Shown here piece by piece: positions 1 to 64,000 of a stretch of 64,000 nucleotides of DNA. The notes beneath the pieces are model-generated. The model saw nothing but the letters and a program-made list of their open reading frames with translations. It ran no database searches and was not told where the DNA came from. The position numbers were made by a program, and so were the translations under genes. The DNA comes from Lamellibrachia columna (lineage: Eukaryota; Annelida; Polychaeta; Sabellida; Siboglinidae), in the NCBI GenBank assembly GCA_963662155.1, contig OY759261.1:6133661-6197660 (forward strand), read 5' to 3'. Each line of letters begins with the position of its first letter. Position 1 is the stretch's first letter.

Positions 1-998
1 TTTTGTACCAGATGGAAGCAGGGGCCATCGCACTGATCGGGGTTCAGATCAAAACCGAAGAAGGTGCAGCCTTGCCGGAAGTCGCTGCGAATCAGACCGT
101 TCCTCTCGTCCTGCCAAATCTTGCCAGTCGAGGTGAACAGGCTCATGTAGCTCATGATGAAGAGGTCGTCTTCGAAATTGGGCTGGAAAGGTATGGAGGG
201 TATCTGTCGTCCGTCCTCGGACACTGCGAGGAAGCTGATGGCGTTGTTATTGGCGTGAAACGGATTCTTGTCTTATGCACCGTTGTACGCATCGTTATCG
301 ATGCAGGACAGCATCAGACGTTTCGGCAGGGTGCCGAGGAACAGGTTCTCGTGCGTGTGCGACCGAGCACCTGCCCGAATGGAGTACACCTTGCAGTAGA
401 CGGATCGCATCGGATACTTGAACGTGCTCTTCTCAAGAGCCTTGATATGGGCCATCTGCGGGGTCGGATTCAGGGTGGCCTTCTTTGCAAACAAGGTGGC
501 ATTGACGATAGTGATCTTGTAATCGGGGTTGATCCCGCCAGCCATGAGCGCAAACGCAGACTTACTGCGCACCAGACGTATTTTGACATCGACGCCGTTG
601 ATCAGGAATTTATCTTACAGAAACAGATCCACGTGTAGACGACCCATCATGTCGACGACCCGAATCCGTACGACGTTCTCTCGCCGAGCCACGAACCATT
701 CGTTAGCCGTGGGTCCGCCGATTATCTCGACAGCATCCATGTGAGTGGCCGTGTCCTTGTGCCACGGCTGACCCGTCAGCTGCTTGACCTTGGCACCGGT
801 GTCATGACTCAGCATCGTATCTAAGTAGGCACGATACGCTTACGTGTTGGTCGAAGGGGTCACGAATTTACAGTTCATGTAGACTTCGACTTGACTGAAC
901 AGCGAATGCAGCCAGTTATTCACTCGTCCCACGGGATGGGCCAAGAGGAGATCTTCCCCGTTGGCTCACGCCAGGTATCAAAATATCACGCAGCATAG
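1..998 (-). pseudogene. Polinton-type major-capsid-like protein (F54H12.2 family), broken, cut by window edge
   Basis: The minus-strand reading resembles the double-jelly-roll capsid-like protein (C. elegans F54H12.2 type) of Maverick/Polinton elements, which would build the virion shell. Seen: family-like blocks such as HSLFSQVEVYMN near 900, HKDTATHMDAVE near 740, KITIVNATLFAKK near 490 and FTSTGKIWQDERNGLI near 110. A single frame runs from about 968 to 1 but is interrupted by stops at 966-968 (TGA), 840-842 (TAA), 615-617 (TAA) and 273-275 (TAA). I see no frameshift. The N-terminal part of the family is missing, because the sequence abuts the PX-like gene at about 1000, so an internal deletion is likely. 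The C-terminus lies beyond base 1. Family assignment rests on remembered similarity. Confidence 0.72.
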
Positions 999-1000
999 TC

Positions 1001-1255
1001 TTACTGGCATCCGTGTCGCGTCGTTTGGCTGCCCTTTTTAATGTTCTGTCCGGACGAGACGTCGTCGGCAATGAGCACGCCGGTCTTCAACGCTCCCTTT
1101 TCCAAAGCCACGGCACCTCTCTTGTTGAGTGGCATGGCACTGCGCATCAGACCTCCGAACAGACTACCTAGTCCGTGACCCCGCTGGTATTGCACACCGG
1201 CGAACTAGGGCAGCGCACCACCCGCCTGACTCGCGTAATAGTCGTTGTAATTCAT
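1001..1255 (-). pseudogene. PX/pVI-like small capsid-associated protein, one nonsense codon
   Basis: A short reading from ATG (1253-1255) resembles the small basic PX-type protein next to the capsid gene in Polintons, thought to act in virion maturation like adenovirus pX/pVI. Seen: the typical YQRGHGLGSLFGGL block, followed by a basic ALEKGALKTGVLIADD stretch. A TAG at 1205-1207 interrupts the frame 16 codons after the start, so the copy is not translatable at full length. The C-terminal tail appears lost at the junction near 1000 where the capsid-like reading begins. It sits directly downstream of the penton-like gene on the same strand, the usual cluster order. Confidence 0.6.
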
Positions 1256-1257
1256 CT

Positions 1258-2109
1258 TCAGAACAGTCCTGTCCTATGCCGTCGAAAATGAAGCGTCGCC
1301 GTCGCTCTACTGTACTCGAATGGTACGCGCCGTCCGGTGTCATTTCTTATATCCATCTCTATCTAGTGGAAGTGCGAGTACAACACAGGCACGTGAAAGT
1401 TAGTGAACCGATCAGATACCGTGGCGCCGTGACTTCCGCTAACCGGGAGGGCTCGCAACAAAGGTGCGAGACTGCCACCGACTATGCGAGACTCCACGAC
1501 GTCCGTGTAGACGTAGATGGCATCTCACCCTTGATGCATGTGCACCACGTTTTCGGTCTCTTTACGGTAGGTGTACGAACCATCGGCAGTCTCTTTGGGT
1601 AGCAAAACCTCGCTGGCCAACGGCGTGAGACCGATGTCCGTTCAAACTAGTCTAGGGTGAACGTACGAGCGTGTCATGTCTGTTGCTACTGGCGGACTGC
1701 TGACTAACATTCTTACCAGCGTGTTGTGGTAAGGTTCAGTGAACTCGGTGCTCGGTGTCATGTGCAACGTAATGTTTTGAGTGATGGAACTGTCGCTCAA
1801 TTTTGCCCGTGTCTTATCCGTCCCCTTACGGTTCAGTCCCTTGTTGACATGGTTCATCAATGTCACAGGACCTTTGTCATATCCAGCACTTATCTTCGCA
1901 CTCGGTATTTGACCCATAGGTTCGTGCTCGTTGAGGAAGAACGAGCTGTCGTTCACTCCGATTTTGTACCAAGTATGTGGGTACTGTATTTCTGCCAACC
2001 CGCACTCCCACTCGCCAGTCAGATCGATACGTTGAGGCAAGTCCGTGATGTAATGAGCCAACGTATTGTCGGGATACATCTTCATGGAAGCGTTGCTAGG
2101 CAGCGTCAC
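1258..2109 (-). pseudogene. Polinton penton-like (minor capsid PY-type) protein, three nonsense codons
   Basis: The reading starts with MTLPSNASMKMYPDN, a hallmark of a conserved protein beside the capsid gene in F54H12.2-type elements. I infer that it is the minor capsid (penton-like) protein. The first 155 codons (2109-1642) are open. The same frame continues to a terminal stop at 1258-1260 through stops at 1642-1644 (TGA), 1525-1527 (TGA) and 1363-1365 (TAG). Family-like segments AIYVYTDVVESRIVGG and DIRNDTGRRVPFEY show that the downstream part is still recognisable and in register. There is no frameshift across about 850 bases. It lies 8 bases downstream of the membrane-protein gene and 2 bases upstream of the PX-like gene. 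Confidence 0.62.
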
Positions 2110-2116
2110 CTAAAAA

Positions 2117-2422
2117 TCATTCGTCATGATGTCTCAAAGTGGAATTGGGCAGCAGGTAACCCAACGAACTATTCAACTGAGCCGTCCACAGATTTGAATT
2201 CTCGTGACCTGTCGTCAGGTTGTAAATGCTTATCAGGATGACCGTGTACAAGACGACGACCTGACACGGAAACACGATTTCCTCTCGAGGACACACGGTA
2301 CCGAACAGATGCCAAGGAGTGCTGTCTTTCTCGCTCTGTGCGTCAGTAATGTTTTCTTTTTCTTCTTCTATGACGGTGGTGGTGGCGGCGGTGAAGTCCT
2401 CTGTTGTCGAGTCGTCTGTCAT
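2117..2422 (-). CDS. Small membrane protein of a Polinton-type element
   Basis: This 101-residue frame looks intact. It has an acidic, threonine-rich N-terminus (about 1-35), then WHLFGTVCPREEIVF, one hydrophobic segment of about 20 residues (about 53-72, VVVLYTVILISIYNL), and a conserved-looking C-terminal block NLWTAQLNSSLGYLLPN. The same arrangement (polar head, PR-E-VFF, one membrane span, SNLWTALLSSCLGYLLPNP) recurs next to capsid genes in F54H12.2-type elements. Its function is unknown; it may be a membrane or virion-envelope-associated protein. It is the one capsid-module gene here without a visible break. Confidence 0.55.
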   Translation of the reverse strand: MTDDSTTEDFTAATTTVIEEEKENITDAQSEKDSTPWHLFGTVCPREEIVFPCQVVVLYTVILISIYNLTTGHENSNLWTAQLNSSLGYLLPNSTLRHHDE

Positions 2423-2452
2423 CGCTCTAATGAAGCGACGACAAACGCGCGG

Positions 2453-3375
2453 CTAGTCTTTATAGCGGACGAGGGCCTTGGCATCGATCCAGCTGTTCAA
2501 ATTGGAGGTGTAGCCGTACCATTTCACCAAAGCCTCCGGTTCGTAGAAGGTGCCGTCCAGCACTTCACCGAGATCGTCGATCAATCGGTACACGGACGGA
2601 TCGGAGGGGTGAACCTCGTATATGGTGAACATCTCTTCGCTCCAATTCGCCATGTAGTCTTTTCGAACAGTCTCTTGAACTTACTGATGCGCACGCGATC
2701 CGACACACGGAACTTGGGCATGCCCTTACCGTAGTGACCGTCGTGTACAGACGCTGCCACACCTCTTCTTGATTCTTTGCACTCACCTGTGACGGAGCCG
2801 ATGCTGCGGTGGTGAGTGTTGTTGTACGACCGCACAAAGTCCCGAAGGACGTCGATGTATCGCCACGTCTGGTGTTTCGTGAAGTATCGCCACATGCACG
2901 TCTTCAACGTTCTATTGAATCTTTCGACGATGTTCACCTTCACGTCTCCGCGTTGTGAGTGTGAGTAATGGATGCCGTACTTCTTCAACAGAGCCTGAAC
3001 GGATCGAATCAGAAATGCGAGTCCTTGATCTGTCTGCAACGTCTTTGGCCAGCTTTCGACGAACGTGCTTTTCAGCGCCGTCACCAACGACGCCGCGGAC
3101 TTGTTCTTCAGCGGAGAACAAGTTGTTCTTCAGCACTTTCATGAAGACCGTGAGGAGAAAGGTCATACCGTCGTTGTTGGTTTTCATATTCGACAGGCCT
3201 GTCACTGCTGACGTGGACCTCCCACGACGACACATCGTCTCATGAAATGACGTCTCGCCGGTTTGTGTAGGGTATAGGCGTCCTATTCCGACTACCATTC
3301 TTCGACTCCGGCGTAACTTGACACCTTTTTCGGATCGAAGTAGACCCTCTTCAGTTGTTTATTACTCGGCGCCAT
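2453..3375 (-). pseudogene. Polinton retrovirus-like integrase (F54H12.3 type), frameshifted
   Basis: This integrase inserts the element's DNA ends into the host genome. The reading starts at ATG 3373-3375 (MAPSNKQLKRVYFDPKK), then a DAYTLHKPARRHF block in another position, suggesting a small deletion. An ongoing core follows with LQTDQGLAF (second catalytic Asp region) and VERFNRTLKTCMWRYF (catalytic Glu region), then the SH3-like RVSDRVRISKFKR. Frames change near 3090-3150 and near 2650, and there are in-frame stops in the N-terminal third. The C-terminal frame (2653-2453) ends with a chromodomain-like LVKWYGYTSNLNSWI, typical of Polinton integrases. The enzyme is therefore broken. It sits between the small membrane ORF and the capsid module, all on the minus strand. 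Confidence 0.75.
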
Positions 3376-3495
3376 TAAAATATATCCGATGGGTTGACAA
3401 TGGTGGTGATGGTGACGTTGACTGTGCAGCACGGGTCTTGACGTAAAGCAGAACAGACACTACCACGACCACAACGACGGTGATGGATCGACAGT

Positions 3496-3630
3496 CTAGT
3501 AATGAGACCATATCCCGAATAGTGACCCTACTAGTATCAGACGTTGGGCGATAGCGTCGGCAAACGAGTAAAGTCCACCGCAAAGTAGCGCAACGACGAC
3601 GGAACGGTAAGTGTCATGTGGACTGCTCAT
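3496..3630 (-). CDS. Candidate 44-residue hydrophobic protein within the Polinton-type element
   Basis: ATG at 3628-3630 opens a 44-codon frame closed by TAG at 3496-3498. It is almost entirely apolar after a short polar start: VVVALLCGGLYSFADAIAQR then LILVGSLFGIW. It could form one or two short membrane helices. It lies in the gap between the integrase and the accessory gene, on the same strand, where no other gene fits. I do not recognise the family. A chance frame of this size is possible, but the composition is unlike the surrounding DNA. Confidence 0.35.
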   Translation of the reverse strand: MSSPHDTYRSVVVALLCGGLYSFADAIAQRLILVGSLFGIWSHY

Positions 3631-3685
3631 CGCAGCGCACACTGTGCTTTGGACACGTACCGCCTCACCTTAAAAGTCTTCACTA

Positions 3686-4516
3686 CTAGCAAATGACGTC
3701 AAAGCCTTGTGTCGTCATCGTCGTTTTGGGGGTGGGGTGGGGTGGGGTGGGCATGACATGTTCCATCCGACTGCGTCGACGAGCGAGGGGTGTCCAACTG
3801 AGTGATCTCCTTGTACTATACGCACCAGCATGAGGAGTAGTAGCTGCTGCTGCGGTCGTTCGACGAGACGGAGTGGCAGTCGTCGTCGTCGCCTGACGTA
3901 TGTAGGCTCTCCTGGCGACGTTACAGACCAACCTGGGTAGGTTGATGGTACGGAGTTGTGCGAACGGCTGCCATCCTATCGGATCGGTCTTTCTCTTATG
4001 CAACAGATCATTCACGAGATCCACCACGTTACTTCCGACAACCGGCACACCCTCGTGCGTAAGTTCAATACGAGCGGTCCACGCGATATCTCTTTTGAGA
4101 TGCTCCATCAAACGTCTGGCTTTGGCCTGCATGGTCTTGGGAACGGTATTCACGACGTCGGCCTCTATTCCGCTACTAGGAGCTCCTACTGCTCCCTCCA
4201 CCATAGGCCCCGACCCCACCTCCGTTCCCGACCCCACCCCCGACGCTGCTGCTGACATCGACTCGTTCACCGCGACCACGCGTACCGATTCCTTGACGTG
4301 TTTATCGGACAAGATGTTGTACCGCTGCAACACCTGATTATACAGTGTCACCTTGGTCCTGTCGTCGAGGTCCTTTCTGTCGAGGATGGTCACAATCTCG
4401 TCGTCGAGGGCTTGTATTTTCTTACCTAGGGTATCTGTCGATGGTGGCGGTGGTGGTGAGCGAAGTATGTCCAACAGTCCCGGATCCACCAAAGCCATCT
4501 TGCGTGCATGTTCCAT
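3686..4516 (-). CDS. Conserved Polinton-type accessory protein of unknown function
   Basis: I chose the start at MEHARKMALVDPGLLDILR (ATG 4514-4516). The frame is open upstream to 4636, but only through a CT microsatellite that encodes an RE/RD-rich run. About 276 residues. Family-like features are the EHARKM start, a proline run, a coiled-coil-like KKIQALDDEIVTILDRK and YNQVLQRY. A low-complexity Gly/Ser/Ala linker follows, then VPKTMQAKARRLMEHLK and VPVVGSNVVDLVNDLLHKRK (about residues 165-220). This head-linker-tail plan recurs in hypothetical proteins of F54H12.2/F54H12.3 elements. The role is unknown. The last 70 residues are Thr/Ala/Arg-rich and may be diverged or past a frameshift. Confidence 0.6.
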   Translation of the reverse strand: MEHARKMALVDPGLLDILRSPPPPPSTDTLGKKIQALDDEIVTILDRKDLDDRTKVTLYNQVLQRYNILSDKHVKESVRVVAVNESMSAAASGVGSGTEVGSGPMVEGAVGAPSSGIEADVVNTVPKTMQAKARRLMEHLKRDIAWTARIELTHEGVPVVGSNVVDLVNDLLHKRKTDPIGWQPFAQLRTINLPRLVCNVARRAYIRQATTTTATPSRRTTAAAATTPHAGAYSTRRSLSWTPLARRRSRMEHVMPTPPHPTPKTTMTTQGFDVIC

Positions 4517-4582
4517 CCCTCTCTCTCTCTCTCTGTCTCTATCTCTCTCTTCCCCCCCCCTCTCTCTCCCTCTCTCTCTAAG
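4517..4582. repeat. CT microsatellite with a C9 run
   Basis: Interrupted (CT)n tract just upstream of the accessory gene start. It keeps an upstream minus-strand frame open as an Arg/Glu/Asp-rich run that I regard as artefactual. Confidence 0.85.
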
Positions 4583-4636
4583 GTCTCTCAGTTCTGGAAT
4601 CATTTTAGTTGCTCTCCTCCGTCTTCGTTCAAGCAT

Positions 4637-5894
4637 ATCTATATCCTTCGTACGATATGGTTTCCACGCTTATGTACAGTACTCTAAATGAGGCCTAACT
4701 ATTGCTTTATACAGAGGTATAATTAGCGTTGTCTCCAATTTATTGGCAAAATATGAGATCAGTGCATATAACAGTTTAAAAAACACACTGATCGAATTAC
4801 GCCTGTCCCGTGTTGCTAAGCTTTTGGGGTGGGTATCCGATATACGTTAGTTTCATTTTGCACCAGATTTGCGTTCAGATGCGGCAGTGCCGTAACTTTA
4901 CCCACGGCGCGGGGTTTTCGAAACACAAAAGCCATGAGGCATGACCATGTCATAACGATTTCGTGCGCTAGAGTCTTTCCACAAAACGCGTTTTCTTCTT
5001 CTACTTCGTAAATATTTCACTAAAAACATTTTCTCTAACAATTTATTTGTTTGCCACTCAATCGATAAAATAACGAGTAATTTATCTAGAATATCGGTCC
5101 TGTGATTTGCCCTTGGCCTGGCTTGGACCAAAGCCAAGGCAAAGTCAAACTCTACAAAGTCAAACTCAAAGACAAAGTTTCTTCAGATTTTTATGAAATC
5201 ACAAAACAGCAGTACACACCTTGAATCGCGCAAACTTATGATCGTCACTGGGATCCTTTGTGACCCAATTTTATATTCATCGTCCAATAGCTCCCGACAT
5301 GGCGATTATCAATCATAAATCGAACAACTTTTAACAAAAACGAAATAAAATAAACATCATGTGCGCTGGCGGCTGCCTCCCAGGCCATCGGAGAAAGAGC
5401 TTATTTGATTGGTTCATGTTCGCACGTGACGACATCTTGTGCTTACGGCCGAACTATTTTTTTATTTATTAAAGGTTTGCTGCGGTCTTCTCCGGGACAT
5501 TCCCGACAGCAAATCAAAAACTTATTAAAAATAATTGAAGCAATTTACCACAATTACAAAACATGCAATCATTGATAGCTGGTTCATTCACATATTAACA
5601 TATAAAAAAATGTAATGAGTCACAAAGTCAAATTCAATAACATTTGTGGGATCTGAGGCTCCATCGGTAACAAAAACACATCCATGTCTACCTACTACAA
5701 CTTACAGAGAATACGCCTTTCCCACTAATCAGTGTGAACTATTCCTAGTGTCATTCACTTTTCATAAGAGACTAATTAGTATAAATTAAATTAAAATGCA
5801 TCTTTGTTCTAATGAGAATTGTCCAGAGCCAGACGGACGAATAACTTAAGGGTTTCTTCATACATAATAACGTGCGTGTTAAATCAAGGCACCG
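4637..5894. other. Non-coding stretch, no recognised content
   Basis: AT-rich sequence with only short frames and no domain, repeat or splice pattern I can support. It presumably contains the right end of the Polinton-type element, but I could not place its inverted repeat. Confidence 0.5.
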
Positions 5895-6595
<701 letters not shown>

Positions 6596-8017
6596 TCACG
6601 TATCACACTTGTAGGGTTTCTCACCAGTATGTGTCCTGTTGTGTCTACTTAAGGAACTACTGCTTGCGAACTGAGTTCCACACGTATCACACTTGTAAGG
6701 TTTCTCACCAGTATGTGTCCTGTTGTGTCTACTTATGGAACTACTGCTTGCGAACCGAGTTCCACACGTATCACACTTGTAGGGTTTCTCACCAGTATGT
6801 GTCCTGTTGTGTCTACTTAAGGCACTATTGCTTGCGAACTGAGCTCCACACGTACCACACTTGCAGGGTTTCTCACCGGTATGGATCCTGTTGTGCCTAC
6901 TTAAGGCACTGCTGCTAGCGAACTGAGTTCCACACGTATCACACTTGTAAGGTTTCTCACCAGTATGTGTCCTGTTGTGTCTACTCAAGGCACTACTGCT
7001 AGCGAACTGAGTTCCACACGTATCACACTTGTAAGGTTTCTCACCAGTATGGGTCCTGCTGTGTCTACTAAAGGAACTACTGCTAGCGAACTGAACTCCA
7101 CACGTACCGCACTTGTAAGGTTTCTCACCCGTATGAGTGCGTATATGCCTACTTAAGCCAGCTCTAACAGCAAACCCGTTCCCACATATTTCACATTTGT
7201 AAAGCCTCTCCCCAGTGTGAATGCGCATGTGACTTTTTAAATTACCCTTTTGGATAAAACAGGCACCACATGTTTCACATTTGTATGGTTTCTCCCCAGT
7301 ATGGGTGAACCTGTGGGACTTTAACTGGGTGGGGTGTGTAAAACATTTACCACACGTTTCACATGTGTAGGGGTTCACCCCAGAATGAGTGTACTTATGC
7401 TTTTTTAAATTAGCACTATTGGTAAAGGATGCGTCACATGTGTCACATTTGTAGGGTTTCTCCCCCGTGTGCAGAACGACGTGATCGTTTAAACGACCCT
7501 TCCGCGTGAACTGTGCGCCACACGTATCGCACGTGTAGGCGCTGCATAGTTTCTCTCCAGTGTGAGTGCGCATGTGTCTCTTCAACCTTCCAGCATCGTT
7601 AAACGGTAACTCACACGTCTCACACTTGTAGCGTTTCTCACCAGTGTGAATGCGCACATGTCTCCTTAAGCAGCCACTGTTAACAAACTTTGCCCCACAA
7701 GTTTCACACACGAAGGGTTTCTCCCCTGTATGAGTGCGCATGTGACCCTTCAGGGTTCCAGTCAGGGCAAACTGCAGTCCACATATGTCACATCTGAAAG
7801 GTTTCTCACCAGTGTGTGTGCGGATATGTCGAGTCAAGCAACCACTGCGGACAAACTGAAGTCCGCATGTGTCACATTTGTAAGGTTTCTCCCCAGTGTG
7901 AATTCGCACGTGCGTTTTCAATGCGCTCTTAGATGCACACTTCGCGCCACATGTGTCACAGTTATGTAACGTTGTCTCACTGTGACAGTTTGCGGGACTC
8001 TCTGAATGACCACTCAT
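6596..8017 (-). CDS. C2H2 zinc-finger protein, 16 fingers, intronless
   Basis: A 473-residue frame from ATG at 8015-8017 (MSGHSESPANCHSETT) with 16 complete CX2CX12HX3H fingers joined by [12 protein letters not shown] linkers, as in nuclear sequence-specific DNA-binding proteins. Finger 1 has Cys in place of the usual Phe, and finger 7 is followed by HSGVNPYTC instead of HTGEKPY. Fingers 1-10 are diverse; fingers 11-16 are near-identical 84-bp copies ([21 protein letters not shown] type), so the 3' half amplified recently. The frame stops (TGA at 6596-6598) in the 17th finger, right after KCDT, by loss of a zinc-binding Cys codon. No KRAB, BTB or other effector domain is visible. DNA target and role are unknown. 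Confidence 0.85.
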   Translation of the reverse strand: MSGHSESPANCHSETTLHNCDTCGAKCASKSALKTHVRIHTGEKPYKCDTCGLQFVRSGCLTRHIRTHTGEKPFRCDICGLQFALTGTLKGHMRTHTGEKPFVCETCGAKFVNSGCLRRHVRIHTGEKRYKCETCELPFNDAGRLKRHMRTHTGEKLCSAYTCDTCGAQFTRKGRLNDHVVLHTGEKPYKCDTCDASFTNSANLKKHKYTHSGVNPYTCETCGKCFTHPTQLKSHRFTHTGEKPYKCETCGACFIQKGNLKSHMRIHTGERLYKCEICGNGFAVRAGLSRHIRTHTGEKPYKCGTCGVQFASSSSFSRHSRTHTGEKPYKCDTCGTQFASSSALSRHNRTHTGEKPYKCDTCGTQFASSSALSRHNRIHTGEKPCKCGTCGAQFASNSALSRHNRTHTGEKPYKCDTCGTRFASSSSISRHNRTHTGEKPYKCDTCGTQFASSSSLSRHNRTHTGEKPYKCDT

Positions 8018-8050
8018 TGTTAACGTCTCTTACGTTAAACGAGTTGTTGT

Positions 8051-8102
8051 TGACGTCACTGCACGTTTATGGTGACGTCACTGCACGTTGACGGTGACGT
8101 CG
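8051..8102 (-). promoter_or_regulatory. Three CRE-like motifs upstream of the zinc-finger gene
   Basis: The palindrome TGACGTCA occurs at 8051-8058 and 8073-8080, and TGACGTCG at 8095-8102, spaced 22 bp apart, 34-87 bases upstream of the ATG. The first two are followed by CTGCACGT, so a short duplication is involved. CREB/ATF-type factors bind this palindrome. Promoter function is inferred from position only. Confidence 0.45.
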
Positions 8103-8440
8103 GGAGACACACCCTTGGTGACATTCAACGTCTGAAGTATCTGAAAAGACAGGATGACGACAACTACACCTGACATCTCAACAACCTGTTTTATTTCAAC
8201 ATTGATCTAGCAGAGTAAATGTGTAGAGAAATACCACGCCATGAACGCAACCCAGAATATAACAAGGGTAGGCTGCTACAATTCTGTACATGTTATATTG
8301 TAACAATGATTCCATTACATTGCTTATTTGGACACGCTGATGCATGGAAGCATCGCCTGTTATTTGAACTGACATGGAGCAACCCACACTTTATACAGAC
8401 CCAGGGTAACCCACTGGCACTGCTAGCTAACATGTTTAAC

Positions 8441-8640
8441 GCGATGGCCGAGCAGCAGTCTGGTAGAACATTGGACTGTCAGTCGAAGGACTGGGGTTCG
8501 AAACCACCTCCTCCTGCTCACCCCACGTCGCCTGTGTCTTTTGGAAGAAACTAAAAGCCATTGGTCCCTTCTTCCCTTTCGACCCGCTGTCTATGTTAGC
8601 CATGGGGAAGTAAAAGATCCCACGCAGGGAATGAAAAAAA
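8441..8640 (+). mobile_element. tRNA-derived SINE
   Basis: The head carries an A-box-like TGGTAGAACATTGG (8461-8474) and a B-box-like GGTTCGAAACC (8495-8505), the internal RNA polymerase III promoter of tRNA-type SINEs. The body (CCTGTGTCTTTTGGAAGAA, then GGGGAAGTAAAAGATCCCA) is shared with a minus-strand copy at 48180-48470, so this is a dispersed family and not a tRNA gene. Confidence 0.7.
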
Positions 8641-9115
8641 CCTGTTGTGACTCGAATTTGGGTTTTTCCCAAAAAAAAATTCCTTATTTTTGCGTGTCCG
8701 CCAGATGTTATTATTAATTATATTGGAATAAAATTGACATCACAGAAACTTCATTATGTTGTCTGTTCATGTGTTAAATTTCTCTGTGATAACTCGAAAG
8801 TTACGAGTTCAGTAGGCTTTCAAAAAAGCATACGAATACGCGATTAACTGGCCGTGGCGACATGCTGCTGGCTGTAAGACGATGTGCTGTTACGATAATG
8901 CTGTTACGCAGACGCGAAGCGCCTCGCTTGGCGTTTTGATCCAATTGGAAAACCACGCGTTAACAATGCTTCATTCATAGACCTAGAGCCGCGTCAATAT
9001 TTGTCCTATCTGATGTAAATAAAGTTTATTTTTAAAAGAAATTATGCTTCCGCCAATCTTTGATACGCACTAATCTTAACTAATGAAAATTCTCTCGAAA
9101 CCGAACTAAACATGA

Positions 9116-9570
9116 GCGCGGCCGCCAGACACACCGCCAGACACACCGGCAGACACAGACACACCACCAGACACACCGCCAGACACACCGGCAGACACAC
9201 CGCCAGACACAGACACACCGCCAGACACACCGGCAGACACACCGCCAGACACACCGCCAGACACAGACACACCGCCAGACACATACACACCGCCAGACAC
9301 ACCGGCAGACACACCGGCAGACACACCGCCAGACACACCGGCAGACACAGACACACCGCCAGACACACCGGCAGACACAGACACACCGCCAGACACAGAC
9401 ACACCGGCAGACACACCGCCAGACACATACACACCGGCAGACACACCGGCAGACACAGACACACCGGCAGACACACCGGCAGACACACCGCCAGACACAG
9501 ACACACCGGCAGACACACCGCCAGACACAAATACACCGGCAGACACACCGCCAGACACACCGCCAGTCGG
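9116..9570. repeat. 12-bp/6-bp minisatellite
   Basis: About 455 bp of AGACACACCGCC and AGACACACCGGC units, with interspersed 6-bp AGACAC insertions. All frames on both strands stay open (for example a VCLPVCLA-type peptide on the minus strand), which is a property of the 6/12-bp period and not evidence of a gene. Confidence 0.95.
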
Positions 9571-9609
9571 TTCTGGCGACGGGTGTTCAAAATTACGACG
9601 TCCTCCATC

Positions 9610-10600
9610 TTAAGCCCCCCTTATAAATTGTATTTGCGAACAATTAAAACTTCTTTAATATAACTGAAATGGTGATAAAATTTTCTTTATACTGATATAA
9701 GACTTGGCAAAGATGTGCGTTTATTTGCTGGATTAATCGCGCATGATGACGATTGACAGAACGCACAGCCATAGGCCTGTACCAAATTACAGCTCTGTTA
9801 GTCGATGCCGGACGATGCGGAACATTATAACTGTGCTCCGAAAAACATTAGTGGATCGTCACGTTCTTTTCGATCATTTACATGTTGATGTGATATTTAA
9901 ACAGTAACTAGAGGCGCGAAATGTACATTTCATGCGATAATTTCATGTCATTCGTCGACACGCATCAGTAAACGAGTTACGGAGGCGCTAAAAATAACTT
10001 CCTTCCGTTCGTTGTCTGGTTGTCCGCTAGGTGGTACCAACCGCGCAGTTCGCTGGTTAAGTAAATATATTGATGAATTAATTGTCTGATTTGTATTAAG
10101 GTTAAATATTCACAGCAAAATTGGTCTTTTTGAAAGGGAAATTCGTCATTTGAAACTACATATACATCTATATATGAAAAACAATAATATTTAAATTTAT
10201 AATGAACAACAAATTTAATTAATCATCATCATGATTCTGATAGCCTAGTGTGTGATTTTTTTTTTACTGTATTATTATGCTAGTTGTTGATCTGGATCCT
10301 GGACATACATTTTGAAGATTTCATATTTTTAAGAAATTTCTCATCATCAGTTATTTGGCACATTTCTTTTTTACTTGAATGAAATCATTAATTGAATCAC
10401 CGAATGATTGATTAGACAGCATTAACAGTGAGTAACATATTTAATTAATTATTTATTACTGTTTTCAGATTCAATTCAAAGTCTTTCATGTTCACTTTTC
10501 CCTGTGTTCATTGAATGATTTACACTATATCTCATTATTTCTTCATCCGATTCATTTATTGTGTCGTAATGGTTGTTCTGGTTTCATATCTACTCCCAAC
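9610..10600. other. AT-rich non-coding stretch
   Basis: No repeat family, domain or convincing splice structure seen. It may be intron upstream of the candidate exon at 10607. Confidence 0.4.
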
Positions 10601-10606
10601 TATTAG

Positions 10607-10759
10607 GATTCACTCCAGTGCAAGAACCATGACAACCTGGAAGCCTTCTTCACTGTTGGCCGCCGGCATGATACAGCAGTGATTCCTCACCTGCCTGACT
10701 TTTGTCTCAACTCTAAGATTATCATTAGTGCAGTTGCACTAAAAACATTCTGGTGCAAG
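10607..10759 (+). CDS. Candidate single exon of an unidentified plus-strand gene
   Basis: A 153-bp open segment lies between an acceptor-like AACTATTAG and a donor AAG|GTAAAT. A second in-frame acceptor-like CCAG follows 12 bases later (10618). The reading (KNHDNLEAFFTVGRRHD, then AVIPHLPDFCLNSK and ALKTFWCK) has a protein-like composition and phase 0 at both ends, with length a multiple of 3. A second open segment in a compatible setting runs to a TGA near 10944 (FLDTVFCKTFDSAHGAG). I do not recognise the family. It could be a decayed exon or a chance frame. Confidence 0.3.
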
Positions 10760-10969
10760 GTAAATGACCATGAAAAAAGTATCTGAAATTGAAGAAAAGT
10801 CATAGTGCAAGGTATTTACAAGGAGGCAGCTTTCAACACGACAATTTCACAATCTTCCTGGATACTGTATTCTGTAAAACTTTTGATAGTGCTCATGGTG
10901 CTGGTGTTCCACTTCAACATGTCAAGTTCTCCAAGTTTGTGTGAAAGAAACATCCACTGTTGATCCTGC

Positions 10970-12660
10970 AGATACAAGGGGCATCTAGTGTGAGACCTGA
11001 CGGAGAGATACAAGGGGCATCTAGTGTGAGACCTGACAAAGATACAGGGGGCATCTAGTGTGAGACCTGACAGAGATACAGGGGGCATCTAGTGCGAGAC
11101 CTGACGGAGAGATACAAGGGGCATCTAGTGTGAGACCTGACAGAGAGATACAGGGGGCATCTAGTGCGAGATGTGAAAGAGAGCTACAGGGGGCATCTAG
11201 TGTGAGACCTGACAGAGAGATACAGGGGGCATCTAGTGTGAGACGTGACAGAGATGCAGGGACATTTAGTGTGAGACCTGACAGAGAGATACAGGGGACA
11301 TCTAGTGTGAGACCTGACATAGAGATACAGGGGACATCTAGTGTGAGACCTGACAGAGAGCTCTAGTGTAAGATATGACAGAGAGATACGGGGGTGGCGT
11401 ATATTGTAAGACCTGACAGAGAGATGCAGGTGGCATCTAGTGTGAGACGTGACAGAGAGATACAGGAGCATCTAGTGTGAGACCTGCCAGAGAGATACAA
11501 GGGGCATCTAGTTTAAGACCTGCCAAAAATACAGAAGGCATCGAATGTGAAACCTGACAAAGATACAGAGGGTATTTAGTCTGAGACCTGACAGAGATAC
11601 AGGGGGCATCAAATGTGAGACCTGACAGAGATACAGGGGCATCTAGTTTAAGACGTGAAAGAGAGATACAGGGGGCATCTAGTGTGAGACCTGACAGAGA
11701 GATACAGGGGGCATCTAGTGCGAGATTTGAGAGAGAGCTACAGGGGGCATCTAGTGTGAGACCTGACAGAGAGATACAGGGGGCATCTAGTGTGAGACAT
11801 GACAGAGATGCAGGGACATCTAGTGTGAGACCTGACAGAGAGATGCAGGGACATCTAGTGTGAGACCTGACAGAGAGATACAGGGGGCATCTAGTGTGAG
11901 ACCTGACAGAGAGATACAGGGGGCATCTAGTGTGAGACCTGACAGAGAGCTCTAGTGTAAGATATGACAGAGAAATACGGGGGTGGCGTATATTTTAAGA
12001 CCTGACAGAGGTGGCATCTAGTGTGAGACGTGACAGAGAGATACAGGGGCATCTAGTGTGAGACCTGCCAGAGAGATACAAGGGGCATCTAGTTTAAGAC
12101 CTGCCAAAAATACAGAAGGCATCGAATGTGAAACCTGACAAAGATACAGAGGGTATTTAGTCTGAGACCTGACAGAGATACAGGGGGCATCAAATGTGAG
12201 ACCTGACAGAGATACAGGGGCATCTAGTTTAAGACGTGAAAGAGAGATACAGGGGGCATCTAGTGTGAGACATGACAGAGATGCAGGGACATCTAATGTG
12301 AGACCTGACAGAGAGATACAGGTGGCATCTAGTGTAAGACCTGACAAAGAGATACAGGGGGCATCTAGTGCGAGATGTGAAAGAGAGCTACAGGGGGCAT
12401 CTAGTGTGAGACCTGACAGAGAGATACAGGGGGCATCTAGTGTGAGACGTGACAGAGATGCAGGGACATCTAGTGTGAGACCTGACAGAGAGATACAGGA
12501 GGCATCTAGTGCGAGACCTGACAGAGATACAGGGGGCATCTAGTATGAGACTTGACAGAGAGATCTAGTGTAAGCAATGACAGACAGATATAGGGGGGGG
12601 GCATATATTGTAAGACCTGACAGGCAGATAGAGGAGGCATCTGGTGTAGTACCTGACATA
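10970..12660. repeat. 36-bp minisatellite with higher-order structure
   Basis: About 45 copies of a roughly 36-bp unit (AGACCTGACAGAGAGATACA followed by GGGGGCATCTAGTGTG), with 33-37 bp variants. A variant block beginning GTGTAAGATATGACAGAG occurs at about 11365 and again at about 11954, followed by the same sequence of rarer variants. About 590 bp was therefore duplicated as a unit. Confidence 0.9.
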
Positions 12661-12887
12661 TACAGGGGGTGTCTAGCTAGATACATGTGCCAATAATCAA
12701 CTGGTATATTTACAATTTTCACTAGTAATTTATAATTTACGTCATATATATATATATAACAAGATTTAACAAGACTGCCATCCAAACAAAAGGCCCATAT
12801 GGCAAGTGGACAAGGAAGCCATTGGCTTATCAGGAGTCCAATCTAAGTGTAACCAGCCCTTCTGAGATATTTGTCAATTTTGTATTT

Positions 12888-12891
<4 letters not shown>

Positions 12892-12979
<88 letters not shown>
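12892..12979. repeat. (TA)n microsatellite
   Basis: About 88 bp of alternating TA, with a short (AT)7 at about 12756. It follows a dispersed repeat (12764-12850) that is also present around the 41-bp array at 34805-35215. Confidence 0.95.
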
Positions 12980-12985
<6 letters not shown>

Positions 12986-13019
12986 CATACATATATTATA
13001 TCTTTGTGACATTTATTGA

Positions 13020-15000
13020 GGAACACACTTACATTTCCCCCAAACCTTGATTCAAGGAAAAGACAACAAGTCACAAAAATTCAAATAAACCCCCAAATTA
13101 CATAACTGAATGAAACAGTAATGTTCCATTTGACCACATTTTTATTTGCCTCTGTGGTAGTTTTCAATGTTGTATTTGTCTCCAACCATGTTTTGAATTG
13201 ACAAAATAAGATTTTCGCATTTAAAAAATATAATATCGCTGAAAGTATCATTCACATCACTCCTATATTTTGTGTACTTATTGTATGTATTGTTGTTCTT
13301 GGATATTATGATGTAATGTGAGATTTTACTCATAAACTAAAAAGTTATTGTTGGTCAAAAATGGCATTTTGCGAATAAAATGTTTGCCCAACTACCTAGA
13401 GAAGGACACTCTGAAATAAACCAGCGCATATAATCTTCAGATATGAAGGCATTGCTCAAATGTGAAGAAATGAAACGTGGTATTCACCCAAATCCCAACG
13501 TTAACACCCATTTATCGCTCAGTTCTGTCACGGAAATGCAAAAATTTGAAACATATATATAACACTAGCAATCCGTAATTTAAATTATGCGCGAGTAGTA
13601 GCTGATATACAACGACACAAACATAAATAACATTAAACTGCTCATAATCATTTTGAATTTACCATTTTTCGCTGTGTCGTGAAGCTTTTCTAACTAACAT
13701 GGTGGAACCAATCAGTAGTATTAGTGTTGGTGTGTTCTCCACAGAGGGCGCCACTTTCTAAAACTTTAAAAGGTCCACGCAGATAAATTAGAGCCAACCA
13801 TCAAGTTAGTAGAATAGAGAGTCTGTGTAGTCTGCTCTAATTTAGCTATTATCAGTGTCTTTAAAATGCAGATTAACAATACTAGGTGGTGTGACATTTT
13901 AGGAGACTGCGACTTTTTTTATTTAGTGTTATAGCCATCAACTATAAATCGTGTTGAGAGACAAAGTTTTATTATTATCTAGTTGAGGCGCCATTGCTTA
14001 TGATGGCATGCATCATTTCATGTCATTTTGAAAATATTCCTCAGCCATTTGTAACTTATAATTTGCACCTAGTTTTCAAGGTGGAAACATGGATACAAAA
14101 TTATAATAATGTTTTGAAATGGTCTTATCAAAAGTCCATTAAATTGGAGATTGATACACTTTGAGACGCCATAAGATAATAATGTGAGTGATGTCGCTGG
14201 CTCAAATCATCACACTACTTACTAGAAGTGATGTTCCAACCAAGCTGTACGTACAACGTAAGGGTTGGTTGAAGCTACGGATACGTGCACCGGTGCAATA
14301 ATGTTGTCACTTCGTGTGGTCCACGAAGGTGTACAAAGGTGTACATGGTGCAGGAGGACTTTATAAAGTTCGTGGACGACTCCACCGCACGTGTGCGTTG
14401 TTCGTGAGGGCTTTGTTGATGTTTCCATCTACCTAGCTATATCTCTGCGAGCAAGAATTTTCGGCAATATTCTAAATTTCGTACCCGACTATTCATGAAT
14501 GATGACATCCGTGTCTCCTTACCTAAAGCTGCTCCCCCAGTCGAGGCCTTGGTTTTGAACAGGGAGGCTCATCCATCACATTGAGTACCGGTTTCTTATC
14601 CTACCTCCATTCGGGGGTACAGTTTAGTTCATGCCCTACGTTACTGTATATCATTGAACTCAACATTGTAAGTTGTTTCGTGTATAATTATATGTCACTA
14701 CGATCGGTTACCCGGCCGATCGGTTCAGGAAACAGGGGGTACGAGGGGCTGAGCACCGCTGCTGTAGCCCATAGAATAATTAATTTACACTACAATAGCT
14801 ACATTACAAAATTGAACTTACTTTATGTAAACTTTAATTATAGTAACACGATCATAGTGCAAGCATTGATATTTCACATTCTTCAAGTTCTTCTTGTTCG
14901 CAACCATATGTCTAAAATCCAACCACATGGTAATTACATTGTTTCAACATATTCTAAACAAGAATAAATACAACTATTAAAATTATCTACTTGAACACTA
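13020..15000. other. Non-coding stretch
   Basis: AT-rich, with only short frames (for example 68 codons on the minus strand at 14222-14428) that show no recognisable family. Nothing further supported. Confidence 0.4.
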
Positions 15001-15002
15001 GA

Positions 15003-15200
15003 GGGCATGGTGGTGTTGTGGTTAGAACATCGGACTCGCAATCAAGAGGACCCGGGTTCGAACCCTCTGGTTGTTGTTTCGACCCTTGGGGTATTTCGTT
15101 CACTCCTCGTCGCCTCGTTTTATCCGGTTGCACAAATGAGTACCTGGTGGTAGACAGTGAACGAATATTCTTTGCGCAGTAGGGTAACCTGGGGCAAAAC
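15003..15200 (+). mobile_element. tRNA-derived SINE
   Basis: A-box-like GTGGTTAGAACATCGG (about 15018) and B-box-like GGGTTCGAACCC (15054-15065), spaced as in a tRNA, followed by a non-tRNA body (ATGAGTACCTGGTGGTAGAC). The body phrase ATGAGTACCTGG recurs in the minus-strand SINE at 40240-40478, so the two share a core. Confidence 0.72.
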
Positions 15201-15356
15201 GGCCGCTCGGGGTAAGACGCCCCCAGGACATACGCAAAATATAGAACGCTGAACGTCCCCAAATCTGGTGCAAACTGAAGCTAACATCTATGGGATCCCC
15301 ACCCGGAAAGCTGAACAACACGATACAGACGTAATTAAATTAGTGCGTTTTTTACT

Positions 15357-15425
15357 TTAATATGTATTATTATATGTATTATTATATGTATTATTATATG
15401 TATTATTATATGTATTATTATACGC
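15357..15425. repeat. 12-bp TATGTATTATTA tandem repeat
   Basis: Six head-to-tail copies, followed by ordinary AT-rich DNA. Confidence 0.9.
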
Positions 15426-15514
15426 TCTTATCTAATATTTTGGCAATAGCAAAATGGTGCAACTCACTATGAGACGATATGAATCATGAACTTAATTGGT
15501 GACATAATAATAAT

Positions 15515-16394
15515 AATCAACACTCCCAACCAGTCCAAGAAGTCCTTGAACTCTTGAGACTTAAACTGTGGACCATTGTCCGAGACCAAGGTGTGAGGAA
15601 TTCCCCCTCTACTGAATATCGTCTTCAGTGCATTCACTGTAGCTTCACTGGTCGTACTGTTTTGAATGACAACTTCTGCTCTGGTCTCATCAACGAGCGA
15701 GATGCAAACTGAATCGGTCGCTCCTCTCCATCAGGCATAATGTGAGAAAGCACCGCTCCTAAACCAACTGGCGATGCATCACATGCAACTGTCACTGGGA
15801 GACTGCTATTAAAATGCATCAGAAACCCGGACTTGCCTAGAGCACGCTAGAAACGCCTCATCCATCATGTCTGTCCACTCAAACTACCTATCCTTCTCGA
15901 AGCAAGGTAGTGAGAGGGTGGAGTGTGGAAGCAAAGTCTGGCACAAACTTTCGATAATAGTTTGCCATGCCGATGAACGACCTCAATGAATTCACTTCAG
16001 TGGGTCAAGGTGGATCTAGTATGACGGCTATCTTGTCCGCCGATTTGTGAATACCTTGGGCATCAATCACGTGACCCAGATACTCGAGAGCATCTCTGGA
16101 GAATTTGCATTTATCTCGATTCAGCTTTAAACCGAATTCTGTCAGTCTTTCAAACACCCTACCCAAATTGCTCAAATGCTCTGACTCTGTTCTCCCTGAC
16201 ACAAGGATATCATCGAGATATACCTTGACATGCACCTGGCAAACCCTGCAACAGTTTCTCTATAGCATTCTGCCAGATAGCAAGTGCCGTGGTTATGCCA
16301 AAGAGTACAGCCTGTTCTGTCGGAATAGACCATTATGCGTTGCTATGGTGAGGTATTCCCTAGATTCCTCGGAAACCTCCATTTGATTGTACCC
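15515..16394 (-). pseudogene. Ty3/gypsy pol fragment: reverse transcriptase, RNase H and part of integrase
   Basis: In transcription order: RT block GYNQMEVSEESREYLTIATH (16394 onward), the catalytic YLDDILV box with downstream KCKFSRDALEYLGHVI (16235-16005), a thumb-like RSFIGMANYYRKFVPDF, and RNase H with VTVACDASPVGLGAVL (15810-15700). An integrase piece with GIPHTLVSDNGPQFKSQEF follows (about 15610-15545). Frames are interrupted by stops and shifts, and the RNase H-integrase connection is deleted. It begins abruptly inside RT at the edge of the LTR at 16395-16561, as if that LTR had inserted there. Confidence 0.78.
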
Positions 16395-16561
16395 TGTAAT
16401 AGTATGAAGGCACACAGAATTCGTGGTTAACTTGCAACGAACATGATTGAAGCACGCCGCTTCGTACACTCGCGTTTCACGCAACACTCACGGCCTGTTT
16501 ACTCCAAGTCCGTAGTACGTGTTATTGTCCAAAGTAATACAAAGTAGTCCAGAACATTACA
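16395..16561 (-). repeat. 3' LTR of the Ty3/gypsy integrase fragment
   Basis: A 167-bp segment bounded by TGTAAT and ATTACA, perfect inverted ends of the TG...CA type. On the minus strand it is immediately preceded by a purine run (AAGAAAAAGGGGGA, 16562-16575) that looks like a polypurine tract, placing it as a 3' LTR. On its other side the sequence is reverse-transcriptase coding DNA of a different copy. Confidence 0.6.
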
Positions 16562-16869
16562 TCCCCCTTTTTCTTAAGTATCGTCTTTCCATAACATTTA
16601 CAGGTAAACAAACTATTCGACAAGCAACATTCAATGCAACAGAGCAATTAACAAAATATACGACTTGCACTTATTTAGAAGTTTGAACAATTGAACAGTT
16701 ACATGTCAAGTCTCTTTGCTTGGACTTTATAAATCAAGTCTCTTGGGCTTGGACACTGCTCTGCCAGACCGCGTACGGTAGGCATGGTGAGTTATGTCAT
16801 TAGTGTCGTCTGCTACAGCTTGTCCCACACTCGTGTCAACATCAACTGGGGTAGTTTGTTGACGTTCTC

Positions 16870-17945
16870 CACGCCGTTATGATGACGATGCTTCTTCTGC
16901 TGTCTGTGTTCTCAAGGTTTGTATTTCGCCTGCGGGATCATTAGCGAATCGAACTCTTCGTCTCACAGGTGACGTCTCTTGGATGTCTCTGCGATTGCGC
17001 CTCAGGATATGTCCATTTTGTCCTTCAACCATATGTGAACGCGGTTCGTAACATCTTGCATTCACAATCGCTTGGTTCCATCGTCCTGAAGTATGATCTT
17101 GTATCCTGATTGGTTGTTCAATCATGAGTGGTGGTAAGTCGTGGGCATGTCTGTCGTGGTATGACTTCTGAAGGTCCTGGCGTTCCTGTAGCCTACTCTG
17201 TATTTCGTCACGACTATTCAATGGATTGCGGATCTTTACGGGTAAGTTTGCGTTCAACTTCCGTGCATACAACAACTCACTCGGTGAAGGTAACGAGTGG
17301 TCGATGGGAGTCGTTCGCAGACATAGCATAGCCATGTCAAGATCCATCTGACTTTCCCTGGCCTTAGTCAGAGTGTTCTTCACCGTCTGTATGCATCTAT
17401 CTATAAATCCATTTGATTGCGGATAATGTGGAGAGCTTGTTATATGGTCAAATCCCCATGTTTCTGCGAAGCTGCGGTAATTCACGCAGTTGAAGTGTCG
17501 ACCATTATCACTGATGATCTTCTCTGGGACACCTTGTTCCGAAAGTAGCCCTTTGGTTACCGCTACAACTGCATGGCTGGTACAGGGCTTTGGCATTAAA
17601 CGGGTACTTCGAATAATAGTCCGTTATGATCAGGTAATCATTGTCGTTGAAGTGAAAGAGATCTATGCCCAGTATTTGCCATGCCCTCGTTGGTACCTCT
17701 TGAGGCATCAGAGTTTCCTTTGCGTTGGATTTTCGGAGTTCTTGGCACGTCGGGCAATGTTTCACCATTTCTTCCAAGTCTTTGTTGATGCCGTCCCAAT
17801 AGATGCAAGACTTTGCTCGCAGTTTGCACTTTTCGATGCCTTGGTGACCAGCATGCAACCGTTCTAACACTTCTGACTGCACGATATGGGGGTATGACAA
17901 CTCGCTCGCCCTTCATGATAAGTCCATCTTCTACGGACAGTTAAG
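16870..17945 (-). pseudogene. Ty3/gypsy integrase fragment, frameshifted
   Basis: H2C2 zinc-binding region (HAGHQGIEKC to HCPTC, about 17840-17745), first catalytic Asp in GIDLFHFNDNDY, second in IISDNGRHF, then PQSNGFIDRCIQTVKN where the position of the catalytic Glu reads Asp. The C-terminal domain continues to a stop at 16877. The frame shifts near 17595, just after DYYSKYPF. The element is truncated at about 17945 (after VEDGLIMKGERVVIPP) and leads into the polypurine tract and LTR at 16575-16395. Best guess is a Mag/SURL-like lineage. Confidence 0.78.
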
Positions 17946-17949
17946 CAAG

Positions 17950-18626
17950 TGTTTATAAAACCTACGTGGGCGGAGCTTATACACATAAACACCAAGTGCA
18001 CGTGACATCGACAAACAAAACAAATAGTTCGAGAGATTGTCACTAGAGGCAGTGGCGTCTGTTTTATTTAGGTTCTTGTCCCTTTAAATAAAGGGAATTA
18101 CCCACTATCACCTCTCCATTCTGTGTAGGCGTTCCCGTGAAGCGCCAGCAGCCAATCAGCGTCATTATCGAGATGCTACACTAAACAATGTTTTTGCCTG
18201 ATTTATTTTAGTCAGGGAGTTCGAATTGCATTGTATCAATTGATAAAAGGTTAACTCTTATTTTGTAAAGTAGTCAAATGCCCGGATGACATCGTAATTA
18301 GCTAAATATGTATGCGCCCACAATGTGGGCGCATACATAATTCCCGTCACAATAAAAACCCCACTCTGCATAATATAATGTGTTCAACAAATGGTGGCGC
18401 CACAGCGCGGAGCCTGGAGAATCGAGGCTACCATTGCACTGACAGCGTGCCCGTGTAGCCACTTTTGGTCTAACGTTTATAGCCTATAATATAAGAATTC
18501 AGAAGTAAAAATATATGAATAATATAGGACTATTCTAACAAAATATTGCTTTATTTCAGGTGGCGTTATCTACTGACTCGAGTTATTAGTAAAATGTGGT
18601 ATTTTTTTCAGTTGACCCAGCCAGCA

Positions 18627-18689
<63 letters not shown>

Positions 18690-19160
18690 CTTCACCCTCA
18701 TCAACTGTTTTGCTTTGTTTTCTTTTCGTTTTTCTGATGCACTAAGCCAGTCATTTTAAATTTTTTGGCGCCCTGCCAACCTTTAACACTTTGAAATTTA
18801 TTTGATTTAATTTACCTACCGTGCTGTGCAGGGAGTCAAGGCAGTGCCGGGAAAATAAGTAGAGACAGTTGTAAAGGGTTACCCAGGGAGACTCTGGGTT
18901 TAGATCGTGCCTTAGTAAACAGTACTTTTTTATTTGGGGTTGTGGTCTGGTTGAATTGCCCAAGTCTAAATAATTTATAGAATCTATTTATACACTGAAT
19001 CTATTGATCTAATTTATTTACTGAATCTATATAGTTTAATTTAATTGTCTAATACAATTCCTGAATCTAGTTTCTTAGCTGAATCAGATGTTTTACTGAT
19101 CTAAATGGCAATTATGAATAATGGTCCAAAGTACATGAGTGAAGATGTTCATCAAACTGG
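17950..19160. other. Intergenic stretch with a (TGCG)n microsatellite at about 18623-18688
   Basis: Contains a (TGCG)n tract. At 18555-18600 it has a short dispersed fragment (GGTGGCGTTATCTACTGACT) that is also seen at about 36945 and 49168. Otherwise nothing supported. Confidence 0.5.
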
Positions 19161-19260
19161 ATGGGTAATATTTTTACTTATTTCACAGTCGTGACATTTC
19201 AACTGCTATCAGCGATCTTCTTAAGATGACTACCGCTAGATGGCGACACAGTAGTCATTA

Positions 19261-19593
19261 GGAACCCGCATCAAAGAACACAAAGCATATGCTGAGAAAG
19301 CATCGGCTAGCAGACCCTACACCCGAAGCAACAGAAAAACATTGGAAAGAGAGATACATAAAACAGCTATCACATACCACATGACACAACAGAATCACAT
19401 AGTAGACTGGGAGGGTGCCAAATTTGTAAACAGGGAGTTGGACTGGAGAACAAGAGGCATCAAAGAATTGATCTGGATAAAAAACAAAGACATCATGAAT
19501 CAAGATGAGGGCTGGTGCCGACTCTCACATATCTACAGTGATCTCCTGAAGGGCCACCCAGGGCGCGGCCGCGGGGCACACACGCAAGAGTGA
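19261..19593 (+). pseudogene. Penelope-like element GIY-YIG endonuclease fragment
   Basis: An open segment with TRIKEHKAYAEKA, ITYHMTQQNHIVDWEGAKFV, RTRGIKELIWIKN and MNQDEGWCRLSHIYSDLL. It matches the C-terminal half of the GIY-YIG endonuclease domain of Penelope-like retroelements (EH...H.IDW...R.R.IKEAI.I......N.D.G...LSH.Y..LL). The N-terminal GIY-YIG motif and the whole reverse transcriptase are absent, so it is a 5'-truncated copy. Its coding segment starts right at the inner edge of the left inverted repeat and ends 14 bases before the right one. Confidence 0.7.
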
Positions 19594-19629
19594 TACGTCT
19601 GTGCGGAATGACTAGTGTCGCCATCTAGC

Positions 19630-19680
19630 GATGTTCGCCTGAAGAAGATTGCTGATAGCAGTTGAAACGTCACGGGAAAA
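19630..19680 (+). ncRNA. Hammerhead-ribozyme-like core in the Penelope terminal repeat
   Basis: CTGAAGA (19639-19645) fits the hammerhead CUGANGA core. GAAACGTC (19664-19671) fits the GAAA-AC/GU-C core with a two-pair stem III, as in Penelope-associated minimal hammerheads. Between them TTGCT-GAT-AGCAG can form stem II, but its core-proximal pairs are weak (A-U, G-U, bulged A). Cleavage would be after 19671. Stem I has a first-pair mismatch, so activity is doubtful. The inverted copy (19193-19225, minus strand) reads CTTAAGA and GAAATGTC and is more decayed. Confidence 0.4.
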
Positions 19681-19715
19681 AAGGTAAACTGACTGTGAAA
19701 TTAGTAAAAGTATTA

Positions 19716-20906
19716 CTCATATGGTCCAAAGTTGTAAAACCGACGAGTCAAACATACCGGGTTGCTGTGTAATGAATGCAAGACACTTCCAACAGTAATT
19801 GTTCCAGAATTGTTTAATAGCCGACATTATCACCAAAGGATCAACAAGGGTGAAAGTAGATTTCTACCAAGAACTACCACTAGCACTGTAGTTGATCCAA
19901 AATATTCTACAAAAGTTGCCCTAATAACTTCACCATAACAGTCACCGATATCATTATATGATACGCAATATCAGCTCTGTACTATACCAACTGGCAAGTA
20001 ACCTAAATGGAATCTACTAATAACATCGACTGTCGATCAACAGAATTACACCTCGCGCCACCCGCTTCAGATGGATCGGAAAAAAACGGCAAAACAAACC
20101 CTCCCACAACGGGTTTAACTAACAGAATAAATACGGCACTGTACACGTGAAATGAAAATCATATTTTCGCAAAGAAGCACTCGTAAAATTGTAGCGAATT
20201 GTACAAGAAATGTTTACACCTAAGCTGGATAGATATTAAATACAGCATTATTGACCGCTAATAGAATGACTTCGTACTTACAGCTGTATATAATGAACTT
20301 ACAAAGAACGTTACGCAATGTGGAACACATGATAACGTCAGCAATCTACGACTATGTGCATTTCTCTTATTTTCAGTGACACTTCACATAAATATCTATT
20401 TTATGGCAACAACGATAAATATGTAAATCCCCCCTCCTATTTCCCACACTCACAAAATTAGCTACTCTAAACCATTAAATTAACCTCTGTTTAAAACATG
20501 AAAACAACCATCACCCATGGAAATAGCAGCGCTGGTGAACCTCCCACCAGATTCAACACCAAACATTTTAAACTTAAAACAGCACTGTTTCATGATGACA
20601 CATCAACTATTTCACGTGACCGAGAGACTGGCATTTGTGAGAAGTTGATCTTAAATGCAGAATTGAATCAAAGACCAAACATCAATTAATATTTCTAAAT
20701 TAAACAATAAAAATCAACAATCTTCATCAAGTGTGTTACATTGTGAGCCATGAAGAGATCTGACCAACATGGTCACCATTAAGACAATTCAGGGCAGTTT
20801 AACTGCTGTGTGAACTAAACACAACAAACACCTAAACAAGAACGCCGCAGACACGAGTATTGGCTGTGATGTTGCATACAAGATTGGCCACATGCGAGGG
20901 CGCCAT
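19716..20906 (-). other. Downstream region of ACLY, probably 3' UTR then intergenic
   Basis: Follows the ACLY stop codon on the minus strand. No plus-strand TTTATT (minus AATAAA) was found close by, so the polyadenylation site is not placed. A 63-codon plus-strand frame at 20498 has no recognisable family. Confidence 0.4.
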
Positions 20907-23900
20907 CTAGCTGCCGTATTCCTCGGGCAACACGTATGAGATGTCGTCCCAGGGATGGCGATACAGACCTTGCTTCAATCTCTTCTGGTCAAGGTAGTGT
21001 CCTGAAATGCAGTCGCACCAACCTCAATAAATATTGACTGAATAATTAATTAAATAAATATATCATTATAAACAGGGTGACTCATATGATAGCGACCAAG
21101 TGTGGTCTTAGTAGGAGTGTCCCTGACCCATAATTATTTTTTATCCTATTTTAAATATCCCTACTTTATACTATATACGAAAAAACGTGTAATTTTGTAT
21201 TGTATGAAACTGACATGATACTGTAAGCACAGCTGAATGTATGTTTGCATATGTAATGTTTGCAATTGATGTTATTTTTTTGTTATGGGTCTAAATAAAG
21301 CACTACTAAACCTCAGTGTCAAGAATGACCGCACAAGTTGCTGTACTTTCCACTATAATAGACTTTACTGGATCAAACTTCTGGTCAAATATGCTTTTCT
21401 GGATCAGTGCATTTATTTTATTTCAAATATATGTATGCTCTACTTTAAAATGTCAAATACACAATATTCTTTACTTTTAATATTTTATGTTTAATAAAAT
21501 ATTATTGGTGCTTAATACTGTTTATGCTTTTTGAATTTTAGGTGTACAAAAGAGTATACTACAGTATATAGAAATTATTGCATTAAATGGTGAAGAAGTG
21601 GTTTACATTAGGACCTAGTAGGTAGGTGTGCATTTACCAATATTAAAGATCCTAACATGTGCATGTTCAAGCTGGTCAAATACGCCAATTAAAAATGTCC
21701 TGTAATCAGTGTGTATTTGACCAAATATGACCAACAAATATCATTACAAATACAGGTTTCTGGAAAAAGTCAAATATGCCAAATCAGCTTATTTAAATAC
21801 AAATTAAAGTTAAGTATTTGACCCCAACTATGGAGTCCGATATTAATCTCTGTGGCAACAGATTTCCACTATTTTTACAAAAAGCTACAAATTCAGTTCT
21901 CCATCGTGAACTGTGACTGTAATTTTTTAGATGTCGTTAATTTATGCATAATACCAATACCAACTCTAAAACATCTCCAGGAAGCCACCCCTAAATCCAT
22001 CTTAATAATAAGTTTATCTTCAAAGAGCAGTTTTGTATTTAAAACCCATGTTTATCCATCTGAAGATTTTCCACAACTTAATCACAATTTTGCAGTGTTT
22101 AATGATAATTAGGATGCCTAGAACCTGGATAATTTACCCTTTGGTTAAACATATAACAATACACATGTCCTATGAACAAACAAACTTCCAGGGCCAAAAA
22201 CACGATGAATGAACTATACAACTGACTACTATGCAACATCAAAGTCTGACAAAATCAGCACTAAATTTCTTCCAGCAAAATATTTTTAAACCCAATTTCC
22301 TTCAGCAAAAAAAATGTTTTACATTGTACACTAAGACCTTTTATAACAAATAAAAAACTGTCTGCACTCACCAATGAATCCAATACTTCTGCCTAGCACA
22401 AACAAGCCATTGAGAGCTCCCATCTCTATGTACTCCTGGGCCTCCTCTCTACAACATAAACAAGCCATTGAGAGCTCCCATCTCTACGTACTCCTGGGCC
22501 TCCTCTCTACAACACAAACAAGCCATTGAGAGCTCCCATCTCTACGTAATCATGGGCCTCCTCTCTACAACACAAACAAGCCATTGAGAGCTCCCATCTC
22601 TACGTAATCATGGGCCTCCTCTCTACAACACAAACAAGCCATTGACAGCTCCCATCTCTACGTAATCATGGGCCTCCTCTCTACAACACAAACAAGCCAT
22701 TGAGGGCTCCCATCTCTACGTACCCATGGGCCTCCTTTCTACAACACAAACAAGCCATTGCCAGCTCCCATCTCTACATACCCATGGGCCTCCTCTCTAC
22801 AACACAAACAAGCCATTGAGAGCTCCCATCTCTACGTAATCATGGGCCTCCTCTCTACAACACAAACAAGCCATTGAGAGCTCCCATCTCTACGTACTCC
22901 AGGGCCTCCTCTCTACAACACAAACAAGCCATTGAGAGCTCACATCTCTACGTAATCATGGGCCTCCTCTCTACAACACAAACAAGCCATTGAGAGCTCC
23001 CATCTCTACGTAATCATGGGCCTCCTCTCTACAACACAAACAAGCCATTGACAGCTCCCATCTCTACGTAATCATGGGCCTCCTCTCTACAACACAAACA
23101 AGCCATTGAGAGCTCCCATCTCTACGTACCCATGGGCCTCCTTTCTACAACACAAACAAGCCATTGCCAGCTCCCATCTCTACATACCCATGGGCCTCCT
23201 CTCTACAACACAAACAAGCCATTGAGAGCTCCCATCTCTACATACCCATGGGCCTCCTCTCTACAACACAAACAAGCCATTGACAGCTCCCATCTCTACA
23301 TACCCATGGGCCTCCTCTCTACAACACAAACAAGCCATTGACAGCTCCCATCTCTATATACCCATGGGCCTCCTCTCTACAACACAAACAAGCCATTGAC
23401 AGCTCCCATCTCTACATACCCATGGGCCTCCTCTCTACAACACAAACAAGCCATTGAGAGCTCCCATCTCTACATACCCATGGGCCTCCTCTCTACAACA
23501 CAAACAAGCCATTGACAGCTCCCATCTCTACATACCCATGGGCCTCCTCTCTACAACACAAACAAGCCATTGACAGCTCCCATCTCTACATACCCATGGG
23601 CCTCCTCTCTACAACACAAACAAGCCATTGACAGCTCCCATCTCTACATACCCATGGGCCTCCTCTCTACAACACAAACAAGCCATTGACGGCTCCCATC
23701 TCTACATACCCATGGGGCTCCTCTTTATAGGATAACATATGCTTCACACTCAGGACTGTGTCCAATCACAATAGTCAGTTACACTGACAAATCATCACAA
23801 AAGTTTGATTAGAGTTGCAGTACTTCAATAAAGGTTCATCACAATGCTTCATAAAAGACCAACTGCAATGGTTCATAGGTTCAGTACAACTACATTTTTT

Positions 23901-26900
23901 ATATAAAAGAAATGTATTTGACCTAACAAGCATATGGTTCACTTGAGAAAAATTGTGTCGTGGAGAAATGTCAAGGAATCTCTTCTTACCATCGTACACC
24001 AAAAAAAATTCCTCTAGACTATAGTCATTTGGTAACTAGTGTAAAACAACTGAAAAGTGATGCCAACTGTTTAACACCAGATGGCGACAATTTTCAGTTG
24101 TTCCACACTAGTCAAATTACAGTAATCCTGCTGATTGAAAAAGGGGTGTACTATTAATAGGTCGAATATGGCACGTTCCATTACTGCTCATTTTTAAACA
24201 GGGTTTTAGGTGAATTTATGCATTATTGTTGCCAGGGGTTCAATTGTAATAGCCAAGTACACAGCTTCACTAAAGCTCAATTATAATGTTTTCAGTTACA
24301 ATTAACTGTAATTAATTACAAATTAAATAACAATTAAACCCAACTGAGATTACAATCATAAGCATTTTAATCTTCCCATTATTTGTACACACGTAAATTT
24401 CCTTTGGAACAACTTTCATTATTCAATCGGAAATAAGTCCTCATATATTATGTACTTTGTACACGAACAAGAAAGTGTAAATGTGACTGATACTGTTCTG
24501 GTTCTGAGTAAACATTGCAGGAGCATTTAGTTTTCCAGAATTGTTGAACCTTTGAGAAACAAAACTTGAGTGTTCCATTTGAACCTGTTTTGAACAGATA
24601 CCTGAGTTCAGATGTTTAACTTACCTTGTAAAACAGTCACTATTTCAGATGTTTAACTTACCTTGTAAGACAGTCACTATTTCAGACGTGTAACTTACCT
24701 TGTAAAACAGTCACTATTTCTCAGCAGATCGACCATTGCTACACCGATGAAGCCATCCACATTCAAGATCAGGTTCGGTTTCTGTTGACAAAAGCATCAA
24801 TATTATTACGATCATCAAATGGCTGAGTGTTTTGTAGACAACACAAATACTATTCCAACATCAGTGTAACAAATGTGATTAATTCTGAATAACAGTTAAC
24901 AATAAAACCAACAAGTTTTTTTCATATCTAACCATCAAACTATTAAATTGAGAACTTTCATTGTTTCATAATAACTAGTGAGATAGTGAGATATTTATGG
25001 CAAATTCTGACCTTTCAGGTTCAACTATAAAGATTGTAAAATGGACTTTTTTGGTCAACTTTGATACATGGTAAGTTAAACTGGGAGTTTACATTCTACA
25101 GGAAGCAATGGCAAAGCTGGACATCTTTGGACATTTTCAGCTGTCTGAGAACACGAAAGGTACAGACACTGAGCATATTTCTTTCTGTCACACCGCTGCA
25201 CTGGATTTGGGTTTTGGTGCCACCATATGCAGCATTTTGCTATGTGCAACATTTATTACGAGACACTGGTATACCTTAACAATAATGTATTTTGCACGAA
25301 TATTTGTTTATTTACTGCTTAACATAATACTATAATTTTAATCGATATTGTGTACAAGACTTTCTATTTGCATTGAGATTTTACTGGGTCATACATCAAC
25401 TTTCACTTTTACTTTGAAAGACGTTTACAAAAAGCTTTACCTTTGACGTGGTGATCTTCTCGACTTCGTAGGCATAGTCAAGTAGGGGGGTCGCGGGAAA
25501 GTTACTCTTCGCATACTCGTTTAGTATGACCACCCTCATATCGGGGTTGTTGATCTGTCGGGGTGAAACACAATATTTAACCTCTAATATACTAACACCT
25601 GAATCAATTAATCAATCATTTCAAAACAGCATGAATACCATAAGAAAATACAAAACCATTTCCAACACGTGGAATGTTGTTAAAATAAAACAATAGTGTG
25701 CTGGGAAGGGGACAAATTGGATAATGGTGCCTATTTATACAATACTCAGGGCTAACTCCAGCCACTCATCACTGTCTCATGTGGAAGTCAAATATGATTT
25801 CTTCCAATCATCTACATTTATGCTTTACCATAGCTGCCAAATTGTTAAGGGACCCATGTGGTTTAGATGGGCTAGAGTACTTTACTGCGTACAATGGTGA
25901 CTAAGCTTCACAATGCATAAAGAATGTACTGTCTATTTTGGCATGATAACAAATCAGCCAATGATAATTGCAATACATTGGCTTTAAGATGAAACAACGA
26001 CTCACCGACTTGATCCTATGGCCGATACCAAGAATGAGTTTGCCCTGTTTGCGCATGTTGTTGACAAACTCCATAGGAATGGTTCCGCTGTCATACGCCT
26101 CGCTGAACATCTTGGCCGCCCCGTCAAGGGCTCCACCAAACCTGTCACCCTGTAGGAAACAATTCACACAACTGACCAGTTTAGACAAGACCAAAATAAC
26201 TTGTGGCGCCTCTGGTGCATAATATAACACTAATATAAAGACGAAATCGTGTGAGATTATCGATGGAAGTGTTCCGATGGTAGCGTTGTGATTTCTGTTT
26301 AGTATCAGTAGGTGTTATTGTAGGTACGATGTATTCTTTGCTGAAACAGTAATTCTTAACTATTTGCGTTGTTGTCATTGTCATGGATGCATCATTGTTC
26401 CAACTCTAATTTACAAAATTACATGTTGTACTTCCGGCAACATTAGATCCCACATTGCATTGTGTTTATACATACCCACCATGCAGCGATCAAAGATATG
26501 ATATTCCAGGTATAACTGACTATTAGTTGCCACTAAATGGCACTGTGAACTGAGGTATTTCTTAACTTTGGATCTACAGAAATTCCTCTGCCAGCAACAC
26601 ACAGGGTATACAGTTTACATTTGCTAAACACTTTGTTGTTACTCTACCACCTCATGACAAAACAATGTTTTTAAAATCATATAATAAGGTTTATTCAGTT
26701 GTAACAACTCAATTAATTTCAATTTTTTTTCATTATATTATTATTAAATTACAACTCAGGTGATTCGTAGAAACTCCGAAAGGCATATAGCGGAATCGCC
26801 TGTACACATAAAATAAATAGCATAGTGTTACACACAGTTGTTCATAATATGAACAACTGTATATGAATCATATACACATATACAGTACATAGATACATAT

Positions 26901-29900
26901 GCACATATACTGTTACATAGAATGCACTAAACTGAAATATGTCATTGAACCCACCCATCAGTATACATGATCACAGATGTATTACACATAACATTAAAAC
27001 ATTTTAAACTGTGACATTAATATGTATATTATGTAACACGTTATTTATCCACTTAAATATGTTATTCTATCAAAGCTTTCATAGAATAACACCATCACAT
27101 ATTATATGCTGCCTCATTTGTAAATGCCAGTCTCCTGTGGCCATTTTAATCATTCATATCATATTGTATCGATATTAAAACAAATCATAAAATATATTTA
27201 TAAAATAATTAATACTACAACTCATAACATAAATGAATTATAAATGGCCAGAAGTAATCTGACCGAGTGACTTACGATTGTGAGGAGGCCCGAGGCGAGA
27301 CTGGACACGAGGTCCTTGCCAGCACGGGCACACACGATGGTGTTGTGTGAGCCGGACACGGCTGGACCGTGGTCAGCGGTCACCATCATACACATCTCTA
27401 TGAACTTGGCAGCGTATGGCGGCAGTCTGTGGATGACAACCAAGGGACATGTTAAAACTTCCTCCTCAGTTAATTTAGTCCATCACAAATCAGTCTGTGG
27501 TTGACAACCAAGGGACATGTTAAAACTTCCTCCTCAGTTAATTTAATCCCTCACAAATCAGTCTGTGGTTGACAACCAAGGGACATGTTAAAACTTCCTC
27601 CTCAGTTCATTTAGTCCATCACAAATCAGTCTGTGGTTGACAACCAAGGGACATGTTAAAACTTCCTCCTCAGTTAATTTAATCCCTCACAAATCAGTCT
27701 GTGGTTGACAACCAAGGGACATGTTAAAACTTCCTCCTCAGTTCATTTAGTCCCTCACAAATCAGTCTGTGGTTGACAACCAAGGGACATGTTAAAACTT
27801 CCTCCTCAGTTCATTTAGTCCCTCACAAATCAGTCTGTGGATGACAACCAAGGGACATGTTAAAACTTCCTCCTCAGTTCATTTAGTCCCTCACAAATCA
27901 GGTTTGTTGATGTTCAGATATGAACTGTGCGAATAGTTTAAGTGATACATGTAGAACACTACAAATAGTTTAAGTGATACATGTAGAACACTACAAATAG
28001 TTTAAGTGATACATGTAGAACACTACAAATAGTTTAAGTGATACATGTAGAACACTACAAATGGTTTAATAGCAGTTTGTTAATATCATCGAAAGAATTT
28101 ACTTTGTTTATTAGATCGGATAACTTACAAAAGTGAGAACAGCCTTATGTCATAGTATATACAGCCTTATGTCATAGTATATACAGCCTTATGTCATAGT
28201 ATATACAGCCTTATGTCATAGCATATACAGCCCTATGTCATAGTATATACAGCTGGACCACTTTTATTCCGTTTTTAGACAATTTTGACCTAATCCAGTC
28301 CAAAATAAATTACTAGTTTTTCTGATGATTTCATCGAAACTAAATAACACATTTGTGCAGAGAGAAGCTAGCATGTCGTACTGGATATCAGATAGGTTTG
28401 GTGTTTGGTTCTAAAACGAGACAAGTGAAAACAATTTAATAGAGGAGGTAGCTAAAAAGCTGCCCTGGCAATTCTACTTTTTTTTCATTTCGCAAAACAA
28501 CTCAAACGATCTGCAAAATGCTAACTTGAAGGCATTCTAACTTATGAAATGCACCTTTTGGTCAATTCCAACAACAGGGAACACATATCTGGAGGTCCAT
28601 TTGACCTATGACCCAGAAGACAACAATGGTAACATGCCAAAATACCTGCGCTGGAACCAGAGCAGACCGAGGACCCCTCCAATGCCAAGGTCCTCCTTGA
28701 AGATCTCCGTGATTGGCATGCCGGCATAGAGCAACTCCTGGCCACGCTCATCACAGATACTTGTCATGAAGGACGCCGGCTTACGGATCAGGCCTAACTC
28801 CTTCAAAGGAATACGTTAATCTTACTATAATCCAGCAAGTGTACATATGTATGTTTGTATATTATGCTATTTCTCCTAGACGCTTTGCATCTCCACCACC
28901 AAACAATTTCAGGGGTTCATTTACGACCCACTGGTCGGGTCATCAGTTTAATTTTTCTTTAATTCCCCCCACTTTCTATGAACAATCAAATTACTCTTTG
29001 AAGCTATTGTGTACAACTGTCAACAACACGATGCCAACAACTACGTACAATCTCGAGAGTTGGACTCCAAGAAGCCATCAAGATATTGACTGGCAGCTCC
29101 AAGTAATCAATGGATATTTCTGTGAAATTGTGTAAATATTGTTATTTATGACAGTCAGTTATGAACTACCAAGTTATCCCGTCCAGAGCATGGGCATTTT
29201 TGCTAGTTAATAATAATAATGACATCTTAAGCTAGGCATACACTGCAAAACTTTTGCTGTGAGTCACATGTTTGTGTGACAAGCAGTGATTTTTTATACC
29301 GTAGTTGTGTGACTGGTTCAGCACACATACAACTCTATGCGTCTGATCAGTGTACTGCACAACAAAGGTTGTCGCAACTCGTGTACTGCCACGATCGTAG
29401 CGTTATTTTCTGGAACTGCAACCATGTGTGCCCCTAGTGTTGTGGTTTGGCATGAACCCGACACGCAAAAATAAGCAGCGTTTTCCACCCATTGCCACGA
29501 CTGAGTTTTGTTGAGTTGCGAATAAGTGTACACTGCATGAGTGATCAGTTTTAAGTGAAATAAACACACGACCCGTAACAAAAGTCCTAGCCTAGTATTA
29601 TATAGTATTATATAGCATGGCATTCATGACACTTAGCTCCATTACTAGAGTGAGGCAGCAGCTAATTCAGTGCACATCCTACACACAGTGCACATCCTAC
29701 ACACAGTGCACATCCTACACACAGTGCATGAGATGAGATGAGTGCTGTGTGTCTACACATTTTTACGTAAATGCAATCAATTATAATCAATTACATTTAA
29801 AATTGTAAACATAACTGAAAATGCCAATAGCTTAATCAAGATCGTCACCCAGATTCATCGTACTAACCCGTGCCCAGTTGAAGTCCATCGGTACAGTGGG

Positions 29901-29961
29901 GGGCGCCACCTCCTCCTTCGGAACAATATCCCCTTTCGTGACCATTTCATCGTACACCCGT
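20907..29961 (-). CDS. ACLY: ACLY exons for the hinge and the C-terminal citrate-synthase-homology domain
   Basis: Eight exons. [20 protein letters not shown] (28646-28800); [17 protein letters not shown] with the catalytic His (human 900) (27276-27426); [13 protein letters not shown] with the second His (975) (26006-26149); [19 protein letters not shown] (25441-25554); [20 protein letters not shown] with the catalytic Asp (1026) (24699-24781); [20 protein letters not shown] (22372-22448). The terminal exon 20907-21001 reads [19 protein letters not shown] and ends PEEYGS-stop. The domain condenses the citryl-CoA chemistry. All key residues are present, so this copy looks functional at protein level. 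Confidence 0.95.
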
Positions 29962-32900
29962 CTAATGAACACAAACGTAAGATATCCCATCAACCAATTA
30001 ATGGCACTAAACCTGTTAGGCACTGGCACTAAACCTGTTAGGCACTGGCACTAAACCTGTTAGGCACTGACACTAAACCTGTTAGGCACTGGCACAAAAC
30101 CTGTTAGGCACTGGCACTAAACCTGTTAGGCACTGACACTAAACCTGTTAGGCACTGGCACAAAACCTGTTAGGCACTGGCACAAACCTGTTAGGCACTG
30201 GCACTAAACCTGTTAGGCACTGGCACAAACCTGTTAGGCACTGGCACTAAGAAACAACATAATCATAAAAAGTACAGAAGTTACACACACAATCAGCTGT
30301 CATGACAATGTTCACAACGTGCCCGAGGTGAATGAACTGGTAGATTTCAAAAATGGTTACAAAAATATTTTATATTTTTAAATTATAATTTCCAAAAGTG
30401 GTTGTTTTACTTAGGTAAATGTGTTGGTAGTCTAGTCAGTTTTATTATCTGCTGTCATACAACAGACATTATCTATAACACATACGACACCTGGTGGCTA
30501 AAAACGAAACCACGTTTGTGGGAAGTCATCTAGTGCTAATGTGCATGTGTCGCGAATATTGTCTACAAGCAGCACTATCTGATGTTCAAAAGATGCCCTA
30601 GATGAAGGAACACGGTGAATAAACTCACTTAATGAGTTCTCCAAGTTCATCAAATGTCAGTGGTACGTGGGCACCTGCATCCCTCAGAGCCTGGTTCTTG
30701 GCGATGGCTGTTTCTCTCTCAGCATTGGCACACGATCCTGCGTGTCCAAACTGCACCTGCACACATCATAAACAAGTATTTGCAATTAATCAAGACATAG
30801 AGTTAAACAAATCCTCTGAACAGAACACTGCTGCTCTCCTCTTTATCCTTCAAGTCCAGGGTGAGGCTCACATCTATACTGGTCGGTAATTGTTTTCCTT
30901 CTTTAAACAAGTGTTAGACCAGTAGAAAAAAATTTCAATTTTGGGATTGTCCAACTCTTTCATTTGGATGCGCCTTTGAGGTCAGGTTTCCGAGGAATAT
31001 GCGCGGTTAGGGCAGGAGCCTGTAGTATAATATAGGTGTTTGAGATTAGGCAGCAGTCTTTGTAGTATTACTGTAGGTGTTTGAGATTAGGCAGGAGTCT
31101 TTGTAGTATTACTATAGGTATTTGAGATTAGGCAGCAATCTTTGCATTATTACTATAGGTGTTTGAGATTAGGCAGCAGTCTTTGTAGTATTAATGTAGG
31201 TGTTTGAGATTACGCAGGAGTCTTTGTATTATTACTGAACGTGTTTGAGATTAGGCAGGAGTCTTTGCATTATTACTGTAGGTGTTTGAGATTACGCAGG
31301 AGTTTTTGTATTATTACTGTAAGTATTTGAGATTAGCCAGCAGTCTTTGTGTTATTACTATAGCTGTTTGAGATTAGACAGGAGTCTTTGTAGTATTATT
31401 GTAGGTGTTTGAGATTAGGCAGGAGTCTGTAGTATAATATAGGTGTTTGAAATTAGGCAGGAGTCTGTAGTATAATATAGGTGTTTGAGATTAGGCAGGA
31501 GTCTGTAGTATAATATAGGTATTTGAGATTAGGCAGGAGTCTGTAGTATAGTATAGGTGCTTAAGATTTGGCAGGAGTCTGTAGTATAATATAGGTGTTT
31601 GCAATTTGGCAGGAGTCTGTAGTATAATATAGGTGTTTGAGATTAGGCAGGAGTCTGTAGTATAATATAGGTGTTTGAGATTTGGCAGGAGTCTGTAGTA
31701 TAATATAGGTGTTTGAGATTTGGCAGGAGTCTGTAGTATAATATAGGTGTTTGAGGTTAGGCAGGAGTCTGTAGTATAATATAGGTGTTTGAGGTTAGGC
31801 AGGAGTCTGTAGTATAATATAGGTGTTTGAGATTAGGCAGGAGTCTGTAGTATAATATAGGTGTTTGAGATTAGGCAGGAGTCTGTAGTATAATATAGGT
31901 GTTTGAGATTTGGCAGGAGTCTGTAGTATAATATAGGTGTTTGAGATTTGGCAGGAGTCTGTAGTATAATATAGGTGTTTGCAATTTGGCAGGAGTCTGT
32001 AGTATAATATAGGTGTTTGAGATTAGGCAGGAGTCTGTAGTATAATATAGGTGTTTGAGATTAGGCAAGAGTCTTTGTATTATTACTATAGGTATTTTAG
32101 ATTAATCAAGACATACAGTAAAACAAAAGATATACAGTAAAACAAAAGCTCTCAACAGAACATCTGAAGTGTCTGAACGTTTTTCAGCACGTACAAAATA
32201 TTACGACTAATATTTCCACAATATTGACAAGGAAAAATCCAAACAATAAAATATGATCACTGGAAAACATGCAGTTGTGACGATTCATTACGTCTATTAT
32301 ACATTTTATAATTTAACAATAACACATGTTAAACCTTTGGAGATATCAGTTAAACCAACTGAATTTCTTTCCTGCACCAGTTAATAGAATTGTGGATGTT
32401 ATTTATTTAGCAAATTATTCTTTGCAATTGAGGCCATTTGCAGTTGTTGAATATTTCAATGAAATAAGGAATTCCACTCATGCATATGAGAGAGCAATAC
32501 CTCAGACGTGAACATATGAGAGAGCAATACCTCAGACGTGAACATATGAGAGAGCAATACCTCAGACGTGAACATATGAGAGAGCAATACCTCAGACGTG
32601 AACATATGAGAGAGCAATACCTCAGACTTGAACATATGAGAGAGCAATACCTCAGACTTGAACATATGAGAGAGCAATACCTCAGACGTGAACATATGAG
32701 AGAGCAATACCTCAGACGTGAACATATGAGAAAGCAATACCTCCGACGTGAACATATGAGAGAGCATACCTCCGACGTGAACATATGAGAGAGCAATACC
32801 TCAGACTTGAACATATGAGAGAGCAATACCTCAGACGTGAACATATGAGAGAGCAATACCTCAGACGTGAACATATGAGAAAGCAATACCTCAGACGTGA

Positions 32901-35900
32901 ACATATGAGAGAGCAATACCTCAGACATGAACATATGAGAAAGCAATACCTCAGACGTGAACATATGAGAGAGCAATACCTCCGACGTGAACATATGAGA
33001 GAGCAATACCTCAGACGTGAACATATGAGAGAGCAATACCTCAGACGTGAACATATGAGAGAGCAATACCTCAGACGTGAACATATGAGAGCAATACCTC
33101 AGACTTGAACATATGAGAGAGCAATACCTCAGACGTGAACATATGAAAGAGCAATACCTCAGACGTGAACATATGAGAGAGCAATACCTCAGACGTGAAC
33201 ATATGAGAGAGCAATACCTCAGACGTGAACATATGAGAGAGCAATACCTCAGACGTGAACATATGAGAAAGCAATACCTCAGACATGAACATATGAGAGA
33301 GCAATACCTCAGACGTGAACATATGAGAGAGCAATACCTCAGACGTGAACATATGAGAGAGCAATACCTCAGACGTGAACATATGAGAGAGCAATACAAC
33401 AGACGTGAACATATGAGAGAGCAATACCTCAGACGTGAACATATGAGAGAGCAATACAACAGACGTGAACATATGAGAGAGCAATACCTCAGACGTGAAC
33501 ATATGAGAGAGCAATACCTCAGACGTGAACATATGAGAGAGCAATACCTCAGACGTGAAAATATGAGAGAGCAATACCTCAGACGTGAAAATATGAGAGA
33601 GCAATACCTCAGACGTGCACATATGAGAGAGCAATACCTCAGACTTGAACATATGAGAGAGCAATACCTCAGACTTGAACATATGAGAAAGCAATACCTC
33701 AGACGTGAACATATGAGAGAGCAATACCTCAGACATGAACATATGAGAGAGCAATACCTCAGACGTGAACATATGAGAGAGCAGTACCTCAGACGTGAAC
33801 ATACGAGAGAGCAATACAACAGACGTGAACATATGAGAAAGCAATACCTCAGACGTGAACATATGAGAGAGCAATACCTCAGACGTGAACATATGAGAGA
33901 GCAATACCTCAGACGTGAACATATGAGAGAGCAATACCTCAGACGTGAACATATGAGAGAGCAATACCTCAGACGTGAACATATGAGAGAGCAATACCTC
34001 AGACGTGAACATGCGAGCACAAGTGCCGATACACCAAGCCACAATCGGCTTTGATAGACGGCCATCTTTGATTGCTTCGATGATGATGTATTCTTCCGTG
34101 CCCCCGACCTCTCCCAGAACGACGATCAGCTTCACGTCTGGGTCGTCATGGTAACGCTGGATATGGTCCATGAAGGTCGTACCTGGGTATCTGAATGTCA
34201 CACGAATAACATTGACTTTCGAGGTTTTATAATGTGTGAACAGGAAATGCTATAAAATATATATCTATGTGCAAAATGGGAAGAATAAATTAAACAGAAC
34301 AACTGCACAAATGATATATGGAGTTAAAGAAAATAAAATGTCAAAGAACATCAGCTGAAATGACATTACCTGTCTCCTCCGATTGCAATGCCCTCATAGA
34401 CACCATTTGTGTTGAGTGCGATGATGTTATTCAACTCATTTGACATCCCGCCTGACCTTGACACATATGCCACGCTGAAACAGAGGTCACATGCCTGCAA
34501 CAAGTTTGTCCTGTCTGTCATCAAACTGAACATTTGGTGGCAAGGCTAAATTTGTGACACAGCACTTATGAAAAACATTTAAATGCTAACTGAATTGTAA
34601 AACTAACCTTAATAATCAACTTTCAATTTTCAATGTATTATGCCGCATAACGTAATTCAATAACAAAAATAATGTACTGTTTTATCACAGCATGTGTCAA
34701 TTAAAGTATAAAATTGCAATATCAAACTAAACGTCAACATGGTAGAGGGGTATAACACTAGGCAGTGGGAGTCAAAATAACAAATGTTTCTGACTCAGAA
34801 TTACAATACAAAAGATTGAACAAGACTGCCACCCACAGTAACATGCCCCAGACGGCCAGGACAAGGTTACCACCCACAGTAACACATCCCAGACGGCCAG
34901 GACAAGGTTACCACCCACAGTAACATGCCCCAGATGGCCAGGACACGGTTACCATCCACAGTAACACATCCCAGACGGCCAGGACAAGGTTACCACCCAC
35001 AGTAACACACCCCAGACGGCCAGGACAAGGTTACCACCCACAGTAACACGCCCCAGACGGCCAGGACAAGGTTACCACCCACAGTAACACGCCCCAGACG
35101 GCCAGGACAAGGTTACCACCCACAGTAACATGCCCCAGATGGCCAGGACAAGGTTACCACCCACAGTAACACACCCCAGATGGCCAGGACAAGGGGGCCA
35201 CTGGCTTATCAAAAGTCCAATGATTATTTTCTGGGAATGGGGTACTATGACGAGTCTTGACCTTTGACCTGCTTTACCTGCCTGGTCGGTACAGCCTGGA
35301 TGACAGAATGTTATCAAGCATGCCTCCCGTGTTCCCGATCTTGAAGCAACCAGGTTTGATGCCTCCCACCTGGGAAGAGAACAGATTCATTTATTGGGAG
35401 AAAGAAATGGAAATATGATGGCAGTAACTATCCTTGTTACCGATGTGTTATCAAAGATACAGAAACTGATCACTTCTATCATAACATCATGTTGTGTAGT
35501 ATGACCAAGTTTTCTCTTTCATTTGAATGTTCACATTGCATGCAGAGGATGAAGTAATTTTATGGGGGTTAATGAAACGCCGATAAAAGTCACCCCGTGA
35601 ATGCCTGTCCTCGATAAAATTTGTCAACAGGTATTGGAAAATGTCAACCGCTGTTTTTTAACGTACTGAACGGCAAATCGATATTCATAAACATAATTTG
35701 ATAATGATCAAATTATATTATTTTACAAGATTATAAATCATTTAGTTTATACTACACGATTTTATGATGAAACAATCAGACCTTTCATATGACAATCAAA
35801 TTATTTCTGTGTCAGATTGTCATATACATGGTGCAAGTGAATTCTAGGGAATGCATCTTGAGAATTAATTTAAATGAAGTTTCCGAAAATTACGGTTAAT

Positions 35901-38900
35901 TGTAGTATATAATATATTCTTTTAATTTATACTCAGCAAACCTGTCACCTTGGCAGCAAAAGAAAACTAAATTAAATTTCTCAAAACGTTGTTTAGTAGT
36001 GAAGGAAGACTCACAGTGGCTGGTCCGATGATGCTGATGTTTGTCTCTTCAGCTTTCTTGATCAGTTTACGTGTCAGGTTCTCTGGGATTCCCTCGGCAA
36101 TGATGGCGATACTGCGGATCTGAACAACATAACACGGCATCAGTTTCTGCACTTTTACATACATGTTCAACATTACACTAACATCACTGGCTAGGTCCCA
36201 TTTTACATACATGTTCAACATTACACTAACATCACTGGCTAGGTCCCATTTTACATAGGCTAATTCAGAGAAAGGGACTAACGTATGTTATTCTACCCTA
36301 ACGAAAACTTATGCTGCATATTTGTTCCTATGTGTGGACTGCTCATAACATGAATCAAAATGAAACATCATTATCGCAATTTATGCTAACTTAGGAGCCA
36401 TCTCAAAAACTTTGTTTTATGACTCTACATGAAAGCAATGACACTTAACCTCTGACCTCCACAGGAAACTTCGACCACATCGACCTGTGGATACATATGT
36501 GAAAATGTCTTCATCTTTCACACACCAGACTTATGTACACTAACTTGATTGTAGCACTGATTTATTTATTCCCCTTCATCATAATATAAACTGCGACAAC
36601 AATGTTTTGGGGGAAAATCCATGATGCTAGAATAAACAGAATTTCGTTCAGTTTGATTGATTTTATTTCAATGTCACTACACTTCGGTTAGAGCTGGATT
36701 TAAAATTCTAGCCAAATAATATGCGTTCCTACTTGTGGGAAGGTCATGGCTTCCATGGTGCTCTCGTAGGCAGACCTGAGTGACGCAAAACTAACGAGGT
36801 TGTCAGCATCTGGGTGTTTCTTCATTGCGTCCTCCATCTTCTTGTGCACTGGCAACAAAGAACGGCTTCAACTGTAACAGTGGGCCCATCAATTTCTTAT
36901 AAAAAATGTATACAGAAATATAACAAATATAGGATTTGATTCAAGTGGTACCATCTACTGACTCAAATTAATGCAAATTAGCAACTGTTGACTTTCAACG
37001 TCACAAAATTCTGTGATATGATCAACGGTACTCACACCAGTCACATCCCCATCCACTGTGGTCATCGACACATAGATTTCTACTGTGGATTCACTTGGGG
37101 TGGTTATTATATGATTTTCTTGAATTGAATAATTTCAGTAGAAGTTTTTTAGATAAAGATTTAAGATTCTTCACAGATTGTAGTTGAAATGCTATGTAAT
37201 ATTCAAGATTAATAAAAAATTTAGTTTTTCATTTATTTGGTTGTTACAAGATTTAAAAATAATTTAAATGTGAAAAAGTAGCCACAAAATGCCAAATTAT
37301 ATAGTTTTTAGAAAATCCCTAAAAGAAATAAATGACATACACATAAGTATGACAGTGTCACTAATAACTTTGAGGAAATTTTTTTTCAACATAAACGAAT
37401 TACGTCTGCTGCACCACCGTGAATATGTTAGCAAAAGTTGAATGCCAGCTTAAAGTATGTATTTTTGACACAAACCCTTCACCAATCGTAATTCAAATTC
37501 ATGCAATGTAACCTACACATAAGACGTTCATACGCCAAATTTCAGCGTCACAAGTGTTGTAATTTTTATAAAATATTGAATTAGGTAACATTTCCTGGTT
37601 GTTAGTGATAACAGAAATGTTTATAGATGAATCTATCATGTTTGAAATGTGAAAGTTTTCCATTGGCGTTTTCTGTATTGCTGACAAAACATAGCAGCCA
37701 TTAAGTTTGTCACCACAAAAGCTCTAGAACCTGCATTTGCAACGTGTTGTCATCTATCAAGATTGGATTACGTCAGCCCAGTGCGAGTGCACATGGTCAG
37801 TTGTTTACACATTCACAAGATCATTTGATTGGCCCATTATCCGGCGGGATAACATGTTTGATTATGGCGTCAAAGGCCCATTAACCTAAATTAGCCACTG
37901 ATATTTGTCAATTAATGTAGGTAGGCATTGTACTGTAATGCACTGGAATCACAGTAACCACACGATATATTCCGCGTTCATGGCGAACAAATTTACGCTG
38001 GTTCTAAGTGCGCTCTGACTCGAAACACACAAAGTCGTTACTATGGAAAAGTCAGCGTTCCAAATAAGTCAGGGGATTCCAAGACTGGTTTTTAATGGAT
38101 GGATTGGCAAAATACGACATTAGAGCTGAGGGATTATTTGTGGTGTTGACGTTCGGTGTCAATGTTCAGTTCAATATTTCCTAGTATCTTATGAGGACAA
38201 AAATAAAAAACCAACTGACACGTTAGCCGCCCCAGCTACCTTAAGGTTTCAATATATTTGATTCTACTAAACGGCCGACTCTTATCCATGATTCTGTTAA
38301 ACAGAGCCAACTGTACTCATTTCACATCAACATTACAAATGTATAATCAATTCTAAACATTTATTTGTTTACTCAAAATGTACTGATTTGGAGATTTCTG
38401 GTTACTTTTTTTGTTACTTTCAATGGGAATAAATTATGTTGTTTCTTCTCTTACTATAACCCAGGAAGTGTACATAATTTTATATTTGTTTGTACGTTAC
38501 GCTATTCCTCCTAGATGCTTTGCATCTCAGGCACCAAACTGACAGGGGTTCATCTCAGGCACCAAACTGTCAGGGGTTCATCTCAGGCACCACACTGTCA
38601 GGGGTTCATCTCAGGCACCAAACTGTCAGGGGTTCATCTCAGGCACCAAACTGTCAGGGGTTCATCTCAGGCACCAAACTGTCAGGAGTTCATCTCAGGC
38701 ACCAAACTGTCAGGGGTTCATCTCAGGCACCAAACTGTCAGGGGTTCATCTCAGGCACCCAACTGTCAGGAGTTCATCTCAGGCACTAAACTGACAGGGG
38801 TTCATCTCAGGCACCAAACTGTCAGGGGTTCATCTCAGGCACCAAACTGTCAGGAGTTCATCTCAGGCACCAAACTGTCAGGGGTTCATCTACGTTAGTT

Positions 38901-41900
38901 TTATTTTTTCGAAATTCATCCCTACGGACAATCGAAATACCCTTTGTAATTATTACGTACAATTGTTCACATGGTATTGTAACCCAGGAAGTGTACATAA
39001 TTTTATATTTGTTTGTACGTTACGCTATTCCTCCTAGATGCTTTGCATCTCAGGCACCAAACTGACAGGGGTTCATCTCAGGCACCAAACTGTCAGGGGT
39101 TCATCTCAGGCACCACACTGTCAGGGGTTCATCTCAGGCACCAAACTGTCAGGGGTTCATCTCAGGCACCAAACTGTCAGGGGTTCATCTACGTTAGTTT
39201 TATTTTTTCGAAATTCATCCCTACGGACAATCGAAATACCCTTTGTAATTATTACGTACAATTGTTCACAATACCATGTGAACAATTACGTACAATTGTT
39301 CATGTCATGCACCTTTTCTACGATTGTCCAAAGTTATATAATACACGGGAAGGCTTCACTATACGTTACTATAACTGTCAGTATTATGTCACAATCTCGA
39401 AATACCAAAGCATAGATGGATATTTCTGTGTTGGGTATCCTGAAATTTGGTGAATATTGTTATCATGACAGCCACTTACAAACTACCAAGTTATCCCATC
39501 CAAAGGGTGGGTATTTTTCCTAGTATTTTACAATCTAGAAAAACAGCCTGGGTAGGAAAGAACACCCATACCTGGGATTAGGATCTCCTTGTGACCCCAG
39601 TAGAACTTCTGCTTGTGATCTCCTCTGAAAGAGAAGAATTATGCTTAGCGTTATATCAGAGACAGCAATAAACATTCGTAAGTAGGCTACCTAGAACTAT
39701 CTGTTTGAAAATGAGTTGTTTGACATGCATGTTTTGCCAAGTACATTTCCACCATTTTTTTTGGTAAAGCTGGATGATAAAATTTTAATAATATACATAA
39801 AAAGTTCATAGGACAAACTGTGTTAAAAACAGTAACATTAATTTAAAGATAATATAATTAAATATGTAATTAAAAAAGTCAAGTAACACCGAACTCATTA
39901 AAGTTATGTTTACGCTGTCACTAACTTCGTAATGACCTAGAACCAGCGACTCACACAAATGGGTATATCATGGCTGCGACAGACGGAGTCTGGCGGGAGC
40001 ACACGTAGTCAAAGTCGAGCATTCCCTGGACGGCGCGGGACTGCAGCCCCCAGATGATGGTGCGTGTGGTAGAGCTGAACAGGGACTTCTGTAAGAAAGC
40101 ACTTCATTTCCATAACCAGGTTCACCGTGACACACCTGTCTTCTAAAAACAAGTAAAAGTACTTCTTATATAGCAAGGTATCCAGTCCTTGGGACTGCTA
40201 GAAGCGCTTTACACTATACCCTCTGGCAGACCTGCTCATTCCAACACCACCTTAGACTTCTCTAGGAAGCATTCAGCCACATTATAATTACTGAATGAAG
40301 ACCATTCGTTCACATGTCCACCTCTGTCTGTAGCCAGGTACTCATTTATATGGCTGAGTGAACTGTGGCAATGTGGGTTGAATGATATTGCCAAAGCTTC
40401 GAAATGGCAGTAATGATTTGAACCTGGGTTCTCTCGATTGAGAGCCTGACATTCTAACCACTCCGCCACTGTACCTCAAGGGGTGATCTCAAAACCTGGG
40501 TTCTCGATTGAGAACCTGACATTCTAACCGCTACGCCACTGCCTCAAGGGGTGATCTCAAAACCTGGGTTCTCTCGATTGAGAGCCTGACATTCTAACCA
40601 CTACGCCACTGTGCCTCAAGGGGTGATCTCAAAACCTGGGTTCTCTCGATTGAGAGCCTGACATTCTAACCGCTACGCCACTGTGCCTCAAGGGGTGATC
40701 TCAAAACATGGGTTCTCTCGATTGAGAGCCTGACATTCTAACCGCTACGCCACTGTGCCTCAAGGGGTGATCTCAAAACATGGGTTCTCTCGATTTGAGA
40801 GCCTGACATACTAACCGCTACGCCACTGTGCCTCAAGGGGTGATCTCAAAACATGGGTTCTCTCGATTGAGAACCTGACATTCTAACCGCTACGCCACTG
40901 TGCCTCAAGGGGTGATCTCAAAACATGGGTTCTCTCGATTGAGAACCTGACATTCTAACCGCTACGCCACTGTCCCTCAAGGGGTGATCTCAAAACATGG
41001 ATGTATAATGGCAGTAATGATTTGAACCCGGGTTCTCTCGATTGAGAGCCTGACATTCTAACCGCTACGCCACTGTGCCTCAAGGGGTGATCTCAAAACA
41101 TGGATGTATAATGCTATACAAGATTAGTTTCATGTTGGAGTGGGGGTTAGCAGCTGCTTTGGTTAGTAACACAAATGTATTCTTCCACACAGTTAACAAA
41201 GGTGCTGACGTTAAGTACACGCAGACAATTAGTGTTTTATTGACTGAACATTAATGGTATGTGATGGTTAAGCATGAAGAACAAGGACATTTTCATGATA
41301 TCTACAGGTCAACATAATTCAAAGTGTCAAGTAGCAGGTGTCTGAAGCTAAATAATACAGGTTTTGTGTATTGTTGTACATCAAGGTTTTGAGATCACCC
41401 CACAGTGTTATATAAACTTCATCAGCTTACAATGTTACACACTAGGGGTGTATCAATACCTCGAACTATCGGTGCATCGCAATAGCTGATGTGACGATGC
41501 AGTACTATGGATAGTTAACTGAACTGTCAATAGTTACCATTAACAGTACACTGAACTATCAATAGTATTGATAGTTGGCAAAACAATTCAGAAGGGCTAC
41601 ACTGTCACTGTAATAATAGAAATAAACGTTTTTCAACTATGTTTGATAATTTTACTTACTTACCTAACATCAACAATGGTTGATTAGAGAAGCATCAGTC
41701 GCAGATTCAGCATTTTTAATCAACTACCTCTATGGCCACCCATGAAGTAGGGGCCTGTTTTCCTGGCTATTCATTATTCTGTGATACAATCACAATAGTT
41801 ATGACACTATCACAATAGTATTGTAATAGCTACACAGCTATCGCGATACCATCAGAAAAGTAAAACTACTCCCGATAGTCACCACGCAGTGCTACTTGCG

Positions 41901-44900
41901 TACTAGGTGTCAATTTAAGAAGCATTACCTTGTCACCCGCTGCTGCTGTCCCATTGGCCGCCCCGTTACACACGCTGTCTGCTTCACCGCCCCCAGCGTT
42001 GTTTGTCTTTGGAGTCTTGAATGCTGGTGAGTCCGATGGCTACAATCGCAGATGGAACAACATCAAAGATAGCACACAACATTGTTACATCGTTACAGGG
42101 TTCTGTTACACAAAACTGCTTATTTGTTACAGCGATACATGGTTGTAAAAGCAATTTGATAAATTTGTAATTTTTTTTATAGAAAAACAGCCAGATTAAT
42201 TTCATAAAATGTTTACCATGAATGAATTTGAATTGTCACATACATTTTGCAATGGTTATTCACATCAGTGAGTTATGTCAGAATTACAGGTTTAAAAGTT
42301 AATTTGTGTGTTTATGTTTATTCTCTCAGACTCTGTTAATGCCAACGTGGCACAAGCCATGACTTGTGAAAAACAGTTTTCACAAGAAAATACACATTTC
42401 AACCTCCTTTAACATAAAAACCAGTTAGTAAAACAAACATGAAGTGTTAGAGTGCTGCATTCAACAACAAAAATTACACTGAAACGGTGCAACAACAAAA
42501 AATTGCAATATGTTAATATTACCTGTGAATAAAAAGTGAAAGCCGACAATAATATTTACACATTCCTATGCATACAATATAAATGTAATGTAAATTTTTT
42601 TCATGAAATGGTATATTTTTTAAAAACCTCAATGTTCTGCATACCATTAGGAAAGACTTGTTTTTGTGTTAATTGTCATCTATTAAACAGTGAATGCAAG
42701 TCTGTATGGCTTTGTAAGGAATCTCAGAACACTATTAGTCCAAAGATTCCTGTCCAAGATTTTATGTAAATGTGTCATGCATGTTTTCACGTATTAAGTT
42801 ATTCTATCCAGTGAAAATAAAAAGCACAGGTGCTAGCAAACTTCCAATATTAAACAAATCAAAACAGCTGTGCTCTTAAAAAAAAAAATTTCCTGCTGCA
42901 TCCAGCCAAGACCCAATTACAAAATACAATACAGAAACTCCAACCAACACAGAACCTGCAAAACAACCAAATAAACTGCCATGGATTCATCCAAGTAGCA
43001 CCCAAAAATTAAAACTGTCCCTTCTGTCACATAATGTCACATGTGGCTCTTCAAACTGCACATTAAAAAAGCCATAAAGTCAAGTTTCAATTGTCCACAC
43101 AGCCAAAAATCTTAAAACATAATTTTTTTCATATTCAAGCGTTAAAACCATGATAATTATTTCATTCTGAGAACTAGTTTTTACACTAGTGACTCAGCTA
43201 ATATCACTAAATTTCACTGGACCATTTTCATTAAATTAACCAGATAAATCCCGGGCAGTTGAGCAGCAGAAATGATCAGTCCCGCAGCAAATGCTTGTGC
43301 CGCTGATTATTGGTCAGTGAGATTGCAAACACGCAGAAACGGTTAGCCGAACTGACCCGCCGGACACCATTAAGAAAGGCATCGCCTGCCATAGCCATCA
43401 TCTACAGGGGCAGAAAACAAAGCAGGCAGGGGTGAATAGTGACACACATGGGGGCGATGTCCCATCTGTCGAATGGGGTGAGGTTGACAGATGCATTGGG
43501 TGTAAAGGTGGCAGAGCATGTCGCTGTGCGGTGGCTGAGTGTGTCTCATTACGTTTGCATCAAGTGAAAGCGTGTCTTCTTGTGTACTCAGTGAATGTGG
43601 CACTCTTTTATATTCTATGTAAAAAGGTTAGTTTCTTTCATATCTGTCACATCTTTACTGTGTATGTCTGCGTGTGTTTGTCTGTGCATGCATGCATGTG
43701 TTTGTCTGTGCATGCATGCGTGTGCATGTGTCTGCATCAGACAATGTATTTCATCTCCTTGTGTATCTAACATCGACATGCAAACTGTGTAAATTCCGCT
43801 TACAACACAGATGCCAGGGCCTGCACAGACAGCATTCCACATTCTAACACATTCCACAGCAGTTGAACCACACAGTATTCCAAAGCTCCACCACATTCCA
43901 CAGCAGTTGAACGACATAGTATTCCATAGCTCCACCACATTCCATAGCGTTGAACCATACAGTATTCCATAGCTCCACCACATTCCACAGCATTGAACCA
44001 CACAATATTCCATAGCTCCACCACATTCCACAGCAGTTGAACCACACAGTATTCCATAGCTCCACCATATTCCACAGCATTGAACCACACATTATTCCAT
44101 AGCTCCACCACATTCCACAGCATTTAAACCACACAGTATTCCATAGCTCCACCACATTCCACAGCATTTAAACCACACAGTATTCCATAGCTCCACCACA
44201 TTCCACAGCATTTAAACCACAGTATTCCATAGCTCCACCACATTCCACAGCTATTGAACCACACAGTAACACACTTAAATATACACACCTGCGGCTTCGC
44301 CTGTAAAAACACAGTACACAATCCTAACACTTTACAAATATTTGAATTGTGCAATTACTGGCAGTTTTTAAGAATAATAAACTAAAGTATCAGTTTTCAG
44401 ATCAAATGGCTGCTCAAACAAAAGCAGGTAACTAATATTTGTAGATTTCTACATAGCAAAGTTTCCTTAAGCTAAGAAACATCACGGACACTTTGTTAGA
44501 AATTTATATGTGTAGTCAAATAACTAGTGTTATGCATAGAATACAAGCTAAAACACATTTAGAAAAACAAGTATAATTACCAAAAATAAATCTTAATTAA
44601 TCTATTAAAAATGTGTAATTCATGCAATTGCGCAATCTTATATATACTAGTGCCAGAAATCAACTGATATTTTATCATAACTGGTTATTGGTAGTACAAA
44701 TGGATCTGACAATCGATTATAAATGATTATTATATTGGATGTGAGAGCCACGATAAAAACGTCCCGATTGTTATCTCTCTGGGGTTATTTCAATCTGGTT
44801 TCTTCATTCCAAATTCCAATACTTGCCACACAGACACAGTAAATGGTGAATCACACAGATATCTCAATTAGAAAACATGTCATAACTTTTGATACCAGTC

Positions 44901-47900
44901 CATCAATTTTTTTTCCACATAAAAACAACTCTATCCGTGGGCAGTTTGCTTTCATTTTTAATCTCCCTGGTTAAAAGGTTGCATACTTTTGTTAAATTAT
45001 CAAAAGACACTTGACTTTGATCATTAGATCTGGTAACTTGTGAAGATGTAACAAGCTTTATGTTATAGTATCTAGAGACAGATCACTTTCTCCTTTCTTT
45101 CAAAATGTTTGACCGGGGTCCAAAAAGTAATTAGTTAGTGAGATAATTTCACAAAAACTCAATAACAACTTGTAAAATCGAGCCAGCATGTTATAGTCAA
45201 TACTCATAAGGTTAATTTTTTTTAAACTTGTTTGAAAAGATATGAAAAAAAAATTATTTATGAGGAAACTTTATACTTAGAATAGCATGGAAAAGACTAA
45301 TAAATTATTTTAATTACACTAAAACAAGGCAGTATTTTGAATGACAAAAAAGTAGTATTTTGTAAGTGTAAGTGTGCCGAGACACTGAGTGCGCTGATAT
45401 ACTGTAAGTGCATTGATACTCTGTGAGTGCGCTGATACACTTTAAGTGTGCTGATACACTTTAAGTGTGCTGATACACTTTAAGTGCGCTGATACACTGT
45501 AAGTGCATTGATAAACTGTGAGTACGCTGATACACTTTAAGTGTGCTGATACGCTGTAAGTGTGCTGATACACTTTAAGTGCGCTGATACACTGTAAGTA
45601 TGCTGATACACTGTAAATGCACTGATACACTGTAAGTGTGCTGTTATTTTGTCATACATTCAAAGCTTCTAAATTGCTATAAATATAATAATTATGACCA
45701 CTAATGATGCATGAGCCTAATTTGGTTTACTAATTAATAAAAGGCAGGTGCTAACTGAACCAAACCACAAAGCAAGCTCATGGAACGCACACTAATGATG
45801 ACACCCATAAACCATGTAACGCAGAAGAATCATGAGCTTGTGACAGTATCTTTTCAACAATAATTTTATTGTGAAATCATGTTATACCATATAAGGGAGA
45901 TCTGTCCTAACATCTTCACTGGCCAAGTGTGTTTTTGTGTTCGTTGTTGTTGTGTTTACATCACATGCTAAACAGCAAGGTCGAAATTTGTAAAAATTAT
46001 ATTTAAGAATTGTGGTTCATGAAAACACACTTGGCTTTCAAGACGTGGAATAGATTAAGTTATACTACATAACATGACTTTACAATAAAATGATCAGATT
46101 ATGTGCCACTGACACCTCTGTATAACAAACAACACTGGGATGTTTATGCATGTTATACCACAAAAAGTAAACATATTTCTCAACCTGCTACCCCAGGGCT
46201 CACTGATGAATACTGTCGTACAAAACAACATTTCTGCGTTACATAATTTAGTGATTGTCCCTTAATAAACACGCACGCACACACACACGCAGCTGTATCT
46301 AACTACACCGACGCGTCACGCGGAGACACAACAAGAAACAGTACCTGCAGCAGCCCCTGGTGGACGAAGTAACGGGTGGAGAGAAAACGAAAGAAAGATG
46401 AATACATTACAGACACAATTCATCCTGACTTATCATCTGCAAGATAGACGTATACGTGAGGTAATGTGTGCCTTATTTATTGGATGTCAGCTCACAGAAG
46501 TTGGCACCAAAACAAACTATGACAATAACATAATGTTGCAGTGAAATAAAGAAAGAGGACACCAGACAATGTCCATTACGTTCAACATACAACGGAACAA
46601 ACCTGGAAGTACCAACAAACCCGTTTTAGAAAGCGAAAAGGAAACATTGGGATCTGAAACTATATACAGGGAAAAAACTTGTAAAATGTATGCATCTCAA
46701 GTGGTTAGTATCTGAAATACAGAACTGAGGAAAGGGAATTGGACAATTTGTGCAAATGTTCGTAGAAAGAAGTGGGATTAAACAAGGTTGGCTTAAAAAC
46801 AAGGGTGTGTATGTGCATGTAAAAAGGGTAACAAGTGCAGATCCTCGTTTCCCAATTCCCGTGCATGTAACTTTAGTGTTGTATGGCAACCTAAGACACC
46901 CCAACAAATTACCTCATTATTTTCCCAAACGTCAAGTTCATCCTGGGTTATTGGAAGAACAAGAAGCCCAGTGGAGAGACAATAAACAATGTAATAAAAA
47001 TATATGTCAATTATTTCCAACTTCAAAGTGACAACTTCAGGCAACTTTCAGTGCTAAAGTACACAAAAAATAACGTTTCTTGTAAAATACGGTACTAGTG
47101 CAGCATATTTCCTGAATAGGATCGTTGTTTATTAAAATTTTATTATAAAATTAACTAAAGCATTCACAAGCATGAATAAACTGAAATGCTCACTACTCAG
47201 CAATAGTAGAATCATAGGGTGTTTACAGGTAATCTACGCAGTAAAGGGTTAATAGGTTAAATAACTACATTAGATCTATTCTTAACAGATAAAGTAGATT
47301 CACAGAGCTCCAGGTTTCCTAGGTATGATTCTAAACACTAAAGCAGCAACTATAACCATTGATGCATGTACTGATCCCTCACCTGTCCACCGGGCAGAAG
47401 GAAGTTGGCCGTTGTCGCCTGTCGTTTCGCCGGCGCTGGAATGGTCTTCTTGCCTAACGCCATGCCAACAATGGCCGTCATGTGGGTTTCGGGCCCAAAT
47501 ACATGGATCGGCACTCCCAGGGTTTGTCCTACAAAACAGGGGTACATTAGTACATATGTAAGTTATATGGACCACTGCAGGGAGTCTGCTACAACATTGC
47601 TCCATGGACCATTGGAGGGAGTCTGCTACAACATTGCTCCATGGACTACAGCAGGGAGTCTGCTACAATATTTCTCCATGGACCACTGCAGGGAGTCTGC
47701 TACAGCATTGCTCCATGGACCATTGGAGGGAGTCTGCTACAACATTGCTCCATGGACCATTGGAGGGAGGCTGCTACAACATTGCTCCATGGACCACTGC
47801 AGGGAGTCTGCTACAACATTGCTCCATGGACCACTGCAGAGTCTGCTACAACATTGCTCCATGGACCACTGCAAGGAGTCTGCTACAACATTGCTCCATG

Positions 47901-50900
47901 GACCACAGCAAGGAGTCTGCTACAACATTGCTCCACGGACCACTGCAGAGTCTGCTACAACATTGCTCCATGGACCACTGCAAGGAGTCTGCTACAACAT
48001 TGCTCCATGGACCACTGCAAGGAGTCTGCTACAACATTGCTCCATGGACCACTGCAATGAGTCTGCTACAGCATTGCTCCATGGACCACTGGAGGGAGTC
48101 TGCTACAACATTGCTCCATGGACCACTGCAAGGAGTCTGCTACAGCATTGCTCCATGAACCACTGCAGGGAGTCTGCTACAACACCTTGTGCCCGACCGG
48201 GAAGCACAGAGGAAGCTAGAACCAGTGGGTTGGAGAGCATCACTCTGTCAGTCCACAGCAGGTTACACATTTACCCCGTGTGGGATGTTTTACTTCCCCT
48301 GGCATAGACACCAGGTAGAAGGAACCAACGACTTTTAGTGTCTTTTCCGAAAGACACAGGCAAAGTGGGGTGAACGAAATTGCCCCAGTTTCGAAACAGA
48401 AGCAAGTGGACTTGAATCCCTGTCCTACCGCACCTCACAAGTCATATCAGGAAAAGAAGTCTAGACATTACGATAATTTACAAGTATATCATAAGTCTAC
48501 AATTCTATGTGAACACAATATAATAACAATACTTTCACCCTTATCTCAAACATAATCCACCAGATGGCACTAGTGTTGTTTCCCAATCGACTCACCGAGT
48601 TCCCGCATGACACGAAGCCCTTCCTGATAGTTCGGTCCGCCACGTCGCACAAAGATTGACACGTTGCAGTCAATCAACTTCTGTTGGAACGACTGAAGTG
48701 CCTTGACAATACCCTAGGAGCAGAATTATTTGAAAACTTACTTTATTGAACTAACAAAACCATGACTTCACTAAATATGTTTCAAATTGTTTCTCTGCAA
48801 ATTTAATAACCAATGCAATATTTTGGGAATAACTTTCTTCAGATAAATCTACATACTAGACTGATTATATTGAAGGTATGTTGTGTCAATTTCTATATTA
48901 GAGTTGTCTAAGTTGTGTACATCTAGTAATGCTGTTGTTTGCCTGTAAAGATGATTCATCCTTTCAAGAACAACCCTAATCATTTACTATGAACATTTGA
49001 ACACTTAAGTATTACATTTCTCCCAGTTGATAAATGACAAAGGCTAGTACCAATGTCAGCTCCACTGTTGGTAGAAACTACAGGAATTCATAATTAAAAA
49101 TATAGGACTAATATAGGAATAATACAGAAATATTTTAATGAAACAGCGTTGCACAGCATTATTTCAGGTGGCGCCATCTATTGACTCGAGTTAACTGCTG
49201 ACTTTCAACATTAATCACAAAATTCACTGATTTCGGCAATCTGATAATGGTATGGAGTGACTCACACCACACCACAATCAGATCCCCATCCGTAGGTGGT
49301 CATGGAGTGACTCGCAACACACCACAATCAGATCCCCATCCGTAGGTGGTCATGGAGTGACTCGCACCACACCACAATCAGATCCCCATCCGTAGGTGGT
49401 CATGGAGTGACTCGCAACACACCACAATCAGATCTCCATCCGTAGGTGGTCATGGAGTGACTTGCACCACACCACAATCAGATCCCCATCCGTAGGTGGT
49501 CATGGAGTGACTTGCACCACACCACAATCAGATCCCCATCCGTAGATGGTCATGGAGTGACTCGCACCACACCACAATCAGATCCCCATCCGTAGGTGGT
49601 CATGGAGTGACTCGCACCACACCACAATCAGATCCCCATCCGTAGGTGGTCATGGAGTGACTCACACCACACCACAATCAGATCCCCATCCGTAGGTGGT
49701 CATGGAGTGACTCGCACCACACCACAATCAGATCCCCATCCGTAGGTGGTCATGGAGTGACTCGCACCACACCACAATCAGATCCCCATCCGTAGGTGGT
49801 CATGGAGTGACTCACACCACACCACAATCAGATCCCCATCCGTAGGTGGACATGGAGTGACTCACACCACACCACAATCAGATCCCCATCCGTAGGTGGG
49901 CGAGTTCTACCACAACAATTATTTTGTAGTGATGAACTGTAAGAAACTTCCAAATCTCCATAATTATTAGGAAAATATAGGATTTGTCTTGAAAATGTAG
50001 GAAAACATATATATAAATTGCAATTAAAATATAGGAAAATTTAAGAATGCTTGGACTAAATATTGTACATCCATACCACCCACACAAACTGTACAACAGG
50101 TGTATAACAAACAATAGGTATTTCGTGACAGTTGTCATCTATTCCCTCAAATAAACATCTGACACTTCCATCCCCACTACTCTGCCTACCTTGAATGTGG
50201 CTGCCACATTGGTGAAGTTGGCAATGCCTCCTCCAATGATCAGGACCTTCCCTGCCGGTAACACACAGGTCAGATTAGTAATAAAACAACTATAAAGACT
50301 ATAATATACACTTGCAACATTAATTTTGATACAAAAAACAGGTTTATAACTTTATTACATACTGAACAAAAAAAGGAAATGCGAAACTGTCAATATACGT
50401 TTTTGTCAAGACACAATGAAGTCGTCAAACTTTTGTCAACGTAGCATGATGCAGCTGTCTCTATAAAGTTGAAAATCATGAGCAGGACACACGTGCTGTG
50501 CATGGTCTAGACCAGTGAGTTCAGGTTCTGCATGTGCTGGCATCATAGGTTGAATGTAAGAGGTGAGCATCGTTCATTCAGTCAACAGGAATAACATTCA
50601 AATGTTATCATCACTATCTTTGTCACAGCAGCTACTACTGATCGGGTCGCGAACTGGACGACCTCGGGTGATCACTGCAAAACACGACCGCCATATTCAT
50701 CACATTTGTCTGATGGATAGGTTCCATAAATCCAATGAAAACACCCGGAACATCCCCGAGAACCCTACTCAATGACAGAGGCATATTAAACAGCAAGCCA
50801 CCAACTTACTGACAAAAACCTTAAAAACAGGCCCAAAAACCAGGCTGTACTGTTCATAGCAACAACAAATCTTGTGAAGGGCGCACACAAAAAGAGAATT

Positions 50901-53900
50901 GAGGAAAGATCGTAATGCACGCTGCAGAACAGCAGGTTGTTACGTAATATTTAGCAGACCCGTACCGTCAGGATGAACCTCCTTTGTCATCAGTCCAAGA
51001 ACTGTCTTCGCATACTCATACGTCTGCTGCTCACTAGGGGCGCCCGAATACTCGCCGTAGTTTGCAAGCTCACTAGCACCACCTAGGTCACATATTGTGT
51101 CACTGCAAATGCGACAACATGCGCAGTTAAACAGGCAATCACCGAGAGTTAAACGACAAACTGGAAGTCTCTTTCATTAGCAGAAGTAACCATTTCTCTA
51201 TTTGCCAAGTGAACTTAACTCGCACTCAGATTCTAGAACACAGTAATCACGAGAAAAAAAATCTATGCAAAATCTATACAATTTTGGTGCAGAAAAGGAA
51301 TTACAGTAGAACCTCTCTAAAGAGGCCACCACAGTGACTGAGATAAAGTGGCCTTATTACAGAGGCTGGTCAGATGTACAGGTGTGCAGATCTGGGGAAG
51401 AAACAGATGGATAGGCTTTTTCCAAGAGGGGCACATGGAGGGGTTCTAATGTAGTTCTCAAAATTTTTAGAACCCGTTTTTCTAATAACTGTTTTTCCGG
51501 AAGTTAAAAAAAATTATTTTAAAAAAACCTGTGTGATTTACAGAATATATACTGAAGACGGTTGTGTAAAGAATAATAATGACATGTTTGTTAAATAAAG
51601 AATAGCATTGATTCTCAATTTGCCAATATTGGTCAACACGGTGGCCATTTTGTTTATTACTATGGAAACCGGTGGTATGGCAGATAAAAGTTCCCTTCAG
51701 AGTCTTTTAATGATATAGGTCTTTAAATACAGCCATGTATCAGTCTGTTGTCTCTTCACCGGAAAAGTGATGGCTGCCGTCTTATTGTCCACTTACGCAT
51801 AGATGACCGACGCACCGCCTCCAGCCACCATTGTCCAGATGCGACCCTTGGCATTTAGGATGGTCAGTTTAAGTGAAGCGCCACTCTTCGCATCGAGGTC
51901 TGCGATGTAGGCCTCCTACAGCAACAATAAATTAATTAAACTTCCACGCTGGTGATCAGCACAACTTGTCTGCTGAATTTTTATATTTTGTATGTGTTTG
52001 ATTAAAATGTAATTAACTTGTGTGAGCCAGCGGTTGTGATAGGCTATCAGGTAAAGTTTATGATATGAAAACAATACTGTAATTAATTGTAACTGATGTA
52101 ATTTTTGCAAGTACACAATATAAATCAATTACAGTTATGACAACCAGAATTAATTAAAACGACATAATTGGACCCTGCTTAGTAATCCAACTGTTTCATT
52201 TCTAAAAAACAAACCTCACAGACTTACAACCTAATAACTGAACAATTAAATCTGCCAGTACATTAAATTGTTTGTGGGTCACATTTGTGTGCGAAACAAA
52301 AGTTATGGTTTTCCCACCTAAAAGAGATAATAAAAACAAACCATGTGCAACTGAAATCAAGAATATCACATCAGTGGTTCAGTCAGAATGTGTTTTAAAA
52401 GTGGGAGATTCTGGTCATTTCTCCGGTTAACTGACGGCTGACATGTTAACAAGCGCGACTGATAAGCGTGTGTACAGTTCTATGAACTTGGGTTACCTAG
52501 ACTACTGCGTGATGTATGAAGCGCTGTCATTATACACACAACCAATGCAAAGTCTCAATCAAATGGGCTGTTATATCAGAAAGAGGACTAGTTTAGTAAA
52601 CACAGTAAACAAAACATGTTATATAAGTTGTGTTTTAGTAACTCTGTGCACAGGCCCAAAACCATCACTTGTTTCTCTTTCAAAATTGACAACTGACCGC
52701 TGGGTAAGCTTCTCGGCCAAAGGGTGGCGGGAACTCAATTTCGCCCCATTTCTGTTTACATATGTACTCCGCACACTGGTCAATCTTGGCCGCCAGGTCC
52801 AGAACATGAATGTTGCCGCCAGTAAGAACTAAAAGCACACACAACAACAGATTAATGATGTTGACAAACTGAACTGTTAAGTTGTTGACAAACTGAACTG
52901 TTAAGTTATTGACAAAACAAAGAAGAGGCAAGTTTACCAAATAAAAAAATTTCTTTTCAAAAACCATTGCACGTATGTCACAATAATACAAATATACTGG
53001 ATAATGATGGCGACATTTGTCTACACAATTCTCAAGCACATAAATATTATGTAATATCTTGTAACATCACATGATTCATCATATCAGCACATGGATAAAT
53101 ATATATTTGCTAATTATACATGCTAATGTATTTTTGTACATTGGCCAGTTTCTAAACACATAGCATGATTTATACTTCAAAAACTGTGAAAAAACATTTC
53201 CTGGTACATTATGAAGTTATATCTGAATCCAATACATTTGAAAGGGAGACTATTTCTTGGTATAACCATAAAATGATGCGTAGCAGGAAATTGGAATGTG
53301 AATGCGGTGGAATCATAATTCAAAGTAGACTTTAAATTAGCACAGAATGACTGATTTGATAATATTCGAAATATTCCTACAAATGCAATCTATCACAGAC
53401 ATGTGTCTGATTTGACTAGACTAAGCAGCCACCTCAACACATAGATGCACAAGCCTCCATGAAAACCAAGACCATTTACCCTCAACCCCCCCCCCCAACT
53501 ACATTCTCTCATCAGCACCCTAATCAACTAGGATCAAATAATAAAAAATATTTTTTTTTAAAAGACAACAATTAAATTATTACAATTAAACCACTTTCGC
53601 TTAGTCATAAACTTCTACTGTGTTGAGATAATCCCTAACACAGATAAGTATTTAACAAAGATGGGGGTGTTAACTTACCTAGGGGATTGATCTCGAGGTA
53701 GGTAAAGTGTAGCTCGACAAATGTAGTGTATAGAGACTGTATAAACTTCAGCAGTGTACTGAAATCCCAATCATACCATGTGTTACTATAATTTAACTGT
53801 CATATTGCACATCAATTGGACTTTGACTAAATTAAAACATAATATTTAACATGTTCTCATAATTTAATTATCATTAGCATTTTTCGTATGTCAGCTCGAT

Positions 53901-55437
53901 TACCATATTACTTAATTTAAACAACTATTTTTTCAGAAATAAGTAAACCTTATGTAACTTGCACTTACTATTCAACATATGAACAAATGAAATATATTTT
54001 TAACATTTCATTCAAACTTAATTAAAAAAAATTATTAAAATTTCTTTATTCACATTTTTTATTCAAATGTTATTTTAAAACAAGATTCCATTAAAAAAAT
54101 TATTTCTTTTATCAAATATGCAAGATAACTGATTATATGGTTAAATATGACAAATATTATTCTCTAGTCTATACAGGTGCATTTTTTTATACTTTGATTG
54201 CGTCGTCTGAAGTTTAACTTACTCTTTTGCAGCCGCGGGTACATTCTGCAGCAGCTGAGTGTTGATTGAGGCAGCCGCCGGAGTGCCATCTATTGGCACT
54301 TCCAACTTCGATGCCTGCAATAACAAATACAACCACTAGTTGAACACCAACAATGTAACAAAGGCACTTAAGTAGGCAGAAAATTAAAGTTTGGGGAAAA
54401 TATCATAATATATTTTGTGCTCATTTTATGTAATGATTTGAACTGTAAAACATGCTGCCACCTAGCAGAGAGACCTGGCACTGTGTTATTTAGTTTATCC
54501 AGGCTCTGTGTGATGGCACTACTGCTGGGTAATATTCACAAATATGGCTCAAATATGACATATAAAAATATAACCCGTTTGAGTTAGAATTTCACATTGT
54601 TTCACTGGATAATATACGTCGACCAAATGTAACCACAATTTTACCAAAGATCCAATCAGATCGAAGCTCAACAAAGCTTTAAAATTAAGCAACATGTTTG
54701 GAATTGTTCGTTAGACATCTTTATAAAAAAAAAATTATAATGGGAAAAATCTGTGCCTAGTTAGGCAGATGGGAATAGGAGTCTTAAAACAGGAAAGTTT
54801 GTATTACGAATACTGGTACGGGAAAAAAACCAACTAGAATTAGTTTCATACCTTAGCATCGACGTCTCCGATGTCCACTCCTCCCTCGTGATGGAAGAGG
54901 ATCGTGTCTCCGCCGCGACTTGAGTAGATACACACGTAGAACTCTTCATTCTAATAACAGAAAAACATCAACATTAACTGTAACATGAGCTGCTATTGAA
55001 CGAGTGACTTTTTACATCTTCCATGCAAATGACACCATTGTCTGTAATATTTTGTTGGACTAACAACTTTTGACTATCATCTTTACAGGATGTTTTACAC
55101 CATTTTTTTTTTTTCTAAACAAAATCGTAACTATGACAGATATACTGCCATCGACAGCTACATTTAGATAATAGAAACATCCAATGTCCATAAATATGTA
55201 ATGTGTATTTCTACAAAGATTAGTAATCATGTTTACTGAATTATTCATTAATTTACTTAAAGAATCATGTCCAGATATATTTTATTTGTTCTATGGCACA
55301 TTATATTAACTAAATAATAAAAATTTTAATCTTTGTTTTTCAAATAAAATTGAAATGATATTCCAGTGACGTACCTGGGCATGGGCAACAAATGGCTCGA
55401 TGATAAAGTTCTTCAACTTTCCACAGGCTGTGCCAAC
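20907..55437 (-). CDS. ACLY: ATP-citrate synthase (ATP-citrate lyase), 30 exons in window, 5' partial
   Basis: Cytosolic homotetramer: citrate + CoA + ATP gives acetyl-CoA + oxaloacetate + ADP + phosphate, supplying acetyl-CoA for lipid synthesis and protein acetylation. Minus-strand exons: 55375-55437, 54852-54950, 54223-54314, 53679-53758, 52698-52828, 51797-51915, 50966-51102, 50190-50251, 48596-48713, 47383-47528, (46345-46356, 44289-44300, 43357-43401: cassette candidates), 41929-42039, 39955-40088, 39572-39624, 36733-36848, 36015-36119, 35278-35369, 34370-34474, 33998-34190, 30629-30756, 29868-29961, 28646-28800, 27276-27426, 26006-26149, 25441-25554, 24699-24781, 22372-22448, 20907-21001. 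All have AG/GT borders and matching phases; the sum is 1022 codons including TAG. Human ACLY is 1101 residues; about 95 N-terminal residues are missing, and their exons were not found up to 64000. Confidence 0.95.
21002..22371 (-). other. ACLY last intron
   Basis: AT-rich intron with no recognised element. Short frames only. Confidence 0.7.
22390..23727 (-). repeat. 58-bp array copying the start of an ACLY exon and its 3' splice site, about 23 copies
   Basis: The exon at 22372-22448 begins AGAGGAGGCCCA. Upstream of it (minus strand) its first 52 bases recur about 22 more times, each followed by TTGTAG. Each unit's own coding text GGCTTGTTTGTG plus TTGTAG therefore makes the pyrimidine-rich 3' splice site for the next unit. 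Read in the ACLY frame, a unit ends in TAG, so use of any acceptor but the last would truncate the protein. Units differ at few positions (for example GTACCCATG/GTAATCATG). Confidence 0.9.
24611..24735 (-). repeat. Three 37-bp copies of an ACLY 5' splice site
   Basis: The exon 24699-24781 ends GACTGTTTTACAAG|GTAAGT. The segment from ATAGTGACTG through the donor to about 18 bases into the intron recurs twice downstream, giving GTAAGT donors after 24699, 24662 and 24625. All three match the consensus equally well. The 37-bp steps would shift the frame if a distal donor were used. Confidence 0.9.
27422..27900 (-). repeat. 68-bp array copying an ACLY 3' splice site, about 7 copies
   Basis: Each unit contains, on the minus strand, the pyrimidine tract, GTCAACCACAG acceptor and the first four exon bases ACTG of the exon 27276-27426. 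The exon-proximal copy and one other read GTCATCCACAG. Six extra acceptor copies thus lie upstream of the real one. Confidence 0.88.
27934..28253. repeat. Two intronic tandem repeats (32 bp x 4; 22 bp x 5)
   Basis: AGTTTAAGTGATACATGTAG type at 27934-28068 and TATGTCATAGTATATACAGC type at 28140-28253, both inside the ACLY intron upstream of exon 27276-27426. Confidence 0.9.
28820..29206 (+). mobile_element. Non-autonomous Helitron
   Basis: Starts TCTTACTATAATCC after an A and ends CTAG before a T, preceded by an imperfect hairpin (CCCGTCC...GCATGGG). This is the TC...hairpin...CTRR structure inserted between A and T that rolling-circle Helitrons use. It has no coding capacity. A second copy at 38449-39523 shares the 5' end, middle (GTGTACAT, GCTTTGCATCTC) and 3' end. 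Confidence 0.75.
30005..30250. repeat. 22-bp array upstream of an ACLY acceptor
   Basis: About 11 copies of CACTAAACCTGTTAGGCACTGG (22 bp), beginning 44 bases upstream of the acceptor of exon 29868-29961. On the minus strand each unit contains CCTAACA, which resembles a branch-point sequence. Confidence 0.88.
30629..30756 (-). CDS. ACLY: ACLY exon with the autophosphorylated histidine
   Basis: Begins in phase 0 with [20 protein letters not shown]. The His in FGHAG is the residue that carries phosphate during catalysis (human His760). It lies only four residues after the preceding exon's E|V junction, where the donor array sits. The exon ends ...FDELGELIK with donor GTGAGT and joins 29868-29961 ([16 protein letters not shown] to PMDFNWAR). 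Confidence 0.95.
31015..32085. repeat. 38-bp intronic minisatellite
   Basis: About 27 units of GTTTGAGATTAGGCAGGAGT + CTGTAGTATAATATAGGT. Those at 31015-31420 carry a longer TTTGTAGTATTACTG variant. It lies in the ACLY intron between exons 30629 and 33998. Confidence 0.92.
32486..34012 (-). repeat. 30-bp array of an ACLY exon end plus 5' splice site, 51 copies
   Basis: Minus-strand unit: ATGTTCACGTCTGAG (last 15 coding bases, MFTSE) followed by GTATTGCTCTCTCAT. The unit at 34012-33983 is the genuine exon end; 50 more follow into the intron. Most keep GAG|GTATTG. Variants include AAGTCTGAG, TCGGAG and GTTG|TATTG units. A 2-bp loss near 33086 and a 1-bp loss near 32765 change the period. Because 30 is a multiple of three and no unit contains a stop, the coding frame stays open for about 31 units ([10 protein letters not shown] per unit) until about 33071. 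Confidence 0.95.
33998..40088 (-). CDS. ACLY: ACLY exons for the CoA-binding (succinyl-CoA-ligase alpha-like) part
   Basis: Seven exons (39955-40088, 39572-39624, 36733-36848, 36015-36119, 35278-35369, 34370-34474, 33998-34190). Landmarks in order: [108 protein letters not shown], then [45 protein letters not shown]. The last exon ends in the first unit of the 30-bp splice-donor array (see 32486-34012). Phases are continuous throughout. Confidence 0.94.
34822..35195. repeat. 41-bp intronic array inside a dispersed repeat
   Basis: About nine copies of GGTTACCACCCACAGTAACA + CGCCCCAGACGGCCAGGACAA. The flanks (AACAAGACTGCCACCCA and GCCACTGGCTTATCA...GTCCAAT) match a dispersed sequence at 12764-12850 that lacks the array. 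Confidence 0.88.
36137..36256. repeat. Two intronic 50-bp direct repeats
   Basis: TTTTACATACATGTTCAACA... through GGCTAGGTCCCA occurs twice head to tail just upstream of ACLY exon 36015-36119. Confidence 0.85.
36849..38448 (-). other. ACLY intron segment
   Basis: Holds a dispersed fragment at 36945-37030 (also at 49165-49260 and, shorter, at 18555). Otherwise nothing supported. Confidence 0.6.
38449..39523 (+). mobile_element. Non-autonomous Helitron with internal 28-bp arrays and a 521-bp duplication
   Basis: 5' TCTTACTATAACCC and 3' hairpin CCCATCC-AAA-GGGTGGG followed by TATTTTTCCTAG|T. Internally, CAGGCACCAAACTGTCAGGG + GTTCATCT (28 bp) is repeated about 13 times at 38527-38890 and 5 times at 39050-39190. 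The block from AACCCAGGAAGTGTAC to ATTGTTCACA is present twice (offset about 521 bp), so the element duplicated internally. It lies in an ACLY intron. Confidence 0.72.
40240..40478 (-). mobile_element. tRNA-derived SINE
   Basis: On the minus strand the head reads CAGTGGCGGAGTGGTTAGAA (A-box region) then CTCAATCGAGAGAACC and GGTTCAAATC (B box), followed by a body with ATGAGTACCTGG shared with the SINE at 15003. Confidence 0.7.
40478..41105 (-). repeat. 72-bp array made from the SINE's tRNA-like head, about 8-9 copies
   Basis: Each unit repeats the A-box and anticodon-arm part of the neighbouring SINE (AGTGGTTAGAATGTCAGGCT...). The B box is replaced by GGTTTTGAGATCACC. The last full copy (41020-41075) retains GGTTCAAATC and a stretch of SINE body. 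It lies in the ACLY intron between exons 39955 and 41929. Confidence 0.85.
41929..42039 (-). CDS. ACLY: ACLY linker exon
   Basis: 37 codons, phase 0 both sides: begins [13 protein letters not shown], then a low-complexity Gly/Ala/Asn stretch, ends AAAGDK. Ser/Thr-Pro and Pro-Ser content matches the phosphorylated linker between the ATP-grasp and CoA-binding parts of ACLY (human Thr447/Ser451/Ser455 region). Good acceptor (GATTGTAG) and donor (GTAATG). Confidence 0.8.
43357..43401 (-). CDS. ACLY: Candidate 45-nt ACLY cassette exon ([15 protein letters not shown])
   Basis: Acceptor CCCCTGTAG at 43402-43410 and donor GTCAGT at 43351-43356, phase 0 at both ends, 15 codons. Joined to the next exon it would give VRRPSDSP, a basophilic-kinase-type RRPS site. 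Including or skipping it keeps the frame. Human ACLY has an alternative exon in this linker, so a cassette exon here is plausible. It is not supported by homology of the peptide itself. Confidence 0.45.
43810..44270. repeat. 45-bp intronic array
   Basis: About 10-11 copies of CACAGTATTCCATAGCTCCA + CCACATTCCACAGCATTGAACCA, directly downstream of the microexon at 44289-44300. All minus frames stay open ([20 protein letters not shown] type), which is a property of the repeat. Confidence 0.9.
44289..44300 (-). CDS. ACLY: Candidate 12-nt ACLY microexon
   Basis: GCGAAGCCGCAG follows a good acceptor (TTTTTACAG) and precedes GTGTGT. Phase 0, adding AKPQ. The human linker has a comparable basic KKAKPAMPQ stretch, which supports it modestly. 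Downstream of it (minus strand) the intron carries a 45-bp array (43810-44270). Confidence 0.5.
45380..45645. repeat. 21-bp intronic array
   Basis: About 13 copies of GTGCTGATACACTTTAAGTGC in the intron between the two 12-nt microexons. Confidence 0.88.
46345..46356 (-). CDS. ACLY: Candidate 12-nt ACLY microexon
   Basis: GGGCTGCTGCAG sits between a CCACCAG acceptor and a GTACTG donor, is phase 0, and would add GLLQ to the linker between the two halves of ACLY. It falls where animal ACLY has its variable, phosphorylated linker. The evidence is splice sites and phase only. Confidence 0.4.
47383..55437 (-). CDS. ACLY: ACLY exons for the citrate-binding/ATP-grasp (succinyl-CoA-ligase beta-like) half
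   Basis: Ten exons from 55437 to 47383. They carry [15 protein letters not shown], then EEFYVCIY...[24 protein letters not shown] (metal/nucleotide-binding region), [10 protein letters not shown] and [32 protein letters not shown], the citrate-side [57 protein letters not shown] and [20 protein letters not shown] follow. Every exon joins in phase. The exon at 52698-52828 ends GCG|GTCAGT, an unusual but workable donor also used at 43357. An array of 41-bp repeats (55490-55690) lies about 50 bases upstream of the first exon here. Confidence 0.93.
47568..48180. repeat. 37-bp array just upstream of an ACLY acceptor
   Basis: About 16 copies of CATGGACCACTGCAGGGAGT + CTGCTACAACATTGCTC, starting about 40 bases upstream of the acceptor of exon 47383-47528. 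On the minus strand each unit has GTTGTAG and CTGCAG, possible decoy acceptors. Confidence 0.9.
48180..48470 (-). mobile_element. tRNA-derived SINE copy
   Basis: On the minus strand: GGATTCAAGTCC B-box-like sequence near 48415, then CACTTTGCCTGTGTCTTTCG and GGGGAAGTAAAACATCCCAC, matching the body of the plus-strand copy at 8441. Its 3' end abuts the 37-bp array. Confidence 0.62.
49250..49900. repeat. 50-bp array at the end of a dispersed repeat
   Basis: Thirteen near-identical copies of CATGGAGTGACTCGCACCAC + ACCACAATCAGATCCCCATCCGTAGGTGGT. It grows out of a dispersed sequence (49165-49260) that is present at 36945-37090 as a single copy without the array. Confidence 0.92.
50364..50930 (+). 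mobile_element. Tc1/mariner-type transposase fragment
   Basis: The frame at about 50640-50760 reads [17 protein letters not shown] then [14 protein letters not shown], like the GRPR AT-hook and second helix-turn-helix of Tc1-like transposases. The catalytic DDE part is missing. An AT-rich start ACTGAACAAAAAAAGGAAAT at 50364 could be the inverted-repeat end. Truncated and inactive, inside an ACLY intron. Confidence 0.55.
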
Positions 55438-55489
55438 CTAAGACAGAAAAATTACAGTTGTGAAATATTTTACACAAATTAAACAACTA

Positions 55490-55690
55490 CGCACAGCTCA
55501 GAGATCATCATATACAGAAAGATACAACTATGTACAGCTCAGAGATCATCATATCTAGAATGATACAACTATGTACATATCAGAGATCATCATATCTAGA
55601 ATGATACAACTATGTACATATCAGAGATCATCATATCTAGAATGATACAACTATGTACAGCTCAGAGATCATCATATCCAGAATGATACA
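55490..55690. repeat. 41-bp intronic array
   Basis: About five copies of CTCAGAGATCATCATATCTA + GAATGATACAACTATGTACAG, 50 bases upstream of the first ACLY exon in the window. Confidence 0.88.
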
Positions 55691-55699
55691 ACTACTTCA

Positions 55700-58600
55700 A
55701 CTGCTGCAACCATTCCGTTGTTAGCTGAGGATTAGTGGTGGATTACTAGTGGATTAATGGTGGATTACATGGGAGTAGTGATAATGTACAAACAACAGTT
55801 AGTTCAATGTTTCAGCGAACTGAACACTGGGCTGCAAAAATAAATTTAATCAAACAGTTCTACTAAAGATATGACTAGTGTGTAACTTCTATACTATTCC
55901 TAAGACACAGATGAATATCACTGCATTCCCATCACTGTCAGGGTGGCTCCAATTACACTAAATCAAATCAATTACAATTTCTTTTCATTTCAATTACACT
56001 TCTAAAATTGTCAAATTAATTACTCAATTTAAATTACAATTACATGTGTGTTAAACTAACTGTTTATTCCAAAACCGTAATCAGTATTTGTTATTTATAC
56101 AGCATTTGTGTTGCTGGGTTTGTGTATTTTGTATGATATGTAATAGAATACTGTAATTAATTGTATTTAATAGAATTTTTGCAATTACGTGAACATAATC
56201 AGTGCGGTTACATTTACCAAAACCAGAATGACTTACAATTACAACATTTTGTTTGTAATCAATTACATCTACATACACTGGACCCAGCCCTTGTCAGTAC
56301 ACATCTTAATCTACTTGCAGTACTATTACATCACGTTGTAGTTGTCAATCCTATTAGCTGGATATCAAGTGGCTTAAGTAGATGTTATGCATTTCTGTTG
56401 ATCGTTTCGTCCCTGTGAATGGTAGACAGAGGATGACATTACAATTCACCAACCAAGACTCCTGCCTAAGTGTTCGTTACAGGAAGACTCTAAACATCAA
56501 CTATGGCATTTTGAATAGTGAAAGGACAACAAAGTCACTAGCGTGACACTGGATAGTACATAATACAGTACAAGTTGCAAGAAGATGAATATTTCACTTG
56601 ACACAAATCTAACAGATACATACACCCAGTTATGAAGTATAAAAATACATAATTGTTGAGTGAAAAATGCATGATCAGACAAAATATTAGGTATATAACA
56701 AAACAGTGTCAGGAGATTGCTCTAAGACTTCAATAGTCGCTCTTGAGGAGACACCTTATAAATTTAAACTAAACAAAGTTAACTGGTCAAATAAATTAAA
56801 TTTTTCCAACAAAATTAAAATAACAAGTATTGTGAATATTAAAAAGGAACATAATTGTATAAAACTAGGAGTGGATATTTAAAATAAAGGTATTGGCATA
56901 TTGATGTGCCTATTTCTCTGTATAGACGACTTAGAAGCAAATCAACATCTATCTATCTATCTATGACACACATTACAAAATCCCGAGTGAGCGTAACACT
57001 TAATAGCACTAAGAAACCAGCAACACTGATGAATCAGTGACAAACTGAATGTGACACGGTGTACTGTGTCTCAATGTGACACTGTCACACCTTCCTGGGC
57101 AGCTATGGTTGTGTTGTTATTCTACAGCAACGCCCACCTTATATAGGTCACCATCACTGTTAATTGTGCTGACAGTTCTAAACAATCCTAACAAACAATG
57201 TACAGCTGTAACAATGTTAATTGTGCTGACAGTTCTAAACAACCCTGACAAACAATGTACAGCTGTAACAATGTTAATTGTGCTGACAGTTGTAAACAAT
57301 CCTGACAAACAATGTACAGCTGTAACAATGTTAATTGTGCTGACAGTTCTAAACAATCCTGACAAACAATATACAGCTGTAACAATGTTAACACTTTCCT
57401 GGCCCGGCTGATCAAAATGGTCAAAAAACAATTTCAACAAATGTATCAAAAGATGACATGTAATCGAGTGCTTCGTTACAAACATTGATCATTCAGTATA
57501 GTTTTCAACATCTTTCAAGGCATGTCTACGAATACGCCCATCAGTTCGGATTTTTCCCATAAATTGGTTACAAACCTAGCATCATATTTTCATAACCAAC
57601 TCATGACCCTCTATTTGATCACTTTCATACCCAAGATTGGTGTTTCATCAAAGAAATGTTGACTGTGGGACAAAGTGTCCCTGAACATGCTCGCTGGCGC
57701 CTGTCATTTTCCACATGATTTTGGCAAGGCATTCCAGGCATATTAAGTTTGTTTCTGACTACACACTGGTCTGGGATTGTGGTGCAGTCATTTATTACTG
57801 TCGGACACAGCCAGTGCAAGGAACCCCCAAACTGGTGCTGCCCTGCACCAGAAACAAATACATCCAATATAATATTATATCTGCATTTGTCTTTATTATC
57901 TGGGATAACTGGCACTCCATGAGGTGGCACTGCCACCACATGTGTTGCATTGTGGGTAAACCAGTACCACATCCATTATGGCAGTCAGTGTAACATTCTG
58001 ATGTACATTGTAATGAATGCTATGTTAATAGAACGAAACAAGAGCCAATGTTGTGGTACTAACTGCAATGCCAATCACTCCCATTGGTCAGTATTTTGCC
58101 AAGAGCGTGGTTAATCGCGCTCCTACGACCGACACGAATGAGCATGAAGGAGCACTGGCGCAATTCCACTCCTCAAAACAGAAGGTATGATGGACCACAA
58201 GCAGTTTATTTATTTGAATTCAATCTGGGCTTATGCAGCATTAAGTGGATCCTATGTCACATTTGAAACACATCTGGACCTGTTTTACTGCACAAACGTA
58301 AGTCATGCAAGGACAATGGATCAAACAGGCGTCTGGGATGAGCCACTTGACTGATAATAACATGAGTGTTTACAGGCAAGATGCCAGAGTGTAGGTGTGT
58401 CAGACAAGAGTTAAATTTCAAGTATTTAATGCCGTGAGAACATCTGACTTGGGAGTCTGCCTTGCACAGTGTGTAACGTAAGGTTGCAAATTTCAAGGGC
58501 CAACTGTGCCTGTAACCTGAACATGTTGTGGGCCCTTCTAAACATTTGAAGCCACAACAAACACAACTAACTGTAATTAACTCTTCTTGGTATGTTTCCA

Positions 58601-60530
58601 CAAGATAAATAATAGTAAATTGATCCCAAAAAATAGTAAATCGGCCCAGCAGAACTTGTGGTGGTTGCAGACCTGTCATAAGATTCACAGGCCCTGGGTC
58701 GGTAATTATGGCCTTAGATGTTGAGTCTGGACCCAGTTCAAACACACTACAGCATCCATCCTTCCTTTTTGTTCCTCCCCCTCCCCCATCCCCCCTCCCC
58801 TCACTAGTGTTTCCCTTCGAAAGGGTGGTGTACAAGACTTGTATGACACACACAACAATCAAAAGAATAATGGGTTAGCAACAAATGTAGAAATTACACA
58901 CTTTTAAGTCAAACTGCAACAAGATGCTAGTGTTAAAAGTGTTATGTCTGAGCCATCTGTAAGTTTGTCTTTCTTGAAAGCCCTGTGGAAGACCAGGCGT
59001 TGGTTGTCTGATGTCTGGTTCTCATTAGGGTCCTCTATGCAGGAGAGTCATTATTTACTCATTAGTACATCAGACTTGCACTGCCAACAGATGACACAGT
59101 GATAGGACCTTGACCATCTGTCTATGTCTCTGGTCAAGCATGTATAGGTGAATAAAAGTGCAAGACCAAACAAGGGAAGAGTGTTGAGATATTAATCTGG
59201 TTTGTCTAATTGGTCAATTGTGGAAAATTAAATTACCAATTCAAACTAATCACTTCATGAAACTGAGGAAGTGCTGCCGAAAACGTGGTCAATTTGACTA
59301 GAACGCGTTGGGAATTGGTTTTATTTTCGTACTGGATAATCAGTTTGGCCAAACTGATTGATCATATAATAGGTTTGTGGGCGGCCAACATAAGTGTAAT
59401 GATAAGTGTTGCCGCTTATCGGATTTCACTAGATGCGACTGTAAACATTTAGGCTATTCGTGGTAAAATAAAATTCAAATTAACCAACTGTTGATAGAGT
59501 TTTAGGGATGGCTGTTAACGAGGGGTCATTTATAAAGCGTACGTAGTCTATCAATAAAAACACTTTCGAATGAACAGATAGTTGAATAGTCGACAGCGCC
59601 AAACAAACTTTTTTGATGCCATAACTAGCTTCGATAATCCAGGATCCACGATGTGGCGCCACTGTTTGTTACACACAAGACTTCCGTCATGTTCAGATAA
59701 CTCAGATAACAAGAACGAATCTCAACATGATTTTTTATATAGTCGAAAATGCTCAATCACACAAGATTGTAATCGATTAATTAATCGGATGCATGAACCA
59801 TCAATAGGAACAACGCCACTAGAACATAACCTGTGTTTAGTGTAAACTGGCTGAAAGAATATTTTGCCCAACTCTACCAGTATTGTAGATCCTGTGCAGA
59901 CTTGCCAGTGCCTCTGTGATCAATAGCAGCAGCACTTTGATTGTTACTAGTCTAATCTAGCAGGCCAATCGTTGATGATAATCTACTACTTCAGCCGACA
60001 TAATCCAATTTGTCTTTGAGCCAGAACACCAGGACTCCCTGAATCCCTAAATTATCCACCAATAATCAATACACACTCACTGAGGCATATAGGAAACAGG
60101 GTTAGTCACAGCTCAAGTCTTCGGCCTCTCTTGAGTCGTTACCAATGCAGAAAATCTTCATAGATTTCACCATCTACTGAGCAGGATCAATTCTGGTTGG
60201 CTGTGTGACATCACAGCAGTTCACTTATCCCTAGATGGTTCCCATATTGGTTCTAAGTAACACTGGATGACCCATATGTGGAACATAGAAAACTTTTATA
60301 TCAATGATCCCTCTCATGTTTCTTTCTGCAAATTAACCATTGGCCAGAGCAACTGACATGGTTGTGTTGGCTAAGATAACTAGTTAGAATCAGGACTCTG
60401 GGGTCAATTACATTGTTATTGCAATAATAATGCTTACATGTTTTCAAGTAATAGTAATAGAAGGCACATAACATAATGTAATAGTAATATAAGGCAATGT
60501 AATAGTAATTGAGCTATTACATTTCTATTA
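55700..60530. other. Probable ACLY intron or upstream region, little recognisable content
   Basis: No exon for the ACLY N-terminus was found here. A 57-bp tandem repeat (4 copies, ACAGCTGTAACAATGTTAAT type) lies at 57163-57395. Frames at 57625-57972 and 58257-58862 (minus) and 59582-59845 (plus) show no recognisable family. Confidence 0.5.
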
Positions 60531-60536
60531 CAAAGA

Positions 60537-61866
60537 CAATGGGTAAGGCAACCAATGGGTAAGGCAACCAATGGGTAAGACAACCAATGGGTAAGGCAAC
60601 CAATGGGTAAGGCAACCAATGGGTAAGACAACCAATGGGTAAGACAACCAATGGGTAAGACAACCAATGGGTAAGACAACCAATGGGTAAGGCAACCAAT
60701 GGGTAAGACAACCAATGGGTAAGGCAACCAATGGGTAAGGCAACCAATGGGTAAGGCAACCAATGGGTAAGGCAACCAATGGGTAAGGCAACCAATGGGT
60801 AAGGCAACCAATGGGTAAGGCAACCAATGGGTAAGACAACCAATGGGTAAGACAACCAATGGGTAAGACAACCAATGGGTAAGACAACCAACGGGTAAGG
60901 CAACCAACGGGTAAGGCAACCAACGGGTAAGACAACCAACGGGTAAGACAACCAACGGGTAAGGCAACCAACGGGTAAGGCAACCAACGGGTAAGACAAC
61001 CAACGGGTAAGACAACCAACGGGTAAGACAACCAACGGGTAAGACAACCAACGGGTAAGACAACCAACGGGTAAGGCAACCAACGGGTAAGGCAACCAAC
61101 GGGTAAGGCAACCAACGGGTAAGACAACCAACGGGTAAGGCAACCAACGGGTAAGGCAACCAACGGGTAAGACAACCAACGGGTAAGACAACCAACGGGT
61201 AAGACAACCAACGGGTAAGGCAACCAATGGGTAAGACAACCAATGGGTAAGACAACCAATGGGTAAGGCAACCAATGGGTAAGACAACCAACGGGTAAGA
61301 CAACCAACGGGTAAGACAACCAACGGGTAAGGCAACCAACGGGTAAGGCAACCAACGGGTAAGGCAACCAACGGGTAAGACAACCAACGGGTAAGGCAAC
61401 CAACGGGTAAGACAACCAACGGGTAAGGCAACCAACGGGTAAGACAACCAACGGGTAAGACAACCAACGGGTAAGACAACCAACGGGTAAGACAACCAAC
61501 GGGTAAGACAACCAATGGGTAAGGCAACCAATGGGTAAGACAACCAATGGGTAAGACAACCAATGGGTAAGGCAACCAATGGGTAAGACAACCAATGGGT
61601 AAGACAACCAATGGGTAAGACAACCAATGGGTAAGGCAACCAATGGGTAAGGCAACCAATGGGTAAGACAACCAATGGGTAAGACAACCAATGGGTAAGA
61701 CAACCAATGGGTAAGACAACCAATGGGTAAGACAACCAATGGGTAAGACAACCAATGGGTAAGACAACCAATGGGTAAGACAACCAATGGGTAAGACAAC
61801 CAATGGGTAAGGCAACCAATGGGTAAGACAACCAATGGGTAAGACAACCAATGGGTAAGACAACCA
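60537..61866 (+). repeat. 16-bp minisatellite, about 83 copies (array 1)
   Basis: Units GCAACCAATGGGTAAG / ACAACCAACGGGTAAG. The AAT and AAC versions are in blocks: AAT to about 60890, AAC to about 61220, a four-unit AAT patch, AAC to about 61510, AAT to the end. Long minus frames (439-477 codons) are artefacts of the 16-bp period. Confidence 0.95.
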
Positions 61867-62067
61867 AGGCTATGAAGTCATGTACAGGTTACACAAGTAA
61901 CTGTATTGATTCTTTGTATAAGTTGGTCAGAAGAAGGAGTTCAAATGAAATATTCTGCATTTTACCAAAGAGCCTAAGATAAGAGGTGACACCGCCCCAG
62001 TTTATTGTAATCCTATGGTCTGCCTGGTGCTCAGCTGTACTAAGCCAGGACATCTGACACCTCTGCC

Positions 62068-63110
62068 ATGAAAGATGGTGGAGAGATTTGCCCTGCAATA
62101 GGATGTTACAATACACATTACAACAGCAATGTGTCCATGTTCCGATTCCTGAGGATGCCCAAAGGTAACATTTATTAAATATGCCATCACAGTAATAAAA
62201 CATCTGCCAACAACTATGTGAACTACACACCCTATTATAACCCATCAGACTGTATTTACAGCAAATCCCTTGGCTTATCCCTGGTGTGAATTAGTGTAAT
62301 TAATGCAGATGACAGCACCATTGAAGCAACTAATATCAATGTTAGTAACATGATGTCTTGGGTCCGTGCACACACTCTCTGTCTGTTACAGTGTTAGCCA
62401 GTTAACACTCTGAATACTTCCATCTAATGAAAAGTGTTGATTATAATTAAACATTATTGTTTCGTTCCTCCTTATGTAATGTGTTTCCCAAACATTTATG
62501 ACTTATGTTGCCATAAAATGAAGCACAATCTCAAATTATAATGTATCATCTGCCACTCAGTCAGGATAGGCCTCTGGAATTATAATGTATCATCTGCCAC
62601 TCAGTCAGGATAGGCCTCTGGAATTATAATGTATCATCTGCCACTCAGTCAGGATAGGCCTCTGGAATTATAATGTATCATCTGCCACTCAAGTCAGGAT
62701 AGGCCTCTGGAATTATAATGTATCATCTGCCACTCAGTCAGGATAGGCCTCTGGAATTATAATGTATCATCTGCCACTCAGTCAGGATAGGCCTCTGGAA
62801 TTATAATGTATCATCTGCCACTCAGTCAGGATAGGCCTCTGGAATTATAATGTATCATCTGCCACTCAGTCAGGATAGGCCTCTGGAATTATTTGCTATA
62901 GCAGAAATTCTGTACGTATATTCTAGTACTTTGTATATAAAAATACACGTTGTGACAATTTGTAGATGGCAAAAGTGGGTGCAGAATGCAAGGCGTAGAG
63001 ATCTTCGTTCAATCACACCAGATCATCTCTACAAAAGTTATCACCTATGTGAGAATTATTTTGAAGAATCACAATTCAAAAACAAAGATAACAAGAAAGC
63101 TACCAATGGG
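62068..63110 (+). CDS. THAP-domain gene fragment, two exons
   Basis: Exon 1 at 62068-62164 (ATG, KDGGEICPAIGCYNTHYN, SMFRFLRMPK, donor GTAACA) has the CX4C-type start of a THAP C2CH zinc finger. Exon 2, from the acceptor AG at 62964-62965, contains WQKWVQNARRRDL, LYKSYHLCENYFEESQF, i.e. the Trp and the C-x2-H-like end of the domain (here C..N, with His replaced in HLCENYF). THAP domains bind DNA and are common in P-element-derived host proteins. The homology frame of exon 2 is off by one from the exon 1 phase, so an exon is missing or the gene is broken. Exon 2 runs into array 2 at AATGG|GTAAGG. Confidence 0.55.
62525..62890. repeat. 44-bp array in the THAP intron
   Basis: Eight copies of GGAATTATAATGTATCATCT + GCCACTCAGTCAGGATAGGCCTCT between the two THAP exons. 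Confidence 0.92.
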
Positions 63111-64000
63111 TAAGGCAACCAATGGGTAAGGCAACCAATGGGTAAGGCAACCAATGGGTAAGGCAACCAATGGGTAAGGCAACCAATGGGTAAGACAACC
63201 AATGGGTAAGACAACCAATGGGTAAGACAACCAATGGGTAAGACAACCAATGGGTAAGGCAACCAACGGGTAAGGCAACCAACGGGTAAGACAACCAACG
63301 GGTAAGGCAACCAACGGGTAAGGCAACCAACGGGTAAGGCAACCAACGGGTAAGACAACCAACGGGTAAGACAACCAACGGGTAAGACAACCAACGGGTA
63401 AGACAACCAACGGGTAAGGCAACCAACGGGTAAGGCAACCAACGGGTAAGGCAACCAACGGGTAAGACAACCAACGGGTAAGGCAACCAACGGGTAAGAC
63501 AACCAACTGGGAAGACAACCAACGGGTAAGACAACCAACGGGTAAGACAACCAACGGGTAAGGCAACCAATGGGTAAGACAACCAATGGGTAAGACAACC
63601 AATGGGTAAGGCAACCAACGGGTAAGACAACCAACGGGTAAGACAACCAACGGGTAAGACAACCAACGGGTAAGGCAACCAACGGGTAAGGCAACCAACG
63701 GGTAAGGCAACCAACGGGTAAGGCAACCAACGGGTAAGACAACCAACGGGTAAGGCAACCAACGGGTAAGACAACCAACGGGTAAGGCAACCAACGGGTA
63801 AGACAACCAACGGGTAAGACAACCAACGGGTAAGACAACCAACGGGTAAGACAACCAATGGGTAAGGCAACCAATGGGTAAGACAACCAATGGGTAAGAC
63901 AACCAATGGGTAAGGCAACCAATGGGTAAGACAACCAATGGGTAAGACAACCAATGGGTAAGACAACCAATGGGTAAGGCAACCAATGGGTAAGGCAACC
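63101..64000 (+). repeat. 16-bp minisatellite, at least 56 copies (array 2), beginning at the THAP exon 2 donor
   Basis: Same unit and same block order as array 1 (AAT, AAC, short AAT patch at about 63570-63610, AAC, AAT), running off the window edge. On the plus strand each unit includes TGGGTAAG or CGGGTAAG, a donor-like sequence, and the first unit overlaps the end of THAP exon 2. Confidence 0.95.

Follow-up and report, generated by a model that had tools for sequence, protein, structure and literature searches.

Can a gene carry 50 extra copies of one of its own 5′ splice sites and still yield an unchanged protein, or does such an array generate a series of protein versions? The question is posed by the window, by which we mean the whole stretch of 64,000 nucleotides analyzed here. 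The greater part of a gene for ATP-citrate lyase (ACLY) lies on its minus strand, and with 51 near-identical donor cores in one metabolic gene the locus amounts to a natural experiment in how the spliceosome chooses among 5′ splice sites. Spliced alignment with a human ACLY sequence yielded usable exons numbered 3–30, running from 55437 to 20922 on the minus strand; exons 1–2 of this alignment are spurious and exons 13–14, in the variable linker, are uncertain, and two N-terminal exons lie ~8.6–11.9 kb past the window end. Exons 3–30 join without an internal stop, residues 4–425 (of the last 428) align gaplessly to human ACLY structures, and, arrays aside, the gene is intact. Among the best 120 of 2621 database matches, the top homologue is 80% identical, the closest named match is Capitella teleta (77%), and identity to Branchiostoma ACLY is 74%. 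In a phylogeny of 35 proteins (34 hand-picked from those 120, plus the window ACLY), the window protein groups with Capitella and Helobdella in a set of 11 rows supported at 97/88, with Owenia, an annelid too, outside that set; this placement points to an annelid host.

Exon 21 (33998–34190, minus strand; spliced alignment) ends in a phase-0 donor. Its 3′ end reads ATGTTCACGTCTGAG, with the terminus TTCACGTCTGAG abutting GTATTG, and its last 15 nt, encoding MFTSE, form the exonic half of a 30-bp unit, GTATTGCTCTCTCATATGTTCACGTCTGAG, the other half of which is the start of the intron. The array occupies 32483–34012 on the minus strand and consists of 50 units on the intron side and part of a 51st; TRF assigns it a 30-bp period, 51.1 copies and 96% matches. 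Every one of the 51 unit starts carries GT, of which that at 33996–33997 is the presumed authentic donor and 50 are decoys. Unit length is 30 bp in 48 of 50 cases, the exceptions found by unit-by-unit reading being unit 31 (33070–33097, 28 bp), which breaks the frame, and unit 42 (32741–32769, 29 bp). In that register 25 of 50 units are identical to the consensus, and in the other register, used for genome searching, 28 copies are exact and 48 have at most two mismatches. GAG precedes GT at 48 of the 51 donors (GTT stands at donors 7, 19 and 21), and the GTATTG core is altered at donors 8 and 42. The original prediction had derived the unit from the end of this exon plus GTATTG, as the unit-by-unit reading and TRF confirm; of the 51 exact repeats that it described, the 51 GT donors stand, but exactness holds for only about half (25/50). 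As it also stated, the next exon, exon 22 (30629–30756, minus strand; spliced alignment), starts VQFGH. The His (codon 30744–30742), which stands four residues past the junction residue E, is presumably position 760, as predicted, by alignment to the human sequence.

The unit belongs to this locus and no other in the assembly. A search of 879,693,805 bp (~880 Mb, 30 contigs), allowing up to two mismatches, returned 48 matches, all 48 within this array, and the same search with the backwards unit as a control returned 0; because the unit is confined to the array, its origin must lie in ACLY's own junction. The exonic half, MFTSE, is conserved across ACLY homologues, which means that the array was copied from the exon. 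The array thus spans a boundary, reaching 15 bp into exon 21 and continuing into the intron, and its units contain splice signals. These are the two anatomical features that define the "mirages" of amphioxus, and we consider it likely that the array is a minisatellite of this type, tolerated and probably neutral, with the first donor normally used and mature ACLY unchanged. A short tandem duplication over the exon 21/intron 21 boundary would have started it, and slippage or unequal exchange would then have multiplied the exon end and its 5′ splice site into 50 additional copies. The spliceosome would normally pick the exon-proximal donor, so that the copies depart with the intron and leave the mature message unaltered. 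Exon definition is the likely reason for this choice, since donor 1 alone is immediately preceded by a real exon, and all the others by array sequence.

The amphioxus Adh report is said to be the founding paper on mirages. In this literature the term denotes minisatellites across exon/intron boundaries, regular splicing is reportedly undisturbed, and the genes concerned are Adh3, the globins BflGb6 and BflGb9, troponin C and PGBD5; one report (PMC3902484) adds PGBD5 and cites troponin C. The host there is a cephalochordate and here an annelid, which we take to be a matter of the place of discovery and not a defining trait. Amphioxus itself, to which these papers had pointed as a possible host of the window, is rejected in view of the 74% identity of Branchiostoma ACLY and of the position in the tree. 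The BflGb6 mirage is described with 6 and 3 units, against 50 extra copies in ACLY, and the 31-donor in-frame run described below is another difference from the amphioxus cases. The accessible literature, including that retrieved by annelid and polychaete queries, contained no report of junction-spanning arrays in annelids, which does not prove their absence; intronic minisatellites are described in earthworm metallothionein (PMC12783039), with no junction-spanning unit in the available text. The array is of a kind already known, if rarely noticed. What this locus contributes is that the host is an annelid, that the copy number is high, that one gene has several arrays, on both sides, and that the in-frame run is long. 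Splice-junction minisatellites would accordingly be no peculiarity of amphioxus.

Exon 21 is not the sole ACLY exon so affected. Merged TRF arrays total 40 and make up 24.6% of the window; the ACLY gene contains 24 of them, three of which straddle a junction, at the exon 21 donor, the exon 28 donor and the exon 29 acceptor. At exon 28 (24781–24699), a 37-bp array of 3.1 copies (24607–24720, minus strand; TRF) contains the authentic donor, AAG|GTAAGTT, and two decoys of the same sequence +37 and +74 nt downstream; among the 27 donors scored this one ranks first in strength (−10.6 kcal/mol to U1), and use of either decoy shifts the frame. At exon 29 (22448–22372), a 58-bp array of 22.9 copies (22397–23724, minus strand; TRF) consists of units of the exon's own coding start and supplies 21 decoy acceptors, with TTTGTGTTGTAG kept in 21 units upstream of the real acceptor. 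Read in the exon frame these units end ...NGLFVL*, so that their use would bring in a stop. Of the first 55 nt of the exon, 51 are identical in the nearest unit; the stretch right before the real acceptor is therefore duplicated coding sequence, which suggests that a splice site can be captured by an array. A further 68-bp array of 7 copies (27423–27901, minus strand; TRF) places six decoy acceptors upstream of exon 25 (27426–27276) and was excluded from the junction counts, as it overlaps the exon by only 4 bp. Intron 28 bears arrays at both ends. Neither these other junction arrays nor the amphioxus precedent had figured in the original prediction. Non-proximal choice at exons 28 and 29 would ruin ACLY, and the spliceosome must therefore tolerate tandem decoys in this transcript.

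What could mark donor 1 of exon 21 among its copies? Its strength does not: at −5.8 kcal/mol to U1 it ranks 17th of 27 donors (median −6.8), as weak as had been foreseen, and because of this weakness it has no intrinsic edge over the copies. Predicted RNA folding may contribute to donor choice. In a 6-nt window the array donors have a median predicted accessibility of 4.5e-4, under all 26 other donors scored, and the value is 7.3e-3 for donor 1, 2.0e-2 for donor 2 and 0.18 for at least one array donor. Taken over 9 nt, the accessibility of donor 1 is level with the array mean and is exceeded by 4 of the 50 copies. As a marker of donor 1, folding is thus weak, donor 2 being the more accessible in the 6-nt window. 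Exon length would not bar donors 2–4, which add just 30–90 nt to an exon of 193 nt. SRSF1 has been reported to favor intron-proximal donors (PMC5585400), which here would be the last of the array. With donor 1 weak, exon length permissive and SRSF1 showing such a preference, low-level in-frame insertion at exon 21 is possible.

This bears on the proposal that donors 1 to ~31 are used stochastically, adding n × 10 residues before the catalytic His. The frame allows it. Donors 1–31 are open and in phase (each adds 30 nt and 10 residues to the one before, from 0 up to 900 nt), in agreement with the predicted stop-free run of about 31 units, and apart from a few variants they share a donor core; human UBC, moreover, is described as splicing stochastically among tandem AGGT sites (PMC10809524). 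The openness is unsurprising by itself, with arithmetic odds of about 1 in 4, since one-third of lengths are divisible by three and five intron-derived codons are stop-free with a chance of ~0.79. Read-through meets two short units (31 and 42), of which unit 31 breaks the frame, and donors 32–51 all run into a stop beginning at 33073. The 48 full-length units contain 11 variant types, three synonymous and eight non-synonymous, where all single changes of the unit would give synonymous, non-synonymous and stop changes at 20:68:2; no coding constraint was seen in these variants, at the low power that 11 types afford, and they look like drift.

Comparison with other ACLY proteins gives a similar picture. 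We fetched 120 homologues, two of which had no motif match, and 117 of the remaining 118 have no insertion at TSE|VQFGH. The one exception is an unverified sturgeon record in which a longer upstream stretch is repeated too. We would expect an ACLY with an insert at this position to be inactive. Because the exon 28 and 29 decoys are ruinous if used, the exon 21 variants appear unconstrained, 117 of 118 homologues are free of inserts, and the amphioxus arrays are reportedly spliced regularly, the comparison favors exon-proximal donor use over graded isoforms. The original prediction had left the choice between these two outcomes open; a reliable first donor now appears the better reading of the sequence, and graded isoforms are unsupported. 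We regard stochastic use of donors 1 to ~31 as unlikely, and the same doubt attaches to a minority of transcripts passing through donors 2 to ~31 to give an ACLY ladder that varies between individuals with repeat number. If true, the graded inserts would lie four residues before the phosphorylated His. The array is more likely a natural test of how a splice point is chosen than a source of protein versions.

A role kept by selection, with the array serving as a U1-binding platform or through self-folding of the pre-mRNA, could draw on the intact GT at 51 of 51 unit starts and on the strong folding predicted for the array donors. With 11 variant types among 48 full-length units, two intact positions say little; 25% of 300 shuffled-unit arrays are at least as stable as the real one, and the region is full of arrays with many other sequences, all of which makes such a role very improbable. 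That assembly enlarged a short true array is equally hard to credit: there is a single assembly and 25 of 50 units are exact copies, but the 11 base-variant types and two indel units occur in mixed order, the array lies within one contig of 72.7 Mb, and the window holds many arrays of similar style. Most likely the tolerated array is a largely neutral consequence of minisatellites arising here in profusion.

Other repeat systems share parts of this anatomy. Human UBC and VCX3A (PMC10809524) have head-to-tail AGGT units of a length divisible by three, as in ACLY; the UBC repeats encode protein and are spliced out whole, whereas the ACLY array sits at one intron end and gives no sign of coding. 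Internal repeats of human segmental duplications (PMC2812944) likewise have units of about 30 bp at exon–intron boundaries, but they contain 4 units on average and occur in recent paralogues, some of them altering transcripts, in contrast to the 51 copies in an essential enzyme gene seen here. The sequence at the far end of intron 21 bears on a third comparison: by eye, its acceptor and the exon 22 start, GTGCAGTTT, show no resemblance to the unit beyond GT. Under what is known as the Rogers model, introns are reportedly gained through tandem duplication of an AGGT segment. A duplicated segment with AG|GT is present here as well, but in ACLY an existing intron, intron 21, has been lengthened at its 5′ end, and because the exon 22 start is unlike the unit there is no sign that intron 21 was born by such a gain.

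Preferential birth of arrays at splice junctions was considered and found unsupported by seeding and 24-mer comparisons. Of the 24 merged gene arrays, three extend 5 bp or more to either side of a junction. That count fits what is expected if single units are seeded at random (mean 1.32, P 0.136), and whole arrays placed at random give a mean of 7.26, above the three observed. Copies were found for 3 of 55 junction 24-mers; for 24-mers drawn at random the figure was 88 of 300 in introns and 7 of 300 in exons, the positions not being independent.

A genome scan with triple AAGGTAAGT gave 149+203 matches against 135+120 for the backwards pattern; the matches overlap within arrays, so that a genome-wide excess of donor arrays cannot be read from these counts. 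Seven loci, a non-random sample, were chosen by hand for interesting units among the matches listed. L036 and the frame beside L038 had no Pfam match, and no clear exon was evident by eye at L039, L040, L006 or L012 (partly masked). A second gene came from L037, where an EF-hand exon (Pfam EF-hand_1, E 1.4e-18) ends in GAGATCGACTACCAAG, with the donor side GTAAGTTT. Downstream of it lie two arrays, with 14.2 copies of a 31-bp unit and 10.4 copies of a 36-bp unit, and 13 sites that agree with the exon end and donor in at least 17 of 24 positions, GT being present in 11 of the 13; shuffled references average 0.02 such sites. An array-rich genome of this sort is a good place for watching intron lengthening and splice-site change. 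L049 is a copy of the L037 locus, 95–99% identical in the three longest aligned pieces. It has 6.6 of the 36-mer units, compared with 10.4 at L037, and an extra 31-mer block, a difference which indicates that arrays of this kind can grow or shrink within a short time. Because the two EF-hand loci differ in this way, variation in the copy number of the exon 21 array, for which one haplotype is at hand, is plausible.

The acceptor array of ACLY exon 29 (22397-23724) is built from units that carry the coding start of exon 29 itself, and TTTGTGTTGTAG is retained in 21 units upstream of the real acceptor. Because the repeated material is the exon's own coding start, the tract preceding that acceptor consists of duplicated coding sequence.

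Donor-side arrays elsewhere in the genome include those of an EF-hand exon present at two loci 18 kb apart, L037 (1561-2394) and its copy L049 (1310-2568). Both arrays at this exon derive from its end together with the donor, and L049 holds fewer units of the 36-bp repeat than L037 (6.6 vs 10.4). Read by eye, the first exon copy of L049 contains an in-frame stop. A further candidate junction array lies on the reverse strand of a third locus, L036 (about 2260-2440), where an open frame ending in EVLTAIKQKKK is followed by a 44-bp repeat containing AAG|GTAAGTT; a Pfam search with this frame returned no match.

Other repeats in the window include two arrays of related 16-bp units (60537-61867 and 63102-64000) with GGTAAGA in the units on the plus strand; they lie within the long ACLY intron preceding exon 3, antisense to the gene. 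The minus strand of a 72-bp array (40421-41113) carries TGGCGTAGTGG, a motif resembling a tRNA A box; ARAGORN found no tRNA in the window. Two additional minus-strand reading frames comprise one that looks by eye like a retroelement integrase (16877-17623) and a C2H2 zinc-finger frame (6250-8029), within which nearly identical fingers are repeated in frame as an 84-bp array.
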